Positions 1 through 43,083 of a stretch of DNA of 43,083 nt are shown here, one piece after another. Every line of letters starts with the position of its first letter. Positions within the stretch are counted from its first letter, which is position 1. The notes beneath the pieces were generated by a model. The model was not told the origin of the DNA. It did not search any database and was given only the letters and a program-made list of their open reading frames with translations. The DNA lies in the NCBI GenBank assembly GCA_018969045.1, contig JAGWZB010000004.1, positions 1 through 43,083 on the forward strand. The letters are read 5' to 3'. Made by a program: the position numbers and the translations under genes. Origin of the DNA: Planctomycetota bacterium (GTDB lineage: Bacteria; Planctomycetota; Planctomycetia; Pirellulales; Pirellulaceae).

Positions 1-99
1 CTTGGCCGACTCGCTGCAAACGTACCCACTGCCCAATAAGCCTCGAAGCGTCGTGCCTGAGCAATCGATGCTCATCCAATGGAGCTTGGTCTTTCAAGC

Positions 100-1338
100 T
101 CATGTGCGTTCCCAGCGGATAGCGAATATTCTTGCCGCAACGATGAAGCAAAAACCGCACAATGTCAGCACGCCGAGTTCCAGCTCGATATCCGGCAGCT
201 TGAGATCCCGCCAAAAAATCTTGTTATAGCCTTCCAATGCCCAAGCGTTGAAGGTAAGCATCCCGGCTCGTTGCATCGATTCACTCATCAGGTATCTAGG
301 GACCATACTGCCCCCCAGCGCAGACATGCTCAAGATCACGATGGTTGACACCCAACTGAGTTGCGTGCGGGATTTGCACAGCGATGCAAGCAACAAAGCA
401 AAACTGGCCGAAGCACCAGCAGTCACCAGGGTCATCGCAAAAAAACCTTCCAAATGGTTCATCAAATCGATTCCAAATACCAAACTGCCCCAACCGAACA
501 TCAGCACCATTTGAAGGATTCCGACAATGGTCAAGTAGGACCATTTCCCAAGCAGCAACTGGTCCATGCTCAGACGACTGCAAAGCAATCGATCCAAGGT
601 AGAGTTTTCGCGTTCTTCAAGGAGCGAACCACTGGCTGTGGTCGCCGAGAACAGGAGAAACATCACTGCGATCCCTGCGGCATACATAGCGATCACGGGG
701 TTGGTCTTTTTGCCTCCTAGGACATCGACACTCTGAATCGCAGGAGGTTCGGTAAAAGTTGGAGTGGTCGTGGGGGAAATCGTCGTGTGGCCTGTATTGA
801 AAGCGACCGCCTGGATGGAAGTCGTCGGTCCAGGTGGAACAGCCCTTCTTTGCTCTTCCGAAAACGCAGTCATCACCGATTTTTGCACCAGCGCTGAAAG
901 GACTTGTCCCGAAACTTGATCATAGGAATCCGAAAGGACTTGGATCTGCGGAAAGACCTCTTCTTGTGCAGGTGGCAAGAAGATCACGGCCACTGAGACC
1001 GATCCACGCCTGACCAAATCCTCGGCAACCACAGGTTCGACCAATTGCGCAAGTCCTCGTTCGAGCGAATCGGCATGCGATAAGGCTGATTCTGCATCGG
1101 TAACTCGAAGCGAGTTCTGCTCTCGAAGCAGTTCGATCGCTCGCTTTGAAACAGGTGATTGGGCGCGATCGGCCAAAGCGACTTTGATTTTGGGCATCGA
1201 AGCCCCACTGGTTCCACGCGACCCAAAGATTAGCGCAAAGATGCTAAAAAACAGGATTGGAACCATAAAAGTCAGCAGCAACTCGGACCGATTGTTCTTC
1301 AATCGACGGAAGCTAACTTGAAGGATCGTCCAAACCAT
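100..1338 (-). CDS. ABC-2 type transporter permease
   Basis: 412 aa ORF; N-terminal TM, large extracytoplasmic loop, then several TM helices with 'GSLLEERENSTLDRLLCSRLSMDQLLLGKW', typical of ABC-2/NatB-like permeases. Confidence 0.85.
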   Translation of the reverse strand: MVWTILQVSFRRLKNNRSELLLTFMVPILFFSIFALIFGSRGTSGASMPKIKVALADRAQSPVSKRAIELLREQNSLRVTDAESALSHADSLERGLAQLVEPVVAEDLVRRGSVSVAVIFLPPAQEEVFPQIQVLSDSYDQVSGQVLSALVQKSVMTAFSEEQRRAVPPGPTTSIQAVAFNTGHTTISPTTTPTFTEPPAIQSVDVLGGKKTNPVIAMYAAGIAVMFLLFSATTASGSLLEERENSTLDRLLCSRLSMDQLLLGKWSYLTIVGILQMVLMFGWGSLVFGIDLMNHLEGFFAMTLVTAGASASFALLLASLCKSRTQLSWVSTIVILSMSALGGSMVPRYLMSESMQRAGMLTFNAWALEGYNKIFWRDLKLPDIELELGVLTLCGFCFIVAARIFAIRWERT

Positions 1339-1571
1339 AAATTGTTTTCTCAGCTAACTCACAGAACCTCGAACGAAACCAGGCAAGCCCGAACATCATA
1401 AGTTCTGGGGGTTGAATTTGGAAACCCGATTGCTTTGAGCCCCAGGGGCTGCCATCGAATCGGCTTTATTTGCTAGCATGGAATGTGGAAAAGTAAACGA
1501 CCCGCCGGGCGGTCATGGCTAGTCGCACCAGAGGGTTCTAGAGGAAATAGGCTGAGGCATGCAAGCGGGTT

Positions 1572-2375
1572 TTGGGCAGCAAAGGAGCCGAGATATTGAG
1601 TAAAACCTCTGAGGCGGTCGTTCAAGCGGCCCGAAATCTCGTCCAGGGGCTCAGTGTCCTTGCGTTTGGTGAGCCGGTTCACACGGTTTACAACCCCTTG
1701 GAATACGCTTGGGAAGCCCACCGCCAGTATTTGGATCGTTTCGCAACAGGTCCCAAGAAAGTTTTATTTCTAGGGATGAACCCAGGGCCCTGGGGGATGG
1801 CTCAAAGCGGAGTACCGTTTGGAGAAATCCAGGCGGTTCGAGAGTTTCTCAAGATCGATGCCAGGATTGGGAAGCCTCCGTCGGAACATCCTAAACGCCC
1901 GATTCTTGGTCTCGATTGCAAGCGATCTGAAGTTTCCGGCAAGCGGATGTGGGGACTGTTTCAGGAGCGATTTGGGACCCCCAAGGAGTTTTTCGCTGAA
2001 CATTTTGTCGCGAATTATTGCCCTTTGGTGTTCATGGATTCGGGTGCCAGGAATCTGACACCTGACAAATTGCCGGCGCAGCAGACCGCAGTGATGTTCC
2101 AACGATGCGATGAGCATCTGGCTACGCTGATCGGGATCCTAAAACCGAAATACCTGGTGGGTGTTGGGCAATTTGCCGAGCATTGCTTGCTAAGAGTCAG
2201 CAAATCTGGGGGATTTGCCCAAAAATCCACATCTGGGGCCGAGCCCGTCAAAATCCTCAGAATCCTTCATCCCAGCCCAGCTTCCCCGGCTGCCAACCGC
2301 GGGTGGTCTGCTGCGGTGGAGAAAACGTTGGTTGAACAAGGAATTTGGGGAGAAAAAACGACCAAAAGATCCTAA
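1572..2375 (+). CDS. SMUG1-like uracil-DNA glycosylase
   Basis: Motifs 'VYNPLEYAWEAH', 'FLGMNPGPWGMAQSGVPFGEI' and 'HPSPASPAANRGW' match SMUG1 active-site motifs; TTG start, exact start uncertain. Confidence 0.88.
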   Translation: MGSKGAEILSKTSEAVVQAARNLVQGLSVLAFGEPVHTVYNPLEYAWEAHRQYLDRFATGPKKVLFLGMNPGPWGMAQSGVPFGEIQAVREFLKIDARIGKPPSEHPKRPILGLDCKRSEVSGKRMWGLFQERFGTPKEFFAEHFVANYCPLVFMDSGARNLTPDKLPAQQTAVMFQRCDEHLATLIGILKPKYLVGVGQFAEHCLLRVSKSGGFAQKSTSGAEPVKILRILHPSPASPAANRGWSAAVEKTLVEQGIWGEKTTKRS

Positions 2376-2493
2376 AATCGCTGCGAATTGCGTTTCTTTG
2401 GCCCTCGTGCATCGATATTCTACGGTAGGCCAGCGGAACTTTTCTGGGCACTGCAGCCTCCGAGAGGTACACGTTATTTGGTCACCTACAATC

Positions 2494-3912
2494 ATGATGC
2501 CTCCAGATCCCCGAAAAATTGAAGAATGGCTGAGCGGTCTGCTCGACGGAGAACTTTCCGAACAAGAGCAGCGTGAACTTGATACGGCCATGCAGAACGA
2601 TCCCTCGATTGCCCAGCGTCTCGAGGAGCTAACCGCCCTGCGTCGCGCTTTGCTACAGGGCCGCTCTGTCGGCCGACTTGGAGCGAATTTTTCCAAGCGT
2701 ATTGTCCAAGCCGCTCGCCAACGTGCCAGCGAAATGGATGCCCCTCCGGCATGGATTCTGCCGGATGCCCCCAATGCTGTGGCTCCGCAACCACAGGAGT
2801 CGGATCCTGTATGGACTTCCGACTCTTCGTGGTCCGACGAGCCAGAAGACTTGTTCCGCCCGGTGGCCGAGTCGATCGATATGAGTAAGTCGCCGTTGGC
2901 TGGGGTTCCAACAATCACACCTCGAGGCTTGCTGGGCTCTGGGAACAGCCAATCGGTATCTGGGACGGCCTCAGATAGGTTCAAGCGAATTTGGGTTCCT
3001 TCGATTGCCATCGTTGCGGCCTTGGTGTCGCTGTTTTTGTTGTTGCCTAGGTCAGCCCCTATCAACAACGACCTAATTCCCGTCGCCCAGAACCCTTCGC
3101 GACCAGACGCTTCGGATACTGAACCATCGGCTCCAAGAGATCCGATCGCACAGACGACTCAGAAGTCGCCAACGGATCCGAACTCTAACCCTGCCTTACC
3201 GAGCGACAAAACGGCCACGCCAGAAGGCTTACCCCGTTCAGAAGGCTTAATTGCCAAAGGCCCTGGACAAACAACGGCTCCGGAAAAAACATCGACAGTG
3301 AATCCTGCGATGGTGGCTCAGGCGGATCCAAAGACACCGCTGGCCAATCCCGTGGAAGCTATCAAGAAGATGGCCTTAGTCGCAAACATATCGATGGATT
3401 CCCAAGCGGTAGCTAACGATGCCTTGGAATCGCTTCTTGAGAAATATGAAATCATCGCCAGTTCCGATGCGATTCTCAACCAAGACGAGGTAGAGACATT
3501 GGTATCGTCTCAGGTGCTCAAGTGCGGTCCTATTGATACACAATCCGCCAAAGAAGATCTGAAGGTCTATGTCGTTAAGGCCTCAACGATAAGGCTCGAT
3601 TCTTTCTTGCGAGAGGTCGAGAAACAGCACGAAGACTTCCCTGGCTACCATCTAAATGTGAGCTTTGACGCTTCTATCTTGAAACTTTTGGACAGCATCG
3701 TTGGAATTACCGATTCGGCACAAACAGCAAAGCAACTGTTTTTCCCAGACTTGCAAACTGGCACACCATCGGAATCGATCAATCTACCGAAATCACGGCT
3801 TCAGAAGGATCGTTCTTCCCGAGTCAATGCGAATCAGCCCAATGCAGCGAGACTGTTTAAGCCATCGCAAGAACAAGGGTTTTTGATCCTTGTGGTTCGG
3901 CAAGCGGAGTAA
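2494..3912 (+). CDS. Anti-sigma-factor-like single-pass membrane protein
   Basis: ATG at 2494 in frame with the longer ORF; N-terminal 'EEWLSGLLDGELSEQEQRELDTAMQNDPSIAQRLEEL' resembles planctomycete anti-sigma/zf-HC2-like N-termini; one TM segment 'IWVPSIAIVAALVSLFLLLP'. Confidence 0.6.
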   Translation: MMPPDPRKIEEWLSGLLDGELSEQEQRELDTAMQNDPSIAQRLEELTALRRALLQGRSVGRLGANFSKRIVQAARQRASEMDAPPAWILPDAPNAVAPQPQESDPVWTSDSSWSDEPEDLFRPVAESIDMSKSPLAGVPTITPRGLLGSGNSQSVSGTASDRFKRIWVPSIAIVAALVSLFLLLPRSAPINNDLIPVAQNPSRPDASDTEPSAPRDPIAQTTQKSPTDPNSNPALPSDKTATPEGLPRSEGLIAKGPGQTTAPEKTSTVNPAMVAQADPKTPLANPVEAIKKMALVANISMDSQAVANDALESLLEKYEIIASSDAILNQDEVETLVSSQVLKCGPIDTQSAKEDLKVYVVKASTIRLDSFLREVEKQHEDFPGYHLNVSFDASILKLLDSIVGITDSAQTAKQLFFPDLQTGTPSESINLPKSRLQKDRSSRVNANQPNAARLFKPSQEQGFLILVVRQAE

Positions 3913-5049
3913 CTACAAGGGTTTCTTGAGTCCTTGGCTGATCGTAAGAGCATCTTTGCATGCCGCTTGCCACGACGCTTCATCGGCGAACCCTTCTCGG
4001 TGAAAGAAAATTGGTTCTTCACCGATTCGGAATTCGATCCAGCTGTTACGGATCTTGACTCCCTGAACATATCTAGCAGGGCACAAGACCCAGTGGAGCG
4101 GGTCAGAAAAGACAATCTGTTCTGTATTGAACCACTGAAATTGTTGTTGATCGCCCAACGACTCTTGGCGATAAGCCATACGGTTTGGATCCGAGTACTC
4201 GCGATGGACTTGCCAGTGCGCAAAAGTAAACCTTGCAACCTCTGCCAAAACCCACACAGCAACGACCAGCAGTGGCACCCAGGCTCTTTGCTGAGCTATC
4301 CCCATAACGACGGGAAAGAAGCTCGTCCAAACTCCAAGGACCAGAACTAGGAAAAAAAGTCCACTGCTTGGACGCCAGTCCAAGGCTCTGGTTCGATTCC
4401 CCAGGGTGAAACTGCGCTGCGTCGAAAGCTCGCACTCCCAAGCATTCGGCGGTGCAGCTTGGACTATCAGAGTTCGATTTGGGGGTCTTCGGCGACACGA
4501 GGCCAACAGGTCGTGCCATTGATCTTCGAAGAAACAGGAACTCGGGACCATCACCCAAGGAAACGTGTTTTCTACATCCGGAAAGCAGATCATCCCACGA
4601 TAGGGGTGAATCATGAAAGACTCCAGCGTGGACTGGATGCACAAGTCTTCATACCAGACGGTTATTCGCCCGTTGGAGACTAGGCCGCGAATTGGTCCAA
4701 CCAGCCACGGTCTCCGCTTGAGCAATCGGCGAGCATGAGTGGATCCCAAATAACGCATCAGCACAAACCACAGCACAACCGCTACCATTAGGGCGGTGAC
4801 AAACAGTCCTGTGACCCCGATGCCCACGACCAAAATGGCACCCCAGATCATGGCTGAGATCAATACCAGTGGCACCACCAAGCCGATCTGTAGGGTGGAA
4901 TTGAAGTACTTGGAGATCTGTGAGAACTCCAGATTGCCTCGGAAGGAGATCGAGTAATCATCGCCATCGAAATTTGACTCCCCGGCCTGGCTTGTATCGA
5001 GCGAGGACTCCCAGGGATTGATTGGTTCATCGGGTGCAGGTGAGTTCAA
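3913..5049 (-). CDS. Hypothetical membrane protein, possibly YcxB-like
   Basis: 378 aa ORF, two pairs of TM segments, 'HPYRGMICFPDVENTFPWVMVPSSCF' resembles YcxB-like C-terminal domains. Confidence 0.5.
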   Translation of the reverse strand: MNSPAPDEPINPWESSLDTSQAGESNFDGDDYSISFRGNLEFSQISKYFNSTLQIGLVVPLVLISAMIWGAILVVGIGVTGLFVTALMVAVVLWFVLMRYLGSTHARRLLKRRPWLVGPIRGLVSNGRITVWYEDLCIQSTLESFMIHPYRGMICFPDVENTFPWVMVPSSCFFEDQWHDLLASCRRRPPNRTLIVQAAPPNAWECELSTQRSFTLGNRTRALDWRPSSGLFFLVLVLGVWTSFFPVVMGIAQQRAWVPLLVVAVWVLAEVARFTFAHWQVHREYSDPNRMAYRQESLGDQQQFQWFNTEQIVFSDPLHWVLCPARYVQGVKIRNSWIEFRIGEEPIFFHREGFADEASWQAACKDALTISQGLKKPL

Positions 5050-5136
5050 TGGCTTGGGGCCTTTCGAAAACTATGGAGCTTGATCGACTCGATCGAGGCT
5101 TAGGTTTTTCCCGTTTTCTTGTTACAATTGGAAGCC

Positions 5137-7524
5137 ATGAGCAACGCGAGCACCTGGAAACTTCCAACACCTATTCGGCAAAAACTATCGGAGCTCCGAG
5201 GCCTGATCAGTCGAGTCATCGCTACGCAGGGAATCGCGGTGCTTCTGATTTGGCTTTTGGGTTCGTTCATCGTTTTTGGATGGATCGACTATCTGCCGAC
5301 CCGCTTTGGATCTGACGAATCCCCAAAGGTCGTTCGGGTGATCATGTTGCTGATCATCGCTGCGGTGACGTTATGGATACTATACCATTATTTTTGGAAT
5401 CGCTGGATGGTTCGCTGGAGCGATTCGGCCTTGGCACTGGCGATCGAACGTCGTCATCCTGAGTTTCAAAGCACACTGGTCACCACGGTCCAAGCGGCCA
5501 GTCCTTCGTCAAAGCTTCGATCAAAAGAGCTCGAAGCGATCGAACATCCAAATCGGGCTGGCATGATCGAGATCGCGGCCAGTAAAGCTGTCGAGAGAAT
5601 CGGATCGATCGACGTTCGTTCTTTGGTTCGACTCTCGACCCTTCAATGGGAGCTGGGGATCTTAGCGGGTTTACTTGGACTCTTTAGCCTCGGAGCTTTG
5701 TTGCATCCAGATCTGGTAACGCATTGGTCCAAACGTCTTTACGGTCTATCGGACTTACCTTGGCCCCGAAGGACTTCGCTGGGGATAGTTGGATTAGAAC
5801 TGGACATTCCACCGTTTACCAATGCTTCAACACCAGAGCGTTACTTGGTCCGTTTGGATGGCAATCGACTTTTGACCCCCAAGGGCTCATCGGCGCGATT
5901 GCGCTCGACGGCCAAGGATCTGTTGGCTGCCCCGTATGATCAATGTGCATTCCATTATCGCGATCGCGCGGGCAATCGCGGCCGAGCCAGCATGCTCAGT
6001 TACTCGAACTCAAATCCACGCGAGTTTGTTCTCGATGGCCCCCCCTTGGAAGCGATCAATGACAATCTTTGGTTCTCGGTAGTCGGGGGAGATGCAAGGC
6101 TATCGAATCTGGTGCTTGAAACCGTCGATGCACCTTTGGCACTTTCGACCGATTTAGACGTTCAGTATCCGACCTACCTTCAGCGGTCTACGAAAACCAC
6201 ATGGGGTAACGAACGCTTAGAGTTTCGCAACGGAATGCGATTGCCTCAGGGGACCCAAGTTGGATTGTGGATCCGAGCCAATAAACCGATCCGTAGAGTC
6301 GATGTGATGAGAGTCGCAGGAGCAGGCGACCAAGACGCAGCGGAACAATTCACGATCGAAATGGAAAAACCTACCGTCGAATTTGCCATCCCGGCCACTC
6401 CCCTTTTAGGGAATCTCTTCATGGAGATACGCCTATGGGATGACCAAGGACTCTGTTCGACACGGGTTCAGCAGTATGTCATCGCAGCAACGGCCGACAA
6501 CGTCCCGGAAATCGATTTTGTGCTTGAAGGCATCTCGACGGCGATTACACAGAACGCCAAATTGCCTATCCGGAGCAAGATCAAAGACGACTACGACCTG
6601 CAGCGAGCTTGGGTCGAATCCCGAATCGACGAGCAGGTACCGACAGAATCGGAACTTCAAATCAACCCTCAAGGAAACGGTGAATTGGATATCGACCTAA
6701 AAGCGATGCAAGAAGCTGGCCAAACCACTCCCGTCGTAGGTTCGGTTTATTCGCTTATGGTTGCTGCTGCAGATTACTATGACGTCTCGACGAAACCCGA
6801 TACACCCAGTGTGCCTCACGTAGGGCGATCGACCCCGATCCAATTAAGCGTGGTGACTGAAGATCAGTTCTTAGTGCTTTTAGATCGCCGTGAAGCGGCG
6901 ATGCGAAGAAGGCTTGAGCAAATCATCAGTGAACTCGGACAGCTTAGAGATCTACTGATCCTGACGGGCAAAAGCAACAAGCCCTCTGAGAATCCCGAAG
7001 CTCGATCATCAACATCCCAGCCCGACGAGCCGTCCGGCGACCAGACACCTGAAGAATCTCGATCACGAATTCTGCTGCTGCGATCCCAACAAGCCTCCGC
7101 GCAGGCTTCGAAATCCGAAGGAGAGCTCAAAGGCGTTTTGAGCGAAATTTCGCTTTTGGTGGCCGAACTCATCAACAACCGCATCGACAGCAACGACCGC
7201 CGAGAAAGACTTGGTCAGAAAATCAAAGTTCCATTGGAAGCGATGATGGAATCGAAATGGAAACTGTTTGCAAACCAAATCAATGAGCTCGAAACGTTGG
7301 TCGCCAAATCCACCCCAGAGGAACTTGGAAAACAACTCGACGAATCGATCGCTAAGAATAACGAAATCATTGCATCGTTAAGCTCGATCTTGGCCGACAT
7401 GATTGAAATTCAAGATCTCAATGAAATCATCGATCGCGTGCGAGGGTTGCTAGATCGGCAGTCCAAGACCATTGATGGAACCAAGCAGCAGCAGAAGAAA
7501 AGCACGTTGGACTTGCTGAAGTAA
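5137..7524 (+). CDS. Large membrane-anchored planctomycete protein (DUF4175-like architecture)
   Basis: Likely ATG at 5137 (MSNASTWKLP); three TM helices near the N-terminus, long extracytoplasmic region, C-terminal coiled coil. Confidence 0.55.
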   Translation: MSNASTWKLPTPIRQKLSELRGLISRVIATQGIAVLLIWLLGSFIVFGWIDYLPTRFGSDESPKVVRVIMLLIIAAVTLWILYHYFWNRWMVRWSDSALALAIERRHPEFQSTLVTTVQAASPSSKLRSKELEAIEHPNRAGMIEIAASKAVERIGSIDVRSLVRLSTLQWELGILAGLLGLFSLGALLHPDLVTHWSKRLYGLSDLPWPRRTSLGIVGLELDIPPFTNASTPERYLVRLDGNRLLTPKGSSARLRSTAKDLLAAPYDQCAFHYRDRAGNRGRASMLSYSNSNPREFVLDGPPLEAINDNLWFSVVGGDARLSNLVLETVDAPLALSTDLDVQYPTYLQRSTKTTWGNERLEFRNGMRLPQGTQVGLWIRANKPIRRVDVMRVAGAGDQDAAEQFTIEMEKPTVEFAIPATPLLGNLFMEIRLWDDQGLCSTRVQQYVIAATADNVPEIDFVLEGISTAITQNAKLPIRSKIKDDYDLQRAWVESRIDEQVPTESELQINPQGNGELDIDLKAMQEAGQTTPVVGSVYSLMVAAADYYDVSTKPDTPSVPHVGRSTPIQLSVVTEDQFLVLLDRREAAMRRRLEQIISELGQLRDLLILTGKSNKPSENPEARSSTSQPDEPSGDQTPEESRSRILLLRSQQASAQASKSEGELKGVLSEISLLVAELINNRIDSNDRRERLGQKIKVPLEAMMESKWKLFANQINELETLVAKSTPEELGKQLDESIAKNNEIIASLSSILADMIEIQDLNEIIDRVRGLLDRQSKTIDGTKQQQKKSTLDLLK

Positions 7525-7545
7525 ATCCTGAGCCCGGAGCATGAC

Positions 7546-9174
7546 ATGCATTCAAACGACCCAAACCCAAAGATGTGGATCCTCGGCAGCCTTGCATGCT
7601 GCTGGTTGGTCGCTTGGACTCATGCCCAAGAGCCCCTGGACCCAATCAAGGAACTTCAAAAAGAGCAAAAAGCATTAGCGACCCAGTATGCCAACCTCGA
7701 AGAGATCTTTCTTCGGATGAGTCAGCTCGAAGCCGCTAGCAACCCCACACGCGCTGCCCTTTTGATGCAGGCAGCCCAGATGAGCAAGCAGCTTGCTACC
7801 CAGCAACGCATGAGCCAAGCCAGTGAATACTTAGCCAAAGGCCAATACTCCCGCGCGATCCCAGAACAGGAAGCCAGTCGCGACAACCTCAAGAAACTGC
7901 TCGAGCTTCTTCAAAGCGAGAATCGATCCTCTCGGATCAAAGACGAGCGCAAACGGCTCGAAGATGTGCTCAAGGACATTCGCAGGATCGAAAATATCCA
8001 AAAGGCCACACGAGGTCGAACCGAGGCAGGCCAAGATAAAGAGAGTGCAGCCAAGGACCAAAGCGACTTGGAAAAGCAGCTCCAAACCACGGAAAAGGAC
8101 CTCAGCGACAAAGACAAGTCCGACAAAAAAGATCCGTCCGATCCGTCCGATCCGTCCGATAAGTCCGATAAGTCCGATAAGTCCGATAAGTCTGATCCGT
8201 CCGATAAGTCTGATCCGTCCGATAAGTCTGATCCGTCCGATAAGTCTGATCCGTCCGATAAGTCGGATCCGTCCGATCCGTCGGATAAATCCGACCAGAA
8301 AAAGGATCCTAGCAAGCCACCAAGCAAGGAGGATCAAGCCCGCGAACGCGTCCAAAAAGCGCGCCAGCGCATGCAAAAAGCCGAAAAGAACTTGAAAGAC
8401 AACAAACGCAAGGAGGCGATCGATGAGCAGCAGCAAGCCGAAGAGGAATTGCAGCAAGCGATCGCAGAACTCGAAAAGATCCTGATGCAACTTCGCGAAG
8501 AAGAAATCGAAAGAACCCTCGTGGATCTTGAGACCCGACTGAAACGGATGGCCGAATGGGAGAAGACCATTCGCGATCAAACCGAGAAACTCCAGAGGCT
8601 ATCGGGGGACGAAAAGGACCGGCAGTTGGAGATCCAAGCCAACAAGCTCTCGACCGAGCAACTCAAGGTGGCGATGGAGGGCCAAAGAGCCATGTTGCTG
8701 TTAAAGGATGAAGGATCGAGTCAGGCTTTTCCCGAAGCTCTCGAGCAAGTGATCCGCGATGCTCAGTTGGTCGTTACCCGACTAGGGGCCGCCGATGTAT
8801 CGACCAATACCCAGTCGATCCAGGAAGAGATCTTGGGCGCTCTTGATGAGATGATCCAATCCCTGCAAGCTGTGCAAAAGAAACGCGATGATGAAAAGAA
8901 ACAACGTCAGAACAACGGACCCAACCAAGGTGGTGGTGGGCAGCAAGAGGATTCGCTGGTCGGAAAGATTGCGGAACTACGATTGATTAAAACCTTGCAG
9001 ATGAGAGTCAACCGAAGAACCGACCGACTAGCCGATCAATCCAATAACAATGAGGATTTAGTCGGCCAAGTCAGTGATCCGAGGCTACAAGAGGAACTCA
9101 GAGAGTTGGCCACAAGGCAGGAAAAGATTCAGACCGTTACCAGAGATATTTTGCTTGAAGCGGCTAAGGACTAG
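7546..9174 (+). CDS. Secreted coiled-coil protein with an SDP/SDK tandem repeat tract
   Basis: Signal-peptide-like N-terminus, heptad-rich Gln/Glu/Lys sequence, internal 'DPSDPSDPSDKSDKSDKSD...' repeats. Confidence 0.65.
   Translation: MHSNDPNPKMWILGSLACCWLVAWTHAQEPLDPIKELQKEQKALATQYANLEEIFLRMSQLEAASNPTRAALLMQAAQMSKQLATQQRMSQASEYLAKGQYSRAIPEQEASRDNLKKLLELLQSENRSSRIKDERKRLEDVLKDIRRIENIQKATRGRTEAGQDKESAAKDQSDLEKQLQTTEKDLSDKDKSDKKDPSDPSDPSDKSDKSDKSDKSDPSDKSDPSDKSDPSDKSDPSDKSDPSDPSDKSDQKKDPSKPPSKEDQARERVQKARQRMQKAEKNLKDNKRKEAIDEQQQAEEELQQAIAELEKILMQLREEEIERTLVDLETRLKRMAEWEKTIRDQTEKLQRLSGDEKDRQLEIQANKLSTEQLKVAMEGQRAMLLLKDEGSSQAFPEALEQVIRDAQLVVTRLGAADVSTNTQSIQEEILGALDEMIQSLQAVQKKRDDEKKQRQNNGPNQGGGGQQEDSLVGKIAELRLIKTLQMRVNRRTDRLADQSNNNEDLVGQVSDPRLQEELRELATRQEKIQTVTRDILLEAAKD
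8131..8295 (+). repeat. 9-bp tandem minisatellite, units TCCGATCCG / TCCGATAAG / TCTGATCCG
   Basis: Read directly; in frame within the coiled-coil CDS, encoding DPS/DKS triplets. Confidence 0.95.
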
Positions 9175-9193
9175 GGCGTTTTGGCAATGCGGA

Positions 9194-9769
9194 TCAGGGC
9201 TTGGTCATTGGGCTGATCCAGGAAGCCTCTTGCGATTGGTCAGATTTTGGGACTGTTGGATTTTCAGGTAGAACGAACTCCGATACAGCCCTGGCGCTAT
9301 TTGGCAATTTTGCGAACACGGTCACTTCCCGTACGTTGCGTGTGCCGACTGGAAATGTGACACTTCCATTTCTAGCAACAAAAGCGGCTAGAGGGATTGA
9401 AACGGTCCCTCCGGCAGGTACGCCTGCGGGTTCCGAAGCGTAGAATTGGTTATTGCGTCCGGATTTGTTGATTCCGATCGTCAGCTGCTTCCAGGAATCC
9501 GAAGTAGGATTCAGAATTGAGATAGCTGGGACCAGTTTTTTCGCTGATGGGGAATTTGGGTCTTGGATCCAAATTCCATCGAGCCGGACGCGAGCCTCGA
9601 GCTGCGGCTCTGGAATCGGTGTGGACAGGAAAAAAAGCCCTAGCGCCGAGGCGACCGGAACGAGAATAGCACCCAGGATTAGCAATGTCAGCCAGATTCG
9701 GTTTAAACGGATTCCGGGGGGGGGAGTCAATCCAAAGGTTCCTTTAAAAAAACAGCCAATCGAAGCCAC
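9194..9769 (-). CDS. Hypothetical single-pass membrane protein (possible FxLYD-like domain)
   Basis: 191 aa ORF with TM 'IWLTLLILGAILVPVASALGLFFL' followed by a beta-rich region. Confidence 0.5.
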   Translation of the reverse strand: MASIGCFFKGTFGLTPPPGIRLNRIWLTLLILGAILVPVASALGLFFLSTPIPEPQLEARVRLDGIWIQDPNSPSAKKLVPAISILNPTSDSWKQLTIGINKSGRNNQFYASEPAGVPAGGTVSIPLAAFVARNGSVTFPVGTRNVREVTVFAKLPNSARAVSEFVLPENPTVPKSDQSQEASWISPMTKP

Positions 9770-9883
9770 CGCTCTGCCATCGAGCCTGATTGGAGTACTA
9801 TGTTCGTACTATGGACATGCGGCTAGGGCTGTCAACGCTCAATCGAGTGACAAACTGCAAAAACGATAACTCCCATCACATTC

Positions 9884-12094
9884 TTGCCAACCACTGTGTC
9901 TGAACCTTTGCATGAACAACTTGCTCAAATCGACGCGGAGTATCGCGCCGCGGCGCTTGCTGATGGATCGAGCCTCCAATCCTTGCTCCTTGAGCGTGAG
10001 CGTGTTTTGGGCATGCGTTCAGGGGATTCGCTAGCGACCCAGATTGAGCAAGCCCTTGCGCAGGCTCAAGCGATGATCGAGTCTCCTGCATGTCCGATCG
10101 TTGCGGTTCTGGGGATGCTCAATGCCGGTAAAAGCTCTTTGGTAGCAACTTTTTTGACACCAGCTCGTGCTCCGGATGCAGGTCGGGTGTTGATTGGTTC
10201 AGCCAACACCGAAGGAACGCACCGATTTGTACTTTGGTTGCCGGAGACTTGGAAAAGCAACCCTGTGATTTGGGAATATCTTTCGCAGCGCATGGCCCAG
10301 GTCTTTGGAAGTCAACCCGAGGAGCTTGCCAGCGATCCACAGCAAGCGGCCTTGCAGTACAACGATCTTGGAGTCAGGGAAGTGATCGGTCAGGATGGAA
10401 CCCCCCTGATGCGAAGCGCCTTGGAGATACCATTGGTAGCCACGGACCCGCAACTCGATCGACTTGGAATCGCATTGATGGATTGTCCAGATGTTCAAAC
10501 CGGCATGATGTCTGGCTGGCAATCACAAACACCGACGCTTCGCTCAACGCGATTGGACGAACTTTCGATGGCGGCAGCTCAAGCTCGCTTCAGTGTTTTG
10601 GAGCGATCTTCGACGATCTGCAGTGCTTACATCGTCGTTCTTCCGGCAAACGCCATGCACGATCAGACGGTAACGCGACTGCTGAAGATGCTTGAAATGA
10701 AAATGCCCCATGTGCAACGGATTCTTGCCGTCAACCGAGTGCCTCGCAAATACACCTCGATGGAAATCTCGCAGGAAATGCAGTCCTTGTATGGTTTCGC
10801 CAACCCGAGTCGTATCTACATGGCTTACCATTTCGAAGGTCCAGAGAGAAGAGAAAAGCTCCAGAGCATCCCTAGCGAACTGTCCGATAGAAGCGACATG
10901 CTCTTGCCGGCGTTCTACCGCGTGGACCAAGCGCCCGTTCCCCAGCCACCTGAACCCGTGAGCAACCAAGCGTGGATGCTTCGTTTGGGAGAGCAACTAC
11001 AAGGCAATTCCCTATTGGCTGATGCGATCGAATCCTCTCTTACTACGCTTAGGATCACGATCCAGCGCGGTTTGCAGAATTCTCACGAGTGGATCGAGCA
11101 GAGCAATCGACGATGGAGGGTGTTGCACCAAGTGATCGCGCAGTCTTGTTTAGACTTTTCTCTCGACCCAAACGCTCCGGCTTCGAGTCCAAAGATACGA
11201 TTGCAAGCTTCACGGCAGGTTGTCCAGCAGATTGCAGAGTCTCTTGAAAGGACTGCGCCTTGGTGGGCCAAACCTGGCCGTTGGATGCAGCGGTTGGCAC
11301 AGGCCAGCAAAGACTCAGTCGGCTATGCGACTTCGTGGATGAAAATGCCTTCGTGGATGCTCGATCGTGGAAATGAGGTCGGACAGTGGGCGCGCAGTCG
11401 ACTGCAGCGGGGGGAAAGTGGCAAGGTTGTTACGGCCGACGTACTAGTCGATGCATTGGCCAAATGGGATAAAGAGGGAATTCTCAAATTGGACCTTCGC
11501 CGACAAGAGCGGGAGACTATTCGAAGTGCCTGCCAGAGGGCAATCACGCGGTTTCAAGCCGAGAGTTCGACTCAGTTGGATCCCCGGCAGGTCGATCAAT
11601 TGACTCTTCGGTTATGGGAGCAAATGCCGATGAGCAAGCGGATTCTCAGCGGTGTAGCACCAGCGGGTGTTCTATTTGCTCCCTTGCTTGCGGTGATCAT
11701 GATCCCGCTGGATTTTGGGGGTTCATCGGTGCTTGTATTCGCATCCTTGAAGGAACTACTTTTTGCTGGAGCGGCGGGTTTTGGATTGATGCTAGCCAGT
11801 GGCGATGGCATGCCGCAGATGGCTGAGTCCGAGTCGGCGTGGCAACAACTCTCGGATCTTGTCGCCGTGCTGACCGATGAATTGGGCTTGGAACGCAAGT
11901 CGGCAAGCGAACCGACACACGTGGTCTTAGGGACCCATTCGCGCACTCTCGCAGCAAGCAGTATTGAGCCGATGAAGCAGCCTGAGTGCTGTGTCGATGG
12001 AGTGCCTTCGAATCTGCGAGCAACGCAGGCACCGGTTTGGGACTGCTTGGAACGCAACTTGGATCGCCTGCAACAAAACACACCTGGGAGATAA
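9884..12094 (+). CDS. Dynamin-like membrane-associated GTPase (first of pair)
   Basis: P-loop 'GMLNAGKSS', 'TEGTHRF' (G2-like), 'MDCPDVQTG' (G3-like), 'AVNRVP' (G4-like), C-terminal hydrophobic hairpin; TTG start. Confidence 0.65.
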   Translation: MPTTVSEPLHEQLAQIDAEYRAAALADGSSLQSLLLERERVLGMRSGDSLATQIEQALAQAQAMIESPACPIVAVLGMLNAGKSSLVATFLTPARAPDAGRVLIGSANTEGTHRFVLWLPETWKSNPVIWEYLSQRMAQVFGSQPEELASDPQQAALQYNDLGVREVIGQDGTPLMRSALEIPLVATDPQLDRLGIALMDCPDVQTGMMSGWQSQTPTLRSTRLDELSMAAAQARFSVLERSSTICSAYIVVLPANAMHDQTVTRLLKMLEMKMPHVQRILAVNRVPRKYTSMEISQEMQSLYGFANPSRIYMAYHFEGPERREKLQSIPSELSDRSDMLLPAFYRVDQAPVPQPPEPVSNQAWMLRLGEQLQGNSLLADAIESSLTTLRITIQRGLQNSHEWIEQSNRRWRVLHQVIAQSCLDFSLDPNAPASSPKIRLQASRQVVQQIAESLERTAPWWAKPGRWMQRLAQASKDSVGYATSWMKMPSWMLDRGNEVGQWARSRLQRGESGKVVTADVLVDALAKWDKEGILKLDLRRQERETIRSACQRAITRFQAESSTQLDPRQVDQLTLRLWEQMPMSKRILSGVAPAGVLFAPLLAVIMIPLDFGGSSVLVFASLKELLFAGAAGFGLMLASGDGMPQMAESESAWQQLSDLVAVLTDELGLERKSASEPTHVVLGTHSRTLAASSIEPMKQPECCVDGVPSNLRATQAPVWDCLERNLDRLQQNTPGR

Positions 12095-12103
12095 TTCAAT
12101 ACG

Positions 12104-13855
12104 ATGGAAGATCCATTGCAGATGGTAGAGCGGATCGAGATTGCTTCGCAGCAGTTGCTCGGATCGCATGAAGTGCGATTGCAGATCGCGCGTTGGTGCG
12201 ACGAGTTTCGACAAGCAGCCAACGATATCATGCATGACCGAGGTGTTTCACTTCCTTGTTTTGGGATCATTGGAGCCAAGGGCCAAGGAAAGACCTGGAT
12301 CGCACGGCAATTGGTTCTCGATCCTGCGATTGCTCAGCTTTTGCCAAGCGGTGTTCTATCCAAAGAGGCGACGACAAGGCTCCACTGGATCGGCCCGTCA
12401 GCACCGGAGGCATTGGACAATTCTCGTGAAATCTATCTTGCGTGCCCATCCCAGAGCATGTTGGATTTCCAGAAACCTTACATGGTCCTTGACACACCCG
12501 GGTACACCGACGAAGACCCATCGGCTGCGGCGATCGCCAAGGAAGCTATGAGCTTAGCTCCGATCAAGTTGCTCGTAGCCCGACGGGATCAATTGCGCAG
12601 TGCCATTCATGTGCAACTGGCGGCCCTTACCGAAGGATCGGTTTGCTTGCCGATCATCACTTGCGTACCTCAAAACGATTCTGGGAGTCTCCAGCGCGAT
12701 ATCCAGTGGTACAGTGCCGCCTTAAGTTCCAGCGCACCTGGAACACGATTTCTAGAACCGATATTGGTGCCGGACTTTGAAGCCCTAGGAGATGAAGCTC
12801 GAATTGCCCAAAGGATGCGACTGGATTTGCAGGCTCGGCTTGCTCATGAGGACCTCAAGGTAGCATCAGCGACCAAATCAGCCCGATTGCGAGCAGCTAG
12901 CGATCGATTGCGCAAGCGTGTTTCTGAAGCGATCGAGAATCAGGTGCCTGAATTGGCTTGGGCAATATCCCAGTTGGCAAACACCGCCGATACGTTACCC
13001 AGCCAAGCGATTGAAATGGTGTTGGGATCGAAACAAGTTTTGCGGAATGCGATCCGAGATCGGATTCGGGGTGAGCTCATCTCGGGAACAGGACTTTTTT
13101 GGTTCCCTTACCGAACGATTCTCGGGATTCTTGGGTTCACGCATGGGGCATGGGATCGGTTGATTCTCTCGATGACAGGTAGTTTGCCATCGATCTTTGG
13201 TACGTTTATGACCTGGGCCAAGAACCTCAGTGCGACTCGAGCCGCGCATCAAGAGTTGCAGGAAGGGATCAAAGACTATTTGACCAAGCAGATACAGGAC
13301 CGGCTCTTACCTGCCCAGCAGGAGTTTTATCGAGCGATCGATCGGATTGGAGGGGCAAGCCCACAGACACATCGTATCGATTCGGGGTTACGAGTTCGCA
13401 TGAGCGGGATCGATGCGCTTCAATTACAAGCTCGCGGAGTCTTTGACGAAACACTCCATAAGTATCGCATTCCACGATGGTTATTACAGACGCTTGGCCT
13501 GCTTGCTTCGCTGGTATTTTGGGGGTTAATGGCAGGCCCAATCCTTGCGATTTATCGCCAGTATTTCTTGGCAACCATCCATGCTTGGAGCGAAGGGACC
13601 AAGGATTTATCGGAGTTCCCAAGTCCCAAAGCGACGATGATGCTCACTGCTTTTGGAATCTCGACCCTGCCGGTTCTGATCCTTGCTATGTTGGTGATGA
13701 GTTGGTTTCAGAGGGCCAAGCGACTCGACGCGATTGCCGAAGAGATTTACTCTGCCGAGTTGCAAAAAGTCGAATCGCTCAAGCGCGATGGCACGATCAA
13801 ACTTTACTACGAAGACCCCTTGCTCCAAAGCGCCGAGTATTTGACTTCGTTGTAG
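12104..13855 (+). CDS. Membrane-associated GTPase (second of pair)
   Basis: P-loop 'GIIGAKGQGKTW', G3 'VLDTPGYTDED', two C-terminal TM segments; starts 9 bp after the first GTPase. Confidence 0.65.
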   Translation: MEDPLQMVERIEIASQQLLGSHEVRLQIARWCDEFRQAANDIMHDRGVSLPCFGIIGAKGQGKTWIARQLVLDPAIAQLLPSGVLSKEATTRLHWIGPSAPEALDNSREIYLACPSQSMLDFQKPYMVLDTPGYTDEDPSAAAIAKEAMSLAPIKLLVARRDQLRSAIHVQLAALTEGSVCLPIITCVPQNDSGSLQRDIQWYSAALSSSAPGTRFLEPILVPDFEALGDEARIAQRMRLDLQARLAHEDLKVASATKSARLRAASDRLRKRVSEAIENQVPELAWAISQLANTADTLPSQAIEMVLGSKQVLRNAIRDRIRGELISGTGLFWFPYRTILGILGFTHGAWDRLILSMTGSLPSIFGTFMTWAKNLSATRAAHQELQEGIKDYLTKQIQDRLLPAQQEFYRAIDRIGGASPQTHRIDSGLRVRMSGIDALQLQARGVFDETLHKYRIPRWLLQTLGLLASLVFWGLMAGPILAIYRQYFLATIHAWSEGTKDLSEFPSPKATMMLTAFGISTLPVLILAMLVMSWFQRAKRLDAIAEEIYSAELQKVESLKRDGTIKLYYEDPLLQSAEYLTSL

Positions 13856-13868
13856 ATGAGGTGGTCAA

Positions 13869-16199
13869 TTAGCCAATCATGCCACGAAGAATTCTTGCAG
13901 CGGTTTGGGCACCGAGTCTTGGCAACAGAGCCGTGTGAGCGATCCCCGATACCACCTTGGTGATGTCGTGATCGACCTTGGATTCCTCACTCCATTGACT
14001 CCCATCGGCACTGGTGATGTAAATCGATAACGTGCGATGCCCACTACCAGGCCGTTCTCCGACCACATGCATCACCTGCAGTCGACCTTCTCGCCCACCG
14101 AGCATCAATTCCCCAAGACGATACCCTGCTCGGACTCGTCCAGACCGCATCACAAACACCTCCGGAGCGACTCGTCTGCCATCGGACTGCAACTCAGACC
14201 TAAGCTTCTCGATCAGTTCCACCGCCTGATCGTCGGTCGTGCTTGCTAGAGCATTCAGACCATCGGACAGAACGATCAGGGTGTCATACTTTTGACCGTA
14301 CTGTTGCTTGAGTTGCTCGAGTCGCTCGACTGAATTTGGGTGCAACTGTTCGCCTGAACTCGGATGGAGGATGTAATCGTTGCGATCGCTCGACAGTGTT
14401 TCGACGAGAAACCCTCCGGAGATTTGTCGCTCGTATCCTTCAGGCAACTGAGCCCAAATGCACTTCTTGGCATCGTTGTAAATACGATGGATATGTTGAT
14501 CCAAGTCCTCTGGTAAGGCCGAAATACTTTGGCCGTGACCTTGGGAGATAAATACCCCTCGATCCCGAACTTGTTGGATCTGAACGTTGGCATGAGCGAG
14601 GATCTCTTGATCGGATCGCGGGTCTAATTTGCGACGGCAATAAGCCAAATAGACCCAGGATGGATCTCCAAAATGCTCGGTGGGGTTTCCCTCTTGGTCG
14701 ATCACTCCAAGCGCTTTAAAAAACTCCCACATCGCATCATTGACGCGGTACCCGAATTTTTGACGGATGTGGACATGATCATGGTAGCCGGTCGTCAGGT
14801 ACCCAAGCATCGGATCGATCCGCGTGGGCAGAGCCATCAAATACCCAGGATTGGCGGGCATGATTTGATCGATGCACCAACCCAAATCATCAAGAGATAC
14901 CTCCATGTGCAACGTCGTGCACACATCGAGACCGATCATCAATCCATGCAGCTTGCCCATGACGATGTCTTCCAAGCAACATCGAACGAGCTGATCTGGG
15001 TTTCTGAAGACCTCTGGACCGATGAATCCGGCCACATCGTTTAGGTGCACCCAAGCATCGGAACCTTCGCCTCGCTGCTGGCGAGCTTGCGAAAGGACTC
15101 GGCTTAGACTCCTAGCGAGGCCATACTTTCGAGACTCATGCACAAGCATATCGGTCCCAAAACCATGGCCGTTGGTAAAATCAGCCCCCTGCCCCGTTTC
15201 AAAATAAAGCCCGAATTTGCCGGTCTTGTCTTGCGCGTGCCTGAGCATCTTGTCGATAGTCACATCGAAGGTCTTATTGGCAGCATCAGAGCCCGCAATA
15301 CTTTGGAACCAAAGCGAGGTGGAACCCTTCTGCTGCCGCTCCAGTTGAGCTTGGATATCGATGTGTGCAAGCACACAATGAGGGAGTGCCGAGCTGATAC
15401 CAAACGTATCCAAGACATCCTTGAGGGTCGCTTCGACCGACGCCACCGAATCAGGTTCGCTAGAGACAGGATTCGTTCCGACAAGAACATCCCCCACCGC
15501 GTAGGAAAACGCATTAAAAACCTGCCAGCGGATGTCCTCTGGATGATCGGTTGGGGAGTTCGGTTGGATACGAGCCCCCATGTAGCCTTTGGCTCCGAGC
15601 TTCGAACCTGGTAAGGGATTAAAGACCTTACTGCCGACTTGAATCAACTCGGGATTGCTCATGAGCTTGACCACACATGCGATCACATCACTGGATAAAT
15701 ACGGACAAATCCGGTGGATCTGGTTTTCGTTCCGCTCAAGCAAAAAGACCTTTAGTTCCCCAAGGGTCCAGTCCCTAAGCGGTTTGTTCTCAGAAGCCTT
15801 CGAGTCGTCCAATCCTTGCTCTGATGGCAAACCGAGCGAGCCCCTGATCAGTTCGAGCATGCGGTCTTCGAAGGGAGGATGTTGATCGATCTGCTGGATC
15901 GTCGTTCGATCCAGAAGCTCCCTTGCATGCTGCCTTTGAGCCGGGGAGCTTGCCGCAATGCCAATGATTTCGTCACCCTCTTTGTATTCGTTGGCCGCTC
16001 CCAAAACCTTGCGATACAGATCGATATCCCATCGTCCTGCGATGCGATGCACGTAGCCGATCACGTCTTCGTTGACGACTGGATCCTGAGCTTGGGTTGC
16101 CCCGGAAATCGCTACCCCGGAAATCTTGGCCATTGCCGCACCAGCTAGGCTGGTTTGTAATACTCGGCGACGAGACCAAAGGATGTTTGCGTTTAGCAT
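13869..16199 (-). CDS. Ethanolamine ammonia-lyase, EutB-EutC fusion with Tat-like leader
   Basis: EutB motifs 'KVLGAANEYKEGDEIIGIAA', 'ARIQPNSPTD', 'FQSIAGSD', 'YFETGQGADF', 'GFIGPEVF', 'GLDVCTTLHM'; EutC motifs 'VLSDGLNALAS', 'VGERPGSGHRTLSIYIT'; N-terminal 'SRRRVLQTSLAGAA...ATQAQD'. Confidence 0.92.
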   Translation of the reverse strand: MLNANILWSRRRVLQTSLAGAAMAKISGVAISGATQAQDPVVNEDVIGYVHRIAGRWDIDLYRKVLGAANEYKEGDEIIGIAASSPAQRQHARELLDRTTIQQIDQHPPFEDRMLELIRGSLGLPSEQGLDDSKASENKPLRDWTLGELKVFLLERNENQIHRICPYLSSDVIACVVKLMSNPELIQVGSKVFNPLPGSKLGAKGYMGARIQPNSPTDHPEDIRWQVFNAFSYAVGDVLVGTNPVSSEPDSVASVEATLKDVLDTFGISSALPHCVLAHIDIQAQLERQQKGSTSLWFQSIAGSDAANKTFDVTIDKMLRHAQDKTGKFGLYFETGQGADFTNGHGFGTDMLVHESRKYGLARSLSRVLSQARQQRGEGSDAWVHLNDVAGFIGPEVFRNPDQLVRCCLEDIVMGKLHGLMIGLDVCTTLHMEVSLDDLGWCIDQIMPANPGYLMALPTRIDPMLGYLTTGYHDHVHIRQKFGYRVNDAMWEFFKALGVIDQEGNPTEHFGDPSWVYLAYCRRKLDPRSDQEILAHANVQIQQVRDRGVFISQGHGQSISALPEDLDQHIHRIYNDAKKCIWAQLPEGYERQISGGFLVETLSSDRNDYILHPSSGEQLHPNSVERLEQLKQQYGQKYDTLIVLSDGLNALASTTDDQAVELIEKLRSELQSDGRRVAPEVFVMRSGRVRAGYRLGELMLGGREGRLQVMHVVGERPGSGHRTLSIYITSADGSQWSEESKVDHDITKVVSGIAHTALLPRLGAQTAARILRGMIG

Positions 16200-16209
16200 A
16201 GAAGAGATC

Positions 16210-17664
16210 TCACTTGGTTTCCGGAATCAGCTCCAGGCAAATGACACGGTCGGCCCCTCGCACGTACAAGAGTCCGTGCGAGAGCACTGGGGGTGCCCAA
16301 CTGGGGGGATTCAATAGAGGTTCTTTGGAGTCTGCTGGTGTGGTCAACTGCAAGTCCATCTGGGCAAGAACCTCATGATCCTGTGCACCGAGCTTCATCA
16401 AATGCAGTTTGCCAAATTCGCCCAGCCACAGCCAGTGCGAATCGACGATCAGTCCGGTCCCTCGGTCTCGGTTCCGCTTGGACCATACCAGTTTGGGTTC
16501 CTGTTCACCTGAAAGTTCGATACAGCGAATATCTGTATCTAGCGGATTTCGTCCACTGCTTGCATAGAGTTTATTTTCGTGCAGTAACGGTGTGTTCCAG
16601 TGGGTGCGCATCAGTTGATTTTGTCTTCCATCTGTATCGCGCCAAAGAGCCTTTAATTCACCATCTTTGAATTCCAGAAGCGCGCTGCCGATTTCGTAAG
16701 CTTCCGAGATGAAGATCTTGTTTCCAATCACAACTGGACTTGCGGCGTTGACGCTTTCGAGCATAGCAGCGCGAAAAGGAAAAAACTTTTCCCCTTTGCC
16801 GTCTTTGGCTTGAAAGATCAACAGTCCTTCCCGCATGAGGCTCAGGCAGTAATCCACTCCGTCGATCCTAGCGAGGATCGGAGCCGAGTAACTGGCAAGA
16901 TAATTTCCAACCCGATAGACTTCCTTGCCAGTCCGTTTGTCAAACGCAATCATACCGGTCCCATCGGGCTTGGCATTTGGCATATCGTTGATGGTCGGAG
17001 AGCCTGCGAAAAAACTGCGTTTGGGACTACCACCGACCATGACGATCAGCAGATCGTTGTAGACCAGAGGACTTGCACCAACTCCGAAAAAATTCGGAAC
17101 AACTCCGTACTCGCTGTTGATGTTCTTTTGCCAGCTCTCTTTACCGGTTTGGATATCGATGCAAGCCAGCTTGCCGGCCACTCCGTAGACATAGACCGAT
17201 CGACCGTCGACCAATGGACTGCAGCGCGGCCCATCGTTGTAGCCGTAGGCGTCTTGGTAGCTGACGCTCGACTCCCACTTCCATAGAAACTTACCGGTCT
17301 GAGCTTCATAACAACTGAGTCGTTCGGAGTTCCCAAAACGATCGAACTGGAACCAGCGGCCAAGGGCGGCGACCCCATTTCCGTACCCGGTTCCGGTCTT
17401 TTGGGTCCAGACAACCTTTAACCCTTCTTTGGGCCATTGGGTGAGAATCCCGGTCTCGGAACTCTTGGAATCGTAGTGAACCCCCAGCATGCGTGGCCAG
17501 TCTTCTCCTTCGGAGCGTGTCCAAAGTGAGAGCCCCGGGGACTGTGCTTGAGCGTTTGGCAGGCTTATCCACTGCAGGACTGCGATGACCAAAAATACAA
17601 GCGGGTTGGCAATCTGTGGTTTGCGATGAAAAAATCCGACAGAACTTGTCGCCAATACACGCAT
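16210..17664 (-). CDS. Secreted PQQ-like beta-propeller (BamB-like) repeat protein
   Basis: Signal peptide ending 'NAQAQ'; repeated propeller motifs 'GKLACIDIQTGKESWQKN', 'GMIAFDKRTGKEVYRVG', 'CYEAQTGKFLWKWE'. Confidence 0.82.
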   Translation of the reverse strand: MRVLATSSVGFFHRKPQIANPLVFLVIAVLQWISLPNAQAQSPGLSLWTRSEGEDWPRMLGVHYDSKSSETGILTQWPKEGLKVVWTQKTGTGYGNGVAALGRWFQFDRFGNSERLSCYEAQTGKFLWKWESSVSYQDAYGYNDGPRCSPLVDGRSVYVYGVAGKLACIDIQTGKESWQKNINSEYGVVPNFFGVGASPLVYNDLLIVMVGGSPKRSFFAGSPTINDMPNAKPDGTGMIAFDKRTGKEVYRVGNYLASYSAPILARIDGVDYCLSLMREGLLIFQAKDGKGEKFFPFRAAMLESVNAASPVVIGNKIFISEAYEIGSALLEFKDGELKALWRDTDGRQNQLMRTHWNTPLLHENKLYASSGRNPLDTDIRCIELSGEQEPKLVWSKRNRDRGTGLIVDSHWLWLGEFGKLHLMKLGAQDHEVLAQMDLQLTTPADSKEPLLNPPSWAPPVLSHGLLYVRGADRVICLELIPETK

Positions 17665-17688
17665 GAACCATTACCTTATGAAAGCACC

Positions 17689-18111
17689 ATGGAAGACTTA
17701 AGCATCACGCACTATTTAACGATTCCCGCAAGCGAACTGCAAGCGGTTTATTCACGAAGTGGCGGTCCTGGGGGTCAGAATGTCAATAAAGTCAACACCA
17801 AGGCAACGTTGATTTGGGATTTGAACCAAACCCAATCCTTGTATCCGACGACCCTGACGCGCCTGCGCGCGATCGCTGCCTCGCGAATCACCGACGAAGG
17901 CTTATTAAAAATCCATTGCCAAGTCCATCGTGAGCAGTCCAGGAACTTGCAAGCATGCCGCGATCTCTTGCGAGGATTGGTCATCGAGGCATTAAAACCG
18001 GTAGTCGTTCGCAAGGAGACCAAGCCAAGTGCCGGGGCGCGGCGTCGCCGATTGGCAGACAAGAAACAAACCGGAGAGAAGAAACGCGGACGCACCCAGC
18101 AATGGGAATAG
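17689..18111 (+). CDS. arfB: Peptidyl-tRNA hydrolase ArfB/YaeJ (class I RF-like)
   Basis: 'YSRSGGPGGQNVNKVNTKATLIWDL' GGQ motif and basic C-terminal tail 'ARRRRLADKKQTGEKKRGR'; ATG at 17689 in frame with the ORF. Confidence 0.92.
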   Translation: MEDLSITHYLTIPASELQAVYSRSGGPGGQNVNKVNTKATLIWDLNQTQSLYPTTLTRLRAIAASRITDEGLLKIHCQVHREQSRNLQACRDLLRGLVIEALKPVVVRKETKPSAGARRRRLADKKQTGEKKRGRTQQWE

Positions 18112-18175
18112 CAGCCAGATCGATCCCCCGAATTTGCCGATTTTTGAACAACTTTCGGAAAAAAACAGGATTGGA

Positions 18176-18190
18176 CAACTCCTTGAGTTG
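18176..18190. promoter_or_regulatory. Short perfect inverted repeat CAACTC-CTT-GAGTTG upstream of jetA
   Basis: Read directly in the intergenic region 83 bp before the jetA ATG; function unknown. Confidence 0.25.
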
Positions 18191-18272
18191 AAAGCTCGTC
18201 GGCTAGGTATCAATCTGTTGGTAGAAAAAATCTCTCTATCCTTCCCTTTGATCCACTCGTCCATCGATCCAC

Positions 18273-19763
18273 ATGGCTCGTGAAACGGTATCGAAATTCA
18301 TTTCGTTACGTCGCAATCATCCAGCTTGGACGTTGCTGGCATCCCCCAAAGGCCCATTGATCCTAGCGAGCCTAAAGAGCTTGATAGAGTCCAGTCCAAG
18401 CGGTGTGGTATTCGAGGAAGCCGTTGAACGGCTCGCAAGCGTCTTTGCCGACTATGCCAACGACTCCGAGTTTGATCTTGGAGACGATCACCCTTTGACA
18501 GCCCGACGAGAGATTCGCCAATGGATCAAACGCGGATTGATCGTCGAACGCGATGGCAAAATCTTGGCAACCGACGCGTTCCAAAGAGCCTTGCTGTTTC
18601 TATCTTCGCTCGAAGATCAGACGATGACTTCGACAGCCTCCAGGCTCGCGACGGTGCAGCGGGCAATCGAGTTGCTTGAAACCCAGTTGAGCCGCAGTCA
18701 AACCGACCGCGAGCGAGCCATTCAAGCTCGCATCGATATGCTCACCGAAGAACTCAAAGCGGTCCAAGCAGGCGATTTCGATGTTCTCGATGGCAAGAAA
18801 GCCGAAGAGGGAATCCGCGAAGTCTATCAATTGGCAATGAGCTTGCAGGCTGATTTCCGACGCGTCGAAGACTCTTATCGCGAGGCGGATCGCCAATTGC
18901 GCCAGCGGATCATCTCGGAGAATCAGAATCGAGGTCAGATCGTCGACGAACTCCTCAATGGGCACGAACAACTCGTCCAGACCATCGAGGGCCAAGTCTT
19001 CGAGAGCTTTTACGCGCAGTTGGTAAAATCCTCAGAACTTCAGGAGATGAAATCCCGTATCCGCTCGATCCTAGAAAACATCAACACCGACAAGGCTTTG
19101 ACGCGAAAGCAACGCGCAGAACTCAAGCAACTCGTTTCACGTTTGGTCTACGAGTCCGAGCGAGTGATCCAAGCCCGTTCGCACAGCGAGCGCGATGTTC
19201 GAGGCTTTCTCAAGTCCGGCTTGGCCAATGAACAATTACGAGTCGGTGCGCTGCTGCAGGAAATCTTCCAAGCCGCACTGGAGCTGGATTGGCAATCCAA
19301 TAATATTCGCAGGACCGATAGCCCTTTTCCTCCGCTTGCGATCTCCGCTGGAAATCTACCTCTGATCGAACGACTCCTTCCAAAACAGATCGAGAGCCAA
19401 CAAGTATCCGAATTGGAATTGGATGAATTTCAAGCCGACCCAGCCGAAATGGGCGATGAGTTCTGGAGGGCTTATCGCGCCATGGATCGCGAAGAACTGT
19501 TTCGAAAAACGATTGAAACGTTGGGAACATCCGGTAAGAAATTCACGATTGGTCAGTTGGCCAAGCAGATAGAGCCAACTCATGACCTAGAGACTCTGGC
19601 ATTTTGGTTGGCCATGGCCAGGCAAGCGGGACTGGAACTAGGCCAAGGAGTTCAAAGCATCGATCTGAGCGACCCGGACGACGGAGACACACGCTTCGAG
19701 GTGCCTTGGGTGGAACTCTCCGGCCCGGATGTTCAAGATTTGAAAGCAGAAAGCTTGGAATGA
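18273..19763 (+). CDS. jetA: Wadjet protein JetA (DUF3375)
   Basis: 496 aa; winged-helix-like N-terminus 'HPAWTLLASPKGPLILASLKSLIE', 'LTARREIRQWIKRGLIVERDGKILATDAFQRALLFLSSLED', coiled coils; position in the jetABCD operon. Confidence 0.9.
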   Translation: MARETVSKFISLRRNHPAWTLLASPKGPLILASLKSLIESSPSGVVFEEAVERLASVFADYANDSEFDLGDDHPLTARREIRQWIKRGLIVERDGKILATDAFQRALLFLSSLEDQTMTSTASRLATVQRAIELLETQLSRSQTDRERAIQARIDMLTEELKAVQAGDFDVLDGKKAEEGIREVYQLAMSLQADFRRVEDSYREADRQLRQRIISENQNRGQIVDELLNGHEQLVQTIEGQVFESFYAQLVKSSELQEMKSRIRSILENINTDKALTRKQRAELKQLVSRLVYESERVIQARSHSERDVRGFLKSGLANEQLRVGALLQEIFQAALELDWQSNNIRRTDSPFPPLAISAGNLPLIERLLPKQIESQQVSELELDEFQADPAEMGDEFWRAYRAMDREELFRKTIETLGTSGKKFTIGQLAKQIEPTHDLETLAFWLAMARQAGLELGQGVQSIDLSDPDDGDTRFEVPWVELSGPDVQDLKAESLE

Positions 19764-20485
19764 GCAATATATTTGATCGATTTGCAAATGAGCCACCCGA
19801 TCAGGCCGAAGAATGCGATTCGCTAAGCCAAAACGCATCGGAACACACCCCAGCTCAAGGGCCTGACTCGAAGCCCAAAGCCGGATCTCCCATGGAGCTG
19901 AAAACAGCCGTTCAGGAATTGCTAAAACAAGGATTCATCGAAGAGTCTCAGCGTCGCGATCTGTTTCGAAGTGTCAGCCTTCAGCGCGACGCGATCGAGC
20001 AAGCCCTTGAACCTCTAGACCTCTGTTTGCGGGTCGATACACACCGAGGAGTTGCTTTTCTGACCGTATCCAAGCTGGATATTCCAGACCCCAGCGATCA
20101 AGAGGGATGGAATCATCCCCTGGTTCGCAAGCAACGATTGACGCTCGAACAATCCCTCCTGGTTGCAATCCTTAGGCAGTCCTTCGCCATGCACGAGCAG
20201 GAGTATGGTGTTGGACAATCGGCAGCAAAACTATCGATCGACGAACTGCTACCGATCTTCATGACCTACTTTGGAGATTCAGGCAGCGATTCAAAGAATG
20301 AGAATCGACTATTGCAACTACTCGACCAGCTCAAAACACATGGGATCGTCTCCGAGGTGGATTCCAAGCAGGAAATTCTCATTCGTCCACTGATCGCGCA
20401 TCTTGCCAACCCGGAGTCTCTTTCGGCATTGCTAGCTGCACTGAACGAAAAAAAGGGGACTGAATTGTCCGAAGGAGACCAGTGA
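19760..20485 (+). CDS. jetB: Wadjet protein JetB (DUF4194)
   Basis: ATG at 19760 overlaps the jetA stop (ATGA); 'LTLEQSLLVAILRQSFAMHEQE...LSIDELLPIFMTYFG' pattern of DUF4194. Confidence 0.88.
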   Translation: MSNIFDRFANEPPDQAEECDSLSQNASEHTPAQGPDSKPKAGSPMELKTAVQELLKQGFIEESQRRDLFRSVSLQRDAIEQALEPLDLCLRVDTHRGVAFLTVSKLDIPDPSDQEGWNHPLVRKQRLTLEQSLLVAILRQSFAMHEQEYGVGQSAAKLSIDELLPIFMTYFGDSGSDSKNENRLLQLLDQLKTHGIVSEVDSKQEILIRPLIAHLANPESLSALLAALNEKKGTELSEGDQ

Positions 20486-23400
20486 TGGCAAAGAGAAGCA
20501 AGATTCAGGACTCGAAGCCTCAGCAAGACCAGGCGCTTACGCAAGAGCAATCGGAGCCTGAAGAAATCGATGCAATGCTGGTTCCCAGCACCGACACGTC
20601 GTTTGTTCTGAGCCGGCTGGAGGTCTATAACTGGGGACCATTCCGAGGGATGCACCGGGCGGACTTTGACCTGCGAGGGACAGCCATAATCGGTCCAACT
20701 GGCAGTGGCAAAACGACGTTGGTCGATGCGCTGATGACTCTGCTTGTTTCTCAGCCACGCTACAACCTAGCTTCGACCGGTGGCCATGAAAGCGATCGCA
20801 CTTTGATCGAGTATGTGCGTGGGGTCTTGGGTGGGGATGGGGCTGATGGCCGTCAGGAAGTAGCTAGACCGGGCAAGACCATCAGTGGCGTTTGTGCGAC
20901 GTATGTGGGAGGCAAGCAACAGGTCAAGTTGGCCGGTATCTTTTGGACCGAAGGTCCCGGCAATTCGGCGGATGACTTAAAACGCCGTTGGGTCTTTTCG
21001 ATGGCACCCGAGCAGAACTTTGACGGATGGCTTCGGATACTTCATAACGACGGGATTCGCGATTTGCTGAAGATGGGTCGCGAGACGGCGAATTTGAGAT
21101 TCTTCGAAAGCAAGCGCTCGTACTTGGAGCGCATACGAAAGTTCTTTGATGTCAGCGAGAACGCTTTTACGCTTTTGAATCGGGCCGCGGGACTCAAGCA
21201 GCTCAACAGCATCGATGAGATTTTTCGCGAATTGGTGCTCGATGATCGCTCGGCGTTTGATCGAGCATTGGAGGTTGCTGCGGAGTTCGACAACCTTTCG
21301 GACATTCATGCCGAATTGCAACTTGCCCAGCGGCAGCAGGATTCCTTGATCCCCGTGCAGGAAGAGTACGAGCGACTGCTCAAATCGCAGCGCAAGACTC
21401 AAAAGCTTCAAGTACTTAAGCGGATTTTGCCGATTTGGTTTGCTCGAATCGCTCATCAAAAGTGGGGAGAGGAATCCAGTAAACTGCAAGCGATGATCGA
21501 GCAAAGCCAAAAGGCTTTGGCCGAACTTGAGCACCAAGCTGCATCGGCTAGATCCATGGTCGATACACTCCGAGAGCGCTATCTGGAGCTAGGTGGCAAC
21601 ATCATCGGCGAGCTGGAAAATACGATCGCAGCCCAGCGCAAGCTGGTCGAGGAACGGACCAAGCAGGCTCGCGTGTACCAACAGATGGTCGCCCGCTTTG
21701 AGCTGAGCGAACAACTCGATGAAAACACCCTGAAAGCCAACCAAAACCAACTTCAGAAACAGCAGCAAGCCGTGCAAGCCCAACGCGACACTTACCAGTC
21801 GACCACGCTTGGCTCGATGGCCAAGTTGCAAGGTTTTCAGCAGCAGCTCGACGAACTTACCGAAGCGATTCGCAGGGTCAAACAAAGGCCTGGGTCCAAT
21901 ATCCCACCTCACTTCCAAGACTTCCGCAGCGAGCTTGCCCAGCAGCTTTCCATGCGGGATTCCGATCTCCCATTCCTTGCAGAGTTGATCGAAGTCAAGC
22001 CGTCGGAATCCGATTGGCGCGGGGCTATCGAAAGAGCGATCGGTTCGGAACGTTTAAGGGTATTGGTCCCTGAAGTTCGGATCAAAGAGGCTTTGAAATG
22101 GGTCAATAGCCGGGACAACCGATTGCATGTACGGTTGCAGTCGGCCCAGGCAATTCCGCAGCGATCCAACCTGTTCGAGGATGGCTATGTGAAGAAGCTT
22201 AACATCAAGCAACATCCGCTTAAGGATGCTGCATTGCAATTGCTGGCTTCGAGAGATTTGCACTGCGTGCGATCGGCTGAGGCGTTGAAGGACACCGAAC
22301 ACGGACTGACCCTCGAAGGCATGATATCAGGTAAGCATGGGAAGTTCGAGAAGCAAGATCAACGTCGACTCGATCAAGACTGGATGACCGGGTTTGACAA
22401 CAAAGACCAGCTCGATGCGATTGCCAAACAATGCGTCGAATCTACAGCTATGGTGGCCAACTGCAAAACAGAGGTTCAGAAGTCTCAGCAGCTACTCAAT
22501 CAATCCCAAGACACCCTGCGGGTCATCGAAGCATTGCTGGGCTTGGAGTTTGCGACGATCGATTTGCCTAAAGCCCAGGCCGACTTAGACCGTTCGATTC
22601 GGCGACTCGATGGACTCCTAGATCCGACCTCCGATGCGAGCTTGGCCAAATCCAACTACGAGACAGAGAACCGCAAGCTTGAGTCGATTCGCCAATCCAT
22701 CACCGATCAAAAATCAGACATCGCAGTCTATAGCGACAAACGCAACTCGGCAGATCAATCCTGTGAGGATGCTCGCAAGCGGGCTGAAAATGGACTTGCG
22801 CAAGACGAAGAAGCCTTGGCAAACAAGCATCTAAAGATCGATGACGGAACTCCTGCTCAGCGAATATTCGACTACGAGAGACGTTATTCCAAGGAGATCG
22901 AATCGCAGCTTGAAGAGCAATTCATACGTGATGCGGATATTGAGCAACAACTCGTACGCAAGATGGAGATCGCAAAAAGGGTCGACACCGGTGCTCTGAT
23001 CGAAGTCTCCTCGAGGATCGACGAAGTCCCGGTTTATCTTGAAAGACTACGCGTACTGACCGAAGAAGCATTGCCCGAGAAACGAACTCGTTTTTTAGAG
23101 TACTTGAACCGATCTAGCGACCAAGGGGTTACGCAATTGCTTGCCAGTATCGACGAGGAGGTCGATGCGATCGAGGAACGCATCGCCGAGTTGAATCACA
23201 CGCTGGTCAAAGTGGACTTTCGTTCGGGACGATATTTGCAGTTATTACCTCAGCGCATGAAGGACGAGCGATTGCGATCGCTCAATATCGCCATGCAAAA
23301 GGTCAGGCATGCGGCTTTGAAAGATGATGGCGGCGAGGGTCACTTCAAGGCGTTGCAGGAGATGGTAGCGATTTTAAAAGAGGCGGGAGAAAACCGACGA

Positions 23401-23841
23401 TTGCAGGGTTCCAAAGCTCTGCTTGATCCTCGTTTTCGTTTGCAGTTCTTTGTGGTCGAAGTCGATCGCAAGACCGCTGATCGATCCCCTCCGAGGACCG
23501 GCTCCCAAAGTGGTTCCGGTGGCGAGAAGGAGTTGATGGCTAGCCACATCCTGACTGCATCGCTAAGCTATGCGCTGTGCCCTCCGGCAGCGACCCGGCC
23601 GCTCTATGGAACGGTGGTCTTGGACGAAGCCTTTTCAAAGAGTTCTCCATCGGCAGCAAGCCGGATCATCGAAGCGCTGCGTATCTTCAGTTTGCATCCC
23701 ATTTTTGTGACTCCCAACAAGGAGATCGGATTGCTGAAGAAACACACCCGCAAAGTGATTTGCGTTCAAAGGCCAGGCAAAGAAGCAAGCTTGGCCTCCA
23801 TTTCCTGGGAGAAGCTCGAGGAAATTGCCAAGGGTCAGTAA
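20485..23841 (+). CDS. jetC: Wadjet SMC-like ATPase JetC
   Basis: Walker A 'GPTGSGKTTLVDALMTLL', signature 'SGSGGEKELMASHILTASLSYAL', Walker B 'GTVVLDEAFSKSS', long central coiled coils; ATG overlaps the jetB stop (TGATG). Confidence 0.94.
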   Translation: MAKRSKIQDSKPQQDQALTQEQSEPEEIDAMLVPSTDTSFVLSRLEVYNWGPFRGMHRADFDLRGTAIIGPTGSGKTTLVDALMTLLVSQPRYNLASTGGHESDRTLIEYVRGVLGGDGADGRQEVARPGKTISGVCATYVGGKQQVKLAGIFWTEGPGNSADDLKRRWVFSMAPEQNFDGWLRILHNDGIRDLLKMGRETANLRFFESKRSYLERIRKFFDVSENAFTLLNRAAGLKQLNSIDEIFRELVLDDRSAFDRALEVAAEFDNLSDIHAELQLAQRQQDSLIPVQEEYERLLKSQRKTQKLQVLKRILPIWFARIAHQKWGEESSKLQAMIEQSQKALAELEHQAASARSMVDTLRERYLELGGNIIGELENTIAAQRKLVEERTKQARVYQQMVARFELSEQLDENTLKANQNQLQKQQQAVQAQRDTYQSTTLGSMAKLQGFQQQLDELTEAIRRVKQRPGSNIPPHFQDFRSELAQQLSMRDSDLPFLAELIEVKPSESDWRGAIERAIGSERLRVLVPEVRIKEALKWVNSRDNRLHVRLQSAQAIPQRSNLFEDGYVKKLNIKQHPLKDAALQLLASRDLHCVRSAEALKDTEHGLTLEGMISGKHGKFEKQDQRRLDQDWMTGFDNKDQLDAIAKQCVESTAMVANCKTEVQKSQQLLNQSQDTLRVIEALLGLEFATIDLPKAQADLDRSIRRLDGLLDPTSDASLAKSNYETENRKLESIRQSITDQKSDIAVYSDKRNSADQSCEDARKRAENGLAQDEEALANKHLKIDDGTPAQRIFDYERRYSKEIESQLEEQFIRDADIEQQLVRKMEIAKRVDTGALIEVSSRIDEVPVYLERLRVLTEEALPEKRTRFLEYLNRSSDQGVTQLLASIDEEVDAIEERIAELNHTLVKVDFRSGRYLQLLPQRMKDERLRSLNIAMQKVRHAALKDDGGEGHFKALQEMVAILKEAGENRRLQGSKALLDPRFRLQFFVVEVDRKTADRSPPRTGSQSGSGGEKELMASHILTASLSYALCPPAATRPLYGTVVLDEAFSKSSPSAASRIIEALRIFSLHPIFVTPNKEIGLLKKHTRKVICVQRPGKEASLASISWEKLEEIAKGQ

Positions 23842-23873
23842 AGAGCCAAACGCCAAGAGTGGGAAAATCATTC

Positions 23874-25019
23874 ATGAAATCCCCTGCAGAATTGAGGATC
23901 AAGCTAAAACGGCAGTGGGAAAACAATGCCTGTCGCGAAGCCAGACTCATGGCCATCGCAGGTGCTTGGCCTGTATCGCTCTGGATCGGAAAACCGACAT
24001 CGAGCAAGATCAAGAATCAACTCGATGAACTCAAGAGGCATGTGGAAGCTTGGCGTAAAGTGACCATCGGAGATGTCTTATGGGATCAGGTCTCTTCCCG
24101 ACACACAAGCCAGCCTATCGACGTCCCCCTGGTATGGCGATTGAACAAGCCTACTGAGTGGATCGATGCGATCGCAGACAAGCAGGTACGGGCCGAGTTT
24201 GAGGCACTATCGAAATTGGTACAACACTCCCCTGAGGTCTTTCGCAGTTTGCTTGTACGCAAACGATCTTTGTGGAGTAGCAAACCGATGGACGAAGTCA
24301 TCTTGGCTGCAAAGGTCGCGATGAGTTTGGAGCCCGGATGCGCACGGGGCCAGCCACTGCGAACGTTATCGATCGGGGGGATCGATACGAAATTCTTCGA
24401 GCGCCATGAGCGATTGATCTTGGAGTTTCTCGATGCAAGGTTCGAACGGCAACCCAGTGAGCTTGGGCTAGAGACATTTTTGGGTGCACCGCTTGACGCT
24501 GAGCACTGGCTGCTTGTGGTCGATTTGGACCAAGGACTATTGCCTTACGAGAAGATGCGGGTCAAATCGACTGATTTGATCAAACGATCACTGCCTGGGA
24601 AGAGGTTGTTGGTTGTGGAAAACGAATCGTCACAGCATCAGCTATGCCAATTACCCCAGACGCTCGCAGTGCTGGGTTGCGGTTTTGATTTAACTTGGAT
24701 GCAGGCACCGTGGCTAAAGGACAAGCAGGTTGGATACTGGGGGGATATCGATACGTGGGGATTGCAGTTTTTGGCAAAAGCCAGGCTAGCGGTACCACAG
24801 CTCGACCCGCTCATGATGGATGCAGAAACCCTCGATCAGCATCAAAGCTCCGCAGTCTGCGAACCGATTCGAGCCGATTCGATCGTTCCTGAGGGGCTCA
24901 ATCTGGCAGAATCCAAACTGTTTCAACGATTGTTCATCGAACAACGAGGTCGGTTGGAGCAAGAGTTTTTACCCCGGGAACTGGTCCATCAGAAACTTAA
25001 GCGTTGGTGTGGCCTGTGA
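23874..25019 (+). CDS. jetD: Wadjet TOPRIM-type nuclease subunit JetD (DUF3322/DUF2220)
   Basis: ATG at 23874 in frame with the ORF; 'VENESSQHQLCQLP' and 'YWGDIDTWGLQFLAKAR' match the TOPRIM core; follows jetC by 32 bp. Confidence 0.9.
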   Translation: MKSPAELRIKLKRQWENNACREARLMAIAGAWPVSLWIGKPTSSKIKNQLDELKRHVEAWRKVTIGDVLWDQVSSRHTSQPIDVPLVWRLNKPTEWIDAIADKQVRAEFEALSKLVQHSPEVFRSLLVRKRSLWSSKPMDEVILAAKVAMSLEPGCARGQPLRTLSIGGIDTKFFERHERLILEFLDARFERQPSELGLETFLGAPLDAEHWLLVVDLDQGLLPYEKMRVKSTDLIKRSLPGKRLLVVENESSQHQLCQLPQTLAVLGCGFDLTWMQAPWLKDKQVGYWGDIDTWGLQFLAKARLAVPQLDPLMMDAETLDQHQSSAVCEPIRADSIVPEGLNLAESKLFQRLFIEQRGRLEQEFLPRELVHQKLKRWCGL

Positions 25020-25195
25020 TGAAACACGCTGCGACAAATCCTTACAAAACAGTCCGTCCCACGTAGCCCAGAGAGTCCAGTCGACACCCCGAAGTGCGGT
25101 GATTCAAACAAGCGACATCTTCCAAAGATTCTCGAATCAACTACAATCTCGGGCGGTTAAACGCCATAAATTCTGGGCAAATTCTGAGGTCATTG

Positions 25196-26140
25196 ATGGT
25201 TCGTTGTCTCGTTACCGGTGGATGCGGTTTCATCGGCTCTCATATTGTCCGGGGATTACTCGAGGCAGGCCACAGCGTCCGGGTGTTGGACAACCTGTGC
25301 ACCGGGCACCTTCATAACCTTGACGAAGTAAGAGACAAGGTCGAGTTCATCCAAGGTGACATCAACGATGCCCAAGCCGTACAAGCGGCCCTTGAGGGTG
25401 TTGAGCGTGTCTTTCATCAAGCGGCACTTGCGAGCGTTCCACTGTCGCTTGAAAGACCTCTTGAGACCAATCAAGCTTGTGTCACTGGGACTTTGAACAT
25501 GCTTCATTGGAGCGTGAAAGCCAAGGTCAAGCGATTTGTGTATGCGGCAAGCAGCAGCGCCTATGGCGACACTCCGACCTCTTCGAAACGAGAAACCGAC
25601 TTGCCTCAAACCCTCTCGCCTTATGCCGCCGCCAAACTTGCAGGTGAGTATTATTGCCAAAGTTACTTTCACAGCTTTGGGTTAGAAACCGTGGGTATTC
25701 GATACTTCAATGTGTTTGGACCTCGACAAGATCCCAATAGTCCATATTCGGCGGTCATTCCGCTGTTTGTCAGCCGGATATTGAGTGGTCAGCAGCCGCA
25801 GATCTATGGAGACGGGCTTCAATCTCGCGATTTTACTTATGTAGCCAACGTAGTCCGTGGAAATTTGCTTGCCAGCCAAGTGCCTGATGTGGGAGGTCGC
25901 ATCATCAACGTGGCCGACGGTCGCCAAACGACACTGCTTCAACTGCTTGAACTGCTTGCGAAGCTTTTGGGTAAAGAGATCAATCCTGTATTTTTACCTG
26001 CTCGCGTCGGAGATGTTCGAGAAAGTTTGGCCGATATCACCCTTGCTCGCAAGGTTCTGGGCTATGAGCCCGTCATAGGATTGGAAGAAGGCGTCCTCAG
26101 AACGATCGATTACTACCGTCAAATCGTCACGCAGCATTAG
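25196..26140 (+). CDS. NAD-dependent epimerase/dehydratase (UDP-hexose 4-epimerase-like, extended SDR)
   Basis: 'CLVTGGCGFIGSHIV', 'AASSSAYGDTP', 'YAAAKLAGE', 'RYFNVFGPRQDPNSPYSAVIP'. Confidence 0.92.
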   Translation: MVRCLVTGGCGFIGSHIVRGLLEAGHSVRVLDNLCTGHLHNLDEVRDKVEFIQGDINDAQAVQAALEGVERVFHQAALASVPLSLERPLETNQACVTGTLNMLHWSVKAKVKRFVYAASSSAYGDTPTSSKRETDLPQTLSPYAAAKLAGEYYCQSYFHSFGLETVGIRYFNVFGPRQDPNSPYSAVIPLFVSRILSGQQPQIYGDGLQSRDFTYVANVVRGNLLASQVPDVGGRIINVADGRQTTLLQLLELLAKLLGKEINPVFLPARVGDVRESLADITLARKVLGYEPVIGLEEGVLRTIDYYRQIVTQH

Positions 26141-26141
26141 C

Positions 26142-27008
26142 ATGGTGCCCAACGATCCAACAAGCAGTGATCCAACAGGTAGCGATCAAAGGACCGTCGA
26201 GGAGTTGGCCAAAGCGCTTGTTGAACATATTCGGACGCAATACTATCGCGTTGTCGTTGCATTCTCTGGAGGAGTCGATAGCGCGGTGGTGGCTGCAGCC
26301 GCCTTCCGTGGGCTTGGGACCGACGCTCTGGCATGGACGAGCCTTGGAGCCGCTGTCCCGGAGTCGGATCGTATCGCTGCACAGGAGGTAGCCAGATCGA
26401 TCGGAATCGAGCACATTATGCTTCCGACCAGTGAGATCGATAACCCCGACTACATTTCCAATGGCCCTGATCGTTGTTTTCACTGCAAATCGACCCTTTA
26501 TGCAACAATCGCTCAATGGGCTCAGCAGCATCGATTCGATACGATCCTTTCGGGGACCAACGCCGACGATCTAGGTGACTACCGACCGGGATTGAAAGCC
26601 GCAGAGCAATGGCAAGTCCAAGCCCCCCTGGCAGATCTTGGGTACACCAAGCAACAAGTTCGGGGGATTGCCAAACACTGGGGATTAACGGTGTCTGACA
26701 AACCGGCAAGCCCATGCCTTGCGAGTCGAATCGCCTATGGACAAGTCGTCACGATCGGGCGACTCAGCAGGATCGAAACCATGGAAAAATGGCTTAGCGA
26801 TCATGGATTTCAAGACGTTCGCGCCAGGCTTCACGCCGATGAACTTTTGAGGCTTGAATTGCACAGCAGCCAATTGGTTGAGGCACTCCTTGAGCCAATG
26901 CGATCAGAGATCCTAAGCAAGGCCGTCGAATTGGGCTTTCGGTATGCTACGATAGACATTCACGGCCGCTCGAGCGGATCGATGAACCGCGTGCTCAAGG
27001 ACGCTTAG
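26142..27008 (+). CDS. larE: LarE-family ATP-dependent sacrificial sulfur transferase
   Basis: PP-loop 'VVAFSGGVDSAVVA', 'DRCFHCKSTLY', 'SGTNADDLGDYRPGLKAA', 'KPASPCLASRIAYG'. Confidence 0.92.
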   Translation: MVPNDPTSSDPTGSDQRTVEELAKALVEHIRTQYYRVVVAFSGGVDSAVVAAAAFRGLGTDALAWTSLGAAVPESDRIAAQEVARSIGIEHIMLPTSEIDNPDYISNGPDRCFHCKSTLYATIAQWAQQHRFDTILSGTNADDLGDYRPGLKAAEQWQVQAPLADLGYTKQQVRGIAKHWGLTVSDKPASPCLASRIAYGQVVTIGRLSRIETMEKWLSDHGFQDVRARLHADELLRLELHSSQLVEALLEPMRSEILSKAVELGFRYATIDIHGRSSGSMNRVLKDA

Positions 27009-27057
27009 CTGCCTGTCCATCAACTTAGTCTATCAATCATCATACGAGGCAAACAAC

Positions 27058-30157
<3,100 letters not shown>

Positions 30158-30246
30158 GTTAGTTTGCCGATTTGGCTCGGTATGGGGTAAACTGTAGAGA
30201 CGTATCGCGATCCTTTTTTCCAAGCCCGAGAGCTTAGTTGGCCTAC

Positions 30247-31173
30247 ATGATCGAGTTAATCAATTTTGGTAAAGACTACGGCGAGTTTACCGCTGTTGGC
30301 ACGGTCAATATGAAGATCCAGGCTGGGGAACTCTTCGGATTCATCGGTCCCAACGGTGCAGGAAAAAGCACTTCGATCCGTTTTCTTGCAACACTTCTTA
30401 AGAGCACTCGCGGGGACGGAACGGTCAACGGTTTTAGCGTCAATAAGCAACCGATGGATGTTCGACGAAACATCGGTTACATGCCAGATGACTTTGGCGT
30501 TTATGATGGAATGAAGGTCTGGGAGTTTTTGGATTTCTTTGCCGTTGCCTACAAGATCGGTCGAACGCAACGAAAGAAAGTCATCGGGGACGTGCTCGAA
30601 CTCCTGGACTTGACCCATAAACGCGATGATTATGTCAACGGGCTTTCGCGTGGGATGAAGCAACGGCTTTGCTTGGCAAAAACCCTCGTGCACGATCCTC
30701 CAGTGCTAATCCTTGACGAACCGACTAGCGGACTTGACCCTCGAGCGAGGATCGAAGTCAAAGCCCTCCTGAAAGAGCTCAGAAAGATGGGTAAAACGAT
30801 CCTCATCTCAAGCCATATTCTGTCCGAGCTTGCCGACTGTTGCACGTCTATCGGAATCATTGAACGGGGGCAGTTGCTCATGCACGGTCCGATCGATTCG
30901 GTGTATCGTCAAATCCGACGAAACCGAATTGTCGAGATTCGTTTCATCGAGAACCAAGACGCCGGTGTATCGATCGTACGCAGCGATCCAAGCATGCGAG
31001 GGATCGAGGTCGACGGCAATCGAGTGACCGCAGAGTTCGAAACCGACGACGAAGGCCTAGCGAGCCTGATGAAACGACTCATCGACGGTGGGGTCAAGAT
31101 GCGTTCCTTTAGCGACAAAGACCCGACGCTCGAAGATGTCTTTATGTTAGTTACCAAAGGACTGGTTGCTTAA
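30247..31173 (+). CDS. ABC transporter ATP-binding protein (ABC-2 exporter type)
   Basis: Walker A '[10 protein letters not shown]', signature '[15 protein letters not shown]', Walker B '[13 protein letters not shown]'. Confidence 0.95.
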
Positions 31174-31181
31174 ACTCTACC

Positions 31182-31400
31182 ATGAAAAGTCTCCTGGCCA
31201 GGATTCTCATCGGGATGGTCCGTTTTTACCAAAGAGCCATCAGTCCACTGCTATGGAGCCACTGCCGTTTTTCACCGACCTGCTCGCAGTACATGATCGA
31301 AGCGATCCAAAAGTACGGCCCGTTTCGAGGGGTGCTTAAGGGGCTTTGGCGGATCTGTCGTTGTCACCCTCTGACTCCCGGGGGTTACGATCCACCTTAG
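31182..31400 (+). CDS. yidD: Membrane protein insertion efficiency factor YidD
   Basis: '[59 protein letters not shown]'. Confidence 0.95.
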
Positions 31401-32427
31401 ACGTTTCGACCGTTGTACGGATCCATTGGTGGTCAGAGTCGATCGTTGGGAATCCACATTCGCGATCGATGATTTGTAAACTTGGGGATACCAACGCATG
31501 GTCGATCGGGATCCCAGCGATTCCTAGACCGCACGGCCAAGTCGCAAAAAAACCTCGATAGCGACGCGTGTCGACCAAACCTGTACGCTTAAGAAACTCC
31601 TTGAAACCTTCGCTCCATGGAGTGGTATTAAGATCACCGATGACCATGGTCTGGCCCGCGGATTGTTCAACCCATTTGGCAACATCTTGGAGTTGCTCGT
31701 CGCGGATGCGGAATCGACCATGTTGGTTGGGCGAAGCGGTATGAACCCCCAATAACCGTATAGGTTGATCCGAGAATTTGCCCGCCGGTACCATCGCTTC
31801 GAGGGCCAACACTTGTGATTTACCCAAAACCACTTCTTTAAACTTAGTACCAGGTATTCGGCTCAGAATCGCTAGGCCTTGGGTGTTGGTCCGCGGTGCC
31901 CAATGCACGTGACGATAGGACTTAGAGAGCCTCGACAATCCTTGCTGATGCTCGGGAGTAACTTCGATCAGAAAGACGATGTCGGCATCGAGACTTTCGA
32001 TGGTTTTCTGGATCGTTTCAAACTCGTGATTTTGAATGAAGACGTTCCAGGAGGCGATCGAAACAGGCTTTGTCGGCGGTCCTGCGTTATACCATGGACG
32101 AATTGGCAACGCGGTCCACGGCTCAGTAACGCTTGAAAGATAAACCGTTGGGATCAGCAGGATAGCTGCATGCAAAATCCGTGAGGCGATCGGGGCACGC
32201 CAGCGATTCCACCAACGCAGCAACAGGTCCAGCAACACCACACAAATCATGCCGACAGCAAAATGCCATTGGGTGTGACTGGCCATCTCAAAGAGACTGT
32301 TGTCACTCCAATTGCGATGCACATAGATTGCCCCCCAAGCCGGAATGGATGCAAGACTCGATATCAAAAACCAGATCGCAAGCCCAAGAGTCCATCGCCG
32401 CGTTCTTGCATCGGTTTTGCTCTCCAT
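31336..32427 (-). CDS. Endonuclease/exonuclease/phosphatase (EEP) family protein with N-terminal TM helices
   Basis: '[38 protein letters not shown]', '[18 protein letters not shown]', '[11 protein letters not shown]...[11 protein letters not shown]'. Confidence 0.88.
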
Positions 32428-32430
32428 GTG

Positions 32431-34293
32431 CTAGCTCCTTGCAACCGTTTTCAACCACTCAGGCTGCTGTTTTGTCGGCATGGCATTTCGGAGCACCTCA
32501 AGAACCTGATCTGCCCCGGAATTCTTCAGGTTCTCAAGAGCACCCTCGATGGCGCTAAGATGATCGAGTCGCTCGACTGGAAGTCCATGGGCAAGCAGAT
32601 CGCTTGGCGTCAGGACAACCAAGAGTGCTTCGACCATGGGATGACTCAAAACGGCTTGCGAACGAGTGCGTGTATCGCAATCTTCAAGACCGATGGTTTG
32701 ATCATTGACAACGATGGCCTCGGGCAAAACAACCCCCACAACCAGGCCAAGCTTTTTTTGGTGTGTAACCCAGAGGTCCACTTGCTCTTGGCATCGCTGA
32801 TTGAACGATGTCACCAGCAGTCCATGGATCGCGATACGAGATGCGTTTTCGGAGGGAAAAAGCATCTCGACAATAGCATCTCCAACCGGTCGCGGCTTAC
32901 CGAACATCGGAACGACATGGCATGATAGCGATGGCCCCGCATTGACCTCCACGACCGCTCCTCGCTGGGGAGCAAGGGGTTTGGAGATATCCTCAGCCAA
33001 GATGTCCAAACCGGCGACATCCAATCCTACGACTTGGGCAGCCAAGACCGCTTGGGCCGCCGTCAGCTCATGGACTTCATCGGTGCAGTCGGTGGTTAAA
33101 TCTCCAGTTCGGCGAACCAGAACCACACGATCCTTTTGGGGAATCGAATCGACTTGGAGTCCTTGCTTGTCCAACTCAATTTTGGCTGCCGCATCGAGCT
33201 TCAACACACCCAAAGGGTCTGTGTAAGCTTCACCCCGCCGTGGGTCTTGGTTGAGGATCGCAACCAACTGTTCGATCGTCGAGACACCATCTCCAGTGAC
33301 CGTCTCAAGGTGTCCTCGGCTGGCTGCGACCAATCGATCGCCGACGACCAGCAACCGATGATGTTGACCACGAGCGAATTGCTCAACCATCACATGCTTG
33401 GTTTGCCCATCTTCAATCGCCCAATGATAGGCCTTCATGATTTGGGTTTGCTCGGTAAGCTCGATGGAAATTCCCCGCTGGTGATTGGCGTCCTTGGGCT
33501 TGACCACCACAGGCAGCCCAACCTCCTGGGCAGCGGCCCAAGCATCCTCGGGGCTGGTGACCATTCGGCCAAGTGGAACCGGGACCCCGACGTTTCTAAG
33601 CAGGCGTTTGGTCAGGTCCTTGTCGCTTGCGATCGATTCGGCGATGGCACTAGTAGCATCGGTTTCGGCGGTCCAAATCCGGCGCTGGTGTTTGCCTTCT
33701 CCTAATTGGCACAAGGAGCCTTGGGTGAGACGATAGTAAGGAATCCCGCGCGCTACAGCCGCATCGAGGATCGCTCGCGAACTTGGACCCAATCGCACAT
33801 CATCTGCGTAGTCAAACAGCTCACGAAATTTCGCAGCGATTGGGTATTCCTCTGATCTTTGACCCGCTTCGATCAGCTCGTACGCTAGAGTAAAACATTT
33901 GCTAGAAAGCAACTCCTCTTCCATTTCCAAAGGAAGAACCCATTGGCATTCGCAATCGTCCTGGGACGCTAGCGACTCTGCAGGACGAAGACATCGTACC
34001 GGAACCCCCGACATGGCCGACATCCACTGAGCCAACTTAAGCCAGACTTCTGCAAAGACAAGCGGTTTTTGGGAACTGCACAGAGCATCGAGAATTTCCG
34101 AAGCGGCTGGAATGCTGCGCGGATGGGTGGTTGTAAAGCGACCTGAATCGAGAAAGTCCCGAAGCGTTCGAACGATGCGATTCAAGGAGGGCACGCTTCG
34201 AAACGCAAGTTCTGGAGCTACATAAAGTTCCAAAACGCTTCGGTTTGACCAGCGATTCGGCCCACGCAGTGCGTTGGTTTGCCAAGCATTCAT
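32431..34293 (-). CDS. Cyanophycin synthetase-like ATP-grasp protein with truncated/degenerate Mur-ligase region
   Basis: 'LRGPNRWSNRSVLELYV' CphA N-terminal motif; ATP-grasp 'ATSAIAESIASDKDLTKRLLRNVGVPVP', 'VVVKPKDANHQRGIS', 'EQFARGQHHRLLVVGDRLVAASR', 'EVNAGPSLSCHV'; no GTNGKTT-type P-loop after 'LFPSENASRIAI'. Confidence 0.8.
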   Translation of the reverse strand: MNAWQTNALRGPNRWSNRSVLELYVAPELAFRSVPSLNRIVRTLRDFLDSGRFTTTHPRSIPAASEILDALCSSQKPLVFAEVWLKLAQWMSAMSGVPVRCLRPAESLASQDDCECQWVLPLEMEEELLSSKCFTLAYELIEAGQRSEEYPIAAKFRELFDYADDVRLGPSSRAILDAAVARGIPYYRLTQGSLCQLGEGKHQRRIWTAETDATSAIAESIASDKDLTKRLLRNVGVPVPLGRMVTSPEDAWAAAQEVGLPVVVKPKDANHQRGISIELTEQTQIMKAYHWAIEDGQTKHVMVEQFARGQHHRLLVVGDRLVAASRGHLETVTGDGVSTIEQLVAILNQDPRRGEAYTDPLGVLKLDAAAKIELDKQGLQVDSIPQKDRVVLVRRTGDLTTDCTDEVHELTAAQAVLAAQVVGLDVAGLDILAEDISKPLAPQRGAVVEVNAGPSLSCHVVPMFGKPRPVGDAIVEMLFPSENASRIAIHGLLVTSFNQRCQEQVDLWVTHQKKLGLVVGVVLPEAIVVNDQTIGLEDCDTRTRSQAVLSHPMVEALLVVLTPSDLLAHGLPVERLDHLSAIEGALENLKNSGADQVLEVLRNAMPTKQQPEWLKTVARS

Positions 34294-35783
34294 TTCATCG
34301 ATGTCGTCCAGCGCAAGGCAACTTTGTCCTGAGCCGCTTCGGAGGACGGGGGCAGCAACTTGGGATTCCAGTGAGGCTTGCCGTCAAATCCTTCGGGAGC
34401 CACTAGCGGCTTGGTCAAACGTTCCTTGGAGCCTGCAGCCGGAGCAGACAAGCTCTCGATGGAGCCAGAAGTATGATTGGTCCGCGACAAAGCTCCGGGA
34501 AATGGGTTTGCTATGGCAGCCGGATCCCCTTGGACGGATCGACTGGTCGGATAGCTCGGTGCCGCATTGGATGTCGGTCGATCGATCGCCACCACTGGCA
34601 ATCGGTTCATAGGTACCATCTTGGCGACTCGCTCGTCGCGATCGCTCCAAAGTCCCGCCGAAGAGGTGCTTGGCATCAACGAGGTGTTGGGGGTAGCAGG
34701 AGCCGTTGGACTCAGCGGAGTTCCTAGCGAAGCAGACGGTGGAGGAGGCAACGATGGAGCCACAGCCGACGCAGGATCCAACGTAGCACCGCTGGGCGGA
34801 AGCACAAGTGCTTGGTTCGCAGCCGTGGGACTGCTAGGCTGTGCAAAGCCAGCTTGGGCAACCCCAGGCTGTGCGGGTAGATAGGTTACCGGTCCCAGGG
34901 GTGTCACCGAAGTCGCGCCAGGCACGTTCGGAGGAGTCAAGTTACCGGCGGTCGTCATCGGGCTAGGACAAACACCTCCTGGGCAATTGGCCGTGGGAGC
35001 CTGCGCGGCCACCGTGGACGGGTTGCCATAATAAACGGCGCTGGATAAGCCGTTGCTTGCCATTGGCAAACTGGTGGCACTTGCTGGCACATTCGAGCCG
35101 TTGGAAGGCAAGTACTGGACTTGAGGATAGACCGGTCCGGCCGGTACGGGGTTTGTAGGGACGCTGGTCGCGGGCGCAACTGGGCTCATGGCATAAGCGT
35201 TTGCGACGCCGGTGGGATAATAACCGGGTTGATTAATCGCCGGCCATTGGTTGGAGGCTTGAGCGTAAGCTCCACCGATGGGTGTCGGGGCGACCAAAGG
35301 AACGCGTTGGGCTTGGTATTGATACGAAGTACAAGGCTGTAACGACGTGACTGTGGTTCCGTAGTTGGGATCAAACTGCGTGACAGGACGGTAGTAAGTC
35401 ACCGGGGTGCGTTGCCACTGCGTGTCGTAGGCAGCCGTCGGCATGGCCGAAGCAACAGATTGGGGAAAACCATTCGGGAGAGGGTTTCCAGTCGTCGGAG
35501 GTAGCATTCCGTAGTTGCCATAGTAGCTGGTCATCGCCCCGTTGGATGGAGTGATCGGGGTTACCGGGATCATCGGACGACCGGCAGAGTAAGCCCCCGC
35601 TTGAGCTGGATTGGCAACCGGGTAGGGACTGCCAACCGGATAGGGAGCCGGCGTCTTACTACCCCAGCAACTTTGTGCATGGGCATTTTGGTCGAAAGTC
35701 CAAGAGCTTGCGACAAACGCCAGGGCGATCCGGACCGAGGATCGACCAAGCGAGGATTGCAATGTGTGGATAGGTTTTTTCAT
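34290..35783 (-). CDS. Secreted Pro/Ala/Ser/Tyr-rich low-complexity protein
   Basis: Signal-peptide-like N-terminus ending 'NAHAQS'; low complexity throughout; stop overlaps the next gene's ATG (ATGA at 34290-34293). Confidence 0.6.
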   Translation of the reverse strand: MKKPIHTLQSSLGRSSVRIALAFVASSWTFDQNAHAQSCWGSKTPAPYPVGSPYPVANPAQAGAYSAGRPMIPVTPITPSNGAMTSYYGNYGMLPPTTGNPLPNGFPQSVASAMPTAAYDTQWQRTPVTYYRPVTQFDPNYGTTVTSLQPCTSYQYQAQRVPLVAPTPIGGAYAQASNQWPAINQPGYYPTGVANAYAMSPVAPATSVPTNPVPAGPVYPQVQYLPSNGSNVPASATSLPMASNGLSSAVYYGNPSTVAAQAPTANCPGGVCPSPMTTAGNLTPPNVPGATSVTPLGPVTYLPAQPGVAQAGFAQPSSPTAANQALVLPPSGATLDPASAVAPSLPPPPSASLGTPLSPTAPATPNTSLMPSTSSAGLWSDRDERVAKMVPMNRLPVVAIDRPTSNAAPSYPTSRSVQGDPAAIANPFPGALSRTNHTSGSIESLSAPAAGSKERLTKPLVAPEGFDGKPHWNPKLLPPSSEAAQDKVALRWTTSMK

Positions 35784-35902
35784 GGAGAAAAGCTTCCAAA
35801 GGTTCAGGGCACAACCCGAGTATCAGATTCTATGGTAGGTCAGGACGTCAACCGGGACTTTAGTATATTCCTCAACCCCCAAAAAGAATTCAAAAATCCG
35901 GT

Positions 35903-35992
35903 TCCGATCAGTCCGATCAGTCCGATCCGTCCGATCAGTCCGATCAGTCCGATCAGTCCGATCAGTCCGATCAGTCCGATCCGTCCGATCCG
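35903..35992 (+). repeat. 10-unit 9-bp tandem array, TCCGATCAG / TCCGATCCG
   Basis: Read directly: 10 consecutive 9-mers, 7 ending CAG and 3 ending CCG; overlaps the 3' end of the minus-strand CDS. Confidence 0.97.
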
Positions 35993-37758
35993 TCTTGAAG
36001 ATTTGCGTCCAGACGCAACCTCAGGCGGGCTTGGTCCTGGAACTCCATGGTCATACTCAATTGTTTGACCAGTCCCAACATGAGCATGAGCATGTCGAAC
36101 TCCCGTTTGGCTTCCAAGCGGCTATGACCTTTTTCGAGCATGTTTTGGGCGATGATCGGGTTGCTATTGGTTTGCAGAAGGCTCCGGATCGCATTGGCAT
36201 CGACTTCAAGCCAGGTTTGAACCGTCTTCTCTTGGGCCGATTCATTCTGGCGTTTTCCAAGCATCGATTTGACGTTTTCGACGCAGGAGCACAGGATCAT
36301 GCGATCGTCGATGAAGGCAAGTGTAGGCTGGAAGTTGAATTGGATGGGAAGTCCGTCGGGATATTTGCGGTCTTCGTCCAGAATGTACTGGGCGGTGTAG
36401 ATGGCAACTGCGTCGTGTTGGATGGTATCGAGTTCGAGTTGCGGCTGGCCTTCTTGCGCCCCGGCGACGTTTAGAAATCCGATGAAGCTTTGAAAGGTTC
36501 GCTTGAGTTCTCGTTGAAGCTTGGCCGGATCTCGAAGTTTGGCAACCAGTCCGAAGCTTGGTAGCTGGATGGCGGGTTTGGTCTGCTCCTGCTGAAACTT
36601 GGGTTCAGCAGCAAAGAGTTGGATCTGTGGTTCGATGGCACCAAGTATATCGGTACCAAAGTCTTTGCCTGCGAAAATGGTTGTCAGCGTATTGTCCGCT
36701 TGGGCTAGCTGCTGGTTGACGTTTTCATCGAAAAGATCCCCCGCTCTCAGCCACATCTGGGCGAGGTTTCGGTAGGTAGCCAAAGTCGCGATCGCTCCTG
36801 GTAGCGCGGGCCATTTAGGTGCATGTCCTGTTGCATCGGGTCCGACGTAGTGCTCTCTGGCATCGCTGTACCACTGAGGCTTCGAGGGCGTTTGAATTTC
36901 CATCGCGAGCCCTTGAGGATCCATTGTCAGCGAGGCGGTCATGACTTGGGCGTTGGCAAGCACGCTCAAAACGCCACCGAGAATCAATTCGGCTCCAAAA
37001 TCTTTGGATTGGTCTCGAAACAGATCGTTGTTCTTCATTTGCTCGCGCAAGCCCGTCATGTCGACCCAAAAGACCGCTTTTGGATCGCTGGACTCTTGAA
37101 CCGAAGCGATGCGTGCTTGCTGGTACCAAGGAGCTTGGCTGAGCCCTTTGCTTTTATCGCTGTGGTGATCGAGGATGGACTTGGCTAGATCACCTTGGTT
37201 GGTGATGAGCATCCATGATCCGATGGCAGCAAAGATCCCATTTTGGAATTTGTAACCTTGGATACCTCGATATTCAGCGGTTTGAATAGGGTCTGGATTG
37301 CCCTTGGATTTTGCATCCCTTCGAACCAGATCGATCGCTTTCTCAAGGTAGTCTTCGAGCCATTGCTGGCTTTGCGTTCGCAGCAAGAGCGCGACGCCTT
37401 TGGTCTTTGCATCGACGGCGACATAGGCTCCGCGGTGGGTAAGATCTTTTGCGAGTTGATCGAGTTTGAGCCCCAGGGCCAATTCGGCCACCGTTATGCC
37501 GCTGCGTAACTGGAGTGCTTGGGGGCTACGCCACAATTTTTTGAACGGCTCGGTCTCGACCAAGCTTTGGCGAAGGGGATGATCGAGCCATTGGCTTATC
37601 GGAGAAATCTCTCCGAAGATCACCGTCGTCTCAGGCAGCCAATCGACGACTTGGTCCTCCGCATTTGGCTGAGCATCCTGGGCCAGCAATGCGTGGTCAC
37701 AAGCGGCGCATAAAACCGCGAAAACACCACCCAACCAAACCGACAGAAACTTGCTCAT
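35971..37758 (-). CDS. Secreted planctomycete hypothetical protein (DUF3352-like)
   Basis: Signal peptide 'FLSVWLGGVFAVLCAACDHALLAQD'; ends '...LQDGSDGSD*' inside the 9-bp array. Confidence 0.55.
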   Translation of the reverse strand: MSKFLSVWLGGVFAVLCAACDHALLAQDAQPNAEDQVVDWLPETTVIFGEISPISQWLDHPLRQSLVETEPFKKLWRSPQALQLRSGITVAELALGLKLDQLAKDLTHRGAYVAVDAKTKGVALLLRTQSQQWLEDYLEKAIDLVRRDAKSKGNPDPIQTAEYRGIQGYKFQNGIFAAIGSWMLITNQGDLAKSILDHHSDKSKGLSQAPWYQQARIASVQESSDPKAVFWVDMTGLREQMKNNDLFRDQSKDFGAELILGGVLSVLANAQVMTASLTMDPQGLAMEIQTPSKPQWYSDAREHYVGPDATGHAPKWPALPGAIATLATYRNLAQMWLRAGDLFDENVNQQLAQADNTLTTIFAGKDFGTDILGAIEPQIQLFAAEPKFQQEQTKPAIQLPSFGLVAKLRDPAKLQRELKRTFQSFIGFLNVAGAQEGQPQLELDTIQHDAVAIYTAQYILDEDRKYPDGLPIQFNFQPTLAFIDDRMILCSCVENVKSMLGKRQNESAQEKTVQTWLEVDANAIRSLLQTNSNPIIAQNMLEKGHSRLEAKREFDMLMLMLGLVKQLSMTMEFQDQARLRLRLDANLQDGSDGSD

Positions 37759-37783
37759 AGATTACACCATTGCGCAAAACAGA

Positions 37784-39304
37784 TTATTGCTGCGGTGTGG
37801 CATCGACAGATTTGCTGGTCAAGTGGACCAACGCTTCTCGCAATTCACGAACCTTCAGCGGCATAGGGATCAAAACATGGCGATCCGATGTGCTTGCACC
37901 TCGAACGATGTGCTGCTGCTTGGGATCCACCAGCAGTATAGCTGGGATAAGTTTGGTATGTTCATCGGCAACGAATCGGTTGAATGCATCGAGCGCATCG
38001 TTTCCAAGATTCGTGGCGCTGAGGATCAAGCAATTCGCGGGATTGGACTCATCAGGAGAGAATTTGGCCAAGGCTCTTTCGGGATCGGAATAAACCAAAA
38101 CGCGGTAACCACGTTTCTTGAGTTTCTCCCGAAGCAGATCTTGCAACTCAGCTCGATTCTCGACAACCATCACCGTTTTGCCTTGACCTTCGAGCACATC
38201 CTCTGGCTCGATGGCCTCTACCGACTCGCTTTTGACTGCTGCTACCCCAACTGGCGATGGCACAGGAGATTCCATCTCTCGCTGCAGTTTCTTCAGTGCC
38301 GAGTCGACATCGGCAAGAACTTGACCTGGGTTCTGATAACGCTTCTCCGGACTAAACTCCATCGCCTTGCTGCAGATAGCATAAATGGTATCAGGAAGTC
38401 CTGGCTTGACCTCATAGAGCGATGGAATCTCGACGAAGCGAGTGACATTCAATCGCATCAGACGATCGCGCGTTTCAGTAAGCGGAGCGCGCCCAGATAC
38501 GATGTTGTAAAAAATACAACCAACGAAATAGATATCGCTTCGATGATCCCCCTTGCGAACCGCCGTTCCGCGTTCGAGCGCCGCATAGTCAATCGCTCGC
38601 GCACTCGGGCAATCGGCGATCGCCTCAGGCGACGATGTATCCGCAAGGGCAGCAAGTCCAAAGTCCACCAACTTGCAACGCCCACTTGAATGGACCAGAA
38701 CGTTCGATAGTTTCAAGTCGCGGTGGGTGATCCCTTTTTGGAACGCGAAATCAAGCCCCGAGCAAATATCGTGCATGATGCCAAGGGCATGAATCGCTTC
38801 AAAGTTACCACGGATCTTGAGAATCTCGCGCAGCGTTTCTCCTTCGACAAACTCCATCACCAAGTAAGGAGCCCTGGGATCATTGACGATGTCATAAATA
38901 GTCACGATGTTGGGGTGCCGCAACTCCAAGCCCATTCGCCCTTCGCGCAGAAACTGCTCAATCTGTGCGACTTGGTCCCGGTGACGACGACGCAGAACCT
39001 TCACGGCCACAACCTTGCCCGACTCGCGGTGGACGGCTCGGAAAACGCGGGCAAAAGTACCCGCACCGATCATGTAAAGGACCTTGTAAGGCCCGTAGTA
39101 ATAGCCAAGCCTCTCGCCGGTGAGCATCCGTTCAAGCTGAAAATTGGTGATGATCCCTTTGCGCAACAAATGCGACTTGACCTCGTCAAGACTGACTTGA
39201 TCGGTCCGCAATTCACCCCATAGCCGATCGATCTGGGCTGGCGTGGCCAACTCCAAGTCAATGCAGCGTTGGGTTAAGGATCGGGGCGTAAACTCCATGG
39301 CCAA
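37784..39304 (-). CDS. Ser/Thr protein kinase with C-terminal receiver-like (pseudo-REC) domain
   Basis: Kinase motifs 'IGAGTFARVFRA', 'VAVKVL', 'HRDLKLSNVL', 'VDFGLAA'; C-terminal 'KTVMVVENRAELQDLLREKLKKRGYRVLVYSDPERAL...CLILSATNLG' has a REC-fold pattern. Confidence 0.85.
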   Translation of the reverse strand: MAMEFTPRSLTQRCIDLELATPAQIDRLWGELRTDQVSLDEVKSHLLRKGIITNFQLERMLTGERLGYYYGPYKVLYMIGAGTFARVFRAVHRESGKVVAVKVLRRRHRDQVAQIEQFLREGRMGLELRHPNIVTIYDIVNDPRAPYLVMEFVEGETLREILKIRGNFEAIHALGIMHDICSGLDFAFQKGITHRDLKLSNVLVHSSGRCKLVDFGLAALADTSSPEAIADCPSARAIDYAALERGTAVRKGDHRSDIYFVGCIFYNIVSGRAPLTETRDRLMRLNVTRFVEIPSLYEVKPGLPDTIYAICSKAMEFSPEKRYQNPGQVLADVDSALKKLQREMESPVPSPVGVAAVKSESVEAIEPEDVLEGQGKTVMVVENRAELQDLLREKLKKRGYRVLVYSDPERALAKFSPDESNPANCLILSATNLGNDALDAFNRFVADEHTKLIPAILLVDPKQQHIVRGASTSDRHVLIPMPLKVRELREALVHLTSKSVDATPQQ

Positions 39305-39340
39305 ATCGGATCGTTGTAGGAGGAGGAACCCGGGAATGAA

Positions 39341-39376
39341 AACAGGGACCTTGGATTCAAAACCAAGACCCCTGTT
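39341..39376 (-). other. Imperfect 14-bp stem-loop in the intergenic/leader region upstream of the kinase
   Basis: AACAGGGACCTTGG / CCAAGACCCCTGTT arms read directly, one mismatch and one GU-type pair. Confidence 0.45.
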
Positions 39377-39385
39377 AGGTTAAGC

Positions 39386-39402
39386 AAAAACCCGGTTTCG
39401 GG
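39386..39402 (-). terminator. Possible short intrinsic terminator for the 39481-39792 gene
   Basis: Minus strand CCCGAAACCGGG followed by TTTTT; only a 4-bp GC stem. Confidence 0.35.
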
Positions 39403-39480
39403 CAAACAAGAAGACTAGGGGGCGATGGGTTTCTTGCGGAATTCCTGATCAAGATTCCCATCGAGATTTCCAGCAGGACT

Positions 39481-39792
39481 CTAGGATCCTTCGCTGCCAA
39501 AATCCTCGTCCAACGAATCGCTAAGCTGACGTTGCAAATCGTCGCGTTCCCGGCGTGTAGCTTCCAAATCAAACACCAAGTACTTCATGTCCAGGCGAAG
39601 CTGGCCGATCGATTCCTGGACCATTTGCAGGATTTTTCGCCTACGGTTGGTGCTCTCGACCACGCGCTGAAAAAGAGGTTGCAAGGCGAGTTTGGCTTCG
39701 GTCGAAAGGCCATCGATGGCCATCTGCATTTCAGACAGCTCGCTTGGAAGTTCCAAAGTTGCAGTTTCTGGGGAGGTCGCGTTGGTGTTCAT
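39481..39792 (-). CDS. Small coiled-coil hypothetical protein
   Basis: 103 aa; 'LSTEAKLALQPLFQRVVESTNRRRKILQMVQESIGQLRLDMKYLVFDLEATRRERDDLQRQL', regular coding-like helical pattern. Confidence 0.55.
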   Translation of the reverse strand: MNTNATSPETATLELPSELSEMQMAIDGLSTEAKLALQPLFQRVVESTNRRRKILQMVQESIGQLRLDMKYLVFDLEATRRERDDLQRQLSDSLDEDFGSEGS

Positions 39793-40073
39793 TCCTGGCT
39801 TTCAAACAAACGGTAGAGGCACAAAAATTGGATAGTCTCGGAAAAAACTCAAGATGCGAACTTCGACGTCCGAAGGCTATCGGTTGCTGGACTAGAATGC
39901 TTCGTAAACCCTTACCAGTCAAGAATTTATACAATCGGCACAACCACTCCAAACGGTCCTAAACCACCCGGATTGGACCCCGCGGAGCCTTTACGATTCC
40001 CCTAGAGAATTTCCGCAAGTCTTGATAGAAGCAATAGTTGCGTCAACGGAACCCCACCTGCGAGCCCTCGTGA

Positions 40074-42839
40074 ATGCTTCTTGAGCCAGTCCGGCATTTT
40101 TATCCATCAAAGTTTGAGCTCGGTCCAGTTATTTCAGACAACAGGACCTTTGGGTCTACGTCGACTCTGCGGATCAGGTTGAGTCTTCGAGCGGTTTGCC
40201 TGCTCTGGTCCTGCCTGCTTTGCGGGCTTGGCTTTCTGGCCCTTACACCAACAGCCCATGCACAGCTCCTGGACACCTTTGACCAAGGCCCCCCAAGGTT
40301 TACTCTCTGGAGAGACGACGCTCGGACCCTCATGCGCAGCGTCGATCGCAAAGAGCCTGGGGTCGAGACAATCGAGTTCACACATGGCAACGGATCGTAT
40401 ATCTACCTGATCACTCCGATCGAACCCTGCGCGATCATACCCGAACTCCAAGCGTCGATTCGCGTTCGTAGCGCTCAGTCGGGAATAAGGATTGGAATGC
40501 GAGTGGTGTTTCCTCGCGCCAGACATCCTGCAACCCACGCGGCGCTTACCGAAGTTGTATTTGGAGCTCCTAACGATGGTGCTGGAAGATGGTCCACATC
40601 CTCGATCAGCGATGTACTGAACTTAGTCGAAGACCGCCAACGATTCCTTCGACGGCTCTTTGGCCCTGATATCGATCTTCGAGAACCCTACATCGACGCG
40701 ATCTTGCTGAGTGTTTACGGAGTCCCTGGAACGACGAAACTTCAAGTGGACGAACTGAATGTTGAAGGCATGATCGCCCCTGGTATGCTCAGCGATGAAG
40801 AGACAATTCGGTCCGAAGCCAGCGCTAGCGAGCCACCCGGCGAGAAGCTTCGTCGTATCCAACAGTCGGTCCCGCGATGGATTCAACATCAAGGCGAAAG
40901 CCTAGCGTACTTGCAAACCCTCGGATTCAACGGGGTCATCACCCGCAATCCCAACGACGAACTGGTGGCTCAGCAAGCGATCGAGTCGGCCATGGCAGTC
41001 ATCGCCCCACCCCCCTCTTTGGTTCCGACCGACGAGCAGTCCAGTCGCTATGAACATGTCAGCGCATGGCTGCTTGGCCTGGCGCTCAACCAGAACCAAA
41101 TGGAACCTTCGCGGCAACGCGTCGCAATGATGAGTCGGTATCCAAAATCTCTCTCAAGACCGATGGTAGGCGAAGCCTGGGAACTCTACGGTTCGTATAG
41201 CCAACTGAGCGATTGGCTGGCAACCCCTGTACCCTTGGCAACATCGGTTCGATCGGCAAAAGAGGCTGCTTCGATCATGATGGCCGATGTGCGTCCGATC
41301 GCCGGACGAAACGTCCCTATGTCTTCTCTTTGGACACAGCTATCCAACGAGTGGCTATCGCAGCGGATTCTGACGGCTGAATCCTTGGGCCGTAGCCCTT
41401 GGCCACTTGCCGACCATGACAGGCTCCAAGCCCGATTGCAGTGGATCCGGAGTCTGATGCAAGGATCCAAGGGTTGGATTTTTCGCTCACCGTTCTCCTT
41501 GGACTCCGGGGACGAAACCGCTTCGGTCCGCGCTGAATCCTTTGCCAGTATCAATCGAGAAATCGAACTGTTTCTTCCTTGGATCCAAGCCGGCGACTCC
41601 GACTGGAGAAATGTCCAAGTCAATTCCTCTGAGCATACCGCCGCGATGCTTGAAACCCCAGCAAGCCAGTTGGTGATTGTCATCGCTTCAGGGCCTTGGG
41701 ACCAGTTATGCAGTCCAGCACCCAATCTTGATCGCATGGAGATTACCGTCCCAGTCAGTGGCCAACCTCGGCAAATCTACCGCATCACACGGGGCACTTT
41801 AGAACGGGTGCCGGTCAAGAATATCCCCGGAGCGATGGTCGTTTCGATCCAGCGGCCTGCCATCGTTGAACAGCTAGTCTCCATGATCGATAACGGACCC
41901 TGGAGTTACCTACAAAACGCCCTAAATCGCCTTGGCCCAGGTCTGATCGAAAGCAGGATCGATACTGCAACGCAGTTGATCCTAATGGCACAGATGATTC
42001 TCGTGACGCGCCAGTTGCCCGCTTCGGACCCAAGCTGGGAAGCGATCCGCGAGGCGCAGTCGGCTCAGCGCGCCGCTTTGCAGTACCTAGCAAGCTCCGA
42101 TTTGCCCAAAGCCGCAGAGGCTGCCGATGCTGCGATACTTTTAGCACAGCGAACCATTCGAAGCTCATGGGAAATCGCCAAAGAACAATTCCCCAGCGTC
42201 AATTCCAGCCCTCTTGTGGTCTCTCCATTGTCCCTCCCGCTCCATTTTGAATTGGATCGGTTGCTGCAAAATCGCAAGTGGCAAGCAAGCAACTTAGACG
42301 GAACTCCCTTCGAAGATCTAGCTAGTTGGAAACAAGCAGGTTGGTCCAGCAACCATCGAATGGTCGACCAGATCGATAGCTCGATCCAGATTTCCGCTGG
42401 TGGCGGTGCAGCCCAAGACAACGCATTGGTCTTGCAAGCCGTCAGCAGAACCGGACAGCCTATCCCAAGCGGTTACGCAGGAACGAGCATGCGAGTGACC
42501 TCTCCGAAAATCAAACTGCCGGTCGGTTCGCTCGTGCATTTCGAAGCCCTGGTACGCGTGGAATCTCCGACTCAAGAATCCCAAACCGGACTTCTAGTCA
42601 GCGACAATATGGGTGGAGAAGCCCTCGGGCAACTGGTCTCTTCTTACGATACAACCCAGGCCACCTGGAGACGAGTAAGCTTGTTTCGGATGATCCGCGA
42701 CGAAGAAGCCATGGAACTGTATTTCGAGACCCGAGGAAGCGTCAAAGCCAGCATCTGTGGAATCAGCATCGAATGGATCATGCCAGGTCAAAACCGAAAC
42801 CTGCCCATCAGCACCAGCAGTGAATCAACCTTGCCCTGA
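40074..42839 (+). CDS. Large secreted hypothetical protein
   Basis: 921 aa ORF; signal peptide 'AVCLLWSCLLCGLGFLALTPTAHAQ' (true start may lie downstream of 40074). Confidence 0.6.
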   Translation: MLLEPVRHFYPSKFELGPVISDNRTFGSTSTLRIRLSLRAVCLLWSCLLCGLGFLALTPTAHAQLLDTFDQGPPRFTLWRDDARTLMRSVDRKEPGVETIEFTHGNGSYIYLITPIEPCAIIPELQASIRVRSAQSGIRIGMRVVFPRARHPATHAALTEVVFGAPNDGAGRWSTSSISDVLNLVEDRQRFLRRLFGPDIDLREPYIDAILLSVYGVPGTTKLQVDELNVEGMIAPGMLSDEETIRSEASASEPPGEKLRRIQQSVPRWIQHQGESLAYLQTLGFNGVITRNPNDELVAQQAIESAMAVIAPPPSLVPTDEQSSRYEHVSAWLLGLALNQNQMEPSRQRVAMMSRYPKSLSRPMVGEAWELYGSYSQLSDWLATPVPLATSVRSAKEAASIMMADVRPIAGRNVPMSSLWTQLSNEWLSQRILTAESLGRSPWPLADHDRLQARLQWIRSLMQGSKGWIFRSPFSLDSGDETASVRAESFASINREIELFLPWIQAGDSDWRNVQVNSSEHTAAMLETPASQLVIVIASGPWDQLCSPAPNLDRMEITVPVSGQPRQIYRITRGTLERVPVKNIPGAMVVSIQRPAIVEQLVSMIDNGPWSYLQNALNRLGPGLIESRIDTATQLILMAQMILVTRQLPASDPSWEAIREAQSAQRAALQYLASSDLPKAAEAADAAILLAQRTIRSSWEIAKEQFPSVNSSPLVVSPLSLPLHFELDRLLQNRKWQASNLDGTPFEDLASWKQAGWSSNHRMVDQIDSSIQISAGGGAAQDNALVLQAVSRTGQPIPSGYAGTSMRVTSPKIKLPVGSLVHFEALVRVESPTQESQTGLLVSDNMGGEALGQLVSSYDTTQATWRRVSLFRMIRDEEAMELYFETRGSVKASICGISIEWIMPGQNRNLPISTSSESTLP

Positions 42840-42930
42840 ATGATCGAGTCTTCTCGGATTGCTTTATTGCCGGACTGCTTTGGCTCTTCAGGAATTATTG
42901 TGGCTAGGAGTAGATGCTACTGGCAATCTT

Positions 42931-43083
42931 CGTGCTCGTGCTCGTGCTCGTACTCGAAGCCCTTCCGACAGAGTTTGGGCCACCAGACTATTGAAAATTC
43001 CGCAAGGGTCCAAAACCCAATTCGTTAGCCACAGTTGCTTTTCGATTACGATCACGAGCACCGTTTCACTGAGCACGAGCACG
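42931..43083. repeat. Hexamer-repeat inverted element (CGTGCT/GAGCAC), cut by the window edge
   Basis: Left arm CGTGCTCGTGCTCGTGCTCGTACTCGAA (42931-42958); right arm TTCGATTACGATCACGAGCAC (43041-43061) then GAGCACGAGCACG (43071-43083); arms about 82 bp apart. Confidence 0.75.

Follow-up and report, generated by a model that had tools for sequence, protein, structure and literature searches.

One open reading frame in the 43,083-nucleotide stretch of planctomycete DNA analysed here (the window) probably encodes an adenosylcobalamin-dependent ethanolamine ammonia-lyase that belongs to a distinct single-chain EutBC subfamily and is exported in folded form by the twin-arginine (Tat) system. The domains, the fold, the pocket residues, the fusion and the cross-phylum conservation of the leader were established by comparison, whereas export of the protein, its loading with cofactor and its activity are inferences; a probability of roughly 0.62 is attached to this reading. 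The wider view, towards which we lean only slightly, is of a multi-phylum family of Tat-exported single-chain ethanolamine ammonia-lyases, lipid-anchored in Myxococcota, which would be the first adenosylcobalamin radical enzyme family working outside the cytoplasm and would scavenge nitrogen and carbon from ethanolamine without its prior uptake. In titles and abstracts, no publication was found that describes export of an adenosylcobalamin enzyme or a Tat-leader fused EutBC family, nor was any paper found that pairs 'ethanolamine ammonia-lyase' with 'twin-arginine'; many subscription journals were not covered in either case.

Domain architecture and active site of the fused protein

The first-pass annotation had described a fused 776-aa EutB-EutC frame, and both domains were matched by Pfam models (EutB PF06751, E 3.4e-130, 435 bits against a cut-off of 25; EutC PF05985, E 2.8e-26, 92.7 bits against a cut-off of 25.8); the strand of the gene had to be corrected to minus (Table 1). 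The frame begins at the first ATG past an in-frame stop situated nine codons upstream. The NCBIfam EutB subfamily model was passed with 565 bits (cut-off 554), and the NCBIfam EutC equivalog model, with 72 bits and a cut-off of 230, was not reached by the fused ORF. This ORF contains the sole EutB match and the sole EutC match in the source genome, a draft assembly of 5.0 Mb in 589 contigs. Two genes for separate alpha and beta subunits are not present here, both parts lying in one frame, and separate subunits are a trait of the characterised EutBC enzymes rather than of the lyase chemistry. The linker between the domains stands in place of the N-terminal region of stand-alone EutC.

Table 1. 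Coordinates of the EutBC gene, its parts and the adjacent gene within the window
Feature	Position	Strand	Basis or remark
Single-chain EutB-EutC ORF, predicted ethanolamine ammonia-lyase	13869..16199	minus	776 aa; stop codon 13869-13871
Predicted Tat leader, residues 1-39	16083..16199	minus	Leader conservation, strict Tat rule; TIGR01409 at 16113-16178
EutB (alpha) domain, residues 62-508	14676..16016	minus	Pfam; Foldseek 3abo_A TMt 0.88
Linker joining both Pfam domains, residues 509-577	14469..14675	minus	Helical, confidently modelled (AlphaFold)
EutC (beta) domain, residues 578-774	13878..14468	minus	Pfam; Foldseek 3abo_B / 7xrm_B TMt 0.72-0.73
PQQ_2 (BamB-like) beta-propeller protein, N-terminal hydrophobic segment	16210..17664	minus	PF13360, E 1.9e-14

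An AlphaFold model of the 776-aa protein was obtained with a pLDDT of 89.1 and a pTM of 0.89, the leader being disordered (pLDDT < 50 for residues 1-34), and the model was matched by Foldseek to the crystal chains of E. coli EutB (TM 0.88 by target length) and EutC (0.72-0.74). Residues R160, Q162, N193, E287 and D362 of E. coli EutB, which we take from crystal structures to form the ethanolamine pocket, correspond to R210, Q212, N243, E334 and D425 of the window protein; all five are unchanged throughout an alignment of 44 sequences that span several phyla. Similarly, R206 and E228 of E. coli EutC, residues of the cobalamin site as placed by crystal structures, correspond to R688 and E715, again invariant in the 44 aligned sequences. 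The RIQPN motif that had been noted in the first-pass annotation was confirmed at residues 210-214.

The predicted Tat leader and its conservation

The N-terminal leader, MLNANILWSRRRVLQTSLAGAAMAKISGVAISGATQAQD, is present as the first-pass annotation had quoted it. It consists of an n-region (MLNANILW), the motif SRRRVLQ at residues 9-15, an Ala/Gly-rich h-region and an AQA-like end, and meets the pattern of Tat substrates (an S/T-R-R-x-F-L-K-like motif, a moderately apolar h-region and a polar/Ala end). When the source genome was scanned with the TIGR01409 Tat-signal model the leader reached 12.6 bits and so fell short of the curated cut-off (16.7 bits), as do many other putative Tat leaders encoded there. 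The single sequence alone would therefore not settle the Tat assignment; conservation does. A search of full-length proteins with the same model, which retrieved two of 24 members at E <= 10, was uninformative because the model is short.

Across 24 aligned homologues R10 is invariant and R11 is at least 90% conserved, with the rest of the leader varying in sequence and length. A strict rule was applied to a larger set, requiring R-R-x-apolar followed by a 13-residue stretch that is apolar on average and contains no Asp, Glu, Lys or Arg. This rule is passed by 95 of 106 distinct relatives against 3.85 expected from shuffling the letters of each leader, a ratio that is descriptive and not a probability since the relatives share kinship. 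Six of the 11 misses keep the arginine pair, their apolar stretch being slightly interrupted, and the Leeuwenhoekiella leader, also a miss, reads SRKNFL followed by a lipobox-like NGC. A recognisable leader is absent from four of the 106 (three myxococcal copies and one Phycisphaera MAG). The strict rule detected no Tat-like leader in any of nine controls: six EutB proteins that planctomycetes encode as a stand-alone subunit, and three proteins from a second fused clade described below.

Six clear myxococcal Tat leaders (L108, L111, L112, L126, L133 and L139) end in a lipobox cysteine approximately 17-18 residues past the arginines, this arrangement being seen in Archangium, Myxococcus and Pyxidicoccus copies; weaker planctomycete candidates from a regular-expression list were left out of this count. 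The myxococcal leaders have the appearance of Tat-lipoprotein signals, which would be senseless on a cytoplasmic protein, and at the level of sequence they are independent evidence for export. Judged from the conservation described above, the leader is under selection. The Tat-like signal proposed for the window protein is thus upheld by an arginine pair conserved across phyla and by these putative Tat-lipoprotein variants. TatC is present in all 12 relatives tested, and the tatC gene of the source genome starts close to the end of a contig, which truncates it.

Distribution of the fusion and phylogeny

The EutB profile was run against 241 genomes from the family of the source genome and matched in 70, mostly to open frames of approximately 750-830 aa. 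Open fused EutB-EutC frames, with lengths of about 750-800 aa, were present in about 60 genomes (roughly a quarter). A profile built from 24 fused proteins revealed more fused proteins across Planctomycetota. In a named genome collection it matched no fewer than 576 encoded relatives, of which 80 were kept. These 80 include members from Planctomycetota, Myxococcota (Archangium, Myxococcus, Pyxidicoccus), Bacteroidota (Leeuwenhoekiella polynyae), Gammaproteobacteria, Acidobacteria and Aminicenantes; the taxa of some are draft-bin assignments to be read cautiously, which does not affect the several isolates. Since the window comes from a draft assembly (589 contigs), one might suspect that faulty assembly or gene calling created the fusion. 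Independent genomes refute this, as open fused frames occur not only in the 60 or so family genomes but also in genomes completed as a single contig and in cultured Myxococcota, and the suspicion can in practice be set aside. The EutB-EutC fusion first read from the window is genuine, found in several phyla and not unique to the source genome.

In the tree the Tat-leader fused clade is set off from every cytoplasmic EutB by branches of length 2.8 and 1.6 with 100/100 support, and it forms a deeply separate, apparently unreported subfamily. The second fused clade (L040, L043, L047, L181 and L182, from Pirellulaceae and other Planctomycetota) resembles the window protein in carrying EutB and EutC in one ORF of approximately 740-770 aa, but groups with canonical EutB with 100/100 support, across the longest branch of the tree from the Tat-leader clade. 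Unlike the window protein, the three members checked have no leader, and unlike the window gene, those of this clade lie in an operon with EutA and EutH. As inferred from this tree, which is unrooted and has long branches, the fusion probably arose twice.

Two observations were made on leaderless proteins. In the EutA-EutBC-EutH cluster of the second fused clade (L040:6751-11728, L043:7086-9386, L047:8333-10612) the EutB catalytic residue Asp362 is replaced by Ala, the region reading GMAPCYTLH as against GCDCCYTNH with other pocket residues kept, and these proteins are possibly lyases for another substrate. Some Myxococcota encode a leaderless member of the exported-type clade (L144:8001-10202, L145:8001-10175, L148:8001-10175), in two instances sharing a genome with a Tat-lipoprotein copy; such members possibly represent a return of this clade to the cytoplasm.

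Genomic context, alternative readings and proposed function

The first-pass annotation had seen neither eutA nor shell genes. The absence of eutA extends to the whole source genome, in which EutH was not found either, whereas that of shell genes holds for the window only, since four BMC shell-domain matches lie outside it on contigs C560 and C120 of the source genome (G000). This genome probably makes a microcompartment unrelated to the EutBC gene, and the linkage of EutA, EutH and shell genes to eutBC that marks the eut microcompartment pathway is not met. Missing EutA is no obstacle, as A. baumannii EutBC functions without it (PMC9426561). The absence of EutA was also considered as a mark of export and rejected, genomes with stand-alone cytoplasmic-type EutB being without EutA as well. 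A gene for a PduO-type adenosyltransferase (PF01923) is present in the source genome. The PQQ_2 gene lies 10 bp upstream of the EutBC gene on the same strand and is kept adjacent in the nearest relatives only, so that a partnership is not established. Apart from this propeller no conserved operon partner recurs among 40 clustered family loci and 80 further loci listed, neighbours differing in almost every genome, and therefore no pathway can be read from gene context; no conserved partner points to ethanolamine. No cobalamin riboswitch or other Rfam RNA was found in the window.

Several readings other than an exported ethanolamine ammonia-lyase were weighed. The leader could be a relic or a misread start, with the enzyme cytoplasmic like other EutBC and translated perhaps from M23; the score under the TIGR01409 cut-off, the leaderless myxococcal copies and a ribosome-binding signal ahead of the ATG that appears weak by eye are compatible with this. 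We nevertheless regard it as improbable, since the arginine pair is kept upstream of M23, the next methionine, in nearly all homologues despite a diverging leader, which contradicts a start downstream of the leader, an outcome named beforehand as refuting export, and since the strict-rule excess and the myxococcal lipobox cysteines also stand against it. Targeting to a bacterial microcompartment, as with the enterobacterial EutC N-terminus, finds support in the BMC-domain matches on the two other contigs but is very hard to maintain when shell genes are not near the EutBC gene, the fusion lacks the N-terminal region of EutC, and the conserved element is an arginine pair with an apolar stretch, with lipoboxes in Myxococcota, and not an amphipathic helix.

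A possibility that we think doubtful but cannot dismiss is that the exported protein is no longer an ethanolamine ammonia-lyase and instead has another amino alcohol or a diol as its substrate, or serves a different corrinoid-binding function, scavenging being one example. The long stem separating the Tat-leader clade from all cytoplasmic EutB, the identity of only about 33% between window EutB and E. coli EutB and the lack of eut neighbours all favour it. In addition, of the 97 alignment columns that do not vary in the canonical sample, 27 are altered in most of the Tat-leader clade, some of them near the active site and including Tyr365 to Ser/Thr and Ser292 to Ala, so that the substrate may differ and be, for example, another amino alcohol. 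However, the invariance of the five pocket residues and of the EutC R206 and E228 equivalents is not expected of a non-catalytic binder, and an exported ethanolamine ammonia-lyase remains the preferred reading.

For such a lyase, the chain would fold and take up adenosylcobalamin in the cytoplasm, a gene for a PduO-type adenosyltransferase being present as noted above, and the folded enzyme would then be exported by the Tat system. Following cleavage of the leader, which like export, loading and lyase activity is inferred in the absence of experimental data, the enzyme would be left in the periplasm or, in Myxococcota, anchored to a membrane as a lipoprotein. Outside the cytoplasm, ethanolamine derived for example from phosphatidylethanolamine head groups would be converted to ammonia and acetaldehyde, both of which would then enter the cell. 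Fusion of the subunits would allow one signal peptide to export both in a fixed ratio via a translocon for folded proteins, and may be a solution found in nature to the problem of moving an enzyme of two subunits across the membrane as a single folded entity.

The window protein shares both domains, the fold, the pocket residues and EutC R206/E228 with the cytoplasmic or microcompartment EutBC of E. coli and Salmonella (PDB 3ABO, 7XRM), but is one chain rather than the product of two genes, carries a Tat leader and has no EutC N-terminal region, and its genome has no EutA and no EutH. The A. baumannii system is similar to that of the window in needing neither EutA nor a microcompartment and in having a PduO-type adenosyltransferase elsewhere in the genome, whereas its subunits are separate and cytoplasmic with no EutC N-terminal signal reported (PMC9426561). 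Reductive dehalogenases are corrinoid enzymes exported by Tat, and the respiratory enzymes (PceA) thereby resemble the proposed EutBC in crossing the membrane by this route (PMC10624902). Unlike EutBC, PceA has a base-off corrinoid, a Co(I) mechanism and iron-sulphur clusters, belongs to an unrelated family and performs no adenosyl radical chemistry. A corrinoid enzyme exported by Tat therefore has a precedent, although an adenosylcobalamin radical enzyme exported in this way would be new.

To our knowledge, adenosylcobalamin radical enzymes are regarded as confined to the cytoplasm, the compartment in which their cofactor can be synthesised, shielded and exchanged. If a conserved lyase of this kind is indeed exported, it would have to be explained how the cofactor is inserted beforehand, how it is renewed outside the cytoplasm and how the enzyme lasts when it cannot be reactivated. 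Tat-exported corrinoid enzymes would then no longer be limited to the reductive dehalogenases, and there would be a route to the use of membrane-lipid ethanolamine outside the cell. Hosts in culture (Gimesia-type planctomycetes, Myxococcus, Archangium and Leeuwenhoekiella) make the prediction directly testable.

Three further features of the window were observed. A Wadjet anti-plasmid system lies at 18273-25019 on the plus strand, with DUF3375 (JetA), a small ORF in the JetB position, a MukB/SbcC-like ATPase (JetC) and JetD. Two adjacent large ORFs of 736 and 583 aa at 9884-13855, also on the plus strand, look by eye like membrane-associated GTPases and have no Pfam match. An 18-bp tandem array of approximately eight copies at 8131-8286, within an ORF at 7546-9174, encodes a DPSDKS repeat.
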